A stretch of DNA of 64,000 bases from Akkermansia muciniphila. GTDB taxonomy: Bacteria > Verrucomicrobiota > Verrucomicrobiia > Verrucomicrobiales > Akkermansiaceae. Every line of letters begins with the position of its first letter. Position 1 is the stretch's first letter. Both the position numbers and the translations under genes were made by a program. The stretch lies in assembly GCF_018709685.1 (NCBI RefSeq), contig NZ_JABDHQ010000013.1, forward strand, positions 1 to 64,000. The letters are read 5' to 3'. The notes under the pieces were generated by a model. It was not told where the DNA came from. It did no database searches and saw nothing but the letters and a program-made list of their open reading frames with translations. This document shows positions 1 to 64,000 of this stretch, piece after piece.

Positions 1-14
1 GGAAGGTTTTTTAC

Positions 15-58
15 AAGCGCCGCTTTCCCGGACAGAGAGGGGGGAGCGGCGCTTTTTT
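15..58 (+). terminator. Rho-independent terminator at left edge
   Basis: Ten-base inverted arms AAGCGCCGCT (15-24) and AGCGGCGCTT (45-54) are followed by a run of six T on the plus strand. It would end a plus-strand gene lying left of the window. The facing gene on the minus strand stops at 191, and nothing else is visible between them. Confidence 0.8.
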
Positions 59-190
59 GCGCTCAGGCGCAAGGAGGGAAGAGTGAGGGGGATGGATGGG
101 ATGGGCTTTACACGCAACTCTTGCCTGGCGGACGCAGTAGGCTTAGGGGACCTTTTGGATATTTCCCGTAGGGGAGGGAGGAAGTTCCGT

Positions 191-1753
191 TCAGCGTGCG
201 GAGAGGCGCCGGCTTCTGAAGACGAAACCGACGGCAAAGGTAACCAGGGTGCCGATCGTCACGCGCCAGGGAAACGCTATTTCCGGAATATATTGTTTCC
301 AGGCGGCGGGGAGGGGGATGAGCTCCGTCAGGAGGGCGATGACCAGGAAGCCCGCTGCCATGGCAATGATGTTTCCCCTGTCGTTTCCCCTGGTGCGCGT
401 GAGCATTCCCAGCAGGAAAATGCCGAGCAGGGAGCCGTAGGTATAGCCGAAGATGCCCAGGGCTATTTGAATGATGCGGACATCCGGATGGTGCACCACG
501 TACCAAGCCGTGATGGACCCCACCAGAATGAGCAGCAGGGAGAAGCCCGCCGTTCCCCAGCGCACGCACCGGAGAAGTTCCCGTTCCGTGGCTTCCGGTT
601 TGAATACCCCCTGGTACCAGTCCTTGGTGGCGGTGGTCGCCAGGGAGTTGAGAGCCGTGGAGAGGGAGCCCATGGCGGTTGCCAGCAATCCGGCGATCAG
701 CAGCCCGCGGATGCCGTTGGGAAGTTCATGGATGATGAAATAGGGGAAGACGTGAAGCTGGGGCGTGTCCGCGGGGAGGGCTGCGGGCGTGGTTTGGTAA
801 AAGACATAAAGGAGTATGCCCGTGAACAGGAAGACGATGACGATGGGGAAGTCCAGCAAACCGGAAACGATGACGGCCCGCGTGCCGCCTTTTTCCGTTT
901 TTGCCGCCAGCATGCGCTGCACCATGTCCTGGTCCGTTCCATGCGTAGCCATGGTGATGAAGGTGGCCCCCAGGAACGCCGCCCATACCGTGTATTCCTG
1001 GCCCAGGATGTGGGTACACTGTTGCAGGAAGTCCAGGCCTTCCTTCGTTCCCCAGGAGAAGAATTTCCAGTCGTCAGCGCCGTTCATGGAAGCGGAGATG
1101 GAGGTCCATCCTCCGGGGATGTGGGAGAAGAGGACCCACAGGGCGGAGAGCATGGAGACGCCGAGCACGACGGCCTGGAGTACGTCCGTCCAGACGACGG
1201 CTTTCAAACCGCCTATGGCTGTGTAAATGGTAGTGGCAATGGAGATGGCGACCAGCGCCCCGATGTAGAGCAGGACAATCTGATTGGAGTCCGCCGTGGC
1301 GCCCGTCATGAATTGATAGGCAATGACCAGGAGAATGCCCGCAAAGTATAGCCTGGTTCCGCTGGCCAGCACGCGGCTGACCAGGAAGACCATGGAGGCC
1401 GTGCGGCGGGTCAGGAGCCCGAACCGTTTCTCCAGGTATTCATAGATGGAGACTACCTTGTAGTCATAGTAGGGTTTCAGAAAGAGCTTGCCTACGATGA
1501 TGCGGCCCAGAATGGTGCCGATACAGAGCTGCGCATACGTGAAGTTGCGCGTATGGTAGCCTTCTCCCGGAGCGCCCAGGAAGGTAGCCGCGCTGATTTC
1601 CGCCGCCAGGATGGAGGCCAGGATGGCCCACCAGGGCAGGGAGCGGTTCCCCAGGGCATAATCCGTTAGGGAGTTCTGCTTTCGTCCCGCATAGATGCCG
1701 ATGCAGAAGATAGCCAGAAAGTAGACGGCGATGACGAGGAGGTCCGTGAACAT
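191..1753 (-). CDS. Sodium:solute symporter family transporter (SSS)
   Basis: A 520-residue polytopic inner-membrane protein. The N-terminal part matches the sodium/solute symporter family: a first membrane helix, then DYALGNRSLPWWA and AEISAATFLGAPGEGY, the usual segment between helices 1 and 2, followed by about a dozen hydrophobic helices. Members couple sodium import to uptake of sugars, sialic acid, amino acids or vitamins; the substrate cannot be read from sequence here. It lies downstream of pyrG on the same strand, separated by a 34-bp perfect palindrome that probably isolates it transcriptionally. The start at 1753 begins directly with the hydrophobic first helix; no clear Shine-Dalgarno sequence precedes it. 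The length is normal for the family. Confidence 0.9.
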   Translation of the reverse strand: MFTDLLVIAVYFLAIFCIGIYAGRKQNSLTDYALGNRSLPWWAILASILAAEISAATFLGAPGEGYHTRNFTYAQLCIGTILGRIIVGKLFLKPYYDYKVVSIYEYLEKRFGLLTRRTASMVFLVSRVLASGTRLYFAGILLVIAYQFMTGATADSNQIVLLYIGALVAISIATTIYTAIGGLKAVVWTDVLQAVVLGVSMLSALWVLFSHIPGGWTSISASMNGADDWKFFSWGTKEGLDFLQQCTHILGQEYTVWAAFLGATFITMATHGTDQDMVQRMLAAKTEKGGTRAVIVSGLLDFPIVIVFLFTGILLYVFYQTTPAALPADTPQLHVFPYFIIHELPNGIRGLLIAGLLATAMGSLSTALNSLATTATKDWYQGVFKPEATERELLRCVRWGTAGFSLLLILVGSITAWYVVHHPDVRIIQIALGIFGYTYGSLLGIFLLGMLTRTRGNDRGNIIAMAAGFLVIALLTELIPLPAAWKQYIPEIAFPWRVTIGTLVTFAVGFVFRSRRLSAR

Positions 1754-1767
1754 GCCTGGAGAGAGAA

Positions 1768-1801
1768 GGCCTTTTCCGGAATGATCATTCCGGAAAAGGC
1801 C
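1768..1801 (-). terminator. Perfect 34-bp palindrome between pyrG and symporter
   Basis: GGCCTTTTCCGGAATGA (1768-1784) is followed immediately by its exact reverse complement (1785-1801). It sits 17 bp past the pyrG stop on the minus strand and just ahead of the symporter start. The position suggests a terminator for pyrG, although the following T-tract is only TTCTCTC, so it may be partial. Confidence 0.65.
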
Positions 1802-1818
1802 CTGGGATCAATGAACGG

Positions 1819-4187
<2,369 letters not shown>

Positions 4188-4284
4188 GGAAAGAGGAAAC
4201 GCCCCGAAAGGTAGCAATTCCCCCTGAATTAGTCCAGCCTCAAGCATCAGGGGCGCCCGTTTTTCCGGAGGGGCGGCGCCGTGG

Positions 4285-5832
4285 TCAGCCCGAAATGGCG
4301 GGAGTTCCCGCTATTTGAGGTTTTTCCACTGTCTTCCGGATGATAAGCGGCATGTATTCCCTGCGTACGTGGAGGGGTACGTAGAGCCCTTCCTTTTTGG
4401 CGCAAGAGAATAATACCTTGATGATGCCCAGGGAAATGATGTCCTGCGCAATGGTGACACTGTCCCCGAAGAGAAAGAAGAAGGTAAGCGGCTTGATGAT
4501 GTAGAGGGTTGAAACGTACAGGATTCCCAGCTTGTACTGGTGGTCGCGGTAGATTCTGCTGACAATCCATGCATAGGTCATGCCGATAACGGACAGGATG
4601 GTATATAAGGTCAGCCCCACGTAACCGAGCGTTTGAATGGTAGAGATGGGGCCGCTATGCCATATACCGTTCCAGGCAAAGGACGTCTGGTCCTGCGAGA
4701 GGTTGTAGGCCTCTTCATAAATGTTGGCTTTTACGATGCTGATATCCCGTGAGAATCCGTCTCCGAATACTTTGTCCTGGATGAAGTGTTCGCGATCGTC
4801 GAGCGCCCATTGCCACATTTCAAGACGCCAGTTCGTGGAACCCTCCGCATCCATCCGGGCATGTACGTTGACGTCCAGGAAAGGCAAGGCGGAGAGGGTG
4901 CGTTGAATGCCGAAAGGAAGGGAATGGAGAGCTCCTGCCGAGGACATAATCAGAAGAATGACCAGTCCAAAAATGGGGATCAGAATGCAGGATACCCATC
5001 TCCTGTAAATCAGGGAGACGAGGAAGAACAGGAGCAGCAACTGGGCCATCATGTTGCGGAAGCCGCTGAGCATGGCTCCGGCCAGCCCCAGCAGGAGGAG
5101 GCCCGCACGCCAGGGACGCTTGACCATCTGCCATATGGAGTAGTTGATGATGACTAGTTGGACCACCAGCTGGGAAATGAGAAGGAAGGTGCCCTGCCGG
5201 GTGTCTTCCTGGCCGGAACTGGCAGTGGCAGCGGCTACCGCCGGATCCGCCCCGGCGGCATCCGGGGAGAGAATATTCCGGGCCGTCGCGATCAGCGTAA
5301 AAAGAACCGTCAGGAGGACGGCCCATTGCAGCACCCTGCCGAATTCATGGCTGGTGGTCTTCAGGGAGGAAAGACAGAGGTAGGCGATCAGGGCCTGAAG
5401 GAACAGGATGTATCCCTTGCCTCCGTAATAGTCTTCCAGCACATTCAGCCCCAGCCCGAAGGGATGGCTCAGGAAGATATAGGCCACGTGCATGAAGATC
5501 ACAAGAATGACAGCATCCTGCAGAGCAATGGAATTCCATGTCAGGGATGAACGCTTGATCATAACATTCCACAGATAGAAGGGAATGGTGATGGTGTATA
5601 TAAAGAGAGGGGCGTAGTCCCCCATCTGCCCTACAGGCAGGAAAAGAATGGGCAGCCATATCCACAGGTACCACACTTTTTCCTTCATCAGGTACAGCCC
5701 GGCCAGGACGAAGGGGGAAACCGCCAGGGCAATGGAAAAGGGGTCTCCGTCAGCCGACATGACGCCGCCTATAATGGCAAGGAGAATGGCAACGACTGAA
5801 ATCAGTACAATTTTAAATAAATTACCATTCAT
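4285..5832 (-). CDS. O-antigen ligase/polymerase-like membrane protein
   Basis: A 515-residue inner-membrane protein with roughly a dozen hydrophobic helices and one large soluble loop. The loop holds WRLEMWQWALDDREHF followed by VFGDGFS, which resembles the R-x-x-x-W...GxGxG pattern of the Wzy_C/O-antigen ligase family that joins or polymerises surface glycans in the periplasm. Its neighbour kdsB makes a lipopolysaccharide precursor, which supports an envelope-glycan role. No glycosyltransferase cluster is present nearby. Which of the two activities it has (ligase or polymerase) cannot be told from sequence. Start at 5832 (MNGNLFKIVLIS), directly before the first helix. Confidence 0.65.
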   Translation of the reverse strand: MNGNLFKIVLISVVAILLAIIGGVMSADGDPFSIALAVSPFVLAGLYLMKEKVWYLWIWLPILFLPVGQMGDYAPLFIYTITIPFYLWNVMIKRSSLTWNSIALQDAVILVIFMHVAYIFLSHPFGLGLNVLEDYYGGKGYILFLQALIAYLCLSSLKTTSHEFGRVLQWAVLLTVLFTLIATARNILSPDAAGADPAVAAATASSGQEDTRQGTFLLISQLVVQLVIINYSIWQMVKRPWRAGLLLLGLAGAMLSGFRNMMAQLLLLFFLVSLIYRRWVSCILIPIFGLVILLIMSSAGALHSLPFGIQRTLSALPFLDVNVHARMDAEGSTNWRLEMWQWALDDREHFIQDKVFGDGFSRDISIVKANIYEEAYNLSQDQTSFAWNGIWHSGPISTIQTLGYVGLTLYTILSVIGMTYAWIVSRIYRDHQYKLGILYVSTLYIIKPLTFFFLFGDSVTIAQDIISLGIIKVLFSCAKKEGLYVPLHVRREYMPLIIRKTVEKPQIAGTPAISG

Positions 5833-5884
5833 AGGGCTGCCCGTGATTCCCGCATATGAAGCAATGGCGGGAAAAAGAGATGGA

Positions 5885-5960
5885 TGGTGGAGTATAGGGG
5901 ATTCGAACCCCTGACCTTCTCATTGCGAACGAGACGCTCTACCAACTGAGCTAATACCCC
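5885..5960 (-). tRNA. tRNA-Ala (anticodon CGC)
   Basis: Read on the minus strand it folds as a full cloverleaf. The acceptor GGGGTAT pairs with ATACTCC and keeps the G3-U70 wobble pair that marks alanine tRNAs. The D arm is GCTCAGTTGGTAGAGC, the anticodon stem TCTCG/TGAGA encloses the loop TTCGCAA, and the T arm contains TTCGAAT. The 3' ACCA is encoded. The anticodon reads GCG codons. Confidence 0.95.
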
Positions 5961-5978
5961 ATGGGAAATACCGGAGGG

Positions 5979-6007
5979 AATCTAGTCGATCTCTTTTCCA
6001 AAAGCAA
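5979..6007 (-). promoter_or_regulatory. Sigma-70-type promoter of tRNA-Ala
   Basis: On the minus strand a -35 box TTGCTT (6007-6002) and a -10 box TAGATT (5984-5979) are separated by exactly 17 bp. The -10 box ends 19 bp before the mature tRNA 5' end, a suitable distance for a short leader. Confidence 0.6.
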
Positions 6008-6181
6008 GCGTAATTCTTAACGTGTGGCGAATAAGCCGGGAATCAAATTTGCTGATTGGCCTGTTTTTACATTTTTTCACGGATGATTATAAATACGAGC
6101 AGGCATGAAGAAGATTTTTTACTCTGGATAAGTTCATGGAGGAGTACAGGATGGGGTTTTCAGCAGGTTCTCTGAAAAACA

Positions 6182-7234
6182 TCAATACCGGGGAATATTT
6201 TTATAGTTCCGGAGGAGGGAGAATGACCGTTTCAGTCTTGAAGAGAGCCATTTGCCGCATGGCTGTTCAATGCCGTAATGCAGGATGATTCCAACCACGA
6301 TCAACAGCAGGCACGAGAGGAGCCAGAAGAGTGGGGAATATGTCCCATAGCGGTATTGCGTCCAAATATACTGCATGAAGTTCAGAACGGGGATATGCAG
6401 CAGAAAAATGGCGTAGGTCAGAAGGCTTGCCTGATTAACCAGATGAATGACACCGGACGGGATTTTTATGAACCGCAGCGCGTTAAATTTTTCCATGGAA
6501 CATGCACTGGAAATGGTCAGGACGGCTATCAGCGTGTCCGGCAGGAGAAAACCCATGGATATATTTTCTTCTCCAATCAAGAATGTCCCGATGAATGTCT
6601 GATAGAGAAGATACAGTGTTCCGCAAGCAAATATGACCGGGCTCCACGAAAAGAAACGCGCGTGTTTTTTATAAAGATGTGCTGCATAGCAACCTGCAAG
6701 GAACTGCCATAGGCGGTAGGGAAAATAGGCATAAAGCTGTTTACCCGGTTCCTGAAAGAAAATGCAGGCCAGCGCGGCTGCAAAACTCAGCGCCAGCATC
6801 AGGAGGAGGTATTTCCGTCCATATGCCACCAGGGGGAAACAAAGCACCATGAGGATTTCAATCTTCATGTACCATAAAGGATAATTGTCGCCCGTGTATT
6901 GGTATACGAATTGATTGCCGCCGAATGAGGCGATGAGGACGCTGACCAGGTTATTGAAGTTAAAATGGCTTTTGCAGGACAGGAGGGCCGATAAGAGGAA
7001 GGCTGTGAACAATAACGGCCACAGGCGGGCAAATTTGGAGATATAGAAGGAGGAGATGCTGAATTTTTCCTTCTTCAGCGTGAACATCATTAAAAAACCG
7101 GACAGGATAATGAACCAGTCCACACCCACGCCGCCTCCCGCGGGAGACCGCCATGTCCAGTGGAAAAGGCAGATCATCAGGCACAGGATGATTCGGATAA
7201 GTGAGATGCCCGGAATAAAGGCAGGGGGTTTCAT
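6182..7234 (-). CDS. Acyltransferase 3 family membrane protein
   Basis: A 350-residue integral membrane protein of the acyltransferase 3 (OafA/YrhL-like) family, which O-acylates cell-surface sugars or membrane lipids. The N-terminal FHW in helix 1 supplies the characteristic histidine. It is followed by GGGVGVDWFIILSGFLM and the basic segment FYISKFARLWPLL, both typical. About ten hydrophobic helices follow. It starts 12 bp after the stop of the parvulin gene and is the last gene of a minus-strand operon that begins with two pilT genes. The acceptor is unknown. Base composition looks slightly more AT-rich than in its neighbours, which may indicate acquisition. Confidence 0.85.
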   Translation of the reverse strand: MKPPAFIPGISLIRIILCLMICLFHWTWRSPAGGGVGVDWFIILSGFLMMFTLKKEKFSISSFYISKFARLWPLLFTAFLLSALLSCKSHFNFNNLVSVLIASFGGNQFVYQYTGDNYPLWYMKIEILMVLCFPLVAYGRKYLLLMLALSFAAALACIFFQEPGKQLYAYFPYRLWQFLAGCYAAHLYKKHARFFSWSPVIFACGTLYLLYQTFIGTFLIGEENISMGFLLPDTLIAVLTISSACSMEKFNALRFIKIPSGVIHLVNQASLLTYAIFLLHIPVLNFMQYIWTQYRYGTYSPLFWLLSCLLLIVVGIILHYGIEQPCGKWLSSRLKRSFSLLRNYKNIPRY

Positions 7235-7246
7235 GAAAATAAGGTA

Positions 7247-8320
7247 TTAATTCCCCTCTTTGTTCCGAATACGGTTCCTGAGGTGGCCTTCTTCAAGCAG
7301 GCCGTCCATGTACAGGCCCACGGCCTGTGCTTTTCTGAGGCTTTGGGCCGCATTTTTCAGGGCCGGAAGAGCTTCTTCATAGGAGGGAATGGCTCCTTTT
7401 TTGACGGGGGATGCTTCCACGATGTGCCATCCCCACCTGCTTTTAATAAGCACGGGCTTGTCATCAGGAACGCCCGCCAGGTCCAGCCCCAGTGTCTCCG
7501 CCGCGCGGGCCGGGTTCACCCAGCCCAGCTCTCCGCCTGCGGGGGCGGAACGCTCGTCTTCACTGAATTCCCTGGCAAGCCGGGAGAAGGCTTCTCCTGA
7601 TTGCAGGCGCGCCAGCAGCGTTTCCGCCGCTTGTTTGACCTGGGCGCCGTCCTTGTGCAGGGTCGCCAGGAAGATGTGCCGGGTTTTACGGAGGTCAGGG
7701 GCTTTAAGCTGGTCCCGGATCAGGCCGTAATACGCCTTCAGGTCTTCGTCCGGAAGATCCGCCGCCTGGGCCGTTGCCCGGTAAAGCTGTTCCGTTTGCT
7801 TGAGCCGCGCCGCTATTTTTTCCTGAAGCTGTTCCTGCGTCATTTTCTGGTCGTGCAGGGTTTTCAGGTATTGTTCCGTGTTTCCGTCAAAGCGGGAACG
7901 TATCTGTTCCACGGCGCGCGCAGCCTCCGCGTTGCGGTTGGGGAGCTGAAGGTCGTTCACCCTGGTTTTCAGTCGCAGGAGGGAGGAGGAAATCAGGTCG
8001 TACCTGGCCCGCGGGGCAAGGTCGCCTGCTGTATCCAGCTCATGGGTAAGCCTGATGCCGCCGTCCATGTCCAGCACGGGCGGCTGGCGCAGGAGCCGGA
8101 GTTCCGTCACTCTTCTGGAGAGCTGGTTGGCCGTGAGGGGTTCACCGTATACTTCCGCAATCCGGGCGGAGTTGTCTCCGGGCGGTCCCGGCATGGGTTT
8201 CAGGTAGGCGTCCATCCTGCCGGCCAGGAAGCCGTGCCAGAGAAACAGGTCCCCCACCAGATAGAGCAGGAACGCTCCATAGATCACGAGCTTGAACGTG
8301 AATTTTCCAGTGGGGGACAT
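7247..8320 (-). CDS. Parvulin-type peptidyl-prolyl cis-trans isomerase, membrane-anchored
   Basis: A 357-residue SurA/PpiC-like folding factor. One N-terminal membrane helix (about residues 9-29) anchors it with the bulk in the periplasm. A helical chaperone-like region covers about 50-200. The parvulin domain at about 212-303 begins KTRHIFL, contains FSRLAREFSED and GGELGWV, and ends with GWHIVEA. Known relatives assist outer-membrane protein folding. It lies 27 bp after the pilT stop and 12 bp before the acyltransferase start, so it is in the same transcript. Confidence 0.88.
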   Translation of the reverse strand: MSPTGKFTFKLVIYGAFLLYLVGDLFLWHGFLAGRMDAYLKPMPGPPGDNSARIAEVYGEPLTANQLSRRVTELRLLRQPPVLDMDGGIRLTHELDTAGDLAPRARYDLISSSLLRLKTRVNDLQLPNRNAEAARAVEQIRSRFDGNTEQYLKTLHDQKMTQEQLQEKIAARLKQTEQLYRATAQAADLPDEDLKAYYGLIRDQLKAPDLRKTRHIFLATLHKDGAQVKQAAETLLARLQSGEAFSRLAREFSEDERSAPAGGELGWVNPARAAETLGLDLAGVPDDKPVLIKSRWGWHIVEASPVKKGAIPSYEEALPALKNAAQSLRKAQAVGLYMDGLLEEGHLRNRIRNKEGN

Positions 8321-8347
8321 GGGTGGAACAGGGGAAGGGCTGCCGGC

Positions 8348-9442
8348 CTAGTTTCCGCCGCCGGAGTCTGCCAGACGGACGGATTCCGGAGGAAGGAAGT
8401 TGCGGAACCTCTTCTTTTCAATGCACTTCATGTAGGCCTCCTCCGGAGAGACGATGCCCTGCTGGAGTTTTTGCCAGATGGCGTCATCCATGAATTGCAT
8501 GCCCATGGATTTTCCGCCCACGATGACGTCCGGGATTTTCTGCGTGGCGCCTTCACGGATGATGCTCGCCACGGCGGGCGTGGCAAAGAGGATTTCATTG
8601 ACGGCTACGCGTCCCGGCTTGTCGCTGCGCTTCATCAGGAGCTGGGCCACCACGCCGCGGATGGAACCCGCAAGCATGGTGCGCACCTGGGATTGCTGGT
8701 CGGACGGGAAGACGTCAATAATACGGTCAATCGTCTTACTGGCGTTGTTGGTGTGCAGGGTGCCGAACACCAGAAGGCCGGTTTCCGCCGCCGTAAGGGC
8801 CAGGGAGATGGTTTCTAGGTCGCGCATTTCACCCACCAGCACAATGTCCGAGTCTTCACGGAGGGAAGCCCGCAGGCCGTCCGCGAAGGAGGGCGTCTGG
8901 AGGGGCACCTCCCTCTGGGTGACGATGGATTTTTTATTGGGGTGGACGAATTCGATAGGTTCTTCCACGGTGATGATGTGCCGTGACTGATTGCTGTTGA
9001 TGTAGTCAATGATGGCGGCCAGGGTAGTGGATTTACCGGAACCTGTGGGGCCCGTGACCAGCACCAGGCCGGACCTCATGTGGGCGAATTCCTTCACCAC
9101 GGTGGGCACGCCCAGTTCTTCCAGCGTGGCGATCTTGGTGGGAATGAGACGGAAAACGGCTCCCAGGCCGTGCTGCTGCCTGAAGTAGTTGCAACGGAAG
9201 CGGGAGGTTTCATCCATTTCATAGGCAAAGTCCAGGTCCCCTTCCTCCAGGTATTTCTGGAAGGCCTGGGGGTCACAGATTTCCGCGAGAAGGTTTTTGA
9301 ACGACTGGCCTTCCAGATTCTCGTCGGAAATGGCGGAGATAGTCCCGTTGACGCGGATTTTCGGAGGCTGGCCTTCGCTGAGGTGAAGGTCGGAGCCGCC
9401 GGCTTCTACGAGATATTTAAAGTATTGGTCGATAACAGCCAT
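8348..9442 (-). CDS. pilT: PilT-type twitching ATPase (second of a tandem pair)
   Basis: A 364-residue hexameric cytoplasmic ATPase of the type IV pilus retraction family. It carries the N-terminal PAS-like domain, the Walker A motif GPTGSGKSTT, the aspartate box DSDIVLVGEMRD with Walker B, and the histidine box GTLHTNNASKTIDR. It is preceded at 26 bp by a paralogous gene. Retraction ATPases disassemble pilin at the pilus base. No pilin, PilB or PilC gene lies in the window, so the machine it drives must be encoded elsewhere. PilT or PilU cannot be decided from sequence alone. Confidence 0.92.
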   Translation of the reverse strand: MAVIDQYFKYLVEAGGSDLHLSEGQPPKIRVNGTISAISDENLEGQSFKNLLAEICDPQAFQKYLEEGDLDFAYEMDETSRFRCNYFRQQHGLGAVFRLIPTKIATLEELGVPTVVKEFAHMRSGLVLVTGPTGSGKSTTLAAIIDYINSNQSRHIITVEEPIEFVHPNKKSIVTQREVPLQTPSFADGLRASLREDSDIVLVGEMRDLETISLALTAAETGLLVFGTLHTNNASKTIDRIIDVFPSDQQSQVRTMLAGSIRGVVAQLLMKRSDKPGRVAVNEILFATPAVASIIREGATQKIPDVIVGGKSMGMQFMDDAIWQKLQQGIVSPEEAYMKCIEKKRFRNFLPPESVRLADSGGGN

Positions 9443-9468
9443 AACAGGAGTGTGTCAAAGATTAAAGG

Positions 9469-10551
9469 TTACTTGATTCCCAGGAAGGATTTCATGATGG
9501 TCTTGTCTTCCGCGCGGAAGAGGCAGTCGTCCGTGGTGATGAGGCCCGCCTGGTGCAGGGCTCTCAGGGAGTCGTCCATCAGGATCATGCCCTGGGCCTT
9601 CCCGGTCTGGATGCAGCCGGGAATCATGAAGGTCTTGCCTTCGCGGATGCAGTTGGCGATGGCGGGCGTATTGACCAGCATTTCAATGGCCAGGGCGCGG
9701 CCGTTGCCGTCCGCCCTGGGAACCAGCTGCTGGGAGATGATGCCGCGCAGGGATTCACTGACCATGATGCGGATCTGGTCGCGCTGCTCCACCGGGAAGA
9801 CGTCCAGCACGCGGTCCACCGTGCGGGCTGCGGAACCCGTATGCAGGGTGCCGAGCACCAGGTGGCCCGTTTCTGCCGCCGTAAGGGCCAGGGAGATGGT
9901 TTCCAGGTCACGCATTTCACCCACCATGATGACGTCAGGGTCTTCACGGAGCGCGCCGCGGAGCGCGCGGGCGAAGGATTCCGTGTGCTTGTGCACTTCA
10001 CGCTGGTTGACGTGGCAGTTTTTGGACGGGATCAGGTATTCAATGGGGTCTTCAAGCGTGATGATGTGGTCGTGGCGGTCCTGGTTGATGAAGTCCACGA
10101 TGGAGGCCAGCGTAGTGGATTTACCGGAACCCACGGACCCTGTCACCAGAATGAGGCCGTTGGTGTAGCGGGTAAGGGGTATCACGTATTCCGTCGGCAG
10201 GCCGATTTCCTCCATGGTGCGCACCCGCGTGTTGATGATACGGAAGCAGATGTCATAACCCAGGCGCTGCTTGACTACGGAAGCGCGGTAGCGGCCGAAG
10301 TCGTTGGCGTAGGCAAAGTCCACGTCCCCCCTCTGCTGGAGGCGGTTCCATTCCGGGTCTTCCAGAAAGCCCCGCGCCAGAACTTCCGTGTCCTGGGGCG
10401 TGAGATTTGGCGCTTCCTCCCAGATGGGGAGAAGCTGGCCGAACCGGCGCCAGGTGGGGCGGCTGTTGACGGCAAGGTGGATATCGGAACAGTCAAAGTC
10501 CTGTCCAAGCTTAAGATATCCGTCGACGTGGGGCAAAATGTATTCGCTCAT
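9469..10551 (-). CDS. PilT/PilU-type ATPase (first of a tandem pair)
   Basis: A 360-residue paralogue of the downstream gene. The Walker A motif reads GSVGSGKSTT instead of GPTGSGKSTT, with all catalytic positions kept. The aspartate box is DPDVIMVGEMRD and the histidine box GTLHTGSAARTVDR. Tandem PilT-like ATPases are known in twitching bacteria, where PilU depends on PilT; the same division is plausible here. It appears to be the first gene of the operon pilT-like, pilT, parvulin, acyltransferase. The start at 10551 matches the family N terminus. Confidence 0.88.
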   Translation of the reverse strand: MSEYILPHVDGYLKLGQDFDCSDIHLAVNSRPTWRRFGQLLPIWEEAPNLTPQDTEVLARGFLEDPEWNRLQQRGDVDFAYANDFGRYRASVVKQRLGYDICFRIINTRVRTMEEIGLPTEYVIPLTRYTNGLILVTGSVGSGKSTTLASIVDFINQDRHDHIITLEDPIEYLIPSKNCHVNQREVHKHTESFARALRGALREDPDVIMVGEMRDLETISLALTAAETGHLVLGTLHTGSAARTVDRVLDVFPVEQRDQIRIMVSESLRGIISQQLVPRADGNGRALAIEMLVNTPAIANCIREGKTFMIPGCIQTGKAQGMILMDDSLRALHQAGLITTDDCLFRAEDKTIMKSFLGIK

Positions 10552-10900
10552 GTTGTGAATGCAGCAAACTGATAAAGCTACATACTAACGAAAACGGGGC
10601 TTTTATGACCAGCAAAAAATGATAGGGAAACGATTTCTGTGCGCCCGTTCTTCCGGGATCGCGGCAGGAAGCGCGGTTTTAAGGAAAAGGGAGGGGCGGA
10701 AGACTGTGGAGACCGGAAGAAAACGCGTTCCCAGTCGCGCATTTCCAGCCTGCTGTACTCTTCGGTTTCTGAGAGCGCCTCCCTTCACGGCCAAGGCAGT
10801 CCGGGCGGGAAAAATGCCCCGGCATGGCGGGGTGCCAGCAGAATGCTTTCTGAAATGGTCCGGCGGGAATTCCGGTATTTACGGAAGGGAGGGAAGCCTG
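10552..10900. other. Intergenic region upstream of the pilT operon
   Basis: About 350 bp without a convincing gene. Reading frames here have unnatural composition and no family resemblance. The right part holds a terminator-like hairpin for the genes ending at 10901. The left part, next to 10551, must contain the promoter of the pilT operon, but no clear -35/-10 pair was identified. Confidence 0.5.
10810..10834 (-). terminator. Hairpin downstream of the 127-residue gene
   Basis: Short arms CCCCG (10817-10821) and CGGGG (10828-10832) are followed on the minus strand by CATTTTT. This is a modest rho-independent terminator about 70 bp beyond the stop at 10901. Confidence 0.5.
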
Positions 10901-11284
10901 TTATTTGAACAGGCTGAAGATTTTTTTACCGGCCATGTCAAAGCCCATCTTCTTCAGGGAAGGGAAAGCCAGGGTAATCAGGATCTCAATGATGAAGCGG
11001 AAGATGGGGGAGTTGATCCAGCTTCCGGAAGAATGCGGCCGCGGCTGGGGAGCCGGACGGCTTTTTTTACCCGTGAACATCCGGATCAGGAGAATGCCGC
11101 CCACGGTGCCCACAATGGAGCCGATCACGGGCAGGGACATGGCCCTTTTTTTCAGCCGCCGGAAGTGGTCCGCCTGCTGCTGCGTCTTTTCCGCCAGAAT
11201 ATCCGCCTCATTGACGATATCCAGCCGGGAGGAGGCCACCCGCATCAGGAGTGCGAGCTTTTCTTGAGAGCCATTTGCAGACAT
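10901..11284 (-). CDS. Small membrane protein of unknown function
   Basis: A 127-residue protein with a charged helical N-terminal third (about 1-45), a hydrophobic helix LPVIGSIVGTVGGILLI at about 51-67, a basic proline-rich stretch and a second hydrophobic segment IFRFIIEILITLAF. No family was recognised with certainty. It overlaps the upstream YqjE-like gene by 40 bp and is the third gene of a set (DUF883-like, YqjE-like, this one) whose order resembles yqjD-yqjE-yqjK of enterobacteria. Its sequence does not clearly resemble YqjK. It probably acts at the inner membrane with its two neighbours. Confidence 0.65.
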   Translation of the reverse strand: MSANGSQEKLALLMRVASSRLDIVNEADILAEKTQQQADHFRRLKKRAMSLPVIGSIVGTVGGILLIRMFTGKKSRPAPQPRPHSSGSWINSPIFRFIIEILITLAFPSLKKMGFDMAGKKIFSLFK

Positions 11285-11691
11285 GATAAATCCGTTTTAA
11301 GTTCTTCCGCCGTCGCCGGGGCGATGGGCGTAACATGGGTGCGGCTGAAAAGGATGAGCGCCACGGCAGCCGCCAGCAGATGGAATCCGGTGGTTACGGC
11401 CAGTCCGGCGATAATTCCCCAGAAGTAAGCCATGACCATGGTCAGCAGGCACCACAGGAAAAGATAGCCGAAGACGGCCATGAAGGCGCCCAGCAGGAGC
11501 AGGGCCATTTTTTTGCCCAGCCTTTTGGACGCTTCCTCCAGTTCCAGCTTGAACAGGGCGGCCAGTGCTTCCACATGGGCCAGCGCCGCCGCTCCGGTTT
11601 CACGGAGGGACCGCACCATGGCCGCTCCTTCTTCCTTTTCCTCCACAATGGGGGTGACGAAGGTGCGCTTGAGTTTGTCAATCAGTCCCAT
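11245..11691 (-). CDS. Phage-holin/YqjE-like membrane protein
   Basis: A 148-residue protein from the start MGLIDKLKRTF at 11691; the frame is open to 11745 but the additional 18 residues are arginine-rich and not family-like. A long amphipathic helix (about 20-60) is followed by two adjacent hydrophobic helices, the arrangement of the YqjE/holin-X family of small inner-membrane proteins. The role of this family is poorly known; enterobacterial YqjE is linked to stationary phase and envelope stress. It follows the DUF883-like gene at 60 bp and overlaps the next gene by 40 bp. Confidence 0.7.
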   Translation of the reverse strand: MGLIDKLKRTFVTPIVEEKEEGAAMVRSLRETGAAALAHVEALAALFKLELEEASKRLGKKMALLLLGAFMAVFGYLFLWCLLTMVMAYFWGIIAGLAVTTGFHLLAAAVALILFSRTHVTPIAPATAEELKTDLSCLQMALKKSSHS

Positions 11692-11751
11692 GGCTCGGCT
11701 TGAAAAGGGTGAGGGCGCCATGCGCCGGGGCGCATGGCGCAACACGAGGGG

Positions 11752-12078
11752 TTAACGGCGGCGGATGAGCAGGCCGATGAGAAGGCCCACGCCCATGGCG
11801 ATCAGCACGGATTGGGTGGGTTTTTCCTTCACGTATTCTTCGCCTGCTTCATGGAAGTGCTTGGCCTTGTCACGGATGACTTCACCCTTTTCCTGGGCGT
11901 AGTCACGGATGGTGGATGCCTGTTCCGTAGCCGCTTTGCGGATGTGGTTCACTTTAGCCGCGGCGAAGGCTCTGGCCTGTTGAAATCTGGTAACGGCAAG
12001 CTCGCGTGCGGAAGGGCAGGAGCAGCTGGTGTCATTTGCTGCTGCGGTAGGTTCAAGTTCGGTTTGTTTGTCTTGCAT
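11752..12078 (-). CDS. DUF883/ElaB-YqjD-like protein
   Basis: A 108-residue protein with a long helical, alanine- and charge-rich body followed by KPTQSVLIAMGVGLLIGLLI and terminal RRR. A single C-terminal membrane helix ending in arginines is the hallmark of ElaB/YqjD/YgaM proteins. Those are C-tail-anchored inner-membrane proteins, some of which bind stationary-phase ribosomes. Here ribosome binding is only an inference from the family. It is the first gene of a three-gene set downstream of mlaD, separated by a terminator-like hairpin. Confidence 0.8.
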   Translation of the reverse strand: MQDKQTELEPTAAANDTSCSCPSARELAVTRFQQARAFAAAKVNHIRKAATEQASTIRDYAQEKGEVIRDKAKHFHEAGEEYVKEKPTQSVLIAMGVGLLIGLLIRRR

Positions 12079-12112
12079 GGTTGATTAGAGTATTAAGGGT
12101 TGGTTCCTGTTG

Positions 12113-12137
12113 AAAAACATGTCGGCTTACATGTTTT
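12113..12137 (-). terminator. Terminator after mlaEFD
   Basis: Nine-base arms AAAACATGT (12114-12122) and ACATGTTTT (12129-12137) with a six-base loop. On the minus strand the hairpin runs into TTTTT. It lies about 85 bp past the mlaD stop and 35 bp before the DUF883-like gene. Confidence 0.65.
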
Positions 12138-12222
12138 CGCCTCTCACATTAGGGATTATTTAGCACGCTCCCCACTATTGGCAAGTGTGTAAAGCGGCTT
12201 CACCCGGAATTGTTCGCGTTCC

Positions 12223-13206
12223 TCAGCGGCGGCTTCCTGAAAAACCGCCGCGGGGGTCCGGCTTGACCTGGGGTTCGTTCGGATTCCGGTAGCGCAGGAT
12301 GCCGTAATCCCTCAGGTTGCGGATGAATTCCTGGGCATTGGAACGGAAACGGGTATCGTAGAGGAGCAGTCCCAGGAAGCCCTGGTTCCTGCGCGCGTCC
12401 GCCGTAACGGAGGCGATTTGTTCGGACGCCTTGCGCAAGGCGGTCAGCGTGGGGGGGATTTCCTTGATGGCGGGGTCCAGGCGGTTGATCTTTTCTTCCG
12501 CCCCGGCAATGATCCTGCGCGCGTCCTGCACGGTGTCCTTCATGGCCGCCATCGTGTCGGGAAGCTGTTCGCCCGCTTTGTTCATTTGAGAGAGCACGTT
12601 GCCGAGGTGCCGGAGGTTTTCCTGGCTCAGGATGCCTTCATTGATCAGCTTGGTGGTCTGGGCAAGTCCCTTGGCCGCTTCCCCGATGTTGAGGATGGCA
12701 TCGTCAATGTTGTCTGAATTCTTCTCAATCTGCTTGAGGATTTTCAGGATTTCTTCCGTAGCGCCCACGGCGTTGTTCTTAAGCTTGCTGAAGTCGCTTT
12801 CCGCTTGTCCGATGACCGTGGCGTGGGGCTCAATGTAGTTACGTGTGGGATGGGCGGGAGGAACGATGTCGATGTACTTGTCTCCCAGGATGTTCTGCAT
12901 GTCCACGCGGAAGACGGAGCCTTCCTGGATTTTCACGTCGCTCTGGATATTGGCTTCCAGCATGACTTCATTGCCGGAGGGCAGCAGTTCGGGCGCCTTG
13001 GTGACCTTGCCCACCGTCACGCCGCCCAGGCGCAGCTGGGAATCCTTGATGAGGCCCGCCGCATCCTTGAAGATGATGTTGATGGGGTAGGTCTGTTCCT
13101 TGGAGGTCTTGATGTTGCCGAACCCCAGGATGACGCCGATAATCATCAGGATTCCGGCAATCAGGAAGATGCCCACCCAGGTTTCCGGCTTAATTTTCTG
13201 CTTCAT
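12223..13206 (-). CDS. mlaD: MlaD-family MCE protein (lipid transport substrate-binding subunit)
   Basis: A 327-residue inner-membrane-anchored periplasmic protein. One N-terminal helix (about 10-30) is followed by an MCE domain at about 38-115 that starts YPINIIFKDAAGLIKDSQLRLGG in family style. A long helical C-terminal part (about 140-290) follows, longer than in enterobacterial MlaD (about 180 residues) and closer to the MCE proteins of other phyla. MlaD hexamers carry phospholipids between outer membrane and the MlaFE ABC transporter. It is the third gene of mlaE-mlaF-mlaD, 18 bp after mlaF. Confidence 0.92.
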   Translation of the reverse strand: MKQKIKPETWVGIFLIAGILMIIGVILGFGNIKTSKEQTYPINIIFKDAAGLIKDSQLRLGGVTVGKVTKAPELLPSGNEVMLEANIQSDVKIQEGSVFRVDMQNILGDKYIDIVPPAHPTRNYIEPHATVIGQAESDFSKLKNNAVGATEEILKILKQIEKNSDNIDDAILNIGEAAKGLAQTTKLINEGILSQENLRHLGNVLSQMNKAGEQLPDTMAAMKDTVQDARRIIAGAEEKINRLDPAIKEIPPTLTALRKASEQIASVTADARRNQGFLGLLLYDTRFRSNAQEFIRNLRDYGILRYRNPNEPQVKPDPRGGFSGSRR

Positions 13207-13224
13207 GGCGCTGTGGTAAAATGG

Positions 13225-14043
13225 TTATTGTTTCCGTTCTCGTTCCGCCCGTTCCAGCAGAACCCGTTGAAAGTTTTCATGCCTGCCGGTCAGGGCAGTC
13301 CAGTCTTCCCCGGAATCCCCGTACAGGAACCGTTGCAGGACTTCATCCCTGGAATGCAGGAGTTCTTCCGGGGTTCCCGTCCAGTAGACCTCCCCGTCTC
13401 TGAGATAGACGATTTTGTCCGCAATGCGGATCACGCTGGGCATGTCATGAGAGACGATGACGGTGGTGATTCCCTGGTCCTTGCATATCTGCCGGATGAG
13501 GAAGCTGATGCTGTCCGTGACGATGGGGTCCAGGCCAGCGGTGGGCTCGTCATACAATAGGCATTCTGGAGTCATGACGATGGCCCTGGCTACGGCCACG
13601 CGCTTGATCATGCCGCCGGAAAGGCTGGCCGGCATTTTTTCCTGCTGGCCCAGCAGGCCCACGGAGTCCAGGGCGGCGGAGATGCGGGCGTCCAGCTCCG
13701 TTTCGTTACTGATTCCCTCCTCCCGCAGGGGGAAGGCCACGTTTTCCCCAACGGTAAGCGAGTCGAAGAGGGCCCCCTGCTGGAACATGAAGCCTATTTT
13801 GCCGCGGATTTCCTTCTTGATTTTTTCCGGCGCGCCGCTGATGCGCCTGCCGTCTATGTCCACATAGCCGCCCAACGGGTCCATCAGGCCGTCCAGATGT
13901 TTCAGGATGACGCTTTTTCCCGCGCCGGACCCGCCGATCAACGCCATCAGCTCCCCTTTTTCCACGTCAAAGCTCACGCCTTTCAGCACCTCCTGGGTGC
14001 CGAAGCTTTGTCTGAGCTGATGAACGCGGATGAACGGCTGCAT
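13225..14043 (-). CDS. mlaF: ABC transporter ATP-binding protein MlaF
   Basis: A 272-residue ATPase that powers the Mla phospholipid transporter from the cytoplasmic face. Walker A is GGSGAGKS at 37-44, the signature is LSGGMIKRVAVARA and Walker B runs into YDEPTAGLDP, followed by the switch histidine in VSHDM. The signature variant GGM with a basic residue after it is typical of MlaF. It lies 15 bp after mlaE and 18 bp before mlaD. Confidence 0.95.
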   Translation of the reverse strand: MQPFIRVHQLRQSFGTQEVLKGVSFDVEKGELMALIGGSGAGKSVILKHLDGLMDPLGGYVDIDGRRISGAPEKIKKEIRGKIGFMFQQGALFDSLTVGENVAFPLREEGISNETELDARISAALDSVGLLGQQEKMPASLSGGMIKRVAVARAIVMTPECLLYDEPTAGLDPIVTDSISFLIRQICKDQGITTVIVSHDMPSVIRIADKIVYLRDGEVYWTGTPEELLHSRDEVLQRFLYGDSGEDWTALTGRHENFQRVLLERAERERKQ

Positions 14044-14058
14044 GGCGGCGCGGGCGGG

Positions 14059-14859
14059 TTATCTCATGAACCCCATGGGGAAGATGGAGTTGAGAATCAT
14101 GGTCAGGATGAAGTTGGCGATGAGAAGGGCCACGGAGGCGTATACCATGGCCTGCATGGTGGATTTGCCCACGCCCACGGCACCGTTCGTGGTGCTCAGG
14201 CCCTCCCGGCAGGAAATGGTGGAGATGATGAGGCCGAAGACCAGGGCCTTCACAAGCGCCACGGTGATATCCCCCATGGTGACGAATTTGCTCATGAAGT
14301 GCATCCAGTAGGCCTGGTCCACGTTGAAGGACGTAATGCTGACGATGTAGGCGGACGCGATGCCCACCAGCACGGCTTCCATCATCAGGATAGGCATGGA
14401 AATGAGCATGGCCTGAATGCGGGGTTTCACCAGGTAGTCCACCGGGTCCACGTTCATGGAGTTGAGCGCGTCCACCTGTTCCGTGACTTTCATGGTGCCG
14501 ATTTCCGCCGCCATGGCGGACCCCACGCGGCCCGCCAGCATCAGCCCGGTGATGACGGGCCCCAGTTCCCGGAACATGCCCACGGCGACGACGGCCCCGC
14601 CCATGGTCTCCATCCTCACCGTCTGGAGCTGAAAGAGCGTCTGGGCTTCCAGCACGGCTCCGGTGAAGGCTCCGGTGATGATGACCACCGGCTGGGACTG
14701 CACCCCGATTTTTGCAATTTGCTCCACAAGAACGCGCATGCGGAACTTGCCGGACCACATGCAGGCAGCCACTTGGTAAAGCAGCAATCCGATTGACCCC
14801 AGGCGGTCAACCAGCCTCAGGGCGGCGCGACCGACCATGGTGGCTAAATAGAATTGCAT
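14059..14859 (-). CDS. mlaE: ABC transporter permease MlaE
   Basis: A 266-residue permease with about five or six membrane helices and the MlaE family segments AGRVGSAMAAEIGTMKVTEQ and DALNSMNVDPVDYLVKPR. It forms the membrane dimer to which MlaF and the MlaD hexamer bind, and moves phospholipid between inner membrane and the periplasmic carrier. It is first in the mlaE-mlaF-mlaD transcript. mlaA, mlaB and mlaC are not seen in the window. Confidence 0.95.
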   Translation of the reverse strand: MQFYLATMVGRAALRLVDRLGSIGLLLYQVAACMWSGKFRMRVLVEQIAKIGVQSQPVVIITGAFTGAVLEAQTLFQLQTVRMETMGGAVVAVGMFRELGPVITGLMLAGRVGSAMAAEIGTMKVTEQVDALNSMNVDPVDYLVKPRIQAMLISMPILMMEAVLVGIASAYIVSITSFNVDQAYWMHFMSKFVTMGDITVALVKALVFGLIISTISCREGLSTTNGAVGVGKSTMQAMVYASVALLIANFILTMILNSIFPMGFMR

Positions 14860-14934
14860 GGCTCCTACTAATCACTTCTTCCGCTGCAAGAGCAAGCGCA
14901 ATGTGCGCCACGGGGAGAAAAGGAAGGCGCCGCG

Positions 14935-16335
14935 TCAATCCATCAGGCGGTGGACGTAAGGCGTTTCCGGTTTGCCGGGAGCGGAGCGCAGCAGGAGGCG
15001 CGGAGGCAGTTTCCGCCGCATCCATTCGGAGGCCCGGGCCCGCCGCTGCAGGCGGCGGATTTCCTGCTCCCGTTCCGGGAGCCTGTCCGCCAGCGGCGTA
15101 GCGGATTCATGGTTCCGGTGCAGGCGTATCAGGAGGCCGTCCCGCATGGCTGCCTCCGGCGCGGGGGTGAGGAGGCCGGGGAACAGGTCCGCCAGTTCCG
15201 TCTCATATAAATCACCCAGCGGCATGAAGTCCGCGGCCAGGGCTCCCGGAAGAAGCGGGGAATCCGTCATGACGTCCGTTCCATTCAGGGCGGAAAGCAG
15301 CAGCGCCCCCTCCCCCTGCACCCACTGGCGCATGCTCCACATGGCCGTGAAATGCCCCTCCGGTCCCTCGCCTGCCGTAGGTGACGGGAAAGTCCATTCC
15401 CTGGCATGGATGCCCAGCCTGTCCGCCAGGGCTCGCGCCCGCGCAAGGTCCCGTTCCGGAACGCCGGGAAGGCGGGGAATAAGCCCCGTTATCTTCAGGG
15501 AGGGCAGCGCTTCTTTTGACAAATGGGCCAGCAGGGGGGAGGAGGGGCTTTCCAGCAGGTTCAGGCAGGCGGAGATGTGCCCGGTTTTCTGGATGAAATC
15601 CGCCATGCCTTTCCGGAGGGCGTGCCGTAGCTGTTCCTCCGGCGCGGGCAGGGAAAAGGCCTGATGCGCGGGAGCTTCCGCAGAGATGACGGCGGAATCC
15701 CGCTCAAAGAGGCGCAGCCTGCCCAAGAGGCTTCCGTTCCCGGACCAGGCGGAAGACGCGCCGGGAAGCAGGAAAGGACCCTCCCCCCCGGCCAGGCGTG
15801 AGGTGAACACGGGAAGTCCCGTTGCCTGCGCCAGACAGCGTTCCTCCTCTTCCTCCTGTTCCAGCAGTCCTGCACGCCACGCGCCGGAAGGCGTGCGCAG
15901 CAGCAGGCAGGGGACGGGGGAGGAAGGCGCCCAGGGGAGGATGGAAAATCCGGCCTCCCCCGTGTTCCGGAAGATGCCGGAGACGGGGACGGAGCTCGTG
16001 CAGGATGCGGAATGGGGGATAACGGCCTCCTGCGGAAAGGAACGGCCGTTCCGGAGCAGGTGGAAGTGAAGGCCTTCCTCGTCCGCCGCTCCCAGCACCA
16101 GCGGAATATCCGCGATCTCCTTTGCCAGATAGGTCAGGGCCGCCCGGTGCTGGGACCGGAAGCCGTCGCGCAGGGCCAATTCCCCGGTGTGCATGCCGCT
16201 GAGGGCCAGAGGCGGGCAGAGCACCAGCTCCGCCCCACTGTCCAGGCAGGAACGGTACAGTTCAACGATGGTTCTGAGGTTCCGGGGGAAGTGGCCGGGA
16301 ATAGTTTCCGGCTGGATCAGTCCTGTTTTCAGCAT
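14935..16335 (-). CDS. Degenerate glutamine-dependent NAD synthetase-like protein
   Basis: About 466 residues from MLKTGLIQPETIPG at 16335; the frame is open to 16440. The collinear match to two-domain NadE is recognisable: an N-terminal nitrilase-like glutaminase domain (LVLCPPLALSGMHTGEL), then EEQLRHALRKGMADFI, RARALADRLGI, LLLSALNGTDVMTDS, LAADFMPLGDLYETEL, and a tail ending RRKLPPR...TPYVHRLMD that copies the NadE tail. The catalytic features appear lost. The glutaminase glutamate, normally Pro-Glu in this motif, is Pro-Pro. The ATP loop, normally SGGIDS, is replaced by LNLLESPSSP. NAD synthesis by this protein is therefore unlikely. It lies divergent from the ABC pair and 75 bp beyond the mlaE start on the same strand as mlaE. 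The role is unknown. Confidence 0.75.
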   Translation of the reverse strand: MLKTGLIQPETIPGHFPRNLRTIVELYRSCLDSGAELVLCPPLALSGMHTGELALRDGFRSQHRAALTYLAKEIADIPLVLGAADEEGLHFHLLRNGRSFPQEAVIPHSASCTSSVPVSGIFRNTGEAGFSILPWAPSSPVPCLLLRTPSGAWRAGLLEQEEEEERCLAQATGLPVFTSRLAGGEGPFLLPGASSAWSGNGSLLGRLRLFERDSAVISAEAPAHQAFSLPAPEEQLRHALRKGMADFIQKTGHISACLNLLESPSSPLLAHLSKEALPSLKITGLIPRLPGVPERDLARARALADRLGIHAREWTFPSPTAGEGPEGHFTAMWSMRQWVQGEGALLLSALNGTDVMTDSPLLPGALAADFMPLGDLYETELADLFPGLLTPAPEAAMRDGLLIRLHRNHESATPLADRLPEREQEIRRLQRRARASEWMRRKLPPRLLLRSAPGKPETPYVHRLMD

Positions 16336-16500
16336 GCCCCGGCAGGTTAGACCATTCCGGGGAGCCGGGCAAGCCGGGATGCGCGGGACCGTTCCTGCGG
16401 AGTTTTTTATCGCAAGGAGCTTGTCATCCATGGTCTTCATGGTATGATCTGCCCCGATTGCGCGCCGTCCGTTCCCGGGCGCATCAATCCGGAATTACTT

Positions 16501-18351
16501 ATGAGGAAACAGTCAACACAGGGGCAGGAATCCTCCATGCAGCGCGCCGTGGCTCTGTGGCGCGAATATCTTCTCCCTTATAAAGGCACGCTGGTGTGGG
16601 CTGTGATGGGCGGCATGGTGGCCGCTGTCGCCAGCGGCTTTGGCGTTCCGGTGATTTTGCAGGAAATGTTTCCTGTGATCTTTGACGGAAAACCGCTCCC
16701 CCCGTGGGCGGAACGCGTCCTCCTGTGGTATGTGAAGCCGGAAAACCTGCCCTGGGTCACGGTGTGGGCCACGGCAGCCATGCTTCCGCTGGTGGTGGTG
16801 GTCAAAGGCGTGTCTTCCTTCATTAATGTCTACCTGCTCTCCAAGATAGGCCTGGGCGTTCTGGAAACGCTGCGGCTCAAGGTGTACCGTAAGTACCAGG
16901 ATTTATCCCTGGCCTTTCATGACCGCCAGCAGAAGGGCGACCTGCTGAGCCGCCTGATGCAGGATACCCAGTTCCTCCAGGGGGGGCTGGTGCAGATTGC
17001 CAATGACCTGATTATCCAGCCCCTGACGCTTCTGGCCGCGCTGGGCTTCCTGATTTACCGGGCCTCCGTGAGCCAGCAATTCCTGATTCTGCTGGCGAAC
17101 ATGCTGCTGGTGGGCGTCTGCGTGATCCCCATCCGCTACATCGGCAAGAAAATGCTTGCCCGCGCGCGGGTGGTCCAGTCCAGCCAGGGGGACCTTTCCT
17201 CCACGCTTCAGGAAAACTTCTCCTCCCAGCGGGACATCCGCGCCTTTGAACTGGAACAGCAGCAGATCGGGCTGTTCAGGAGCAGGATTCACCGCTACAT
17301 CCAGGCTTCCATCAGTGCGGTCAGGTGGCAGAGCCTGCTGACTCCCCTCATTGAATTCGTCAGCGCCATCGCCATGGGCGCCACCCTGTTTGTCGGCAAC
17401 ATGAACGGCATGAACATGGGGGACTTCGCCGCGCTGGCTACGGCCATGTATCTTTGCTATGAACCGGTCAAAAAGCTGGGGGCCGTCCACAACAAGGCGG
17501 AAACCCTGAACGCCGGGCTGGAACGCATCAACCATGTGCTGGACGCGCCGGACGACGTTCCGGAACCGGAGAACCCGAAGAGCCCGGAGGAATGGAAGGG
17601 GGAAGTGGAGTTCAGCAACGTGTGCTTCGGCTACCAGGAGGATGCCCCCGTCATGAAGAACATTGACATCCGCATTCCGGCGGGGCAGGTGGTGGCGTTG
17701 GTCGGTCCCAGCGGCGCCGGGAAAACGACGTTCATCAATCTTCTGTGCCGCTTTTACGACGTGCTCTCCGGCAGCGTGAAGGTGGACGGCATTGACGTGC
17801 GGGAAATGGGCAAGAAAGACCTGCTTTCCCACATTGCGCTGGTTTCCCAGTTCCCCGTGCTGTTCCGCGGGTCCGTGGCGGACAACATCCGCATAGGCCG
17901 TCCGGAGGCTTCCGATGCGGAGGTGGAAGAAGCCGGGCGCATGTCCGCCGTGGACAGCTTCATCAATGAAACGGGGGAAGGGTATGCCCGCATGATCGGG
18001 GAAATGGGGGAAGGGCTCTCCGGCGGACAGCGGCAGCGCGTTTCCCTGGCGAGGGCTTTTCTGAAAAACGCTCCCATCCTGGTGCTGGATGAAGCCACGG
18101 CTTCCCTGGACATGAAGAGCGAGGAGCTTATCCAGAAGGAAATTGAAAAACTGGCTTCCGGCCGCACGGCCTTCATCATTGCCCACCGGTTCAGCACCAT
18201 CCGCATGGCGGACCGCATTCTGGTGCTGGAGAAGGGAAGCATCGTTGCGGATGGAACGCATGAGGAACTCATGGGTTCCTCCCCCCTGTACCGGGAACTT
18301 TACAACAAGCAGCAGATGGTTGCGGAAGAGGAAGGAGGCGCTTCATGTTAA
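16501..18351 (+). CDS. MsbA-like ABC exporter half-transporter (first of a pair)
   Basis: About 616 residues: six membrane helices (about 20-320) fused to an ATPase domain. Walker A VGPSGAGKTT starts at about residue 401, the signature is LSGGQRQRVSLARAF near 505, and Walker B is ILVLDEA followed by the switch histidine in IAHRFS. Such exporters flip lipid A or other amphiphiles; the substrate is not known. The start at 16501 (MRKQSTQG) is preferred over 16444 because of GGAA eight bases upstream. The stop overlaps the next gene by 7 bp, which points to translational coupling and possibly a heterodimer. Confidence 0.9.
   Translation: MRKQSTQGQESSMQRAVALWREYLLPYKGTLVWAVMGGMVAAVASGFGVPVILQEMFPVIFDGKPLPPWAERVLLWYVKPENLPWVTVWATAAMLPLVVVVKGVSSFINVYLLSKIGLGVLETLRLKVYRKYQDLSLAFHDRQQKGDLLSRLMQDTQFLQGGLVQIANDLIIQPLTLLAALGFLIYRASVSQQFLILLANMLLVGVCVIPIRYIGKKMLARARVVQSSQGDLSSTLQENFSSQRDIRAFELEQQQIGLFRSRIHRYIQASISAVRWQSLLTPLIEFVSAIAMGATLFVGNMNGMNMGDFAALATAMYLCYEPVKKLGAVHNKAETLNAGLERINHVLDAPDDVPEPENPKSPEEWKGEVEFSNVCFGYQEDAPVMKNIDIRIPAGQVVALVGPSGAGKTTFINLLCRFYDVLSGSVKVDGIDVREMGKKDLLSHIALVSQFPVLFRGSVADNIRIGRPEASDAEVEEAGRMSAVDSFINETGEGYARMIGEMGEGLSGGQRQRVSLARAFLKNAPILVLDEATASLDMKSEELIQKEIEKLASGRTAFIIAHRFSTIRMADRILVLEKGSIVADGTHEELMGSSPLYRELYNKQQMVAEEEGGASC
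18332..18338 (+). promoter_or_regulatory. Strong Shine-Dalgarno sequence inside the upstream gene
   Basis: AAGGAGG lies six bases before the ATG at 18345 and fixes the start of the second ABC gene inside the last codons of the first. Many other starts in the window lack such a site. Confidence 0.75.
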
Positions 18352-20129
18352 GACAGTTTTTGGAATACGCGCGGTATTTGAAGCCGGTGATGAAGCTCTT
18401 CATCGCCGCGCTGGCCGCCGGGGCCCTGGCCGCCGCGGCCAGCGGGTTCGGCTTTCCGCTGATGATCGCCAAGGTGTTCCCGGTGGTGTTTGACAATACC
18501 CAGATTCCGCCGGAGTTTCAGGACATCCTGGCCCGCATGGTGGACCCGGAGCACATGCACATTGCCATCCTCGTGGCCGTCTGCTCCCTGCTGCCCCTGG
18601 TCTTCGCCATCCGGGGCATAGGCACGTTTTTCAACGTTTACTGGATCAGCATCGTCAGCATGAAGGTGCTGGAGGAAATCCGGCTGGACGCCTTTTCCAA
18701 GCTGCAGGCGCTGCCCCTCTCCTTCATAGACCGCCAGAAGCGGGGGGACCTGATCAGCCGCCTCATCAATGACGCTGCCAACGTGCAGGGGGGCCTGGTC
18801 ATAGCGGCCAATGACATCATCAAGCAGCCGCTTACCCTGCTGACCGCCCTGGCGTTCCTGGTGTACAAGGTTTTTGTGGACCCGAATACGGCGGTGGTCC
18901 TGATGAACCTGGGGCTCATTGTCCTGGCGGTGTGGCCCATCCGCTTCTTTGGCCGCCGCGTGATGAAGAAGGCCAAGCAGGCTCAGGATGAGCTGGGCAA
19001 TATCACGGCCGCTGCGCAGGAAAACCTGGCGTCCCAGCGTGAAATCCGTTCCTACGGCATGCAGGAGCAGCAGGTGGGCCTCTTCCTGGGGCTCATCCAG
19101 CGGTTCTTCCGGATCAACCTCAGAACGGTGAAGTACAGGCACTTCCTGGTGCCGGTGCTGGAAATGGTGACGGCGCTCGGCCTGGGCATCCTGCTGGTGA
19201 GGGGCCATGAAATGGGCATCACCAAGGCTGACTTCACGGCTCTGGCGGCGGCCTTGTTCATGTGTTACGACCCCCTCAAGCGCCTGGGCGTGACGCTGAC
19301 CAACCTGAAAAGCGCGCACGCCTCCCTGGAACGCATCAACTACCTGCTGAAGGAGCCGGACACCATGCCGGAGGCCGCGGACCCCGTTTCGCTGGGGCGC
19401 GCCACCGGGCGTCTGGACTATGACGGCGTTTCCTTCTCCTATGACGGCGCGCGCAAGGTGCTGGACGGCATTGACGTTCATATCCGCCCCGGAGAAGTGG
19501 TGGGCCTGGTAGGCCCCAGCGGGGCCGGAAAAACCACGTTTGCCAGTCTTCTGCCCAGGTTTTACGACGTAAGTTCCGGCGCCCTGCGCCTGGACGGGGT
19601 GGATGTAAGAGATGCTTCCCTGCATGACGTGCGCAAGAACATCGCCTTCGTTTCCCAGCATCCCGTGCTGTTCCACGGCACCATCATGGAAAATATCCGG
19701 ATGGGGCGGCAGGATGCCACGGATGAGGAAGTGATGGAAGCGGCCCGCGCCGCCGCCGCGGACGGCTTCATCATGGGCATGCCGGACGGCTACCAGACCA
19801 TGCTTGGCGACGGAGGCAGCGGCTTGTCCGGCGGCCAGCGCCAGCGCGTGGCGATTGCCCGCGCCTTCCTGAAAGACGCCCCCATCCTGATTCTGGATGA
19901 GGCCACCGCCTCCCTGGACGCGGAGAGCGAGGCCCAGATCCAGCATGAGCTGGACCGCCTGGTGGAAGGGCGGACGGCCCTCATTGTGGCCCACCGCTTC
20001 AGTTCCATCCGCGTGGCCACGCGCATCCTGGTGTTTGAGGGCGGCCGCATCGTCGGAGACGGCACCCATGCGGAGCTTTACGCCTCCTGCCCGCTGTACC
20101 GGGAATTGTATGACCGCCAATCCCTTTAA
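18345..20129 (+). CDS. MsbA-like ABC exporter half-transporter (second of a pair)
   Basis: 594 residues with the same architecture as the preceding gene: membrane domain, then the ATPase with VGPSGAGKTT, the signature LSGGQRQRVAIARAF, Walker B ILILDEA and IVAHRFS. The two proteins are clear paralogues and share even local phrases such as FGFPLMIAKVFPVVFD and FGVPVILQEMFPVIFD. Both ATPase sites look intact, unlike many heterodimeric exporters with one degenerate site. The gene overlaps the first by 7 bp and starts at a strong ribosome-binding site. The pair probably works together in lipid or glycolipid export. Confidence 0.9.
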   Translation: MLRQFLEYARYLKPVMKLFIAALAAGALAAAASGFGFPLMIAKVFPVVFDNTQIPPEFQDILARMVDPEHMHIAILVAVCSLLPLVFAIRGIGTFFNVYWISIVSMKVLEEIRLDAFSKLQALPLSFIDRQKRGDLISRLINDAANVQGGLVIAANDIIKQPLTLLTALAFLVYKVFVDPNTAVVLMNLGLIVLAVWPIRFFGRRVMKKAKQAQDELGNITAAAQENLASQREIRSYGMQEQQVGLFLGLIQRFFRINLRTVKYRHFLVPVLEMVTALGLGILLVRGHEMGITKADFTALAAALFMCYDPLKRLGVTLTNLKSAHASLERINYLLKEPDTMPEAADPVSLGRATGRLDYDGVSFSYDGARKVLDGIDVHIRPGEVVGLVGPSGAGKTTFASLLPRFYDVSSGALRLDGVDVRDASLHDVRKNIAFVSQHPVLFHGTIMENIRMGRQDATDEEVMEAARAAAADGFIMGMPDGYQTMLGDGGSGLSGGQRQRVAIARAFLKDAPILILDEATASLDAESEAQIQHELDRLVEGRTALIVAHRFSSIRVATRILVFEGGRIVGDGTHAELYASCPLYRELYDRQSL

Positions 20130-20236
20130 ACAGGGGGAGGCAGCGCGCGGAAGACTTTTTCCTGTATCTGGATTTGGGCTCCCATGGCGATTTTTTCTCA
20201 GGCCATGATGGAAAGAGCTATTGTCAAACAAGAGCC

Positions 20237-22198
20237 ATGATGTACTATTCCGCCAGCATGAATACACTGGATGAATCCCTGACGAATGCCGTTAAAGAGG
20301 GGAAGCTTTTGGAGTCTTCCCTGACCAATATCCGCCTTCTTCTGGCCGGAACCAAATCCCCCATTGCGCGGGAGGCCGTAGAAGAACTGGCTTCCGCCGG
20401 GGACTGGGAGGAACTGAATGACCGTTTTTACAAAACCCTGGCTTTCGGCACGGGAGGGTTGCGGGGCCGCACCATCGGCAATATCGTGACGAAGGCGGAG
20501 GAAGGGAACGGCGGCGTGAACGGCCGTCCGGAATACCCCTGCGTGGGCACCGCCTGCATGAACTATTTCAATGTGGGGCGCGCCATGCGCGGCCTGATCA
20601 TTTACGTGAAAAAGCATGTGGAAGCCACGGACCCGGGCAGGAAGCCCCGTCTGGTCATCGGCCATGACACCCGCCACTTCTCCCGCGACTTTGCGGAATT
20701 CTGCGCCAAAATCGGCACGGACCTGGGCTGTGACATCTATCTGTTTGACAGTCCCCGGGCCACCCCGGAAGTTTCCTTTGCCATCCGTGAACTGAACGCG
20801 GATTCCGGCGTGGTGCTTACCGCCAGCCACAACCCCTCCCATGACAACGGCTTCAAGGCCTACTTCAGCGACGGCTCCCAGCTTGTGCCTCCGCATGACA
20901 AGGCCGTGATTGCGGAAGTGAACTCCCTGACCTCTGAAGAATATGAACCGCTGCCGGAAAACCAGCGCGGCTCCCTCCATGTGCTGGGCGCCTCCTTTGA
21001 CCGCGTATACATGGACCGCCTGAAAAGCGTGCTGCTCCGTCCGGAACTCTTCAGCAAGGGCGGCGCCAAAATCGTTTACTCCAACCTGCACGGCACGGGC
21101 GGCCACATCATCGTGCCCCTGCTGAAGGAACTGGGCTGCAACGTGCAAACCGTGGCGGCGCAGGACGTGCAGGACGGCCGCTTCCCGACAGTGGCCTCCC
21201 CCAACCCGGAAAATCCGCCGGCCCTGGCGCTTGCCATTGAACAGGCGGACGCCTCCGGCGCGGACATCGTCATCGCCACGGACCCGGACGCGGACCGCAT
21301 GGGCGTGGCCGTGCGCGGGGAAGACGGAAAAATGCACCTGCTGACCGGCAACCAGATCGGCTCCCTGCTGGCATGGTACCGCTGCATGAGCATGTCTGAC
21401 CTGGGCATCATCAATGACTCCAACCGTTCCCGCGCCGTAATGGTGAAAACCTTTGTGACGACGGGCCTCCAGGACGCCATCGGCCATCACTTCGGCTATG
21501 AAGTGGTCAACGTGCTCACGGGCTTCAAGTACATCGCCCAGAAGCTGGGCAAATATGAGGAAGCCATTCCGGCAGAAAAGCGGAAAGATTACCGGAAGAT
21601 GAGTGAAGCGCAGACGCGCGCCCTGCGCCTGGAATACAGCCGCTACTTCGTCTTCGGCGGGGAGGAAAGCTACGGCTACCTGGCCCAGGACTTTGTGCGC
21701 GACAAGGACGCCAACTCCGCCGCCATCATCTTTGCGGAACTGGCGGCCTACGCGGAAAGCATCGGCAAGAGCCTGCTGGAACTGCTGCATGAACTCTTTG
21801 AAAAGTTCGGCATGTACTTGGAAATGGGCAAGTCCCTGGTCATGGAAGGCGCGGACGGCGCGGCAAAAATCGCCGCCCTGTCCGCCTCCTACTCCTCCAA
21901 CCCTCCCACGGAAGTGGACGGCGTGGCCGTCAGCGGCATCCGGGACTTCTCCAAGGGAGACATGGTGGATGCGGAAGGCGATCCCATCCCCGCAGAAAAG
22001 ATGATCTTTGTGGACCTGGCGGACGGGCGCAGCTTTGCGGTGCGCCCCTCCGGAACGGAACCCAAGATCAAATACTATCTCTTTGGCCACGGGAAACCGG
22101 GCGTTCCCGTGAAGGAAGCCCTGCCGTCCGTCCAGGCTTCCCTGGACTCTCTGTGGGCTGCTGTTGAGAAGGATGCCCGCGCCCGTTCCAACGGCTAA
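20237..22198 (+). CDS. Phosphoglucomutase/phosphomannomutase family enzyme
   Basis: A cytoplasmic alpha-D-phosphohexomutase of about 653 residues, longer than the usual 450-580. It carries all four family signatures: the phosphoserine loop TASHNPSHDNGFK (serine near residue 197), the metal-binding loop DPDADR, the sugar-binding GGEESYG and the phosphate-binding RPSGTEPKIK. The enzyme interconverts hexose 1- and 6-phosphates for glycan synthesis or glycogen turnover. Several starts are possible: 20174, 20237 (MMYYSASMN) and 20258 (MNTLDESL). 20237 is chosen because AAGAG lies just upstream. A terminator follows the stop. Confidence 0.92.
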   Translation: MMYYSASMNTLDESLTNAVKEGKLLESSLTNIRLLLAGTKSPIAREAVEELASAGDWEELNDRFYKTLAFGTGGLRGRTIGNIVTKAEEGNGGVNGRPEYPCVGTACMNYFNVGRAMRGLIIYVKKHVEATDPGRKPRLVIGHDTRHFSRDFAEFCAKIGTDLGCDIYLFDSPRATPEVSFAIRELNADSGVVLTASHNPSHDNGFKAYFSDGSQLVPPHDKAVIAEVNSLTSEEYEPLPENQRGSLHVLGASFDRVYMDRLKSVLLRPELFSKGGAKIVYSNLHGTGGHIIVPLLKELGCNVQTVAAQDVQDGRFPTVASPNPENPPALALAIEQADASGADIVIATDPDADRMGVAVRGEDGKMHLLTGNQIGSLLAWYRCMSMSDLGIINDSNRSRAVMVKTFVTTGLQDAIGHHFGYEVVNVLTGFKYIAQKLGKYEEAIPAEKRKDYRKMSEAQTRALRLEYSRYFVFGGEESYGYLAQDFVRDKDANSAAIIFAELAAYAESIGKSLLELLHELFEKFGMYLEMGKSLVMEGADGAAKIAALSASYSSNPPTEVDGVAVSGIRDFSKGDMVDAEGDPIPAEKMIFVDLADGRSFAVRPSGTEPKIKYYLFGHGKPGVPVKEALPSVQASLDSLWAAVEKDARARSNG

Positions 22199-22212
22199 AT
22201 GTTGTTGATTTC

Positions 22213-22257
22213 TTTCCCCCGTCTACCATGTAATGTGGACGGGGGAAATTTATTTTC
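22213..22257 (+). terminator. Terminator after the phosphohexomutase
   Basis: Eleven-base arms TTTCCCCCGTC (22213-22223) and GACGGGGGAAA (22238-22248) are followed by TTTATTTTC. It begins 15 bp past the stop at 22198. Confidence 0.85.
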
Positions 22258-22295
22258 TTGCCAAGGGGGCCGGAATTCCGCAGTTTATAATTCTT

Positions 22296-22841
22296 ATGAC
22301 ATTTGCGGTCCACAAAACTCTCTCCGTGGCCGGTGCCCTTTTGGCCGGCCTTCTTCTCTCCTCCTGTTCCTCCACCTCCCAGCAAGTCGAAGCCCCGGCC
22401 CGGCTCCCCGCCTACCACTTTGTGCCGGGAAAAACGGCCGTGCTGCACAATGGGAAAGCCATTCCCCCCAGGAACGCCCCGGCACAGGTAAAGCGCGCCA
22501 TTGCGGCCGCCAATTCCCTGGTTAACAAGCCCTACCGCCTGGGCGGCGGCCACAGGAAGCACTATGATTCCCACTATGACTGCTCCGGCAGCACCTCTTT
22601 TGTGCTGAAGGAAGCAGGGTTGCTCACCTCCACCCGCCACTCCAAGCTGTTCCTGAACTACGGGCAGAAAGGCGCCGGGGACTGGATCTCCGTCTATGCC
22701 AAGAACGGGCATGTCTTCATGGTCATCTGCGGCCTCCGGTTTGACACCACCGGAAGCGGCCGCCGCGGCGAAGGCCCCCGCTGGAGGGTGGACGGCCGCA
22801 ATGCCCGGAACTTCCTGGTGCGCCACCCCACGGGTCTCTGA
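22296..22841 (+). CDS. NlpC/P60-like lipoprotein
   Basis: About 181 residues from MTFAVHKTL; the frame is open to 22233 but that start would bury the signal peptide. A hydrophobic stretch ending LLLSSC (Cys24) is a lipobox. The rest resembles the NlpC/P60 papain-like fold: catalytic Cys96 in YDCSGSTSFVL and candidate His139 in NGHVFMV. Family members cut peptide cross-links or stems in peptidoglycan. The location just before ftsA and ftsZ fits a cell-wall role, but the divergence from textbook NlpC motifs (DCSG kept, histidine context altered) leaves the activity uncertain. Confidence 0.7.
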   Translation: MTFAVHKTLSVAGALLAGLLLSSCSSTSQQVEAPARLPAYHFVPGKTAVLHNGKAIPPRNAPAQVKRAIAAANSLVNKPYRLGGGHRKHYDSHYDCSGSTSFVLKEAGLLTSTRHSKLFLNYGQKGAGDWISVYAKNGHVFMVICGLRFDTTGSGRRGEGPRWRVDGRNARNFLVRHPTGL

Positions 22842-22956
22842 ACCGGGCCTGCGCAACGGAAAACCGCGTTTTTTGCGTATGTTCGCGCAGGCTTTCTTGA
22901 ACAATGGAAAGTAATGTGCTATCAGGTGCCAGGACGTTGATAGTTCCTTGACTTTC

Positions 22957-24168
22957 ATGGCTAAGACAAAAATTCACGTAGGGCTTGAGATAGGAACAAG
23001 CAAGACTTGCATGGTCGTGGGCGAAGTAAAGCCTGATGCGACCGTGACGATCATCGGCGTGGGTGAAGTTCCTAGCGAGGGAGTGGTCCGCGGCGAGATT
23101 GAAGACACCTCCAAGGTCATCCAGTGCATTTATGATGCCTGGAACATGGCCCAGGACCATGCGGACGTGGACATCATGACCGTCTACCTGTCCGTGACCG
23201 GGGCCCACATTGTGGGGCAGAACAACCGCGGCACCTTCCGCCTGCCTCCGGATGAAAGCATCATCTCCCAGGAGCACATGGATGAGGTGACGGAAATCGC
23301 CCGTGACATCGCCCTGGGGCCGGAACAATTCGTCCTGCACCGCGTGCCGGGCCTCTTCTCCGTGGACGGGCAGGAAAACCTGACCAACCCCGCCGGGCTG
23401 ACCGGCAGGACGCTGGACATAGACTGCCACATCATCCACGGCATCAAATCCCGCATCACCAACTCCTTCCGCTGCGTGCGGGAAGTGCCCCTGGACATTG
23501 CGGATGTGGTCTTCGCCCCCATCGCCACGGCCCAGTTCGTGCTCAACAGGCAGGTCAAGCAGGCGGGCGCCCTCCTCATTGACATGGGGGCGGGCACCAC
23601 GGACTACGTCCTTTACCTGGACGGCCAGCTGGTGGCCTCCGGCTGCGTGCCCCTGGGCGGCGACCATATTTCCAATGACATCACGCTGATGACCGGCATA
23701 CCGCTGGCGCAGGCGGAACTGCTCAAAAAGACGGAGGGGGACGCCAACAGCTTTTCCGGAAAGACCAATGAAATGGTGCGCGTGCGCGGGGAAGGGAACA
23801 TGAAGGACGCCGCCATTGAGCGCAACGTGCTGAATGAAATCATCCGCTCCCGCCTGCTGGAAATCTTTAACCTGGTCAAATCCTCCCTGCCCAAGGACAC
23901 CTTCAAGGGAAACCGCTGTCACGGCGTTTACCTGTGCGGGGGCGCCAGCCTGATGCGCGGCGTGGGGGAACTGGCCTCCCACGTGTTTGGCGTGGCGATC
24001 AGCCGCCCCACACTGGTCAAAAACGGCGCTCCTTCCTACCTGGATGACCCGCGTTACTGCACGGCCATAGGCCTGATACGGTATGCCCAGATTCTGGATG
24101 CCGAACTGCCGCAGCAGCGGAGCTGGCTGGGGCGCGTGCTGGGCCTCTTCGGCAGGAAGAACTCCTGA
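22957..24168 (+). CDS. ftsA: Cell division protein FtsA
   Basis: An actin-like ATPase of about 403 residues that tethers FtsZ to the membrane. It starts MAKTKIHVGLEIGTSKTCM, the first phosphate-binding loop. The SHS2-type insertion region follows, then the second phosphate motif LIDMGAGTTDYVLY, the adenosine motif VYLCGGASLMRG and a C-terminal basic amphipathic tail SWLGRVLGLFGRK suited to membrane binding. The start at 22957 is preferred over 22948 because the family begins directly before KIHVGLEIG. It lies 26 bp before ftsZ, an arrangement found in most bacteria. Confidence 0.93.
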   Translation: MAKTKIHVGLEIGTSKTCMVVGEVKPDATVTIIGVGEVPSEGVVRGEIEDTSKVIQCIYDAWNMAQDHADVDIMTVYLSVTGAHIVGQNNRGTFRLPPDESIISQEHMDEVTEIARDIALGPEQFVLHRVPGLFSVDGQENLTNPAGLTGRTLDIDCHIIHGIKSRITNSFRCVREVPLDIADVVFAPIATAQFVLNRQVKQAGALLIDMGAGTTDYVLYLDGQLVASGCVPLGGDHISNDITLMTGIPLAQAELLKKTEGDANSFSGKTNEMVRVRGEGNMKDAAIERNVLNEIIRSRLLEIFNLVKSSLPKDTFKGNRCHGVYLCGGASLMRGVGELASHVFGVAISRPTLVKNGAPSYLDDPRYCTAIGLIRYAQILDAELPQQRSWLGRVLGLFGRKNS

Positions 24169-24194
24169 TCAATCTCCACCCCAATCAAAAAACC

Positions 24195-25655
24195 ATGCTG
24201 GACTTTTCTCCCCAGGCCCCGTCCGGACTATCCGGAAAAATCTGCCTGTGCGGCATCGGCTCCGCAGGAACCAAGGTGATGGAGGAAGCATTGCTGCTGG
24301 CTCCGCAGGAGGCTTCCGTGTGCGCCATGAACCTGGACGCCCGCCTGCTGAACGCCTCCGCCGTTCCGTGCAAGGTCCATCTGGGGGCCAGACTGACCCG
24401 GGGGCTGGGTTCCGGCGGGGATGCCTCCGTAGGGGCGCAGGCTGCCTGTGAAAGTGAATCATCCATCCTCCGCGCGCTGGAAGGCAGCGCGCTGACCGTC
24501 CTTGCTGCCGGGCTGGGAGGCGGAACGGGGTCCGGCGTGGCGCCGGAAGTGGCGCGGCTGGCCAAGGAGCAGGGCTCCTACGTCGTCAGCGTCGTCATCC
24601 GCCCCTTCCGGTTTGAAGGGGACAGGCGCGCCGCCCAGGCGGATGAAGCCCTGTCCCGGCTGGCCTTGTATTCCGACATGGTCCTGCGGTTTGACAATGA
24701 CGCCATGGAAAACCTCATTGACCCTGACAAGGGAGTGCTGGAAGCCTTTTCCGTGGTCAATGCCCTCATAGCCCGCGCCGTGCTCATCGTGCCGTCCCTG
24801 CTGAACTCTTCCGGAAGCCTGCTCCGCGTGGGCCTGGATGACCTGCTCCGCGTAGCCGGAACGGGGAAGGGAATTTGCTCCTTCGGCGTAGGGGAAGCGT
24901 CCTCGGACGCTTCCACGGCGGACATGCTGGACCAGGTCCGGCACTCTCCCCTTTTCCTGGAAAAACGTCTGGGGGAAGTGGATGACGTTCTGGTGCTGGT
25001 GCGCGGCGGCAGTTCCCTGACCCTGCATCGCCTGGAAGCCCTGGCGGGCGGAGTGGCGGAAATCCTGGGGAATGGAGTGCGCCTCCATATCGGCGCCTCC
25101 GTGGCTGAACAGCCGGAAGACCGCCTGTCCCTGACCGTGCTGGGCGTGGTGCCCGCAGAGGAACCGGCGGCTTCTCCCGCGCCTGCTCCCGTTCCCCGTC
25201 AGGAACCAGCGGCTCCGGCGGTGCTTGTACCGGAAGAAGAACCTTTTATCGGAGCGGGGAAAACCCTCATTCAGCCTGTTGCTCCTGTCGCCGCCCCTGA
25301 ACCGGAATGGCGTCCGGAGCCGGAACCTCCCGTTTCCCCCGTCGTCAGGAGGGATGACCGTGAACTGGAAGAAGAGCTGGTGCCCGTCCGGCCTGTGCCG
25401 ACCGTGCCGGACGCGGAGGAAACGCCTTCGGAATCTGCTCCTGTTGCGGAAGCATCCGGAGCGGATGAGGAGCCGGAAGAAGAACTGCTCCCTGTTCCGG
25501 ACATCAAGGCGCTGGAAGAAGGCACTCCTCCGGACGAAGGAGAGGAAGAACGCGCGGGACACGGACTGTTTGCGCGGGTGCGCCCCCTCATTCTGGACGG
25601 GGAAGACCTGGACCTGCCTCCGGCGCTGCGGAAAAAGAAACCGGAGCCGAGCTAA
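24195..25655 (+). CDS. ftsZ: Cell division protein FtsZ
   Basis: The tubulin-like GTPase of the division ring. The 486 residues are longer than usual (about 380). The GTPase core keeps the GTP loop CGIGSAGTKVME near the N terminus and the tubulin signature GGGTGSG at 108-114, but is otherwise divergent. From about residue 325 comes a long proline- and glutamate-rich linker. The end, DLDLPPALRKKK, matches the conserved C-terminal peptide by which FtsZ binds FtsA. That match, plus the ftsA neighbour, settles the identity. The stop and the next start share one base (TAATG). Confidence 0.92.
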   Translation: MLDFSPQAPSGLSGKICLCGIGSAGTKVMEEALLLAPQEASVCAMNLDARLLNASAVPCKVHLGARLTRGLGSGGDASVGAQAACESESSILRALEGSALTVLAAGLGGGTGSGVAPEVARLAKEQGSYVVSVVIRPFRFEGDRRAAQADEALSRLALYSDMVLRFDNDAMENLIDPDKGVLEAFSVVNALIARAVLIVPSLLNSSGSLLRVGLDDLLRVAGTGKGICSFGVGEASSDASTADMLDQVRHSPLFLEKRLGEVDDVLVLVRGGSSLTLHRLEALAGGVAEILGNGVRLHIGASVAEQPEDRLSLTVLGVVPAEEPAASPAPAPVPRQEPAAPAVLVPEEEPFIGAGKTLIQPVAPVAAPEPEWRPEPEPPVSPVVRRDDRELEEELVPVRPVPTVPDAEETPSESAPVAEASGADEEPEEELLPVPDIKALEEGTPPDEGEEERAGHGLFARVRPLILDGEDLDLPPALRKKKPEPS

Positions 25656-27070
25656 TGCCCTCCCCCCGTACGTCCACGGTGTGGTTTTGGGCGCTGGTTG
25701 CCGCCGCCCTTTTGTATGTGGCTTTGGTCAGTTGGTGGAGTCCCTTTACTTCTGACACGTACCATCATGCCCTGACGGGCATGGAGCACCGTTTCTCCTT
25801 CAGCCTGGTCTGGGAACGCTGTGCGGCGTCCTACATGACCTGGAACCCCAGAATTGGGGAATACCTGGCGTTTGCCGTGGCTACGGCGGGCAAATGGCTC
25901 TTCCTTTTGCTCAACCCCTTTGTGCAGGTCGGCCTTGCGCTGATGATGTTTTATCTGGCCGCCGGGCGCAGGGTGGACCCCCGTTCCTGGCCGGACGTGC
26001 GGCTCTTCGGATTGGCTCTGCTCCTGCTCTTCACCTGTACGGCCCGGCCCGGCGTCACCATTTACTGGCTCTCCGGGGCCACCAACTATTCCTGGGCTGC
26101 CGCTCTCTGGCTGGGCTTCCTGTGCCTGTACCGCGGCCTGCTGGAAAAAGGGGAAAACGGAATAAAAGGAGAACGCGGGAAAAACGGCTGGGGAAAATGG
26201 CCCGCTGTGCTGGCGCTGGGTTTCCTGGCGGGCATGACCAATGAAAACAACATTCCGGGCACCTGGCTCCTGCTGGGGGCCTTGTTCGTCTTCGTCCGCC
26301 TGGTCCGGAAAAGAAAACTTCCGCTGTGGTCTTATGCGGGGTTGGCGGCGCAGGTGGCGGGTTCCCTGTGCATGCTGCTGGCTCCCGGCGTTTCCGCCCG
26401 GATGAACTCCGTCACGCCCGGCTGCGCGGAACCGCTCTCCGGCGTGTGGGACAGGCTGGAAGCCGTTCCCGCGCTTCTGCTCCGGATGCATGAATACCTG
26501 GCCCTGCCTCTGCTGCTGGGCGCGGCTGCCGCCTGGGTACTCTGGAAATGTTTCCGCAGGGACCGGAACTCCCTCCGTCCATGGAAAATTCAGGTTGGAA
26601 CGGCTGCGGCATACATTTTGACGGCATACGCCATGGCTCTCTCTTTTGCCGCTGCCGTTGTTCCGGCAGACCATGCCATGTTCTCCGCTACCCTGCTGTT
26701 CGGCATCGGGGTGCTGGTTCTCCTTCACGCCTGGTACGGCATCCCCTGCGCCGTGCCGCGGCCCCGTATCTTTACAGCCATTTTTCTCGTCCTATCCGGA
26801 CTGTGTGTTCTTTCCACCCTTCACGACCATCTGCTCCTGTTCCGCCAGCATGAAAAGCGCGTCCGCCTGATTCTGGAGCAGAAAAAGGCGGGCGTTCTGG
26901 AAGTCGTTGTTCCGTCCCTGGAGCCCCCCTCCTCCTGGTGCTCCTTCATCTTCTGGGTGGACCTGTCCCAAAACCCGGATGACTACGTCAACCGTGGCGC
27001 CGCCATGTATTATGGGATTAAGAATATCCGCACATTTCATGCAGGATGTGACGGGAAATCTCTTCCATAA
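25655..27070 (+). CDS. Polytopic membrane protein (DUF6056-like)
   Basis: A 471-residue protein with about ten to eleven hydrophobic helices. It resembles the DUF6056 family of uncharacterised membrane proteins with a glycosyltransferase-C-like layout: WWSPFTSDTYHHALTG after helix 1, and WLSGATNYSWA and GMTNENNIPGTW in later loops. The function is unknown; a lipid-linked sugar transferase is only a guess. Its ATG overlaps the ftsZ stop (TAATG), so it is translationally coupled to the division genes, which is an unusual partner. The gene ends 16 bp before the first, degenerate, CRISPR repeat. Confidence 0.75.
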   Translation: MPSPRTSTVWFWALVAAALLYVALVSWWSPFTSDTYHHALTGMEHRFSFSLVWERCAASYMTWNPRIGEYLAFAVATAGKWLFLLLNPFVQVGLALMMFYLAAGRRVDPRSWPDVRLFGLALLLLFTCTARPGVTIYWLSGATNYSWAAALWLGFLCLYRGLLEKGENGIKGERGKNGWGKWPAVLALGFLAGMTNENNIPGTWLLLGALFVFVRLVRKRKLPLWSYAGLAAQVAGSLCMLLAPGVSARMNSVTPGCAEPLSGVWDRLEAVPALLLRMHEYLALPLLLGAAAAWVLWKCFRRDRNSLRPWKIQVGTAAAYILTAYAMALSFAAAVVPADHAMFSATLLFGIGVLVLLHAWYGIPCAVPRPRIFTAIFLVLSGLCVLSTLHDHLLLFRQHEKRVRLILEQKKAGVLEVVVPSLEPPSSWCSFIFWVDLSQNPDDYVNRGAAMYYGIKNIRTFHAGCDGKSLP

Positions 27071-27086
27071 AATTGACGGACGATTC

Positions 27087-28656
27087 ATTCCAATCTGTGC
27101 ATCCCGTGTGGGATGCGACGCATGGGCGCGGTGATCCTCATCCGGGAGAACAGGTTTCAATCCACGCATCCCGTGTGGGATGCGACCCGGGAAAAATTCC
27201 CGCACATTTTCAATCTGTAAGTTTCAATCCACGCATCCCGTGTGGGATGCGACCATGGTTGTTTTCCGTGGCTGCGGAGCTTACAAGGTTTCAATCCACG
27301 CATCCCGTGTGGGATGCGACCTCCCACGGCGGGAGAAGCGGCAGGCGCCCAGGCGTTTCAATCCACGCATCCCGTGTGGGATGCGACCGTTCTAGGCCCC
27401 TTCTAGCGTGCCAAAAATCGGGTTTCAATCCACGCATCCCGTGTGGGATGCGACCGCCGCATTTTACCTTGTGTCTGAATGGGTTGCGTTTCAATCCACG
27501 CATCCCGTGTGGGATGCGACGTTAAAAATGCAAAGTGATGCACCTAAACGCATAGTTTCAATCCACGCATCCCGTGTGGGATGCGACCGAGATAACCACG
27601 TTCCTGCGGGGAGCGGTCCTCGTTTCAATCCACGCATCCCGTGTGGGATGCGACCTGTGCCGGGGATGCTGTAAATCCTGCGGATGGGTTTCAATCCACG
27701 CATCCCGTGTGGGATGCGACGCTATTCAAGTGCAGGAATTGCGCTCATTAGAAAGTTTCAATCCACGCATCCCGTGTGGGATGCGACATCAGCGCCATCG
27801 TGCCATCCGCCAGCACAAAGGTTTCAATCCACGCATCCCGTGTGGGATGCGACCGTGCATTAAGGTAGAGGCATTTGCCCCTACAGTGTTTCAATCCACG
27901 CATCCCGTGTGGGATGCGACTGACGGGGTAGACCGCCGTAATGGTGGACGTGGAGTTTCAATCCACGCATCCCGTGTGGGATGCGACCGTTCACGAGCCT
28001 GGCGCTGGCCAAGCTGGCGGCGTTTCAATCCACGCATCCCGTGTGGGATGCGACTCCAAAACGGGGTGGAAAGTTGGGCCATGCTCTGGTTTCAATCCAC
28101 GCATCCCGTGTGGGATGCGACTTTGAAACTAATCCAAAGCCAATGTACGACCGTGGTTTCAATCCACGCATCCCGTGTGGGATGCGACCAGGCGTACTTA
28201 AAAAGATCAGTATTGATCATATGTTTCAATCCACGCATCCCGTGTGGGATGCGACTCCCCGGCTAAAGCTCTTTTTTCAAACAACAACAGTTTCAATCCA
28301 CGCATCCCGTGTGGGATGCGACCCTCCGGGATGACCTCAACCACAGGGAATTTGATGTTTCAATCCACGCATCCCGTGTGGGATGCGACGAAGACGTTCA
28401 CGATTGACGCCCCCGGCGTGGCGGTTTCAATCCACGCATCCCGTGTGGGATGCGACCGGACCTGATGACGCGGCCGAGTGGTGGCAGGGGTTTCAATCCA
28501 CGCATCCCGTGTGGGATGCGACACAATCTTACATTGGTGCAAGAGACTCGCATGGAGTTTCAATCCACGCATCCCGTGTGGGATGCGACGGATAGGTCAT
28601 TTCAAAATCAGGGTAGAAAATTTGTTTCAATCCACGCATCCCGTGTGGGATGCGAC
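27087..28656 (-). CRISPR. CRISPR array, type I-C-like repeat, 24 repeats, no cas genes
   Basis: There are 23 identical 33-bp repeats plus one degenerate copy at 27087-27119, giving 23 spacers of 33 or 34 bp. Intact copies begin at 27154, 27221, 27288 and so on, the last at 28624. Read on the minus strand each repeat starts GTCGCATCCC, has the palindromic core GCATCCCgtgtGGGATGC on the complementary strand and ends GTGGATTGAAAC, the signature of type I-C repeats. The degenerate copy carries its changes at the GATTGAAAC end (5 of 33 positions), as expected for the leader-distal end. Transcription is therefore inferred to run right to left from a leader at about 28657-28965. No cas gene lies beside it. 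Confidence 0.97.
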
Positions 28657-28965
28657 GGCTTGGAAGTTAACAGTTGATGGTTAGAGGTGCAGTTGCCGTT
28701 TTCCGCCAACCTGTTTGCCATGCTGTTATTTTCAAGTCCGTAGTTTTTATTCCAATGATGTCAATGTACGTTAACCAAGGCTTTATGCAGATCGCCGGTC
28801 TCCCGGGAATTTTCTGTGAGCTTGGGGTTGGCGCAAGCAGGGGGAAGGAGGCAGCATTCGCCCTCATTTGCCTGCTGGCCGCGTCAGGTTCAAGTTTATC
28901 CGGAATGGCTGAAGGAATCCAGTTTCCTTTCCCGTCTGGAGTTGGTGCCGCGTAGATTCCGGTTT
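28657..28965 (-). promoter_or_regulatory. Putative CRISPR leader
   Basis: About 310 bp between the leader-proximal repeat and the metallophosphoesterase stop, more AT-rich near the array than the flanking genes. On the minus strand a perfect TTGACA (28764-28759) lies about 100 bp before the first repeat. No good -10 box at 16-18 bp was found, so the promoter is tentative. Short open frames exist on both strands but look accidental. Confidence 0.45.
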
Positions 28966-29907
28966 TCAATTCATCGGAATCCCGTAGGAGTGCAGTTTTT
29001 TGAATTCGCTGCTTTTGGGGCCTTCGTCGGTAACGCCGTTGTTGGGGGCGGCGTAGGTGTCCAGAGTCATGGAGTCCGGGTAGACGGTCAGGATGTAGTA
29101 GGCCGTGATGCCGGAGCGGTATTGCAGGGTTTTTACCCGTGATTTTGCGGGAAGAAGGAACGGGGCAGGGAGCACCTTGTTGCCCGCAGGCGCGCAGATG
29201 AGGGAGGTGAGGGTGTTTTTCCCGTCCGGGGATGTGATCATGTACAGGTCATGCGCGTGCAGGTGCCCGGTGACGACGAAGCGGACGCCCGCTTCCCGCA
29301 GGTTGCGGTAAAAGGCGTTCTGGTGTTCCGCCGCGCTGTCATTGTAGCGGCCCCACAGGCATTCCCGGAATTGCATGGGCGTTTGCAGGGTGCGGTGGGT
29401 GAAGACCAGGCAATGGCGCGGCACGGTGTTGGCCTTGCTCCTGTTCTTTTTGACCCACGCGCTGAAGTCCACCATCTGGTCCGGGGTCAGGTCAACATCC
29501 ATGAAGTACAGGGAGGCGTTTTTATGGCGGATGCCGTAGTTCAGCTTTCTGGTGGCCAGCCCCCTGGCTCCCTGTTTGCGGGTGGGCAGGAAGAGTTCCC
29601 TGAATTGTTTTGCGCGGAGGGGGATGGATTCATGATTGCCCCGCACGGCATAGAATGGGATGCCTTTTTCCTCCAGCATCTTGTTGAGTTCCTTGCGTTT
29701 GGCGAGTCCGTTGACGGGGGCGCTTCCTTCAATGTCCGCCATGTCTCCCACCTGGATGACCATGTCCACCTGGTGTTTCAGGATTTCCCCGTACAGGGTT
29801 TTGATGAAGTTGACGGCTACCCCTTCGCTTCCCGCCATGCGCTCGGGGGAGTCATGCGTGTCGCCGATGATGGCGATTCGCCATGGGGCCGGTTCCTTCC
29901 CCTGCAC
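28966..29907 (-). CDS. Calcineurin-like metallophosphoesterase
   Basis: About 313 residues from a GTG start at 29907. The binuclear-metal motifs are all present in order: GDTHD (15-19), VGDMAD, RGNHES and GHLHAHD near the C terminus. The substrate is unknown; relatives hydrolyse phosphomono- or diesters. On the minus strand an ATG at 29948 begins MKYLALFLIFL, a good signal-peptide core, but it is out of frame with the enzyme. The protein may be a secreted enzyme with a frameshifted leader, or a cytoplasmic protein from the GTG. The gene ends where the CRISPR leader begins. Confidence 0.8.
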   Translation of the reverse strand: MQGKEPAPWRIAIIGDTHDSPERMAGSEGVAVNFIKTLYGEILKHQVDMVIQVGDMADIEGSAPVNGLAKRKELNKMLEEKGIPFYAVRGNHESIPLRAKQFRELFLPTRKQGARGLATRKLNYGIRHKNASLYFMDVDLTPDQMVDFSAWVKKNRSKANTVPRHCLVFTHRTLQTPMQFRECLWGRYNDSAAEHQNAFYRNLREAGVRFVVTGHLHAHDLYMITSPDGKNTLTSLICAPAGNKVLPAPFLLPAKSRVKTLQYRSGITAYYILTVYPDSMTLDTYAAPNNGVTDEGPKSSEFKKLHSYGIPMN

Positions 29908-29948
29908 CGTTTGAACAGAAAGATAAGAAATAGCGCAAGATATTTCAT

Positions 29949-30200
29949 GGCACCCCGTTTTTACCGCCCGTTTGCTTTTCCTGCCAGCAAATTATGCCTG
30001 CGGCGTAAAAACACTGCGCGGAGCTTCTCTTTTTCTTTCCGGGGGATGGCAGTTCCGGCCCGGCCCGGAAGAAGCCCGTGTTTGTTAAAGTAATTGGAGA
30101 AGTCCGCCGTTTACCGGAAGGAACACCATCCGCCCGTAAAAACGCGCTTGCGTTTCTTTTCCGTCAAAAAAAGAAACTTGGCGGCGCGGGGGAAGAAGGG
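29949..30200. other. Intergenic region between phosphoesterase and dehydrogenase
   Basis: No gene is seen. It holds a weak inverted repeat GTTTCTTTT/AAAAGAAAC (30152-30160 and 30169-30177) and, at its right end, the terminator of the dehydrogenase. A promoter for the phosphoesterase should lie at the left side but was not recognised. Confidence 0.4.
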
Positions 30201-30236
30201 AAAAGCCAGGCATTGAGTGTTCAATGCCTGGCTTTT
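30201..30236 (-). terminator. Long perfect terminator hairpin
   Basis: Sixteen-base perfect arms AAAAGCCAGGCATTGA (30201-30216) and TCAATGCCTGGCTTTT (30221-30236) with a four-base loop. It lies 34 bp past the stop at 30270, with T-tracts on both strands. Confidence 0.9.
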
Positions 30237-30269
30237 GATGAAGTCTGCGGCTCCTGCCGGAGCCCGTTA

Positions 30270-31493
30270 TCAGTGGACTTGCAGGGCTTTGGCCTGTTCT
30301 TCCGTAAGCTCCACGCACTGCCAGGGGAGGCCGCGCTTGTTGAGCTCGTCCATGAAGGGGTCCGGATCGTTCTGCTCCATGTTGAAGACGCCCGCGCCGG
30401 ACCATTTGCCCGTGAGGATCATTTCCGCGCCAATCATGGCCGGAACCCCTGTGGTGTAGGAGATGGCCTGGGAGCCTACTTCTTCAAAGCATTTTTCGTG
30501 GTCGCAGATGTTGTAGATGTAGACGGCCTTGAATTTGCCGTCTTTTACGCCGGTGATGACGTTGCCGATGCAGGTTTTCCCCTTCGTCGTCTTGCCCAGG
30601 TCCCCGGGGTCCGGCAGCACGGCTTTCAGGAATTGCAGGGGGATGATTTCCACGCCGTTGTACATGACCGGGTCAATGCGGGTCATGCCCACGTTCTGGA
30701 GCACTTCCAGATGCTTGAGGTAGTTCGGGGAGAAGGACATCCAGAATTGCGCCCTGCGGATGGTGGGGATGTGCTTGACCAGGCTTTCCATTTCCTCATG
30801 GTACATGCGGTAGATTTCATAGGTGCCCACTTCCTGCGGGCACGTGAAGCTCTGGTGCATGCTCATGGGGGCGGTTTCCCGGAAGGCGCCGTTTTCCCAG
30901 TGGCGGCAGGGGGCCGTCACTTCCCGGATGTTGATTTCCGGGTTGAAGTTGGTGGCGAAGGCCTTGCCGTGGTTGCCGCCGTTCACGTCAATGATGTCCA
31001 GCGTATGGATTTCATCAAAGTGGTGCTTGAGCGCCCACGCCGTGAAGACGTTGGTGACGCCGGGGTCAAAGCCGGAGCCCAGCAGGGCGAAGAGCCCCGC
31101 CTTGCGGAATTTGTCCTGGTACGCCCATTGCCAGGAGTATTCGAATTTGGCTACGTCCCGGGGTTCATAGTTGGCGGTGTCCAGATAGTTGACGCCGGTT
31201 TCCAGGCAGGCGTCCATCAGGGTGAGATCCTGGTAGGGAAGGGCCACGTTGATCAGTAGTTGCGGCTTCACTTCCCGGATGAGGGCCACGGTGGCGGGAA
31301 CGTCGTCCGCATCCACGGCGTGGGTGGTGATGCTGACGCCCGTTCTGGCGCGCACGTCGTCCGCAATGGCGTCACATTTGCTTTTCGTGCGGGAGGCCAG
31401 ATGAATGTTCTGAAAGATTTCCGGCAGCTGGGCGCATTTGTTGGCTACCACATGTCCTACGCCGCCTGCTCCAATGATTAAAACCGTGTTCAT
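30270..31493 (-). CDS. Carboxynorspermidine synthase-like saccharopine dehydrogenase
   Basis: A cytoplasmic NAD(P)-dependent oxidoreductase of about 407 residues, beginning MNTVLIIGAGGVGHVVANK with a Rossmann GxGGxG fold. Further family phrases are IHLASRTKSKC, NVALPYQDLTLMDACLETGVNYLDTANYEP and GSGFDPGVTNVF. The pattern matches carboxynorspermidine dehydrogenase, which condenses aspartate semialdehyde with a diamine in the alternative spermidine pathway, better than true saccharopine dehydrogenase. The decarboxylase partner (nspC) is not in the window. The frame is open to 31559, but the extra 22 residues precede the Rossmann start and are rejected. Confidence 0.85.
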   Translation of the reverse strand: MNTVLIIGAGGVGHVVANKCAQLPEIFQNIHLASRTKSKCDAIADDVRARTGVSITTHAVDADDVPATVALIREVKPQLLINVALPYQDLTLMDACLETGVNYLDTANYEPRDVAKFEYSWQWAYQDKFRKAGLFALLGSGFDPGVTNVFTAWALKHHFDEIHTLDIIDVNGGNHGKAFATNFNPEINIREVTAPCRHWENGAFRETAPMSMHQSFTCPQEVGTYEIYRMYHEEMESLVKHIPTIRRAQFWMSFSPNYLKHLEVLQNVGMTRIDPVMYNGVEIIPLQFLKAVLPDPGDLGKTTKGKTCIGNVITGVKDGKFKAVYIYNICDHEKCFEEVGSQAISYTTGVPAMIGAEMILTGKWSGAGVFNMEQNDPDPFMDELNKRGLPWQCVELTEEQAKALQVH

Positions 31494-31628
31494 GATATGC
31501 CCAGTACATAAGTGAAAACACGCTGAAAGGCAATCACGGATTTGGTACGGTAATGACACTGGCCGCCCAAGGTGCAGCGGATTTTTTCCTGGGGAGGCGC
31601 GCGCCGTTTTTCCTGTGAAGACGCGTCC

Positions 31629-31647
31629 TTTTGGAAATTTTCCAAAA
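31629..31647. promoter_or_regulatory. Operator-like palindrome upstream of the thioredoxin gene
   Basis: TTTTGGAAA and TTTCCAAAA flank a single central T. The nine-base arms are perfect and lie 16 bp upstream of a -35-like box, between two divergent genes. A regulator-binding site is inferred; the regulator is unknown. Confidence 0.4.
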
Positions 31648-31663
31648 ATGATTGAACAGGAGA

Positions 31664-31692
31664 TTGACGCGGGGTGTCCGACTCTTCAATAT
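31664..31692 (+). promoter_or_regulatory. Candidate promoter of the secreted thioredoxin gene
   Basis: The -35-like TTGACG (31664-31669) and CAATAT (31687-31692) are spaced 17 bp apart. The -10 box is weak, and the ATG is only 12 bp further, so the leader would be very short. Confidence 0.4.
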
Positions 31693-31704
31693 TAAATAGT
31701 AGAT

Positions 31705-32670
31705 ATGATTAGACAAATTCTGCCAATAGTTGTTGCCGCCTGCGTTGCTCCCTGTTTTGCCGCGGAAGGCTGGGTTACCGATATGGATGCCGCCAAGAAG
31801 CAGGCCGCCGAACAGAAGAAGGACCTCATGATCGAGTTCACCGGTTCGGACTGGTGCCCGCCCTGCATGCAACTCCGCGCCAATGTATTCAGCAAGCCTG
31901 ATTTCCAGAAGGAAGCTTCCAAGGATTTCGTTCTGGTGGAACTGGATTATCCGCGTAACAAGGAACAGTCCAAGGAAATGAAAGCCGCCAATGACAAGCT
32001 GGCCCAGCAGTACGGCGTGCAGGGGTTCCCGACGATCGTGTATGCGGATGCCTCCGGCAAGCCGTTCGGCGGGTTTGTGGGCGGCCGTTCCAAGGAAGAC
32101 GTGATGAAGTCCATGCAGGAGGCCTTGAAGAACAAGGAAGCCCTGCAGGCCGCCGAGGCAAATGTTGCCAAGGCCACCACGGATGAAGCCAAGGTTGCCG
32201 CCCTGATGGAAGTCCTCAAGCTGGCTCCCCAGGATTATGTGGATACTTTTTACGGCGATGTGAAGGCTGAAATCAAGAAGCTGGACAAGGATGACAAGTC
32301 CGGACTGAAAGCCGCGGACGCCCACGCCGACCAGCTCAAGAAGGAACAGAAGGATGTGCAGGATTACCTTGCCGGCAAGCTGACGGACAAGACCACGCCT
32401 GCGGAAGCCCTCCAGGTGGTGAAGGCCTACCCGGACCGCGACAAGCTTCTTCCGGAAACCCAGCAGGATTTGCTGATGATGGAGTTTGGCACCTACCTGA
32501 ATTCCACCGGTGACGTGGACGGCGCCGTGCTGATTCTGGACAAGGTTGCCGAATTGAAGCCGGGTACGGAAGCCGGACAGCGGGCTCCCCGCATCAAGGC
32601 CGGCATCCTTGCCAACAAGGATCAGATCAAGGCCCAGATTGACGCCGCCAAGAAGGCGCAGAGCAAGTAA
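31705..32670 (+). CDS. Secreted thioredoxin-fold protein
   Basis: A 321-residue protein with an N-terminal signal peptide (about 1-19, ending CFAA) and a thioredoxin domain. The redox pair is Cys51 and Cys54 in DWCPPCM, and the cis-proline is in GVQGFPT. It resembles the thioredoxin_7/DsbD-gamma type, acting as disulfide reductant in the periplasm. The C-terminal half (about 150-321) is charged, helical and lysine-rich, and looks like a separate TPR-like segment. It stands alone between a divergent dehydrogenase and a terminator at 32712. Confidence 0.85.
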   Translation: MIRQILPIVVAACVAPCFAAEGWVTDMDAAKKQAAEQKKDLMIEFTGSDWCPPCMQLRANVFSKPDFQKEASKDFVLVELDYPRNKEQSKEMKAANDKLAQQYGVQGFPTIVYADASGKPFGGFVGGRSKEDVMKSMQEALKNKEALQAAEANVAKATTDEAKVAALMEVLKLAPQDYVDTFYGDVKAEIKKLDKDDKSGLKAADAHADQLKKEQKDVQDYLAGKLTDKTTPAEALQVVKAYPDRDKLLPETQQDLLMMEFGTYLNSTGDVDGAVLILDKVAELKPGTEAGQRAPRIKAGILANKDQIKAQIDAAKKAQSK

Positions 32671-32711
32671 TCATTACTTCCTTTCCCTTATTCCCTGATT
32701 AAGGAAAACGG

Positions 32712-32746
32712 CCCCGCTGCGGTTTCATGCCGCCGCGGGGTTTTAA
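32712..32746 (+). terminator. Terminator after the thioredoxin gene
   Basis: Arms CCCCGCTGCGG (32712-32722) and CCGCCGCGGGG (32730-32740), with one internal mismatch, are followed by TTTTAATTT. Confidence 0.85.
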
Positions 32747-32776
32747 TTTGCCTGCGGCTCCGCTTGCAGGGAAGCA

Positions 32777-32996
32777 TGTTTTGCAAGAGCCGGGAAACCG
32801 CGTTACGGCTGGACGGAAAGGAGGGGCCATGCTTCGCATTCCGCCCAACCGGGCACGTCCGGTTTCCCGGCCTTCATGCTTTGCCCACCCTTTAACCTGG
32901 AGTATCCTTCACCTTTGAACTTGTTCCGGGGCGGGAGGGGGACATTCTTTTACAAGGGCCGGATGCCCCGGTTTCCGGCAGTGCGGCCGTCAGGAG
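32777..32996. repeat. Mosaic intergenic repeat, copy A
   Basis: Three blocks shared with copies at about 42.3 and 60.8 kb. At 32789-32800 GCCGGGAAACCG starts a block matching the reverse complement of copy C (GCGTTACGGCTGGACGGAAAG). At 32830-32871 a block ending CGGTTTCCCGGC matches the reverse complement of copy B (ATGCTTCGCATTCCG). These two half-copies face each other, with 12-bp inverted arms. At 32947-32996 a third block runs from TACAAGGGCC to GTGCGGCCGT and matches B and C. No gene is seen between 32671 and 33093. Confidence 0.75.
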
Positions 32997-33025
32997 TTAC
33001 GATGGAAGTGCTGTTTTCCGGAATA

Positions 33026-33062
33026 AAAAGCCGGGCCCGGCGTGATACCGGACCCGGCTTTC
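33026..33062 (-). terminator. Terminator after the fucosidase gene
   Basis: AAAGCCGGG (33027-33035) pairs with CCCGGCTTT (33053-33061), with CCGG/CCGG inner pairs and one mismatch. On the minus strand it runs into TTTTTATT, 32 bp past the stop at 33094. Confidence 0.8.
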
Positions 33063-33093
33063 TGCATGCTCTCTCCAGACGGGAGAAAGGGGG

Positions 33094-35232
33094 TTACTGG
33101 AGTTTGATGACGGTGTCCAGGCTGTCCCAGGTTACGCCCGCGGGCAGCGTGATTTTGTACTGGCCGTCTTCCTTTTCCAGCTTGGCGGCTTTCCCGTTGC
33201 CGTTTCCGTTCACGATGACGGTCGCTTTCGTGAATTTCTCCCCGAGGTCCTTGATGAACAGCGGTTCGGAGCCTTTCAGCGCTTTTCCGTTCTGGGCGAT
33301 CAGCGGGCTGACGTGGAGATAGACGGTCTTTTTCCCATTGGCGCTTGTCTTGTAGCAGCTTCCGCCCCAGGGCTGTTCAATGTAGGGGCCGCCGCGGGTG
33401 TTGTAGATGGCTTCCCGGTAAGGGGCTATCCATTTGCCCATGGACAGGAAGATGTTGGCCTGTTCCGGGTCAAAGGCGCCCAGCGGCGTAGGCCCGATGT
33501 TGTAAAGCAGGTTGCCGTCCTTGACCGTGTTGTTGATCAGGAATTTGATGGATTTTTCCAGGGGAACGGTTTTTGCCTTGGAGGTATAGGACCAGTTTCC
33601 CGTCCAGTGGGTGCCGGGAATATTGGCCACCGTCATGCAGCTTTCCCACGGGGTTTTGCTGTTGAACGGCCCCAGCTTGCATTCGGGCGTCAGGAAGTCT
33701 CCCTTGAGTTCCTCCAGCAGGTCGCCTTTGTTGCCGCCGCCGCGCGTTCCGTTCATGCGGTTGTTGATCAGGATGTCCGGCTGGTACTGCTTGATGCGTC
33801 TCACCATGGTGCGCGGGTCCCACTGGTTGAGGGAGCTGTTGCCCAGGCTGTCAAACCAGATGACGTCCACCTGGCCGTAGCGGGTGAGCAGTTCGCTGAG
33901 CTGGCCGAAGTAGTATTCCAGATAACGGTAGTGCTGGTTGGTCAGGTAATAGGGATTGAACCAGTCGCGCCCGGAATAGTAGAAGCCCACCTTCAGCCCG
34001 GCGGCACGGGCCGCTGCCGCAAACTGCCCCACGATGTCCTTTTTGTAAGGAGTAGCGGCAATCGTGTAGGTATCGTAGCTGGACGGGAAGTTGCTGAATC
34101 CGTCGTGGTGCTTGGTGGTCAGCACGGCATATTTCATGCCGCTTTTTTTGGCAATGGACATCCACTTGCGGGGATCGTACTGCCTGGGATTGAAGTTCCG
34201 GTAGGCGGAGTCATATTCAAAGTCCACGATGTTCTTGTGCCCGCTGGCGCTGTCCCTGGGCCGGACCGCATTGCGTTCCCAGCTTATTTCCCGTTCCAGC
34301 AGGGAGGAGGGGTTCCAGTGCAGGAACATGCCGAATTTGGCGTTGCGGAACCACTGGAGCTGTTCCTCCCCGGCCTTGAAGTCAAAGAGCTGGTTCACCG
34401 CTTCATTGATCAGGTCGCGGTCCTTCACGGGGGAGAACACGTTTTTTTCCGGCGTGAGGATCACCAGGCCTTCCGCCATGGGCTGCATGCGGAAGTTGTC
34501 CACCGGGGCGCGGTTTTTGTCGCCCAGCCAGAGGTTGAGCTTGAGCGCCCTGGCTGCGTTGCCCAGTTCGTAGGCTTTCTGGCCTCCGGCTTCCTCCATG
34601 ATTTCATCCGGCAGTTCCTTCTTGAAGACGGCCTGGATGAAGGGCTGGTTCAGGTAGATTTTTCCGTTTTCACGGAACGGGCGCAGGTTTTCCGGAATGG
34701 CTGTCCGTTCGTTGCGCACCATGGCGTAGGGGGAGGCGTGCAGAGGACCTGTTTCCACGGTGAAATAGACGGAGTCCTTGAGCCTTTCCTTCAGTTCGTT
34801 TTGAAGGTCCGCCACGTTTTCGTGATAGGATTTGCCGGAGTCAAAGCGGTTGGTGATGCCTTCCGCCTGTTCTTCCGTCATGACGGGGCCTATCCAGGCG
34901 CTTTCAATGGCATCCTTCGTTCCCGCTCCCACAATGATGCGGAAGTATTTTCCGGCGTCCTTGTCCGTCAGGGTATAGGATTCCGCGTCCGCCCCCTGCT
35001 GGACGAGCACGGGTTTCCCGTTTCTGGAATCGCTCTTTTCCCAGCGGATGACGGGGGACGGGGATTCATCTTCCGGGGCGGTGTAGCGGCTTTCCAGCGT
35101 GGAGCCTGTGATTTCCTCCCCTTCAATGTACGCTCTGACCCAAGGCGCCGTGTTTCCCGCCAGGGATGGCGCTGCAAAGACGGCTGCCGCCAGCGTCAGA
35201 AGACAAAACAAGTGCTGCTTGAATTTAGACAT
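33094..35232 (-). CDS. Secreted alpha-L-fucosidase (GH29)
   Basis: Releases terminal alpha-L-fucose from glycans. About 712 residues from MSKFKQHLFCLLTLA at 35232; the frame is open to 35286. A signal peptide (about 1-25) is followed by an Ig-like domain, with ADAESYTLTDKDAGKYFRI typical of such repeats, and a spacer. The GH29 barrel has KFGMFLHWNPSSL (about 299-311), YAVLTTKHHDGF (about 368-379) and the likely nucleophile Asp461 in VDVIWFDS. The barrel and a C-terminal beta domain complete the protein. It fits host-mucin degradation. It has its own terminator at 33026 and is divergent from the opp operon. Confidence 0.93.
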   Translation of the reverse strand: MSKFKQHLFCLLTLAAAVFAAPSLAGNTAPWVRAYIEGEEITGSTLESRYTAPEDESPSPVIRWEKSDSRNGKPVLVQQGADAESYTLTDKDAGKYFRIIVGAGTKDAIESAWIGPVMTEEQAEGITNRFDSGKSYHENVADLQNELKERLKDSVYFTVETGPLHASPYAMVRNERTAIPENLRPFRENGKIYLNQPFIQAVFKKELPDEIMEEAGGQKAYELGNAARALKLNLWLGDKNRAPVDNFRMQPMAEGLVILTPEKNVFSPVKDRDLINEAVNQLFDFKAGEEQLQWFRNAKFGMFLHWNPSSLLEREISWERNAVRPRDSASGHKNIVDFEYDSAYRNFNPRQYDPRKWMSIAKKSGMKYAVLTTKHHDGFSNFPSSYDTYTIAATPYKKDIVGQFAAAARAAGLKVGFYYSGRDWFNPYYLTNQHYRYLEYYFGQLSELLTRYGQVDVIWFDSLGNSSLNQWDPRTMVRRIKQYQPDILINNRMNGTRGGGNKGDLLEELKGDFLTPECKLGPFNSKTPWESCMTVANIPGTHWTGNWSYTSKAKTVPLEKSIKFLINNTVKDGNLLYNIGPTPLGAFDPEQANIFLSMGKWIAPYREAIYNTRGGPYIEQPWGGSCYKTSANGKKTVYLHVSPLIAQNGKALKGSEPLFIKDLGEKFTKATVIVNGNGNGKAAKLEKEDGQYKITLPAGVTWDSLDTVIKLQ

Positions 35233-35376
35233 GGCAGAGATATTATTTTTTTGTATCCCGAAAACCAGTTTCAAGTTCAGCGGCATGGCAAAAGACCAGA
35301 AGCACGGCGTTTGCGCACTTCCATTTCTTTAAGGTGAAGCCTTGCACGGAGAACGGAAACCTGACAGAATCCGCCC

Positions 35377-37236
35377 ATGCGCCTGTTCATGATGTTCTGT
35401 GTGATGCTTCTGCTCGCCGGATGCGACACGCGTACCAGCGTGGAACGGGCCCGGGAAGAAGGCGTTCTGATCGTGGGCAATAATACGGAGCCCCAGAGTT
35501 TCGACCCCCACATCGCCACCTCCGTTTCCGATTTCAAGATCATCAATTCCGTGATGGAAGGGCTGCTGCGGGGGGATTCCCGGGATGACGCCGTGTTCCA
35601 TCCGGCCGTAGCGGAGTCCTGGACGCATAATCCGGAAGCGGACAAGTGGCGGTTTTTCCTGAGGAAGGACGCCGTGTGGAGCGATGGAGCGCCGCTGACG
35701 GCTCATGATTTCGTTTATGCCTATCACCGCCTGCTGCATCCGGAGTTTGGCGGACGGTATGCGGACATGCTTTATCCCCTGAAGAATGCGGAGGCTTATA
35801 ACAGGAACCGCCGCAGCCTGGTTTTATGCGGTCCAAGTTCCCGGTTTGCCGCGGAAAACGGGCTGGATGCCGCTCTGCTGGACCGGGTGGACTGGCGGAA
35901 GCTGGATGCCTTGGGAACTGCAGAGTGGGAAGAGCTACGGCGCAACCCGTCCCGCATGGACTGGCCGGAGGGCATGCCGGAAGCGGCCGTGCGGAAGATG
36001 GCGGCCCTCATGCTGGAGGATGCCCGGTCCGGTCGCCCGGATTTATGGGATGCCGCGGGGGTGGGGGTACGCGCCGCGGATGATCACACGCTGGAGCTGA
36101 CGATGCGCTCCCCCATGCCCCAGCTTCCCCTGCTGCTGCTTCACTGCACCTGGTTCCCGGTTCCCCGGCACGCGGTGGAAGCCCGCGGCGGGATGATGGA
36201 CAGGACGGGCGCGTGGACGCGGCCCGGCGCCGCGGTGGGGAACGGCCCTTTTCTGATGGCGGAGCACCGTTTCAATGATTATGTGGAGGTGCGGCGCAAT
36301 CCCCGCTACCGGAATGCCGGGGCCGTGCGCCTGAACGGCGTGCGTTTTCTTCCCACCGTGAACGGCTTCACGGAAACCCGCATGTTTTTCAACGGCAAGC
36401 TTCATGTGACCAATAACGTGCCTCCCGAGATGACGGCGTACGCTCAGGAGCGGGGAAAAGGCCAGTTCTGCCAGGATGATTATTACGTGACTATTTTTTA
36501 CCGGCTGAATACCGGACGCGTGCCGCTGAATGACGCCCGCGTGCGGCAGGCTCTTTCCCTGGCGGTGGACCGGGAGGCCCTGGTGCGTGACGTGGTGTGC
36601 GGGGGCGGCCAGCCGTGCTTCGGCTTTACGCCGGACGGCGCGGGCTACAAGACGCCGCACGGGGTGGAGTTTAATCCGGAGAAGGCGCGCGCCCTGCTGG
36701 CCCAGGCCGGCTTTCCCGGCGGCAAGGGGTTTCCCCGGCTGGAGCTGATGACCACGTCCCGCGAGGTGCAGAAGACCATGGCGGAGGCCATCCAGGGCAT
36801 GTGGAAGAGGCATCTGGGCATTCACGTGGACATCCGTTCCTGCGAGTGGACGGCCTACAAGTTCGCGCAGAACTCCATGCAGTATGATTTCAGCTCCTCC
36901 TCCTGGTCCGGGGATTATCTGGACCCGTCCAGTTTTCTGGATTTGTGGAGCGCCGCTTCCGGAAACAATAATACGGGCTGGTCCCATCCGGAGTATGAAC
37001 GGCTGCTGGCGGAGAGCCGCGCCACGGGAGACCAGGGGAAGCGCATGGCCCTGCTGGCCCGCGCGGAAGCGCTGATGCTGGCGGAATCTCCGGTAATCCC
37101 CCTGTACTGGGCCAGGCGGTCCTACCTGAAGAGGCCGGAGGTGCAGGGGTGGCACCCCCTGCTGCTGGACAACCATTTGTTTGAAGACATGAGCCTGGGG
37201 GCGCCTCCGGCGCATGGGAAGGAGGCCGCGCCGTGA
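35377..37236 (+). CDS. oppA: Peptide ABC transporter substrate-binding lipoprotein
   Basis: A 619-residue lipoprotein. The signal MRLFMMFCVMLLLAGC ends with a lipobox cysteine at 16. The body is the SBP_bac_5 family: VLIVGNNTEPQSFDPH at the N terminus, GLLRGDS, WRFFLRKDAVWSDGAPLTAHDFVYAYHRL and FEDMSL near the end. Such proteins capture oligopeptides, sometimes sugars or heme, and hand them to the OppB-OppC permease, which follows directly. The oppB GTG lies inside its last codons (GTGA overlap). The ligand is not known. Confidence 0.92.
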   Translation: MRLFMMFCVMLLLAGCDTRTSVERAREEGVLIVGNNTEPQSFDPHIATSVSDFKIINSVMEGLLRGDSRDDAVFHPAVAESWTHNPEADKWRFFLRKDAVWSDGAPLTAHDFVYAYHRLLHPEFGGRYADMLYPLKNAEAYNRNRRSLVLCGPSSRFAAENGLDAALLDRVDWRKLDALGTAEWEELRRNPSRMDWPEGMPEAAVRKMAALMLEDARSGRPDLWDAAGVGVRAADDHTLELTMRSPMPQLPLLLLHCTWFPVPRHAVEARGGMMDRTGAWTRPGAAVGNGPFLMAEHRFNDYVEVRRNPRYRNAGAVRLNGVRFLPTVNGFTETRMFFNGKLHVTNNVPPEMTAYAQERGKGQFCQDDYYVTIFYRLNTGRVPLNDARVRQALSLAVDREALVRDVVCGGGQPCFGFTPDGAGYKTPHGVEFNPEKARALLAQAGFPGGKGFPRLELMTTSREVQKTMAEAIQGMWKRHLGIHVDIRSCEWTAYKFAQNSMQYDFSSSSWSGDYLDPSSFLDLWSAASGNNNTGWSHPEYERLLAESRATGDQGKRMALLARAEALMLAESPVIPLYWARRSYLKRPEVQGWHPLLLDNHLFEDMSLGAPPAHGKEAAP

Positions 37237-38156
37237 CCCGGATGATTCTGAAGCGCCTGGGGCAGGGGCTCCTGGTTCTGCTGGTGCTGGAGACGGTGAC
37301 GTTTTTCCTGATACGCCTGCTGCCGGGCCACCCCTTCATGGGGGAGAAGAAGCTGCCGGACCACGTCCTCCAGCAGCTTCAGGCCAGTTACGGGCTGGAC
37401 CAGAGTTCCCTGGTGCAGTACGGGCGCTACTGGTGGAACATGCTGGTTCATGGCGACCTGGGACCGTCCCTGGTGAAGGAGGGAATCAGCGTGGCGGACA
37501 TGATCGGGCAGTCGTTCCCGGTTTCCCTCCAGCTGGGCGTGATCGGCATGGTGATTTCCATTCTGGTGGGCATTCCCGCCGGAATCGTGGCCGCCCTGTA
37601 CAAGAACAGGTGGATGGACTGGTGGGTGATGCTGGTTTCCATGGCGGGCATCTGCATTCCCGCCTTTGTGGTGGCTCCGCTGCTGGGCGTGGGCCTAGGC
37701 ATGAATGTGCCCGGCCTGAGCGTGGCGGGGTGGGATTCCCCGGGCTGCGTGGTTCTGCCCGCGCTGACGCTGGGGCTGGTGAATGCCGCGTATCTGGCGC
37801 GCCTGACGCGCGGCGGCATGCTTGAGGTGTTGGGGCAGGATTTCATCCGGACGGCCCGCGCCAAGGGGGCGGGGCCCTTCCGCATGGTCTGGAAGCACGC
37901 CCTGCGCGGGGGGCTGATTCCGGCCCTTTCCTACCTGGGGCCGGCTTTTGCGGCCATGATTACCGGTTCTTTTGTGGTGGAAACCTGTTTCCAGGTTCCG
38001 GGCATGGGCCAGCACTTTGTTAATGCCACCACGGACCGGGATTATTTCCTGATCCAGGGGCTTGTCCTGTTTTACGGCATCCTGATTGTCGCGGCCAATC
38101 TGGCCGTGGACCTGGTGCAGATGGCCGTCAACCCCAGATTGAGAACGGAGTCATGA
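37233..38156 (+). CDS. oppB: Oligopeptide ABC transporter permease OppB
   Basis: A 307-residue inner-membrane permease with six helices. The N-terminal FFLIRLLPGHPF and the cytoplasmic EAA-type loop RTARAKGAGPFRMVWKHAL are characteristic. It starts with GTG and overlaps the oppA stop by 4 bp; its own stop overlaps oppC by 4 bp (ATGA). No oppD or oppF ATPase gene is found in the window, so the energising subunits must be encoded elsewhere. Confidence 0.93.
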   Translation: MTRMILKRLGQGLLVLLVLETVTFFLIRLLPGHPFMGEKKLPDHVLQQLQASYGLDQSSLVQYGRYWWNMLVHGDLGPSLVKEGISVADMIGQSFPVSLQLGVIGMVISILVGIPAGIVAALYKNRWMDWWVMLVSMAGICIPAFVVAPLLGVGLGMNVPGLSVAGWDSPGCVVLPALTLGLVNAAYLARLTRGGMLEVLGQDFIRTARAKGAGPFRMVWKHALRGGLIPALSYLGPAFAAMITGSFVVETCFQVPGMGQHFVNATTDRDYFLIQGLVLFYGILIVAANLAVDLVQMAVNPRLRTES

Positions 38157-39109
38157 AGAGCGGGAAATGGAACAGCGCGGAGGAGCAGGGCTCTTCCCTG
38201 TGGAAGGACGCCTTTCTGCGGCTTTCCCGGAACCGCGCGGCCATGTTCTCCCTGCTGGCGCTGGCGCTGATTGTGGCGGCCTGTTTCCTGGGCCCCCTCC
38301 TGCCGTGGCTGCCGCACCCGAATGTGCAGGACCTGGCGCGCATTGCGGAAAGCCCCTCCCGGGAGCACTGGTTCGGTACGGACCAGCTGGGGCGGGACCT
38401 GCTGGCCCGCGTTCTGTACGGAGGCCGCATTTCCCTGCTGGTGGGCGTAGTGGCCACGGGCGTTTCCCTGGTGATCGGCGTGACGTACGGGCTGGTTTCC
38501 GGCTATGCCGGGGGGCGGCTGGACTCCCTGATGATGCGCCTGGTGGATGTGCTCTTTGCCCTGCCTTTTATTGTTCTGGTCATTATTTTCTCCCTGTCTG
38601 TGGAGGAACCCGCCCAGCGGCTGACGCAGTGGGTTTCCGGCGTCACGGGCTGGTCCGTGGAAATGGTGAGCCCCATGACCGGGCTGATTCCCCTGTTCAT
38701 CGCCATCGGCGCGCTGGGCTGGCTGACGCTGGCGCGCATCGTGCGCACGCAGACGCTGGAGCTGAAGGGGCAGGAGTTTGTGGAGGCGGCCCGTTCCCTG
38801 GGCATCGGCCACATGAAGATTTTATTCCGCCACATCGCGCCCAATCTCTTCGGCTCCGTCATCGTGTACACCACGCTGGCCGTCCCCGGCATCATGCTGC
38901 TGGAGGCCGTCCTGTCCTTCCTGGGGCTGGGGGTGAAGGTCCCCAATTCCTCCTGGGGCACGCTGATCAAGGAAGGGGCGGACCGCATGGAGGTGAGCCC
39001 GGAACTGCTCCTGTTCCCGGCGCTGCTGTTTTCCGCCACGCTGCTGGCGCTGAATTTCCTGGGGGACGGACTGCGGGACGCCCTGGACCCCAAGTCTTCC
39101 AGGGATTGA
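38153..39109 (+). CDS. oppC: Oligopeptide ABC transporter permease OppC
   Basis: A 318-residue partner permease. An N-terminal helix of the OppC_N type (LSRNRAAMFSLLALALIVAA) precedes the permease core, which has EHWFGTDQLGRDLLARVLYG and the EAA loop EAARSLGIGHMKILFRHIAPN. It is last in oppA-oppB-oppC and is followed 19 bp later by a small membrane protein on the same strand. Confidence 0.94.
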   Translation: MKSGKWNSAEEQGSSLWKDAFLRLSRNRAAMFSLLALALIVAACFLGPLLPWLPHPNVQDLARIAESPSREHWFGTDQLGRDLLARVLYGGRISLLVGVVATGVSLVIGVTYGLVSGYAGGRLDSLMMRLVDVLFALPFIVLVIIFSLSVEEPAQRLTQWVSGVTGWSVEMVSPMTGLIPLFIAIGALGWLTLARIVRTQTLELKGQEFVEAARSLGIGHMKILFRHIAPNLFGSVIVYTTLAVPGIMLLEAVLSFLGLGVKVPNSSWGTLIKEGADRMEVSPELLLFPALLFSATLLALNFLGDGLRDALDPKSSRD

Positions 39110-39128
39110 CGTTGTTGAATTAAAAAGA

Positions 39129-39491
39129 ATGAAAGTTGCGTTAACGATCTCCATGCTGGTCATCTCCAATGTCTTCATGACGTGGGCGTGGTACGGGCAT
39201 TTGAAGAAAGGTTCCCCGGCGGATGACAAGCCGCTGATGCTGATTATCCTGATGAGCTGGGGCGTGGCGTTTTTTGAATACTGCTTCCTGATTCCCGCCA
39301 ACCGCCTGGGCAACGCGGGCGGCCTGAACGTGGCCCAGCTCAAGATCATGCAGGAGGTCATCACCCTGTGCGTGTTCATCCCGTTTGCCTTGTTCTACAT
39401 CGGGGAGAAATGGAAGTGGGACTACCTGTGGGCCTTCCTGTGCGTGCTGGGCGCCGTGTTCTTTGTCAACAGGGAGCGCATGCTGGGGTGA
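39129..39491 (+). CDS. DMT-family small membrane protein (DUF486)
   Basis: 120 residues with four membrane helices. The phrases VFMTWAWYGHLK, GVAFFEYCFLIPANRLG and LKIMQEVITLCVF are those of the DUF486 family of the drug/metabolite transporter superfamily. The substrate is unknown. It follows oppC by 19 bp and may be read through from that operon. Confidence 0.9.
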   Translation: MKVALTISMLVISNVFMTWAWYGHLKKGSPADDKPLMLIILMSWGVAFFEYCFLIPANRLGNAGGLNVAQLKIMQEVITLCVFIPFALFYIGEKWKWDYLWAFLCVLGAVFFVNRERMLG

Positions 39492-39553
39492 CATGCGTGA
39501 CAGACTTTTTTTGTTCGCATTCCTCTTTCCGGATGGTCTCACCATTCAGAAAG

Positions 39554-39781
39554 ATGAATATGAAAATAATACCTATTCTTGCCGCAGCAACCGTCGCCGT
39601 CCTGGCCGCAGGGTGCCATCACCACGACAATGACTATTACCGGCCCGGTCCGTCAAACCATTACAACCATAATCATCATAATGGCTGGCATGGCAACCAG
39701 AACCGGCCCAGGCCCCACCAGCGCCCGCATTACGTTACCGCCAATGAGGCTTCCTATCCCCGGCTGTACCAGCTCATGTAG
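39554..39781 (+). CDS. Small histidine-rich lipoprotein
   Basis: 75 residues from MNMKIIPILAA. A lipoprotein signal ends LAAGC, followed directly by HHHDNDYY and a stretch rich in His, Asn and Pro (NHYNHNHHNGWHG, RPHQRPHY). The composition suggests metal binding, such as zinc, nickel or copper, at the outer envelope, which is an inference only. It could be overlooked because a longer open frame starts at 39368. It lies 62 bp after the DUF486 gene. Confidence 0.7.
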   Translation: MNMKIIPILAAATVAVLAAGCHHHDNDYYRPGPSNHYNHNHHNGWHGNQNRPRPHQRPHYVTANEASYPRLYQLM

Positions 39782-40021
39782 ATGAGCATCCGCCGGGGGA
39801 AGGTTCCTTATGGACCCGGCGTTGGCGGAAAAAGGGCCGTAAAGAAGGGCTGTGCCGGAATGCAGTTTCCCGGGCCTTCCTGATTCCATCCCCGGCGGCG
39901 CGCCGCCCGGTTTCTGGAACAGGGGCGGGTTCTGCGGGACCCTTGGGCGGGCCTGGCTCTTCGCGCACAGGATATAAGCTTGAAAAGGCGCGGCGCCCCC
40001 GGCACTCTATGCGCCAGATCA

Positions 40022-41203
40022 ATGACTATAGATGAGCAACTGGATATATTGATGGGCGGTACTGCCGTCGTAATCAGCCGTGAAGAATTGAAGGAGCGTC
40101 TCAAGCTAGGGCGTCCCCTGCGCGTGAAGCTGGGCGTGGACCCCACCGCGCCGGATATTCACCTGGGCCATACGGTGGCTATTGAAAAACTGCGCCAGTT
40201 CCAGGAACTGGGCCATCAGGCCATTTTGCTCATCGGGGATTTTACCGCTACCATCGGAGACCCCTCCGGCCGTTCCGTCACCCGTCCCCCGCTTTCCCGA
40301 GAACAGGTGCTGGCGAATGCGGAAACGTACACCAAGCAGGCGTTCAAGATTCTGGACCGTGACAAGACGGAGATCGTCTATAACGGGGACTGGTTCCGCA
40401 AGATGACGTATGAGGAAGTGCTGAAGCTCAATTCCCGCGTCACCATGCAGCAGATGCTGGCGCGGGAGGATTTCAAGGCCCGCGTGGAAGGCGGCAAGGA
40501 AGTACGCCTGCACGAGATGCAGTACCCGATCATGCAGGGCTGGGATTCCGTGGAAATCCGTGCGGACGTGGAGCTGGGCGGCACGGACCAGCTTTTCAAC
40601 ATCCTGGTGGGGCGCGACCTTCAGAAGGAGGAAGGCATGCCGCCCCAGATCGCCATGACCATGCCCCTGCTGGAAGGCCTGGACGGCGTGCGCAAGATGT
40701 CCAAGTCCTATGGGAATTACGTGGGCGTGGATGAAGCCCCGGAAATGATGTTCGGCAAGATGATGAGCGCCAGCGATGAGCTGATGGACCGCTATTACCT
40801 GGTCCTGCTGGGTGAAAAGCGGGATATGGACCTGCACCCCATGGAAGCCAAGAAGCTGCTGGCCTGGAAGATTACGGCCCGTTACCACGATTCCGCCTCC
40901 GCGGATGCCGCCCGCGCTGACTGGGAGACCCGTTTTTCCAAGAGGGACCTGGCCGCCGCAGACCTGCCGGAAGTGGAGATTGCCTCCCTGCCTGCCGGCA
41001 TGAACGCGCTGGCCCTGGCGGCCTTCCTGTTTGAGAACGTTTTCCAGGTGAAGAAGTCCAACGGCGTGCTGCGCAAGGAACATTTTACGCCCGGCGCCAT
41101 CCAGTTGAATGACGTGAAGGTGACGGACCCCGCCGCCGTGCTGGAACTGGCTCCCGGCAGCGTTCTGCGCCTGAGCAAGAAACACGCCGTGCGCTTCAAG
41201 TAG
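40022..41203 (+). CDS. tyrS: Tyrosyl-tRNA synthetase
   Basis: About 393 residues from MTIDEQLDIL; the frame is open upstream to 39980. The class I signatures are HLGH at 47-50 and KMSKS at 225-229, followed by YGNYVGVDEAP. PTAPDIHLGHTVAI and the C-terminal S4-like domain place it in the TyrRZ-type bacterial branch. It charges tRNA-Tyr in the cytoplasm. No T-box or other leader was recognised in the 240 bp upstream. Confidence 0.96.
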   Translation: MTIDEQLDILMGGTAVVISREELKERLKLGRPLRVKLGVDPTAPDIHLGHTVAIEKLRQFQELGHQAILLIGDFTATIGDPSGRSVTRPPLSREQVLANAETYTKQAFKILDRDKTEIVYNGDWFRKMTYEEVLKLNSRVTMQQMLAREDFKARVEGGKEVRLHEMQYPIMQGWDSVEIRADVELGGTDQLFNILVGRDLQKEEGMPPQIAMTMPLLEGLDGVRKMSKSYGNYVGVDEAPEMMFGKMMSASDELMDRYYLVLLGEKRDMDLHPMEAKKLLAWKITARYHDSASADAARADWETRFSKRDLAAADLPEVEIASLPAGMNALALAAFLFENVFQVKKSNGVLRKEHFTPGAIQLNDVKVTDPAAVLELAPGSVLRLSKKHAVRFK

Positions 41204-41241
41204 GGAGCCGGAAACGGCGTTCACCTTCCTTCAATGCCTCC

Positions 41242-42228
41242 ATGCCGGGATTCCTTTCCAAATTGGACCGTTTCACCGTTGGCCTCATCGTCAGCGTGAG
41301 CGCGGGGATTCTGCTCCCCTGTTCCGGCGTGTGGGATACGGTGTTCAGCCGCCTGAGTGATGCGGCCATCATCCTGCTCTTTTTCCTGTACGGGGCCAAG
41401 CTTTCCCGCCGCTCCGTGTGGGAGGGTCTGATGCACTGGCGGCTCCAGGGGCTGGTGGCCGCCAGCACCTTCGTGATTTTCCCCCTGCTGGGGATTTTAA
41501 GCATCCCCGTATGGAACAGCGTGCTGGGGCCGGACCTGTGCATGGGCATGCTGTACGTGTGCATGCTGCCCTCCACGGTGCAGTCCAGCATTGCGTTTAC
41601 CTCCATGGCGGGCGGAAATGTGGCGGCGGCCATTTGTTCCGCTTCCGTCTCCAGCCTGCTGGGGGTGTTCCTCACGCCCCTGCTGGTGGGGCTGGTGTGG
41701 TCCCGCGGGGGAGAAGGGGGCGTGGATTTCTCCACCTTCCTGAACATCTGCTATATCATTCTGGTTCCCTTTGTTGCGGGACAGCTCGCCCAGCGCTGGA
41801 TAGGCAAGTGGGTAGTGACGCACCGGAACATCACTTCCTGGACGGATCACAGCACCATCTGGCTGGTGATTTACACGGCGTTCAGCCACGCCATGATCAA
41901 CGGCGTGTGGAAAAACCTTCCCTGGCTTTCCCTGGTGGAGGTTCTGGCGTTCTGCGGCATTCTGCTGGCCGCAGTCCTGTGGCTGACGGCGTTCCTTTCC
42001 CGCAGGCTCCGTTTTTCCCGTGAGGACCGCATCGCGATCATTTTCTGCGGCTCCAAGAAGAGCCTGGCAACCGGGATCCCGATGATGAACGTGATCTTTG
42101 CCGGAGCGCCCATCGGCCTGCTGGTCATTCCCATCATGGTATTCCACCAGCTCCAGTTGATGGTGTGCTCCTTTCTGGCCCGGAAATGGGGGAAGGATGT
42201 GGGAAGGACGGAAGGGGACCGTTTGTAA
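41242..42228 (+). CDS. Bile-acid:sodium symporter-family protein
   Basis: A 328-residue membrane protein with about nine to ten helices. It follows the SBF-like (YfeH) branch of the bile-acid:sodium symporter superfamily: LLFFLYGAKLSRR, GMLYVCMLPSTVQSSIAFTSMAGGN and FCGSKKSLATGIPM. Transport of bile acid is not implied; most bacterial members have unknown organic-anion substrates. It lies 38 bp after tyrS, on the same strand. Confidence 0.88.
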   Translation: MPGFLSKLDRFTVGLIVSVSAGILLPCSGVWDTVFSRLSDAAIILLFFLYGAKLSRRSVWEGLMHWRLQGLVAASTFVIFPLLGILSIPVWNSVLGPDLCMGMLYVCMLPSTVQSSIAFTSMAGGNVAAAICSASVSSLLGVFLTPLLVGLVWSRGGEGGVDFSTFLNICYIILVPFVAGQLAQRWIGKWVVTHRNITSWTDHSTIWLVIYTAFSHAMINGVWKNLPWLSLVEVLAFCGILLAAVLWLTAFLSRRLRFSREDRIAIIFCGSKKSLATGIPMMNVIFAGAPIGLLVIPIMVFHQLQLMVCSFLARKWGKDVGRTEGDRL

Positions 42229-42269
42229 ACTGATTTTCCCTGCGCGCTGCGCCGGAGCAGGGTTCACAT

Positions 42270-42575
42270 GAAGGCCGGAGGCCTCCATTCCCAGGTGGCC
42301 GTCTTCCGTCCATGCCGTGGGCAATAGTTCTTCCCCGTATTCTTTGATGGCCGCGCTGCCGGAAACAAGGGCCTCCGGCCCTTGTAAGAATAATTCCTCC
42401 GTTTCTCTCCGGAACAGACCCCGCCATGAAGGCCGGGAAACCGGGCGTGCCCGGTGGGACGGAATGCGAAGCATGAAGCCCGCAGGGTGAGTGAATCGGA
42501 AAGATGAACGGCTCACCCCTTCATTCCCGGCTGACCGCCTTCCGTTCAAGCCTTGGGGAACAGCCCTTCGCCATG
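42270..42575. repeat. Mosaic intergenic repeat, copy B
   Basis: The 430-bp gap between 42229 and 42660 has no gene. It holds three blocks shared with copies A and C. The block at 42341-42390 runs from TTTGATGGCCGCGCTGCCGG to CCCTTGTAAGAA. The block at 42432-42490 runs from GCCGGGAAACCG through GGGACGGAATGCGAAGCATG to GCCCGCAGGGTGAGTGAATC. The last block at about 42520-42575 contains CTTCATTCCC and TTCCGTTCAAGCCTTGGGGA. The order differs from copy C. Confidence 0.75.
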
Positions 42576-42660
42576 CCTTTTTGACAGCCGTATCAATGGG
42601 AATTCCTCCCTGCCTCTCCCGGCTGAAATCATGCCGTGTCCGGGTCTGCCTCCCGGAACA

Positions 42661-43017
42661 TCAGTTTTCCGTCAGCTTCAGGACGCCGTCACACTGCATG
42701 TCCCTGCCCGGCACAACGACGTAGTTTCCGTAGGAGGGGATTTTGGCCGTTACGGGCTTGTTGCGGAATTTGGACATGAACCGCTGGAAGGGTTCCATGT
42801 CTTCTGGAACGATTTTCACTTCCGTATAGGCGGGATTGGACTGCACATCCGTGATTTCCACCCGGAAGGAGCCCACGCCGTTGCCGTCCGGCGTATAGAA
42901 TTCCAGGGATTCTTCCGGGGAGGAGGGGTGCATGAAGAACAGGAAAAGCATGATGCCCAGAGCCGCCAGGGTGACGACGGTCAGCGGAATGTTTTTTCTG
43001 AGTGGTCTGATGTGCAT
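42661..43017 (-). CDS. Membrane-anchored protein of unknown function
   Basis: 118 residues. A basic start MHIRPLRKN is followed by one hydrophobic helix (about 11-29) and a soluble domain of about 85 residues with beta-rich sequence (FRVEITDVQSNPAYTEVKI). No family was recognised. It would be anchored in the inner membrane facing the periplasm. It stands alone, divergent from the next gene. Confidence 0.6.
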   Translation of the reverse strand: MHIRPLRKNIPLTVVTLAALGIMLFLFFMHPSSPEESLEFYTPDGNGVGSFRVEITDVQSNPAYTEVKIVPEDMEPFQRFMSKFRNKPVTAKIPSYGNYVVVPGRDMQCDGVLKLTEN

Positions 43018-43205
43018 GCCTGCTTTTCCTTTCTTTCATAAGATTATGGGTTTTACTGGGACGTGTCAACACCTCCGGAAGGAAGCCATGACGCGGATGT
43101 TATCCATCTTCTTTTGGTGGAACGGCTTCCGGAGCGGATTGCGTGCAGGGAAAAGGGTTGCGTCCGGGGGGCAATGTGGTAGTTTGTGCGGACAAAGGGA
43201 GCCCT

Positions 43206-44414
43206 ATGACCGTGCCCGTAAAGATACTGTCCGCGTTGGCCGGACTGAGCCTGGCCGGAAGCGTTCACGCGCGCATCTGGACCAATGACCGGGGCGCAAC
43301 CGTGGTAGCCGTGCTGGTGGCCGTACGGGATGCGGAGGTGGACCTGAAGCTTCAGGACGGGCGTGTGGTGGCCGTTCCCAAGAACGTTTTTTCCGGCGCG
43401 GACCAGGCGTATATTCTGGAATGGGCGAAGTCCGGCGGCACGCTTCCGGATACGGATGTGGGGGCGGAGAATCCCCCCGCGCAGGGAAGCCCCGGCGCTC
43501 GTTACGTCCCTCTGGAACCGAACTGGGACACTCCCTGGCCCGCTGCGGCGTCGGCTCCCTCCTTCCTGCTGGTGAAGGCCGTGCAGGAGACGGATGAGCT
43601 GAGCGTGTATGAAACGGACCATTTCATGATTGAGTCTCCCGGAAAATTGTCGGAAGCGGAACGCATGGCCCTGGCGCGGAGGTTTGAGACCGTTTTGTCC
43701 GTTCTGGCGGGCCTACCCATGAATCTGACGGTGGCGCGCCGCCCCTCCCGCAAGTATCTGGTGCGGGTGTGCTTCCAGGAAGAGGATTTTAACCAGGCGC
43801 CGGGCCTCACGCATGGCAGGCTCAAGTTTTCCCCCACCAGTTTCACGGTTCTGCTGCTGCGGAACAAGAAAGGGAAACCGCTGAAGCTGGATGCCGTGGA
43901 TCCGCGCTTTGCCGTCACGCACTGGGTGGCGCAGTCCATGGACCTGGAGCACTGGCTGGTGGACGGCTTTTCCGCGTACATGGCTTTCCTTCCCATGGTG
44001 AAGGAGGCCGCGGTGTTCCGGAAGCTTCCCGAAAGGCTGGCCTCCATGCTGCCGCGCGCCGTACGCACCGGAAAGGAGTCGCTGCCTGCGCTGGCGGACA
44101 TGCTGGCGCGGGATTCCTCCCATTCCGCCGCAGGCCATGACAGCCCCTTGAAGGGAGACACGGCAGGGTACTGGGCCGGCCTGTTGTGGACGGTGTACTG
44201 GTTCCATCTGGAAGGGGAGGGAAAGGCGGCCCGCCTCCGGAGCTACCTGAAGGCCCGGGATGCGGAGGATGAGAGCAAGGCGCGGGGCATCCTGCTGAAC
44301 GGGAAGCGTCCGGAAGAAGTGCAGCAGGAAATGGCGGCAGCCTGGAAAAAGCTGGGCGTGACGCTGAAGTTTGCGCCGCCGTCCCCTCCCGCTGCGGACA
44401 AGGCGGCGGAGTAG
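43206..44414 (+). CDS. SHD1-domain protein with degenerate peptidase-like region
   Basis: About 402 residues from MTVPVKILSALAGLSLAG, a signal peptide ending around SVHA. Right after it, RIWTNDRGATVVAVLVAV runs into KLQDGRVVAVPKNVFSGADQAYI, the SLA1-homology domain 1 that is common in secreted Planctomycete and Verrucomicrobia proteins. The middle part contains THWVAQSMDLEHWLVDGFSAYM, which resembles the zinc-peptidase pattern H-E-x-x-H plus W-x-x-E-G with the metal ligands lost. The end is alanine/proline-rich. The function is unknown. Confidence 0.7.
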   Translation: MTVPVKILSALAGLSLAGSVHARIWTNDRGATVVAVLVAVRDAEVDLKLQDGRVVAVPKNVFSGADQAYILEWAKSGGTLPDTDVGAENPPAQGSPGARYVPLEPNWDTPWPAAASAPSFLLVKAVQETDELSVYETDHFMIESPGKLSEAERMALARRFETVLSVLAGLPMNLTVARRPSRKYLVRVCFQEEDFNQAPGLTHGRLKFSPTSFTVLLLRNKKGKPLKLDAVDPRFAVTHWVAQSMDLEHWLVDGFSAYMAFLPMVKEAAVFRKLPERLASMLPRAVRTGKESLPALADMLARDSSHSAAGHDSPLKGDTAGYWAGLLWTVYWFHLEGEGKAARLRSYLKARDAEDESKARGILLNGKRPEEVQQEMAAAWKKLGVTLKFAPPSPPAADKAAE

Positions 44415-44458
44415 CGGAAGGGTATGTTCTTTCCCTGCGGAAAAGGGGGAGCGCCGGG

Positions 44459-46657
44459 TCAGATGGTGCCGTTGAGCTTTCTGCCAACCCAGAAGAGGGT
44501 AAGAAGGAGGAGAAGGAGGCCGAGCGTGTACGGGCTGCACCAGAGCAGAATGCGCGTTTCCATGGGCGGCGGCACGGGGAGGTCCTTGATTTCCTTGATG
44601 AGCTGCTGGATTTCCTCCGCCTTTACCATGCGTCCGCGCGTGATGGACGTCATTTCCTCCATCAGGGCGGTATTGACGGGCTGGCCGATTTTTTCCAGCG
44701 TTTCATTCATGGTGATGACCGGAAGCGTGACGGATTTGTCCGGTTCCGCGGAGGAGGAGGCCGTCAGCTTCCACGTGCCGGGACGGTTGATTTTAACGGA
44801 AGCGGTGAAGGAACCCCAGGTATGGTCCATGTTGTCCATCTGCACGCGGCTGACGGTGCCTTCCGGAGCAGTGACGTCCAGGAAGACCTCCCCGTCCTGG
44901 AGGGGCGCTCCCAGCTTGTCGGAGACCATGGCGGTGACCGTCAGCGTATCCCCCAGGCGCGGGCGTTCCGGGTTGGGAATCAGGCGGATTCTTTCCCCGG
45001 CGGCCATGTTGCGCTGGTAGCTCATCCAGCGGGCCACCTGGCTCCAGAAGCGGTAATGGTACTTGTCCTCCACGCCGCGCCGCCAGCGCCAGGCGGAGTC
45101 CGTCCCCATGAAGAGGACTTTGCCGTTGCCGTAGGACTGGGTGACGATGAGGGGAATGCGTCCGTAGGCATTCTTGTCCGCCGCGTGCACGGCCAGCACG
45201 GTGGTGCCTGCCTTGGGCCGTTCCACGGGGGCGTACCAGTTGAAGCCCGGCAGGTTGCGCCACACCTCCTCATTTTCACTTTCCGTGTCCGCCAGCATGG
45301 TGAGCAGGGAGCCGCGGCCCTCCGGTGTCAGGATGAGGGGGGAGGGTGCGGGCTGGGTGGTGCCTTCCGGCTTGGCGGTGAGGAAGGTGACGGGCATCAG
45401 GTCCCCCAGTTCGGATTTCAGGAGCTCCATCTGCCTGCCCTGGTAGCCGGGGAGGAAGACGATGCCGCTGGCCTGGTTTTTAACCATGCCCTTGAGCAGG
45501 GCTGCCTGTTCACTGGTCAGCCCCTTGGGCCCCAGTCCCACGTCTCCAATGAAGATGACGTCATACTGGGCCAGGTCTTCCATCCTGTCCGGGAATTTGA
45601 GCAGGTAGCCGGGGCCTTCCCCCATCTCCGCGATGTCCGGATGAATGAGCAGGGTGTGCACGTCCACGCCCGGGTCACGGTACAGGGCGTTCCGGATGAA
45701 GCGGTATTCCCAGCGCGGCAGCGTATCCACCACCAGCACCTTGATGGATTCCCGCCTGCCGGCGATGCTGAAGGAGGATGCGTTGTTGTTCTGCATCCGT
45801 TCCTGGGGTTGCACGGGTAGTTTGAGTTCCAGCGTTTCCGCCCCTTCCTTTTCTATTTTCCACAGGACGGCGCTGGACACTTCCCCTTGGGCCGGGATGG
45901 TGACGGTGCGCGTGACGGTTTTTCCCGTATCCCTGGAGGTCAGGGTGAGCGTGGTCCGGGTTTCCTTGCCCAGCGTGCTTTTAATGGTGAAGGGTATCTG
46001 CACCGTCTCCCCGATGATGCCGTAAGTGGGGGCTTTCACGTCCTGAAGGGCCAGGTCCGGCAGGGGGTAGGGACTGCCGGCGGGAATGATGAAGAGGGGG
46101 ATGCCCCGCGTGCGCATGCGCTGGGCCTGCGTGAGCACGGAGGCGGGGGTGTTGTGCCCGCCGTCCGTGAACATGATGACGGCCCGGAGGTTGTCCGAGG
46201 AGTGCATGGCGTCTTCCAGCGGCTGGGCCAGGTCCGTGCCGGCCATGGCGTAGTCAGCGGAGTCCGGAGGGGGAGGCGCGCCGAAGGCTGCGTTTTCCAC
46301 CACATGCGTGTCTTTCAGGGATTCCGTGCTGTTGCCCTTGATAAGTTCCTGCACGTAAGCCGTGCGGGTGACGACGTGCAGGGGGGTGAGCTCCACGTCC
46401 TGCGTTTCCATGGAGCCGGAGCGGTCCTCCAGGATGGAGACCTTGGGTTTTTCCTGCGGGGCGGAGGTGATGACCCATTCCGGCTGGAAGAGCAGGAAGC
46501 AGATGCCCGCCAGAATCAGCAGGCGCAGCAGTTCCAGCTTAAAGGTGAGCGGCCGGCGGTTGCGCTTGCAGGCGGTGCGGCTCATCCACACGCCGGCGCC
46601 CATGACCAGGACGGCCAGGATAATGCTTAACGCGGTAGGTTGAAGGCTCAGGCTCAT
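44459..46657 (-). CDS. Membrane protein with von Willebrand A-like domain
   Basis: About 732 residues from MSLSLQPTALSIILAV. Two N-terminal helices precede a vWA-like domain with MIDAS residues D-x-S-x-S in LEDRSGSMETQD and TDGGHNTPA. A beta-rich region follows, then a glutamine-amidotransferase-like region with LVVDTLPRWEYRFIRNAL and DVIFIGDVG. A helix ends the protein. The start ATG at 46657 overlaps the previous stop by 4 bp (ATGA). With its BatA-like neighbour it forms a two-gene unit common in Planctomycetes and Verrucomicrobia; the function is unknown. Confidence 0.8.
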   Translation of the reverse strand: MSLSLQPTALSIILAVLVMGAGVWMSRTACKRNRRPLTFKLELLRLLILAGICFLLFQPEWVITSAPQEKPKVSILEDRSGSMETQDVELTPLHVVTRTAYVQELIKGNSTESLKDTHVVENAAFGAPPPPDSADYAMAGTDLAQPLEDAMHSSDNLRAVIMFTDGGHNTPASVLTQAQRMRTRGIPLFIIPAGSPYPLPDLALQDVKAPTYGIIGETVQIPFTIKSTLGKETRTTLTLTSRDTGKTVTRTVTIPAQGEVSSAVLWKIEKEGAETLELKLPVQPQERMQNNNASSFSIAGRRESIKVLVVDTLPRWEYRFIRNALYRDPGVDVHTLLIHPDIAEMGEGPGYLLKFPDRMEDLAQYDVIFIGDVGLGPKGLTSEQAALLKGMVKNQASGIVFLPGYQGRQMELLKSELGDLMPVTFLTAKPEGTTQPAPSPLILTPEGRGSLLTMLADTESENEEVWRNLPGFNWYAPVERPKAGTTVLAVHAADKNAYGRIPLIVTQSYGNGKVLFMGTDSAWRWRRGVEDKYHYRFWSQVARWMSYQRNMAAGERIRLIPNPERPRLGDTLTVTAMVSDKLGAPLQDGEVFLDVTAPEGTVSRVQMDNMDHTWGSFTASVKINRPGTWKLTASSSAEPDKSVTLPVITMNETLEKIGQPVNTALMEEMTSITRGRMVKAEEIQQLIKEIKDLPVPPPMETRILLWCSPYTLGLLLLLLTLFWVGRKLNGTI

Positions 46658-48636
46658 GGGCGGGTGGCGGGGTTGGGACGTTTGGCCGTGTGCCGGGGCA
46701 GGCACAGGAAGGCTTCCAGAAGCAGGCAGGCAAGGGAGATGATGAGGAAGAGCTTCCAGGCCTCCTGCACCAGGGAGGGCGTTTCCGCCGTGCTCTGCAT
46801 GGAGCTGATGGAGGCGCCCGGCAGAAGAAGGCGGACCTTCTCATCCGTAATCTGGTCCGGATTGTCTTCAGACCAGGGGCGGTTGACGGCGTAGGTCTGC
46901 GCCCCCAGGCGGTACACGCCCGCCGTATCCGCCGGAGAGCCGGAGGGGTGGGAGCCCTGGGCATTGTCCATGCGCACGGGGGTATCCGTGGCGGATTGCG
47001 GCAGGGCCGGATCGTTCACCCGGAGAGAGATGGCCGTGGAGAAGCGTTCCGCCCCCCGGTCCGCCATGCGCTGGAGCAGGGGGAGCAGCAGGTGGCCGTC
47101 CGCCAGGTTGGACCAGGAGTATCTGGGGAGGGTTCCCAGGAACAGGGCGGAGCCCGTTCCGTGCCGGACCTGGGCAACGGCGCAGGTGCCGTCGTCCCAG
47201 GAGGCCAGGGTGCGGTATTTGCCCAGCAGGGGCTTGCGGCGCACGGCGCGGAGCCTGTTGGCGGGGATGGCCGCCTGGCCGGAGCCGTCCCGCAGGAAGC
47301 CGCGTTCGCGGTCCCACGTTTCCAGGCGGTAATATTCCTCCGGAGGTGCCGTTTCCATTGCGCCCCAGGAGACGCCCAGGAACGGATGGCGCATGCCGTG
47401 GGCCGTGTCATCCGGAAGGAAGAGGACGAGGCCTCCTTCTTCAATGAAGGCCCGGAGTTTTTCTTCCATTTCCGCGCGCGGCGGCGGTCCGTACCAGACG
47501 ACCATGGATTGGGAGGCCAGCTTGGTCTGCGCCGCCCGCGTGCTGCCGGGCGTGGTGGCTTTCCTGTTGGGCAGGCCGGGAGGGGCGGACATCAGGGAGA
47601 GGGTTTTCCCCACTTCCCCGGCGGGGCCGCAGACCAGGATGTTGGCCAGGGGCCTGGGGGCGAAGGTGAAGAAGGAGAGGTCATCCCGGGTGAAATCGTC
47701 ATGGGGCAGGGAGACGAAGCCGAAACCGGATTCCTTGCCCTGCGGCAGCGGTATTTCCTTTCTGATGGTGGTGGTTTCCCCGGCCAGCTGGAGCGTGGCG
47801 GAGGCGGCGGCATTGTCCACGGAAAGGTGCACCGGTACGTTCTCCGGCTGGTTGGGGTTGAACCCCTGGCGCAGGACTTCCAGGTCCAGCACCAGCCTGC
47901 CGTTGTTCACCTGGGCCTGCCGTACCCGGATGCCCCGGTTGCTTTCCGGCCTGTCCCGGAGGGCCATGATGCGGATGGCCGGAGGAATGGCCAGGGCGTC
48001 CAGACGCTGGCGCACGCTGGACCAGAGGGGGGAGTCCGGCTTCCAGGAGGAGGCCTGCATGTCTGAGGCGATCCAGATTTCCGTCTTTCCAGAACCGGAT
48101 TCCTCCAGGTAGGGGATGGCTTTTTGAAGCAGGGCCGGGATGTCCGCGCCGCCGTCCGTGGTCTTGCTCACGGTCAGGTCCGCCAGGGCTTCCGGAGCCG
48201 GAATCTGGGTAACGGCTGCGGTGGTGGAGTCAAGCAGGGAGAGGCGGCAGCGGCCCAGTTGCGCAAAGGTGGATTCCACCAGGGGCGGGATGGCGTCCCG
48301 CAGGGAATTGGTCTTGTCCGGACGCGCATCCATGGAGGCGGAGCGGTCCAGAACCAGGAGGACTTCATTCAGCCCGGAGCTTCCCCAGCCGAAGAAGCTG
48401 CTGAGCAGGGGCCGCGCGAAGGCCGTCACCAGGGCCGCCACGGCCAGGACGCGCAGAGCCAGAATCAGGTAATGCAGCAGTTTCTTTGTTCCGCGGGTTT
48501 CCCTGGCCGCGCGGAGCAGGAATTCCATGGCCGCCCAATGGACGGACCGGTGCCGCCACCGGTTGACCAGGTGGATGATGATGGGAATGGAGGCTGCGAA
48601 GAGAGCCCAGAGCAGCCAGGGAGAGGTGAAGGACAT
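46654..48636 (-). CDS. BatA-domain membrane protein
   Basis: A 660-residue protein. The N terminus SPWLLWALFAASIPIIIHLVNRWR is the BatA/aerotolerance-regulator N-terminal domain with two helices. A vWA domain follows, with MIDAS motif LVLDRSASMDARPDKTNSL. The large C-terminal part is glutamine-amidotransferase-like and ends in a membrane helix (LFLIISLACLLLEAFL). Classical Bat operons include a MoxR AAA ATPase and a DUF58 gene; none is seen here. It couples by a 4-bp overlap to the next gene. A role in envelope stress is suggested only by the family. Confidence 0.82.
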   Translation of the reverse strand: MSFTSPWLLWALFAASIPIIIHLVNRWRHRSVHWAAMEFLLRAARETRGTKKLLHYLILALRVLAVAALVTAFARPLLSSFFGWGSSGLNEVLLVLDRSASMDARPDKTNSLRDAIPPLVESTFAQLGRCRLSLLDSTTAAVTQIPAPEALADLTVSKTTDGGADIPALLQKAIPYLEESGSGKTEIWIASDMQASSWKPDSPLWSSVRQRLDALAIPPAIRIMALRDRPESNRGIRVRQAQVNNGRLVLDLEVLRQGFNPNQPENVPVHLSVDNAAASATLQLAGETTTIRKEIPLPQGKESGFGFVSLPHDDFTRDDLSFFTFAPRPLANILVCGPAGEVGKTLSLMSAPPGLPNRKATTPGSTRAAQTKLASQSMVVWYGPPPRAEMEEKLRAFIEEGGLVLFLPDDTAHGMRHPFLGVSWGAMETAPPEEYYRLETWDRERGFLRDGSGQAAIPANRLRAVRRKPLLGKYRTLASWDDGTCAVAQVRHGTGSALFLGTLPRYSWSNLADGHLLLPLLQRMADRGAERFSTAISLRVNDPALPQSATDTPVRMDNAQGSHPSGSPADTAGVYRLGAQTYAVNRPWSEDNPDQITDEKVRLLLPGASISSMQSTAETPSLVQEAWKLFLIISLACLLLEAFLCLPRHTAKRPNPATRP

Positions 48637-48673
48637 GGGAGGGTAGGGGTAGTTGGGTATTCAGGCCTGCTGG

Positions 48674-49618
48674 TCAGGTGGAAGGCGGGCCGGGCAGCAG
48701 CTGGCGGAGGATATGCAGGGTCATTTCTCCTGTGTTTCTGAAAGATTTTTCTCCCAGAATGCCCATGTTATCCTTGGACGTGTGCCACCAGTTGCCGTCC
48801 TCAAAATCGTCAATGAGGTTCAGGGTGTCCATGCCGCGCTCCATGAAGGGGACGTGGTCATCCAGAATGGCGTAGCCGGATATCCCCCATTCCTCCGGTG
48901 AATAGCCCAGTTCACGGATGGCGCGGGAATAAACCTGGTACATGGACTGGGGCGTCATGGCCGGAATGCGTATCTTTTTTCCCTGGCGTCCCACCATGTC
49001 CAGGTTGAGCTGCCACCGTGGCAGCGGCGGCTGAAGGGCGGCGGCGTAATGCTTGGAGCCGTACAGGCCGTCCTCATTGTCCATGTGCTTGGCAAAGCTT
49101 TCTTCCCCGTCAAAAAACACCAGTTCCATTTCCCTGGCGCGGGCGGGTTCCCCGGACAGGATGCGGGCCGTCTCCAGGATGGCAGCGGCTCCGGAAGCTC
49201 CGTCATTGGCTCCCGTGAACCCGGGGATGTCCGGCTTGGTATCAATATGGCAGGTCAGCAAGCCCTGCACGGGGGCCCGGAAATCCGGTTCCGCGCCAAA
49301 GCGCGCCCGCAGGTTGGTGAACCGGATGCGGCCCCTGGGCGTTTCCTCCTCAAAGGATTGTTCCCGGCACGTCCATCCGTGTCTGGCCAGTTCCCCTTTC
49401 AGGTACTCCAATTGGCTGCGGTAGCCGGGTGAGCCGGCGCTCCTGTCTCCCATTTCCGTTATCCGGGCGGCATGGAACATGGCGTTCCCGCCGTTGAAAT
49501 GGTCCGTCTCCTGAAGCTGGGCGGGAATGGTTTCCGCATCGGCAGGGAGCGTTTCCACGGGTTTTCCGCACTGCGTCAGCAGGGCCGTGAGCAGAATAAG
49601 TCCGATGCGGAGCGTCAT
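48674..49618 (-). CDS. M28-family peptidase/glutaminyl cyclase-like lipoprotein
   Basis: About 314 residues from MTLRIGLILLTALLTQC, a lipoprotein signal. Zinc-ligand motifs of the M28 glutaminyl-peptide cyclotransferase branch are seen: THIDTKPDIPGFTGANDGASG (the Asp in the GANDGASG part), VFFDGEESF and ILDDHVPF. The enzyme would remove amino-terminal residues or cyclise N-terminal glutamine in the periplasm. An upstream extension of the open frame to 50023 is spurious, because it overlaps parB antiparallel in frame. It lies 37 bp from the BatA-type gene and 25 bp from parB, all on the same strand. Confidence 0.85.
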   Translation of the reverse strand: MTLRIGLILLTALLTQCGKPVETLPADAETIPAQLQETDHFNGGNAMFHAARITEMGDRSAGSPGYRSQLEYLKGELARHGWTCREQSFEEETPRGRIRFTNLRARFGAEPDFRAPVQGLLTCHIDTKPDIPGFTGANDGASGAAAILETARILSGEPARAREMELVFFDGEESFAKHMDNEDGLYGSKHYAAALQPPLPRWQLNLDMVGRQGKKIRIPAMTPQSMYQVYSRAIRELGYSPEEWGISGYAILDDHVPFMERGMDTLNLIDDFEDGNWWHTSKDNMGILGEKSFRNTGEMTLHILRQLLPGPPST

Positions 49619-49643
49619 GGAAGAGAAACGGGGTGGAAGGTTT

Positions 49644-50528
49644 TTACTTGGAATCAGACCATTCATCCTGTCCCAGGAGTTCAAGGATGCGGATAAAATC
49701 GGCCTTGCTGGAAAAGGTAATCTCAATGGAGCCCTTGGACCCCTGTCCTGAGATGTTGACGGGCGTGCCGAACTGTTTGGCGAGCACGCTGGAAATCTTC
49801 TTGTACTGCGGGGAGGAAGGCTTTCTGGCCGGGGCAGGTTCCGGAGGGTTGAGAATCTTCTGGATGGCCTTTTCCGTCTGGCGGACGGTGTACCCCTTGT
49901 TGACGATGTCGCGCCCGAGCTGGATCTGCTGGTCCCCGTTCCTGAGGGAAAGCAGGACTTTGGCGTGTCCCACACTGATGAAGGCGTTCCCCAGCATGTC
50001 CTGAACCGCCTGGGGCAGGTCAAGCAGGCGCATGCTGTTGGCTACGGAGGCGCGGGATTTGCCCACGCGCTTGGCAATGTCCCCCTGCTTCATGCGGAAT
50101 TCCGTTTTCAGGCGCATGTAGCCGGAGGCCTCTTCCAGCGGGCTCAGGTTTTCACGCTGGAGGTTTTCAATCAGCGCCAGTTCCAGTACATCCTTGTCGG
50201 AAGCTTCCCGGATGATGGCGGGCACGGTGGAAAGGCCCAGGATGCCGGACGCGCGCCAGCGCCTTTCCCCGGCGATCAGTTCATACTTGCCGCTCTCCGT
50301 TTTCCGGACGATCAGCGGCTGGATGATGCCGTGTTCCTTGATGGAATCCACCAGTTCCGCCAGTTGTTCCGGAGTAAAGATGGCGCGGGGCTGGAGGGAA
50401 CTGGGGATGATGGAAGCGTGGGATAATTGATGCACAACGTCTCCCGCCTGGGGAGCCGCCAAGGATTCACGAGACAGATTTTGATTGATAAGGGCGTCAA
50501 AGCCTTTCCCCAGAGCCGGTTTTGCCAT
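49644..50528 (-). CDS. parB: Chromosome-partitioning protein ParB
   Basis: About 294 residues from MAKPALGKGFDALI. The N-terminal CTP-binding domain carries SIKEHGIIQPLIVRK and GERRWRA, the CTPase motif. It is followed by NLQRENLSPLEEASGY, the helix-turn-helix QGDIAKRVGKSRASVANSMRLLDLP and a C-terminal dimer domain. ParB binds parS and spreads near the origin. The frame is open to 50567 but the extra 13 residues are not family-like. parA is not adjacent, which is unusual; no 16-bp parS consensus was noticed. It is co-directional with the M28 gene. Confidence 0.94.
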   Translation of the reverse strand: MAKPALGKGFDALINQNLSRESLAAPQAGDVVHQLSHASIIPSSLQPRAIFTPEQLAELVDSIKEHGIIQPLIVRKTESGKYELIAGERRWRASGILGLSTVPAIIREASDKDVLELALIENLQRENLSPLEEASGYMRLKTEFRMKQGDIAKRVGKSRASVANSMRLLDLPQAVQDMLGNAFISVGHAKVLLSLRNGDQQIQLGRDIVNKGYTVRQTEKAIQKILNPPEPAPARKPSSPQYKKISSVLAKQFGTPVNISGQGSKGSIEITFSSKADFIRILELLGQDEWSDSK

Positions 50529-50819
50529 AGCAGAGAAGAAACTAGCATGAACCTGCTCCGTTTTCAACAGGGTATTTGTTATCTGAAGCGGAAATTCCCG
50601 CCCTCCCGCCCGGTTGGCGGTGCGGTGCGTGCGGCGGTGTTCCGTGTCCGGAAGACGGTTCTCAAAAAGCGCCGCGTCAGCTTCCTTTCCGGTGGTTCAA
50701 GGGCGGGCTGCTTTGTTTTCCTTTCCCATGGACGCGTCAGGCGTGTTGCCGCGCCCCCTGCGGGCGGTTCAAAGATGGGCTTGCCCTGAAAGGTTCTGCG
50801 CGCAGGCCCTCCCAGGACA
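50529..50819. other. Divergent intergenic region before the phage-like island
   Basis: About 290 bp without a convincing gene; open frames here are rich in basic residues and look accidental. It should hold the parB promoter (minus strand) and the promoter for the small plus-strand genes starting at 50820. No clear boxes were found. Confidence 0.4.
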
Positions 50820-50912
50820 ATGAACCAACAAATGAACAAGATGAACAGTAATAACCAGTTTAACGGCGTGGGGGGCTTTCCCCACCAACCCTCCACCCCT
50901 GTTGTCCAATGA
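50820..50912 (+). CDS. Possible 30-residue leader peptide
   Basis: A short open frame MNQQMNKMNSNNQFNGVGG...PVVQ, rich in Asn and Gln. Its stop overlaps the ATG of the next gene by 4 bp (ATGA), which suggests translational coupling. AGGA lies only two bases before the ATG, too close for an ideal site. It may be a leader or a phage remnant, or be accidental. Confidence 0.35.
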   Translation: MNQQMNKMNSNNQFNGVGGFPHQPSTPVVQ

Positions 50913-51235
50913 AACTCAACCTGACGGAAGAACAGAAGAAGGCCGCCCTGGAGGCGGGGAAGCAGGGCATGAAGGATGCCTATGAGAAAAGCAAAACCAG
51001 AACCGGCCTGAAATGGTGGGAACGCCTCCTGTGGGTGGTCCTGGCGGGAGCGGTTTATGCGGCTGCGGCCCTGCTGGGCGGCTGCGGGCATACCGTTGAC
51101 GTGACGGCGCAGCGGACGGAAATCTGCAAGGACGGCTCCTGCCTGGTGCTGGAGCCGGGCCGCCTCTCCTACTCCCAGGCTCAGCCGGAAGCGGACATGC
51201 CGCCCGTTATTCAGAGAATCCGGAAGAACAAGTGA
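50909..51235 (+). CDS. Small membrane protein, phage-like context
   Basis: 108 residues: a charged N-terminal third (KLNLTEEQKKAALEAGKQG), one hydrophobic segment WERLLWVVLAGAVYAAAALLGGC, and a soluble tail with CKDGSCLVLEPGR. The hydrophobic segment ends GGC, similar to a lipobox, though it lies at about residues 36-59, late for a signal peptide. No family was recognised. A holin- or spanin-like role is suggested by the nearby muramidase but is not shown. Confidence 0.55.
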   Translation: MKLNLTEEQKKAALEAGKQGMKDAYEKSKTRTGLKWWERLLWVVLAGAVYAAAALLGGCGHTVDVTAQRTEICKDGSCLVLEPGRLSYSQAQPEADMPPVIQRIRKNK

Positions 51236-51259
51236 TTCCGGTCTGTCCGGTCCTGCGGG

Positions 51260-51266
51260 AAAGGAG
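51260..51266 (+). promoter_or_regulatory. Strong Shine-Dalgarno for the 131-residue gene
   Basis: AAAGGAG lies six bases before the ATG at 51273, fixing that start. Many genes in the window have no such site. Confidence 0.7.
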
Positions 51267-51272
51267 TATGGA

Positions 51273-51668
51273 ATGAACGCTTTATCAGCCGCCGTCCGCT
51301 ACTACCTGGCCGCGGGCAGGTGCGCGGAGGAGATGGAGGAAGACGGACTCCATCAGGACGTATGCGTCCTTACTCCGCAGCTTGTCCTGATGGCGCGCCG
51401 GGTGGACTCCCGCGCCCCCTTTTGCCGGATTGTTGACGTCCGCTGCCGGTTCAGGCCGGAACGGTGTGACGCCTGGCACCTCCATTTTCTGGCCGGGGAG
51501 GTGAGGAACCTGCTAGCTTATGAACGGGAGATTCTCTCCCTGCCGTGGATTCTGACCCAGCATGGCAAGCGCGGGGACGGCCGCCTGGCGAAGCTGCCTT
51601 CCGCCCGGTTCTGCCGCCTGCTGGCGGCGTCTGCGGAGGGGAAGACGGTTTCCCCGCCATGTGGATAA
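51273..51668 (+). CDS. Hypothetical protein
   Basis: 131 residues with no signal peptide or membrane helix and no family recognised. It contains many Arg and Cys residues (QDVCVLTP, FCRIVDVRCRFRPERCDAWH). It is read from a strong ribosome-binding site and ends just before a bidirectional terminator shared with the convergent muramidase. Context suggests part of a phage-derived module. Confidence 0.6.
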   Translation: MNALSAAVRYYLAAGRCAEEMEEDGLHQDVCVLTPQLVLMARRVDSRAPFCRIVDVRCRFRPERCDAWHLHFLAGEVRNLLAYEREILSLPWILTQHGKRGDGRLAKLPSARFCRLLAASAEGKTVSPPCG

Positions 51669-51671
51669 AAC

Positions 51672-51709
51672 AAAAGCGTCCATGCGTATTCCCCGCATGG
51701 ACGCTTTTT
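51672..51709. terminator. Bidirectional terminator between convergent genes
   Basis: AAAAGCGTCCATGCG (51672-51686) pairs with CGCATGGACGCTTTT (51694-51708). T-tracts flank both sides. It serves the gene ending at 51668 and the muramidase ending at 51724. Confidence 0.88.
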
Positions 51710-51723
51710 CTTGGGAAGTTCTC

Positions 51724-52305
51724 CTAGACCAGGGAGCGGGCGAACTGGTAGGCGGCTTCACTGCGGTTCAGCCATCCCTTTCCGAAGATGGGGAACTGCT
51801 TGCAGGAACGGTAAAACGCCTTGCGCTGCTCGTTGAGGCTGGCGATGAATTCCGCCTCTCCGGACCGGGCAAGAACGGCCTGCAATGTCTGCCGGGTCTG
51901 TTTTCCGGGAATGCCGTCTACCGTGAGGGAGGCCCCGTGGTCGTTAAGGGCGCGTTGAAGGATTTTTCCGGTATTCCTGCTGCCGGAATTGAAGTAATGG
52001 TCGCGCAGGATGAATTCCGTGGCCGGATGGGCGTCAGAGCCAATCCAGGAGCGTACGGCGGAGGTGTTGTCCAGCACGTATTGCAGGCATCCTTCCCAGG
52101 CTTCTTTCTGTTTTCCAGCGTCAAGCAGGTCTTTCAGGCGGCTGAATACGGCGGGTTCAATGCCGTCGCAAATGCCGCAAATCTCCCGTTTGCCGCCCTT
52201 GTCGGCGGCAGGAAGGGGGGAAACGCGCAGGGAGTCCGATCCGGTTACGCGGGCATCTTCAAAGCGGAGAATAGTCTCAGCCATGCTTTGTTCTATAGCA
52301 TTCAT
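51724..52305 (-). CDS. GH108-family N-acetylmuramidase-like protein
   Basis: About 193 residues from MNAIEQSMAETIL at 52305; the open frame extends to 52341 and 52284 is an alternative. The C-terminal half, QRALNDHGASLTVDGIPGKQT followed by RKAFYRSCKQFPIFGKGWLNR, is a peptidoglycan-binding_3 domain of GH108 endolysins. The N-terminal part keeps the catalytic-glutamate region as RFEDARV in place of the usual H-E-G-G. Relatives are phage lysozymes or secretion-associated muramidases. No signal peptide is visible. It shares a terminator with the convergent small gene. Confidence 0.7.
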   Translation of the reverse strand: MNAIEQSMAETILRFEDARVTGSDSLRVSPLPAADKGGKREICGICDGIEPAVFSRLKDLLDAGKQKEAWEGCLQYVLDNTSAVRSWIGSDAHPATEFILRDHYFNSGSRNTGKILQRALNDHGASLTVDGIPGKQTRQTLQAVLARSGEAEFIASLNEQRKAFYRSCKQFPIFGKGWLNRSEAAYQFARSLV

Positions 52306-53027
52306 TGATTCAATGGTGGATGGTATCTCTTGGAACTGCAATCAGTGCATGTTCAAGAGGGGAAACGGCTTTCTGACGGGTCCGTTGTTGTCCCCGGCGT
52401 CCGCGCGCGGACAGGTCGGCTTTGCCGGAAGCAGGGGGCATGCGTCTGTTCCGGACCGTATCCGGTGCTTTCCCTTGCGGTTCTCATTCCGTTCCCCTCG
52501 GCAGGAGATTGGAATCATGGGCGGTAAAAATCACCACGCCGGAAATTTGCAGGAACCCGTGAATGCGTGGATTGATTCCATTTTCCGGCGAAGGGGAGGA
52601 GGTTTGAAAACAGGGAGAGGGGAGTACATGGAATGATGTGCCGCATCCGTTCCCGGATATCCCGCCTGTCTGTTTTTCCATGGAAAGGATGCGGGAAATT
52701 TCTCACGAATTTTCACGGTGTGAGAGTCCATGGCATTAAGTGATTTTTCCCGTGCGGGGGAATTATTTGGCCCGTGGAGGAAGATTAAGCCTTGCGTCCT
52801 GCCGGAAATGATGTAACTGTTAATGAACTTTACGTTAGGATACTTCGCCTCTCGGCCTTCGGGCCGGGGGGCTTTTTTAGCGCCTGGTTCCCCGGGCATG
52901 GGAGTTATTCCGCCGGGAATGAAGGAAAAAGATTCCTGCATCCCTCGTCCCGCGCAGCCGACAATTTAAGTCCCGACGTTTCACACAGGATGATATTTAC
53001 CAGGAAAATGAAGAAACTTTCAATTAA
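52306..53027. other. 720-bp region without a gene, holding an orphan terminator
   Basis: Open frames here have no family resemblance. The region becomes AT-rich after about 52700. A strong plus-strand terminator (52847-52878) lies in it, although no plus-strand gene precedes it. Signatures of RNase P RNA, tmRNA, SRP RNA or 6S RNA were looked for by eye and not found. The right end borders the tail-fibre fragment. Confidence 0.5.
52847..52878 (+). terminator. Strong orphan terminator
   Basis: GCCTCTCGGCC (52847-52857), tetraloop TTCG, then GGCCGGGGGGC (52862-52872) and six T. The stem is 11 pairs with two G-T pairs. On the other strand no T-tract follows, so it acts on plus-strand transcription. 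Confidence 0.85.
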
Positions 53028-53230
53028 GTGGCATCATGCATTGCCGTTTTATCCGACGAATGGAAAGCGCTTCAAGTCTGGGCGCGGCTGAAACAAGTCA
53101 TCGTCAACCCACACCCGGAGGAAGGGGAAGTATTCCCGGAATCTAGGGATGCGGTTGCGTTGACCGTAGAAGCAGTCAATGCCGGGGAGGGCGCAGGTTT
53201 TTCATCAGTCAGGATGATTCGGAGTTCACG
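53028..53230 (+). pseudogene. 5' fragment of a phage tail gene, in another frame
   Basis: A GTG start at 53028 (an in-frame TAA precedes it) opens the frame that begins ASCIAVLSDEWKALQVWAR. It reads as plausible protein to about 53190 (VALTVEAVNAGEG) and then degenerates into arginine-rich sequence. The next frame, from about 53190, reads RFFISQDDSEFTMVDG and continues into the tail-fibre gene. A one- or two-base shift near 53185-53200 would join them. The piece is also short at its left, so the gene is probably truncated. Confidence 0.5.
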
Positions 53231-54751
53231 ATGGTGGACGGGGCGGCAGCGGCGTTGTTCAGCCACTTCGCGACAAAGAATAACATCATGAATAAAATTA
53301 CTTCTATCAACGGCACTTTCATAGCCTCTCTGAATGAATTGAAGGAGCATACGGAAAATGGAACTGTACATGTGACGGAGGATGAGCGCACCGCGTGGAA
53401 CGCTAAAGCCGATGCTTCCGCTCTTTCTACAAAAGCCGACACATCTGTGTTTGACGCACACACGAATGATGCCGTGGCCCACATAACAGGGAAAGAGCGT
53501 GAAACATGGAACGGCAAGCAGGACAAGCTGACGGATGAAGAGGGCAATATGACTCTGACCGGCGGCCTGGCGGCACCTACCGCCACGATCAATGGGATAT
53601 TCAATGTCCATAATTATTCCACTGATCCCCTTGACACAAATTATATCCATGGACGCACATGGTGCTATGGACAGGTGGAGTTAAGGGGAGGGGCTGTGCT
53701 CCGTAATGACTTGTGGGTAGAGGACGGAGTAATCAGGATTAACGGCGGAGGTAGAGCGTCGTTGCTTGCAAATGGAGCGGTGCATCTCAGGGGGGCAGTC
53801 GACGCCACAACCTGCATCAATGCTAACGGCGGGGTCAATATCCCGCTGTCTGCTCTCACATCCTTGTCCAACACTACCGCCCTCAATACCTACTGGGCGG
53901 CGGGATTAATGGGGTTGAGCGATATTTGGCAGCATGACGTGTTGGTTAACCGTTCAGGTAATGCAGTTTACGGAGATGGGGAACTGATAGATTGGCCTAC
54001 CGAGGGACAGGGTGTTGCTGTGAAGGTGCCCAAGGGAGGATATTGCACTGCCGATATTGGATTTTCAACCTATCTTTCGGGCTCATCTTGGGGTAATTAT
54101 AATGATTGTTCCGGGTTTTACTTACCTTTGGGAACATTGTTGCTAACCAATGCGTCTACGGGGATTTATGGAAAGGTTAAGTTTACATGGTCTACGCATG
54201 GAGAGAACCTCAATAGATTTGCTTATTGCCGGGACGCGTCCAACATGGATGAGTTTACGATTGCTCCGACAGGGTATGGCGGTGTTAACGCATCTGTAGT
54301 GGATGTGACAATCGAAGCAGTAGTATCCGGTAATGCGTCCGTAAGAGTGCGGGTGATTTATTACGACAAGGTTGCCGCGGCTTACCGTTTGATGACGGTG
54401 ATGGCGAGTGTCCCCGGCCTTACCGGGTATGCTGAAAAGTGTCGTGGACTGGTGTATTGCCAAGATGAGAGCCAAGGTGGAGTCTGGCTGGTGGTAGGTA
54501 GCCGTGTGTGCAAGCTGGCAGAAGTCCCTAAATTGGATTTTTACGAGGTATCGGGACTGAATATCTTGCATGTTGATGTGTTTGGCGGGGACCTGGGATG
54601 GACGGATTTCAGTAAGATATGCTTTACACGGGCTAGGAATTTCAACCGGGTGGTCTTTGGAGGGGGACCTTGTTACGAAGTCATAGAGGCCATGGGTACT
54701 GATTGTCAGGTAAGTACGGAGACAGAGCCATGGAGCTCTGCAATTAGCTGA
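53231..54751 (+). CDS. Phage tail-fibre-like protein
   Basis: About 506 residues from the ATG at 53231. The N-terminal part has two degenerate copies of the tail-fibre phrase HVTEDERTAWNAK/HITGKERETWNGK, separated by coiled-coil sequence, then a beta-rich receptor-binding-type body full of Gly, Asn, Thr and Val. No chaperone domain or known adhesin is seen. The gene is more AT-rich than its neighbours and stands next to tRNA-Thr, both signs of phage origin. The true N terminus appears to lie upstream in another frame, so the protein may be a remnant. Confidence 0.75.
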   Translation: MVDGAAAALFSHFATKNNIMNKITSINGTFIASLNELKEHTENGTVHVTEDERTAWNAKADASALSTKADTSVFDAHTNDAVAHITGKERETWNGKQDKLTDEEGNMTLTGGLAAPTATINGIFNVHNYSTDPLDTNYIHGRTWCYGQVELRGGAVLRNDLWVEDGVIRINGGGRASLLANGAVHLRGAVDATTCINANGGVNIPLSALTSLSNTTALNTYWAAGLMGLSDIWQHDVLVNRSGNAVYGDGELIDWPTEGQGVAVKVPKGGYCTADIGFSTYLSGSSWGNYNDCSGFYLPLGTLLLTNASTGIYGKVKFTWSTHGENLNRFAYCRDASNMDEFTIAPTGYGGVNASVVDVTIEAVVSGNASVRVRVIYYDKVAAAYRLMTVMASVPGLTGYAEKCRGLVYCQDESQGGVWLVVGSRVCKLAEVPKLDFYEVSGLNILHVDVFGGDLGWTDFSKICFTRARNFNRVVFGGGPCYEVIEAMGTDCQVSTETEPWSSAIS

Positions 54752-54947
54752 TAGATAGACAATAATATGAACAACGCACAATTACAGATACAGTTTCCCA
54801 TAACCTGCGTATAGGACAAATTCGTGCTGCCCCCCCTGAACCCAAGCTCGAGATACTGGCGGCATGTCCATCTCATGCCATTCCTACGGCCTCAACACAA
54901 CATTTTCCACATTGACGTATGGCTGTTTTTGCCATGCAAGAAAAAGC

Positions 54948-54978
54948 AAGCCCCTCAAGCGTTAAACTTGAGGGGCTT
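54948..54978 (-). terminator. Terminator of tRNA-Thr
   Basis: AAGCCCCTCAAG (54948-54959) pairs with CTTGAGGGGCTT (54967-54978). On the minus strand it runs into GCTTTTTCTT, directly after the tRNA 3' end at 54984. Confidence 0.85.
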
Positions 54979-54983
54979 ATTGA

Positions 54984-55058
54984 TGGAGCCGCTTGTCAGA
55001 TTTGAACTGACGACCGTCCGCTTACAAGGCGGGTGCTCTACCACTGAGCTAAAGCGGC
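54984..55058 (-). tRNA. tRNA-Thr (anticodon TGT)
   Basis: On the minus strand the acceptor GCCGCTT pairs with AAGCGGC, the D arm is GCTCAGTGGTAGAGC, the anticodon loop CTTGTAA lies between CCGC and GCGG, and the T loop is TTCAAAT. The 3' CCA is encoded. It reads ACA. The phage-like tail gene ends about 230 bp from its 3' end. Confidence 0.95.
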
Positions 55059-55078
55059 GTGGTAAATGAGGTGGCACA

Positions 55079-55107
55079 TATCTACCGGAGATGGCCCGTT
55101 GTGGCAA
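55079..55107 (-). promoter_or_regulatory. Sigma-70-type promoter of tRNA-Thr
   Basis: On the minus strand TTGCCA (55107-55102) and TAGATA (55084-55079) are 17 bp apart. The -10 box ends 21 bp before the tRNA 5' end. It resembles the promoter of tRNA-Ala at 5979-6007. Confidence 0.6.
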
Positions 55108-55153
55108 GCCGAAAATGGGGTGGCACGTTGAGCGCGGCCCATTTTTAAATGCT

Positions 55154-57289
55154 TCAGGATTCAAACAGGGAGCCCTGTTCCAGCGCGGGGCCGGAAGGGG
55201 GCTCTTCCTGGTCCGGAGCCGGGGAGGCCTGCGGCGTTTCCGTGTCCGGCGCGGGCGTGCTTTCCGCCTGTGCCGCTCCGGGGGCGGGGGATTCTTCCTC
55301 CGCTTCCTCATCCCCGGATTTGGCCGGAGGCATGATGCGGGAAACGCGTTCCACCGGATGCTTGGTGATGATGTTGCCCTGCGCGCCGCGGTTTTTGATC
55401 CTTAGTTCCGAGAAGTGGAACGGCCTGACCAGGTTACGGAGTTTCAGCACGGCCTTCAGGTACACGTTCACGCTGATCTGGGCGCTGTTTTCCTCCGTCT
55501 CATGCACGGAGAAGTGGAAGATGCGCGTTCCCTTGGTTCCCAGCGTAAGAGGGTATTCCTTGTCCCGGGTGAAGCCGCCTATGTGGAAGCGTTTGGCGTA
55601 CACCGGGCCGTCCCTGCCGTCCCGGTAGATCAGATTGAAGACGGGGTCGTCATCCTTCTTGATTACGGAAATATAAAGGGGGTTTTTACCGGCAAAGAAT
55701 TTGTCCTGAATGCGCACGATCTTGAGTACCCCCGTGCTGTCGATGACCAGCACGTCGTCCAGCGTGGAGCACTTGCAGACGGGGTTCCCCTTCTTGACGC
55801 CATAGCCGGCGAAGCCTTCTTCGTCAATGTACAGCGTTTCATTGGCCACGGCCACCTGGGCGCGGTCCACGGAGCCGAAGGAGGAGATTTCCGTTTTCCG
55901 GGGATAGGCCGCGCCGTATTTCTTGCGCAGGGACTCAAACCAGCGGATGGTGAACCTGGTAAGCTGGCTGAGGTTCTTCTGCGTCTGTTCAATGTCCGCC
56001 TCAAGCTGCCGGATGTGCTGGTCCGCCTTGAACGCGTCAAACTTGGAGATGCGCTTGATCTTGATTTCCGTGAGCCGCACCAGGTCGTCCCTGGTGATGG
56101 GGCCGCGCAGTGAGGCGGCAAAGGGCTTCAATTCCCGGTCAATGGTGCCCAGCACTTCCTCCCATGTCTCGGAGTCTTCAATGGAGAGGTAGATGCGGTT
56201 TTCAATGAAGATCTTTTCCAGGCTCGCCTGGTGCCATGCCTCGTTGAGTTCCTTGAGGCGCATTTCCTGCTCCTGCCGCAGGATTTCCCTAGTGGAGTCC
56301 GTGTTGTAGCGCAGGATGTCGCTCACGCACATGAACCTGGGCTTTTCCTCCACAATAACGCAGGCGTTCGGGGAGATGCTGACTTCGCAGGCGGAGAAGG
56401 CGAACAGCGCTTTTCTGGTCTGCTCCGGGTCCGCTCCGGCGGGGAGGTGCACCAGGATGTCCGCGTGCTGGGCCGTATTGTCCTCAATGCGGGCAATTTT
56501 AATTTTTCCCTTCTCCGCGGCGGAGACGATGGAGTCAATCAGTATTTCCGTAGTGACCCCGAAGGGTATTTCCGTGATGCGGAGGAGCTTTTTGGATTCC
56601 GTAATGATACGCGCCCGGATGCGCACGCGGCCCGTGCCGCGTTCCCCGTCCCGGTAATTGGTGGCGTCCATCACGCCTCCGGTAGGGAAGTCCGGCAGAA
56701 GCTGGAAGGGCTGTCCGCGCAAATGGGCGATGGAAGCGTCAATCAGCTCATTGAAATTATGGGGAAGAATTTTGCTGGAGAGCCCCACCGCAATACCTTC
56801 CGCCCCCTGGGCGAGAAGGAGGGGGAATTTGACGGGAAGGCTGACCGGTTCCTTGTTCCTGCCGTCATAGGAAAGCTGCCATTCCGTGACCTTGGGGCTG
56901 AAAACCACATCGTGGGCAAAGGGGGTGAAGCGCGCTTCAATGTACCGGGAGGCCGCCGCGGGGTCTCCCGTCAGGATGTTGCCCCAGTTCCCCTGCGTGT
57001 CGATAAGCAGTCCTTTCTGTCCCAGCCCCACCAGCGCGTCCGCAATGGAGCGGTCGCCGTGCGGGTGGAATTTCATCGTGTCGCCCACGATATTAGCCAC
57101 TTTGTTGTAGCGCCCGTCATCCAGCCGGTCCATGGCGTGCAGAATGCGGCGCTGCACGGGTTTGAACCCGTCATTGATCTTTGGCACGGCCCGTTCCAGG
57201 ATGACGTAGGAGGCGTAATCCAGAAAGTAGTCGGCATACATGCCTTCCACGGACTGGCTCGCGGGAGCAATGTGGGCGGGTTGAGTCAC
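55154..57289 (-). CDS. parC: DNA topoisomerase IV subunit A-like protein
   Basis: A 711-residue type IIA topoisomerase A subunit, from a GTG start at 57289. The N-terminal breakage-reunion domain holds PKINDGFKPVQRRIL, TMKFHPHGD and the catalytic pair Arg115-Tyr116 in AAASRYIEARF. A coiled-coil tower and a beta-pinwheel C-terminal domain follow, then an acidic, proline-rich tail (about 665-711). The lack of a clear GyrA box and the length fit ParC/TopoIV-A rather than GyrA, as in other Verrucomicrobia and Bacteroidetes. The B subunit is not in the window. It decatenates chromosomes. Confidence 0.9.
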   Translation of the reverse strand: MTQPAHIAPASQSVEGMYADYFLDYASYVILERAVPKINDGFKPVQRRILHAMDRLDDGRYNKVANIVGDTMKFHPHGDRSIADALVGLGQKGLLIDTQGNWGNILTGDPAAASRYIEARFTPFAHDVVFSPKVTEWQLSYDGRNKEPVSLPVKFPLLLAQGAEGIAVGLSSKILPHNFNELIDASIAHLRGQPFQLLPDFPTGGVMDATNYRDGERGTGRVRIRARIITESKKLLRITEIPFGVTTEILIDSIVSAAEKGKIKIARIEDNTAQHADILVHLPAGADPEQTRKALFAFSACEVSISPNACVIVEEKPRFMCVSDILRYNTDSTREILRQEQEMRLKELNEAWHQASLEKIFIENRIYLSIEDSETWEEVLGTIDRELKPFAASLRGPITRDDLVRLTEIKIKRISKFDAFKADQHIRQLEADIEQTQKNLSQLTRFTIRWFESLRKKYGAAYPRKTEISSFGSVDRAQVAVANETLYIDEEGFAGYGVKKGNPVCKCSTLDDVLVIDSTGVLKIVRIQDKFFAGKNPLYISVIKKDDDPVFNLIYRDGRDGPVYAKRFHIGGFTRDKEYPLTLGTKGTRIFHFSVHETEENSAQISVNVYLKAVLKLRNLVRPFHFSELRIKNRGAQGNIITKHPVERVSRIMPPAKSGDEEAEEESPAPGAAQAESTPAPDTETPQASPAPDQEEPPSGPALEQGSLFES

Positions 57290-57345
57290 GGACGCAAATA
57301 TTAAAGGAATTATTCCGGAGGGGCAAGTGCGATCTCCGGAAAGAA

Positions 57346-57380
57346 AATAACCGGCTTCCCGTTAAGAAAAGCCGGTTATC
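57346..57380 (-). terminator. Terminator of the HTH gene
   Basis: ATAACCGGCTT (57347-57357) pairs with AAGCCGGTTAT (57369-57379). On the minus strand it runs into TTTTCTTT, about 25 bp past the stop at 57405. Confidence 0.85.
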
Positions 57381-57404
57381 GGGAAAAGGAATGGAGACCT
57401 ATAA

Positions 57405-57785
57405 TCAGGCTTGCCTGGCCGTCAGCCTGTTTTTGAGTTCCTCTGCTTCGGCGCGGAGGGTGTCAAGCTTGGCTGTCTGGGCTTCAAGGTCGGCAATTTC
57501 TTCCAGTACGGCGGCCAGGCGGCGCAGGTCTGCGGGCTGGGCCGCAGCAAGAGGCTGCGCTTTGGGGGCGGCTGTGTTTTTGGTGCCGGGCTTGCGGCCG
57601 CGCTTGGCCTTGGTGGCCTTCATCCAGCTGGAGATGGTCACCGTGCTGATGCCGTAGCGTTCAGCGGCTTCTTTCTGGGCGCCCCTTTTGTTCTGGGTTT
57701 TCCGTTCGGCAATGAAATCAAGAACGGATTGTTTTTCTTCAGGCGTATAACGCCTCTTGTTTTTGGTGCTGTCGTTGGAATTCAT
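57405..57785 (-). CDS. Helix-turn-helix, transposase-like DNA-binding protein
   Basis: 126 residues. The N-terminal part reads RRYTPEEKQSVLDFI, then AAERYGISTVTISSWMK, a homeodomain-like helix-turn-helix of the type seen in transposase N termini. A basic AT-hook-like patch KRGRKPGTK follows, and the C-terminal 40 residues form a coiled coil (LEEIADLEAQTAKLDTLRAEAEEL). There is no catalytic transposase domain and no inverted repeats were seen, so it is more likely a domesticated regulator or nucleoid protein than a mobile element. Confidence 0.75.
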   Translation of the reverse strand: MNSNDSTKNKRRYTPEEKQSVLDFIAERKTQNKRGAQKEAAERYGISTVTISSWMKATKAKRGRKPGTKNTAAPKAQPLAAAQPADLRRLAAVLEEIADLEAQTAKLDTLRAEAEELKNRLTARQA

Positions 57786-58157
57786 GATAATTGACGAGTG
57801 GTTCTTTGTTTAATAAAAGCTTCGGGGGGTAGCAAGAAAAAAGAGCATGTATTTTGACATGATTTAAAAGACCGTTTAAATAAAGGTCGCATATTCTTGA
57901 GATTCAGTTATGGCTTCATTTTTTATTCACGTTTTTTATCATTAAAAAATTGCATTGTTTAACAATTTGTGCAAAGGCCTTTGAAGGATGTTTAAGCGTC
58001 TTTTCATTTTCCTCTCTGCATGAAGTCTTTTTCCGGGATACCTTTTTAAATCAGAGGTTCCGGGGCGCTGCGTGTCCGTTCGTCAGCCGGGATTTTGAGA
58101 TTGCAGGGCCGCGGAGATCATGTAAAATCACCCCAATCTTCCAGCCATTTTATCATC
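57786..58157. other. AT-rich divergent intergenic region
   Basis: About 370 bp, clearly richer in A and T than the neighbouring genes, between the HTH gene (minus) and the TolA-like gene (plus). No gene is seen. It must carry both promoters. No boxes could be assigned with confidence. Confidence 0.4.
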
Positions 58158-60479
58158 ATGACAGATCAGCCAGAATCGCCGTCTTCTCCAGAGGCTCCCA
58201 AGTTACGCCGCCGTCTCGTAACGGCAGCTCCCCCCGCAGCGTCCAAGGTAAAGTTTGTTTCTCCTGCCGCGGAAGGCGTGGAGGTTGCCAAACCGCGTTT
58301 CCTTACTCCTGAATTGCAGGCCAAGCTGGTTCAGGAGCAGGAAGAAGCCGCGCGCCGTGCCGCGGAGCAGGCAGAAGCGGACAGGATTGCCGCGGAAAAG
58401 GCCGCCGCCGAACAGGAGGCCGCCCGCATTGCCGCGGAAAAAGAGGCTGCCAGAATAGCCGCGGAGGAGGAAGCCGCCAGAATCAAAGCGGAGCAGGAGG
58501 CCGCGGAAGCCGCGCGGATTGCCGCGGAAAAGGAAGCGGCGCGTATGGCCGCGGAGGAGGAAAGAGCCCGTCTTGCCGCGGAACAGGAACAGAAGGAAGC
58601 CGCCTCCAAGCCCATGGCGGACCCTGCCGTGGACGCCCAGATCCAGGATGCCCTGGCTAAAATAGCGGAGGCTCAAAAAGCCTTGGCGGATGCCCAGGCC
58701 GCCGCTCTGGCGCAAGCCGCTGGCGTGGCGCCCGCGCCCGCCCAGGAACCGGCCCCCGCTGCTCCGGAACCAGCCCCGGCGCCCGCCGCGGGTACCGTTC
58801 CCAAATTAAAAGTTTTCAAGACGGCTTCCGCTCCCGCCCAGGCGGAGGAAGCGCCTGCCGCTGCCCCGGATGAAAGCTCCGTGCCCCGGCTCAAGGTGCT
58901 GAAATCCCCCCTTGGCGCAGCTCCTGCGCCTTCTGTAGCGTCTGCCGCCTCTTCCCAGCCCGTTCCTGCCGCGGCTGCTTCCCCCACCGGCAGCATTCCC
59001 CTGCCGGGCACCGGCGGAATCCAGCCGCCTGCCGGAACGGAAACCGCCCGGGAAATGGTCGCCTCCGTGGATAAGTCCAAATCCCTGCTGAGGGGCGTGA
59101 TTTACGGGGTATGCGTTCTAGTGCTTGCCGCCGGCGGCGTGGGGATTTACGCATGGCATACCAACAGCAAGAAAGACCAGGTGGAAGGGGAAAACGCGCG
59201 CTTGAACGCGCTGGTGGTGGAAGGCGGAAAGCTGGGCCGCAGCCGCCTGTTTGATTCCAAAAACCTTGGCCGTGTTCCGGACGTGAAAGTCGTGCCCAAT
59301 GCGGAGGACGCCGCCCTGCTGCTCTCCAATATAAGGGGCGTCAAGGGGAACCGGGAAAACTGGCCCGGAGCCGCCCACCTGGTTTCCATCATGGCCCAGA
59401 TGGATGACAACATTGCCCGCCAGGTAGTGGAGGACATGAAGAAAAACGTCGGCAAGTACAGCAAGGAAAAATACTCCATGATGGTGACGCTGCTGGCCAA
59501 ATCCTCCAGCCCCGCCATGCGTGACCTGCTGAAGGACCTGTACGCTTCCATCAGCGAGAGCAAGAACAAGAAGATTCAGGACAAGCAGGCCGTGGTGCTC
59601 AAGTACATGCGCTTTGCGATGAAGCTGGACGACCTGGACGACATCATGAAGATTCTCCAGCAGAAGGATGCCTCTCCGGACCTCATTTCTTCCGCCTTCC
59701 GCACGGCCCGCTACCTGATTGACGAGGCCCCCCCCGCCAAGCGCACGGCCCTGTCTGCCAAGCTGCTGCAGTACCAGAAGAGCATGCCGGAGGAAAACGT
59801 CAAGATTCTCTACAAGCTGCTGGCCCGCACCGGGGACCCCAAGGTGCTGGACATGATGGAAAAGAGCTACAAGGAAGACCCCAAGAAGGCCCTGGCCATC
59901 GTCACCGCCTGGGGGGACTGGAACACGGATGACGCCGTTCCGTACCTCTTCAAGGCCTGGAAGGATGAATCCCTGCATGAACGAGTGCGCTCCCAGGCCC
60001 ATGATTCCATTCTCCGCGTGCTTTCCGTGGACCGTGACCGGGATGACAACGCCACCCTCAAGCTGTTTGAACCCCTCATTGCGGACGCCAAGACGAGCGA
60101 ACGCCGCCAGTTCCTGGTGTCTGCCTTCAAGAGGCTGAGCAACCGCCCCTATGTGATCCGCCTGCTGGGCCGCATCAAGCAGACGGCGGAAGACCACAGG
60201 GATGAAGTGGAACCCAAGTTCCAGGCCGCGGAGGAAGCCCTGTTCAAGGCGGAAGACAAATTTAAGGCCAACCCGAACGATGCCGCCGCCAAGGCTGATT
60301 ATGAAGCCAAGGAAAAGGTTTACAATGAACTTGCCAGTGAAAAGACTGGGGAAGACAAGGTAATTGCGGCGGTGGAAAAAGCCCTGGAAAAGGTTAAAAA
60401 GACGCCCGTTCCCACCCAAAAAGCCGCCTCCGGCGACGACAGGGAGGACGACGAGTCTTCCGTCATCAAGACCATTTAG
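58158..60479 (+). CDS. TolA-like coiled-coil membrane protein
   Basis: About 773 residues from MTDQPESPSSPEAP. Residues roughly 55-155 are a continuous alanine- and glutamate-rich helix of the TolA type (AARIAAEKEAARIAAEEEAA and similar). A proline/alanine-rich linker (about 200-290) repeats VPKLKVFK / VPRLKVLK. A membrane helix follows (GVIYGVCVLVLAAGGVGIYAW, about 313-333), then a charged helical domain with HEAT-like character that fills the C-terminal half. The orientation and function are unknown; length and layout resemble envelope-spanning scaffolds. It has its own terminator. Confidence 0.72.
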   Translation: MTDQPESPSSPEAPKLRRRLVTAAPPAASKVKFVSPAAEGVEVAKPRFLTPELQAKLVQEQEEAARRAAEQAEADRIAAEKAAAEQEAARIAAEKEAARIAAEEEAARIKAEQEAAEAARIAAEKEAARMAAEEERARLAAEQEQKEAASKPMADPAVDAQIQDALAKIAEAQKALADAQAAALAQAAGVAPAPAQEPAPAAPEPAPAPAAGTVPKLKVFKTASAPAQAEEAPAAAPDESSVPRLKVLKSPLGAAPAPSVASAASSQPVPAAAASPTGSIPLPGTGGIQPPAGTETAREMVASVDKSKSLLRGVIYGVCVLVLAAGGVGIYAWHTNSKKDQVEGENARLNALVVEGGKLGRSRLFDSKNLGRVPDVKVVPNAEDAALLLSNIRGVKGNRENWPGAAHLVSIMAQMDDNIARQVVEDMKKNVGKYSKEKYSMMVTLLAKSSSPAMRDLLKDLYASISESKNKKIQDKQAVVLKYMRFAMKLDDLDDIMKILQQKDASPDLISSAFRTARYLIDEAPPAKRTALSAKLLQYQKSMPEENVKILYKLLARTGDPKVLDMMEKSYKEDPKKALAIVTAWGDWNTDDAVPYLFKAWKDESLHERVRSQAHDSILRVLSVDRDRDDNATLKLFEPLIADAKTSERRQFLVSAFKRLSNRPYVIRLLGRIKQTAEDHRDEVEPKFQAAEEALFKAEDKFKANPNDAAAKADYEAKEKVYNELASEKTGEDKVIAAVEKALEKVKKTPVPTQKAASGDDREDDESSVIKTI

Positions 60480-60502
60480 CCGGTTTTACCAACCGTATCC
60501 GG

Positions 60503-60534
60503 AAACCGGAGGGATGCATCCCTCCGGTTTTTTT
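60503..60534 (+). terminator. Terminator after the coiled-coil gene
   Basis: A perfect 28-bp palindrome (AAACCGGAGGGATG and its complement, 60503-60530) runs into seven T. Confidence 0.9.
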
Positions 60535-60689
60535 GTGCAGAAGAACCGTATGGAACGCCGCAGTCCGTTGCGGCAGGTGAGAGGAAACCGGGAGTCAGAG
60601 AGGAAAGAATCCGGAAAGGGAGAAATCCGGCGGTTAAAAAAGAGCGGCTTCGTCCGTGTTTTTGTTCCGGAGCCGCAGAAGCCTGCGGC

Positions 60690-60950
60690 GCTCCATGAAG
60701 GACGGGAAGGCTTCATTCCCCGCTGGATGTGTTCCATTCAAACCGTGGGAAAACAGTCCCTTCACTGTGTCCCTTGATGGCCGTGCTGCCGGGAGCGGGG
60801 GCTTCCCAGCCCTTGTAGAAACCCTCCGCAGGATAAGGGTTTGATTCATTCGCCTTTCAGGCTCATTCACCCTGCGGGCTCCAAGCCTCCCTTTCCGTCC
60901 AGCCGTAACGCGGTTTCCCGGTCCTTGCAGGAGAATTCCTTCTCTGCGCC
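60690..60950. repeat. Mosaic intergenic repeat, copy C
   Basis: The 576-bp gap between 60480 and 61055 has no gene. At 60690-60765 lies GAAGGCTTCATTCCCCGCTG through TTCCATTCAAACCGTGGGA; at 60772-60820 TTGATGGCCGTGCTGCCGGG through GCCCTTGTAGAA; at about 60865-60930 CCCTGCGGGCTCC through CCGTCCAGCCGTAACG and CGGTTTCCCGG. All three blocks occur in copy B in a different order and orientation. Parts also match copy A. Confidence 0.75.
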
Positions 60951-61055
60951 TTGGCGGGTATTTCATACCGGAACATCAGATAGGTTCCGGTATTTTCCAT
61001 GGCCGCATGCGTGCCGGGAAAGGGCAGCCTTCCTTTCTCCGGAAGCAATCCTCCC

Positions 61056-62306
61056 CTACAACAGCAATCCCGCCTGGTACACCAGCGTAGCTGTCAGAAA
61101 GCCCAGCAGCGTCAGACCTGCAAATTGGGCCAGCGCGAACCACCAGGTGCCTGCCTCCCGCTTGGCGACGGTGACGGTGCCGATGCAGGGCAGGGCGATG
61201 AGGCAGAACATCATGATGCTGATGCCTTGCAGCGGGGTGTAGCTGGCCTTGAGCCGGGCGTTCAGCGTCTGCTGGGCCGCGGGGCCGGAGTCCCCGTCCT
61301 GTACGGCAAAGAGGATGCCCATCTGGGTGACGAAGATTTCCTTGGCGGCAAAGGCGCCCAGCAGCGCGGAATTGATTTTCCAGTCAAATCCGGCCACTTG
61401 CGTGACGGGTTCCATCCAGTGGCCTATCTGCCCGGCGTAGGATTGCTCCATGGCCGCGGCGGCAGTCGGCGCGGCGCCTTCCTCCGGCCTGGGATAGGTA
61501 TTCAGGAACCACAGGATGATGGAGGCCCCCAGGATGAAGGTTCCCGCCTTCCGGACGTACATGAAAGCCCGGGACCACATCAGATAGCCCACCTTCCGGA
61601 GGGAGGGGAGGCGCAGGCGTTTCATGTGGTGGGGGGAGTCCCGCTGCACGGTTTTGAAAAACGTGTTTTTCAGGAGCCGGGCGCAGCAGAGGGCCAGCAG
61701 AACGCCGCTGGCGTAAATGCCGAACAGCACGGTAGCCTGCAACCGGGAAGGAAACAGGGCGGAGACGAACATCATGTAGATGGGCAGGCGCCCTGCGCAG
61801 CTCATCATGGGCAGTACGGCGATGGTGACCAGCCGGTCATTGCGCGCGCCAATCCTCCTGGTGGACAGGATGGCGGGAACCGAACAGCCGAAGCCCAGCA
61901 GGAGCGGGGCAAAGCTGCTGCCGTTCAGTCCCATGATTTTCATGATGCGGCCCATGAGGCGGGAGACGCGCATCATGTATCCGCTGTTTTCCAGCACGGT
62001 GATGGCCCCGAAGAGGAGCACCACATTCGGCAGGAAGGCCAGCACGCCTCCTACGCCGCCCACCACGCCTTCACCCAGCAGGGATTGCAGGCGGGGCCAC
62101 GGTTCCAGCATGCGGCTGGCCCAGATGCTGAACATCTGCGTGCCCGTCTGGATCAGTTTGACCAGGGGGTCCCCGATGGCAAAGCTCAGGAAGAAGATGA
62201 CGTAAACAATGCACAGGAAGATAAGAGTCCCCCATATCCTGTGCATCAGGACGGCGTCCAGCCTGGCTCTCCACCTGTTTTCCTGCGCCTCTGCCTCCCG
62301 TTCCAT
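61056..62306 (-). CDS. FeoB-like permease lacking the GTPase domain
   Basis: 416 residues, all of it the membrane half of ferrous-iron transporter FeoB. RWRARLDAVLMHRIWGTLIF is the linker and first helix. The family continues with GFGCSVPAILSTRRI, LPMMSCAGRLPIYMM and the second Gate motif LLGAFAAKEIFVTQMGI. The cytoplasmic GTP-binding domain (about 270 residues, G1 GxPNxGKT) is absent. The start at 62306 is real because an in-frame stop (TAA) lies one codon upstream. Iron transport would need a GTPase supplied in trans, or the protein has another role. Confidence 0.85.
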   Translation of the reverse strand: MEREAEAQENRWRARLDAVLMHRIWGTLIFLCIVYVIFFLSFAIGDPLVKLIQTGTQMFSIWASRMLEPWPRLQSLLGEGVVGGVGGVLAFLPNVVLLFGAITVLENSGYMMRVSRLMGRIMKIMGLNGSSFAPLLLGFGCSVPAILSTRRIGARNDRLVTIAVLPMMSCAGRLPIYMMFVSALFPSRLQATVLFGIYASGVLLALCCARLLKNTFFKTVQRDSPHHMKRLRLPSLRKVGYLMWSRAFMYVRKAGTFILGASIILWFLNTYPRPEEGAAPTAAAAMEQSYAGQIGHWMEPVTQVAGFDWKINSALLGAFAAKEIFVTQMGILFAVQDGDSGPAAQQTLNARLKASYTPLQGISIMMFCLIALPCIGTVTVAKREAGTWWFALAQFAGLTLLGFLTATLVYQAGLLL

Positions 62307-62466
62307 AAGTTACGGAGCATAAATTAGACCCTGCTAATTTGACAGGCAAGCTTAAAAATCACGGCTTTGCGGGAAGGCGTTTACGGATGCCGGAGGTCCG
62401 TTTTACGGGCTTGCGCCCGGGCCCTTTCCGTAGTTGCGCCCCTAGTCTCCGGAAGTCCGGCTCCCG

Positions 62467-62955
62467 TTAGCGGCGCATGGCCGCAAGTCCCTGGATGAAA
62501 AGGATGGCCGCCGCGCAGCCGAAGATCATGGAGGGGAGCCACTGGAGCATGTACAGCGGGTCCGTGGAGTCGTTCCCGTAAGAGGGGAAGATGAAGGCCA
62601 GGATTAACGCGACCAGGGCCAGTCCCCACGCCAGCCAGGATACGGCGGGGACGGGGTTGCCGGTTGCCGTGTTCATGGGCTGCCTGAGGATTTCTTCCCT
62701 GGAAGCGCGGGCATCGGCGTCCCGCCCGGAGGGCGACGGCTGTTTTCTTTTAACGGGAGGGAGGGCCGGAGTTTTCTTCATGGCGTTTTCCTCCTCCTGC
62801 CCGGAAGGGGAAGAGGGGGCTTCCCCGAAGGGAAGCCCCGTTTTAACGTGAATCAGAACGCCGCACGACGCGCAGCGCATGCCGGTTTTTGCATCCAGTT
62901 CAGCCGGGTAGGTGTACCCGTGCCCGCACTGGGAGCATGTGGCGGATTCTCTCAT
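62467..62955 (-). CDS. Zinc-ribbon membrane protein
   Basis: 162 residues. Two CxxC pairs near the N terminus (CSQCGHGYTY and CASCGVL) form a zinc ribbon. A basic proline-rich linker follows, then two hydrophobic helices (about 106-122 and 135-155). The short function-unknown family is common in Verrucomicrobia. It lies between the FeoB-like gene and the sulfatase gene on the same strand. Confidence 0.7.
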   Translation of the reverse strand: MRESATCSQCGHGYTYPAELDAKTGMRCASCGVLIHVKTGLPFGEAPSSPSGQEEENAMKKTPALPPVKRKQPSPSGRDADARASREEILRQPMNTATGNPVPAVSWLAWGLALVALILAFIFPSYGNDSTDPLYMLQWLPSMIFGCAAAILFIQGLAAMRR

Positions 62956-62977
62956 GATTCAGGTTGAATGGCTGTTA

Positions 62978-64000
62978 TTAGTCGTCCAGGGGAAGCAGGT
63001 CCACCAGGTCAGCCTTGGTTTCCGGCCTTTGGCGGATTTCCTGGAGCTTGGCCTTCATCTGTTCGCAGATGTCCGGATGCTGGGCAGCCACGTTGTTGAG
63101 TTCCTTGGGGTCCTTTTCCAGGTCAAACAGGCTGCCGCCTTCCGGAGACTTGCTCATTTTTGCAACGACGCCGTTAATTCCGTCACGGATGGCTACGCCG
63201 GCGGGAATGAACTTCCACTTGCCGTGGCGGATGGCCAGCGCCTTGCCGGTGCTGTTGATGACGTGGTAGTCGCGGCCCTTGGCGGATTTGCCCAGCAGGG
63301 CGGGCATCACGTTTTCAGAGTCGCGGAAGGAGTTGGCCTTGCCGGGTTCCAGCAGTTGCTCCAGGGAGGCAGCCAGGTCCATCTGGTTGAACAGGGCCTT
63401 GCTGGTGGTTCCGGGCTTGACCACTCCGGGCCATTTGACGATGAACGGAATGCGGGAACCGCCTTCCAGAATGCTGTACTTGCCGGCGCGGAAGGGTCCG
63501 GCGGGGGAGTGGGTGGCATTGTCCCGCACGGCAAAATCCTTGTAGCCGTCGTCAAGCACGGGGCCGTTGTCGCTGGAGAAGATCACCAGGGTGTCCTTTT
63601 CCAGGCCGGCTTTTTGCAGAGCTTCCGTGATGCGCTGGACGCAGTCGTCCAGTTCCACGGTCACGTCGCCGCGCACGCCGTGCTGGCTCTTGCCCACAAA
63701 GCGTTTTTCCGGGCAGCGGGGCACGTGGATGTCATGCGTGGCGAACATCAGGAAGAACGGTTCCTTGGCCTTGGCGCTCTTCTGGATGTATTCAATGGCC
63801 TTTTTCGTGATCACGTCCGCGTTTTCCTCGTCCTTCCACAGGGCGCTCTTGCCGCCCTTCATGAAGCCGATACGTCCGATGCCGTTGATGACGGCCTGGT
63901 TGTGGCCGTGGCTCCACATGAGCTTGAGCAGGTCTTTGTTATCCTTGCCGTTGGGCAGTCCCGGGAAGTTGCGCTGGTAGGACACTTCAATGGGGTCGTT
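62978..64000 (-). CDS. Sulfatase, C-terminal part (cut by window edge)
   Basis: A partial gene; at least 340 residues of the arylsulfatase family, with the start and the formylglycine site (CxPSR) outside the window. Visible parts are HDIHVPRCPEKRFVG, the metal-binding SSDNGP, GPFRAGKYSILEGGSRIPF and VLDDGYKD. It hydrolyses sulfate esters, probably on mucin O-glycans or glycosaminoglycans. The frame is still open at the window edge. A sulfatase-maturing enzyme would be needed. Confidence 0.9.
   Translation of the reverse strand, partial: NDPIEVSYQRNFPGLPNGKDNKDLLKLMWSHGHNQAVINGIGRIGFMKGGKSALWKDEENADVITKKAIEYIQKSAKAKEPFFLMFATHDIHVPRCPEKRFVGKSQHGVRGDVTVELDDCVQRITEALQKAGLEKDTLVIFSSDNGPVLDDGYKDFAVRDNATHSPAGPFRAGKYSILEGGSRIPFIVKWPGVVKPGTTSKALFNQMDLAASLEQLLEPGKANSFRDSENVMPALLGKSAKGRDYHVINSTGKALAIRHGKWKFIPAGVAIRDGINGVVAKMSKSPEGGSLFDLEKDPKELNNVAAQHPDICEQMKAKLQEIRQRPETKADLVDLLPLDD

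Follow-up and report, generated by a model that had tools for sequence, protein, structure and literature searches.

REPs usually occur in more than 100 copies per genome (PMC2817692). The REPINs of Pseudomonas fluorescens SBW25 consist of two inverted REPs and a less conserved spacer, for which one-hairpin and clover forms have been discussed; they are intergenic and RAYT-linked, have singlets as decay products, and carry a GT(A/G)G-type head in hundreds of copies (PMC3116915). For E. coli, the parts of the reports considered here (PMC8266576, PMC6006769) describe BIMEs as mosaics of inverted REPs with tandem units and a REP-flanked Y1 gene for TnpA-REP (the REPtron); the REPs have a GTAG head and a stem bulge and number about six hundred, and inserts in the loop are not described in those parts. 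In Pseudomonas and Xanthomonas REPs (for example TGTGGGAGCGGGC..GCCCGCGAA), a head with G as its first base is followed by GA and the palindrome (PMC2817692). REP-like repeats without the GT(A/G)G head surround the Y1 gene in TnpA-Y1 subclass 2.6, which is reported mainly from Bacteroidetes, and in class 3 of Planctomycetes, Acidobacteria and Proteobacteria, with the foot CnGA (PMC6006769). GTAG repeats were reported in the Verrucomicrobia member O. terrae, with Akkermansia unmentioned (PMC3733652), and our survey of titles and term counts in the open-licence literature found no paper treating REP, RAYT, REPIN or MITE elements in Akkermansia.

In this study, we analysed a window of 64,000 nt (G000:C5:1-64000) from the 2.86 Mb, 48-contig genome of Akkermansia muciniphila, hereafter the source genome. 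Our results indicate that the repeats of this window very probably belong to a REPIN/BIME-type family that was mobilised by a RAYT and has become orphaned in the source genome. The family shares with the SBW25 REPINs the two inverted REPs, the less conserved spacer, the one-hairpin or clover fold, the intergenic location, the link to a RAYT and the singlets as decay products; it differs by its CTGG or CCGG heads, its approximately 25 sites, a source genome without RAYT and an 80-nt insert in the REP loops. With E. coli it has in common the inverted mosaics, the tandem units and the REP-flanked Y1 gene. The spacing of its CTGG-GA-palindrome is that of the Pseudomonas and Xanthomonas REPs, but the first base of the head is mostly C. 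Since the head is not GT(A/G)G, and headless and atypical subclasses are known (PMC6006769), we file the family as a variant and not as a canonical member; the RAYT of the relative G066, described below, resembles subclass 2.6 and class 3 in that REP-like repeats lacking this head lie around a Y1 gene, and may belong to one of them.

The original prediction was that three regions of the window, at 32.8, 42.4 and 60.8 kb, share blocks. This was confirmed, as all three have blocks in common at 73-95% identity in inverted orientation: 32828-32878 matched 42425-42475 (94%, 51 nt), 32782-32821 matched 60890-60929 (95%, 40 nt), 32937-32992 matched 42345-42400 (80%, 56 nt) and 42452-42524 matched 60833-60905 (73%, 73 nt). 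A blastn search of the source genome with window positions 42260-42580 returned 32 matches, which fall at about 22 loci; outside the query, the best E value was 1e-35. Covariance models for block A (R1) and block B (R2) gave 23 and 20 matches, respectively, at about 25 sites altogether, and G066 had 43 B matches. This is well over the handful that had been expected as a minimum, and below the usual level of REPs. At E <= 0.01, the two models found the family in 9 of 76 Akkermansia genomes (A in 9, B in 8). Most of the other Akkermansia genomes had zero matches and served as a natural control. All 25 source sites examined lie outside predicted genes, in agreement with the earlier claim, the intergenic calls resting on a home-made, simple codon-usage gene finder. 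A plasmid search gave no match to the family. Scanning the genome contigs for a REP-like pattern gave one convincing locus, in a rabbit Akkermansia MAG (L031); the remaining pattern matches looked like chance. One pattern match also came from IMG/VR.

Block B is about 105-120 nt long and carries a REP at either end, mutually inverted, with a variable core between them. The REP consists of a head, YYGG-GA, and a hairpin of about 9 bp with the loop TCCC. The left REP reads ATGAAGGCC-loop-GGCCTTCAT followed by TCCCAG, and the right REP reads GGGA followed by ACAAGGGCC-TCCC-GGCCCTTGT. The heads are mostly CTGG, CCGG or TTGG preceding GA, unlike the canonical GT(A/G)G. We had also considered GGGA, complementary to the TCCC loop, as the tag; this was dropped because CTGG-GA fits better, given the GA between head and palindrome in Pseudomonas (PMC2817692). 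The full B unit is a hairpin-forming element of roughly 110 letters, and its single strand is predicted to form either a single long hairpin or a separate hairpin at each end. In G066, the REPIN ends were conserved at 71-73% and the core at 60% (shuffled core, 55%). This contrast was gone in the source genome together with G044, partly because some copies have their right arm split by block A. Two inverted REP hairpins with a variable spacer were indicated by the alignments and folds as well as by the conservation of ends versus core. The ends, which the original prediction proposed to check for terminal inverted repeats, are REP hairpins in a doublet and not MITE-type repeats.

Two REPIN-like B units of the window are on the plus strand. 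The REPIN-like unit at 42268..42387 has no block A and shows a left REP (42268-42294), a core and a right REP (42359-42387), with the REP letters checked, an R2 match at 42282-42387 (99.9 bits) and a DNA fold z of -2.5. The unit at 60693..60818 has its left REP from about 60693 and an R2 match at 60710-60818 (105.7 bits).

Block A is about 80 nt long and opens with its own hairpin directly after GGGA. One subtype begins GGGA-AACCGGGC..GCCCGGTT, and the second has AACCGC..GCGGTT. The block occupies the loop of the left REP in forward orientation or that of the right REP in inverted orientation. At 42428..42527 (plus strand), it lies inside the left REP arm of a second, tandem unit (R1 match, 116 bits; 92% to the A consensus by blastn), whose block B follows at 42518..42631 (plus strand) with a decayed right side (R2, 40 bits; blastn 42525-42590). 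A block A of the right-arm type lies at 60830..60929 on the minus strand, inverted relative to the neighbouring B (R1 match at 60830-60926, 95.6 bits; also found by blastn). Block order and orientation appear shuffled because A sits in the loop of either of the inverted REPs flanking B; the order and orientation do change between copies, as had been noted, but they do not change freely.

The 32.8 kb region holds two facing block-A heads at 32780..32880 (95% to 60890-60929, 94% to 42425-42475; DNA fold z -3.4): a right-type head at 32782-32821 on the plus strand, and a left-type head with its REP arm at 32828-32878 on the minus strand. The perfect 12-bp arms that had been reported here were found again, with GCCGGGAAACCG at 32789-32800 and CGGTTTCCCGGC at 32860-32871. 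A decayed half block-B unit on the minus strand, comprising the arm of the right REP and some of the core, follows at 32950..33043 (R2 match 32950-33043; the B consensus matches 32950-33019 by blastn). The facing pair is absent from G043, which keeps a decayed counterpart of the half-B unit. We interpret the pair as deriving from an element that carried A in the loops of both REPs and would have lost its core, and G066:C7 (L213) likewise has two A matches facing one another.

Comparison with G044, which is the same species as the source genome and about 98% identical to it, showed how such arrangements arise. Among the G044 stretches compared, 24 of the 25 source sites have an element-bearing counterpart. 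At 42.4 kb, the tandem B plus A-B of the source genome is a single chimeric B in G044, and this difference is recombination between direct tandem copies. At L005, the two genomes differ by a 44-nt deletion between GCCTCCGCTCC repeats. At L003, they hold different element versions within flanks that are 95-98% identical. When L003 was set against L107, about 300 bp over the element and its edges were strongly divergent, as though this stretch had been exchanged. At the L018 site, the flanks are separated in G044 by about 7.4 kb of other DNA, and the models had no match to the element at this place. The mosaic is the outcome of A in the REP loop, tandem recombination and core deletion. The idea that the copies were repeatedly broken and reassembled is hence borne out directly at 42.4 kb, and the 32.8 kb remnant is consistent with it.

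Two relatives differ by the presence of A in one REP loop: G017 has ACAAGGGCC-GGGAGG-CCCTTGT, and G045 carries A in exactly that REP loop, with flanks about 90% identical. This observation, together with the hairpin start right after GGGA and the use of the equivalent loop of either arm, would also fit a block A that is itself a mobile element and inserts beside GGGA in the loops of REP hairpins, giving two nested systems. We consider this reading possible but doubtful, as no A copy was shown outside a REP, the solo A matches resemble degraded composites, and no transposase is known for A; A could also have reached both arms of the palindrome if one arm was copied onto the other. That A is a separate single-strand element parasitising REPINs, with one hairpin element carried inside the loop of a second, seems rather unlikely, and we found no counterpart of such an arrangement in the literature compared.

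Evidence for mobility of the family came from sites in relatives and from G066. The 42.4 kb site is near-empty in G017, G045 and G041, with 42-55 bp between the same genes, and in G043 a 93-bp remnant lies between them. The B unit beside the RAYT gene of G066 (G066:C20:38706) and a copy on a different contig (G066:C40:138856) show 100% identity across 105 nt. Of 24 G066 copies, 9 have a nearest neighbour with an identity of at least 0.90; in the source genome, G043, G017 and G045, no copy does. A scenario with no transposition, in which homologous recombination and gene conversion alone dispersed and shuffled an old repeat, would agree with the tandem-copy recombination at 42.4 kb and the deletion between short repeats at L005. 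We regard it as extremely unlikely, since the identical G066 copies, which lie on two contigs and have unrelated flanks, and the near-empty sites of the relatives require copying to new places. We saw no target-site duplication at the sites aligned or beside the two identical G066 copies, few sites having been compared and most being decayed. This may speak against classical MITEs, which derive by deletion from a DDE-type insertion sequence and have terminal inverted repeats as well as target-site duplications. The elements do resemble MITEs in being small, intergenic, palindromic-ended, non-coding and lineage-specific, but the gene found among the copies encodes a Y1 transposase (the transposase search covered Y1 only), and we consider a MITE origin highly improbable.

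That gene was found by a Y1_Tnp family search, which gave an extra ORF among the elements of G066 (L091:4863-5414, 183 aa). The protein matched PF01797 above the Pfam cut-off, and NF047646, REP-associated tyrosine transposase, with 7e-17, below the curated NCBIfam cut-off. A profile of this RAYT with its relatives had TnpA-REP (4er8) as its first match, with an E value of 5.8e-9. In L091, a B unit at 4707-4811 lies on one side of the gene, and B units at 5514-5618 and 5669-5773 and an A at 5764-5860 lie on the other. Such a REP-flanked RAYT was seen in the relative G066 only and not in the source genome, and a search of the 76 Akkermansia genomes with the protein gave zero matches outside G066. 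The view of the original prediction that these are small non-autonomous elements is upheld by the approximately 25 source sites, the empty sites in relatives and the Y1 transposase among the copies of one relative; the matching transposase that it pointed to exists in G066, but none was found in the source genome.

Matches to the G066 RAYT were found in 116 of the 388 Verrucomicrobiota genomes searched, and several of these related genes are flanked by, or contain, palindromic doublets or CTGGGA-hairpin repeats. The excess of tag-plus-hairpin around the RAYT relatives comes mostly from 3 of 10 loci, the strongest being G066 itself. In L160, L163 and L164, from other Verrucomicrobiota, CTGGGA-hairpin repeats lie inside the RAYT frame, which is kept open; repeats within RAYT frames have been described for subclass 2.4 (PMC6006769).

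In the source genome, G043, G017 and G045, the orthologue of this G066 locus has element fragments and no RAYT; G040 gave a weak match only. The simplest reading is that an ancestral RAYT was lost and the elements were left orphaned. As no second Akkermansia genome had the RAYT, a gain in G066 alone is possible. Another Y1_Tnp gene, L092:4682-5692 (G000:C34, ~144.7-145.7 kb; about 336-351 aa), is conserved in many Akkermansia genomes with or without elements. We rejected this gene (match in the source genome at G000:C34:144759-145049) as the mover, as it is also present in genomes of the clade that lack the elements, and its surroundings in G000, G043 and G044 are free of them.

Taken together, a RAYT probably once copied the family round Akkermansia genomes, its action on the elements being suggested by the position of the gene and by known relatives. 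The elements would be non-autonomous REP doublets moved in trans by the RAYT, a Y1/HUH single-strand transposase, which may act at the REP feet by cutting and rejoining the strand and so copy the unit to new intergenic places. The ~80-nt block A may have entered the left or right REP loop and then spread with the composite. In the source genome, the copies would now only diverge, delete and recombine, because the RAYT gene is absent, and this would leave the mosaic.

This finding extends REPIN/RAYT-type systems to Akkermansia, whose members are widely studied gut bacteria. A natural experiment is available as well: one species has the transposase and near-identical copies, its sister species have diverging copies only, and a single orthologous locus occurs both with the RAYT gene and lacking it. 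The fate of REPINs after RAYT loss can therefore be tested directly. The CTGG-GA head and the loop inserts probe how far the recognition of REPs can drift.

All three window sites lie between convergent genes, as do 8 of the 25 source sites, and of the four convergent gaps in the window that measure 80 bp or more, three hold elements, which is no more than suggestive of convergent gene pairs being preferred. Structured RNAs or bidirectional terminators selected at gene ends, their spread being secondary, would account for this location, and the hairpins of some copies do fold better than shuffles. Paired changes in block A exceeded those of shuffles, but they mostly separate the two subtypes and therefore represent few events, and paired covariation in block B was no greater than in shuffles; the conserved RNA fold that had been suggested for checking is only weakly supported. 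The elements had no match in Rfam, where only two tRNAs of the window reached the thresholds, the sites vary between species, and both orientations occur, so that we consider selection as RNA or terminator very unlikely. The fourth convergent gap of the window is occupied by a CRISPR array (27087-28656), in which 33-nt repeats (GTTTCAATCCACGCATCCCGTGTGGGATGCGAC) spaced at 67 nt form at least 19 pairs. Elsewhere in the window, 8751-9071 and 9839-10159, 1088 bp apart and within adjacent ORFs, are 75-80% identical over 230 and 76 nt, which resembles a gene duplication.
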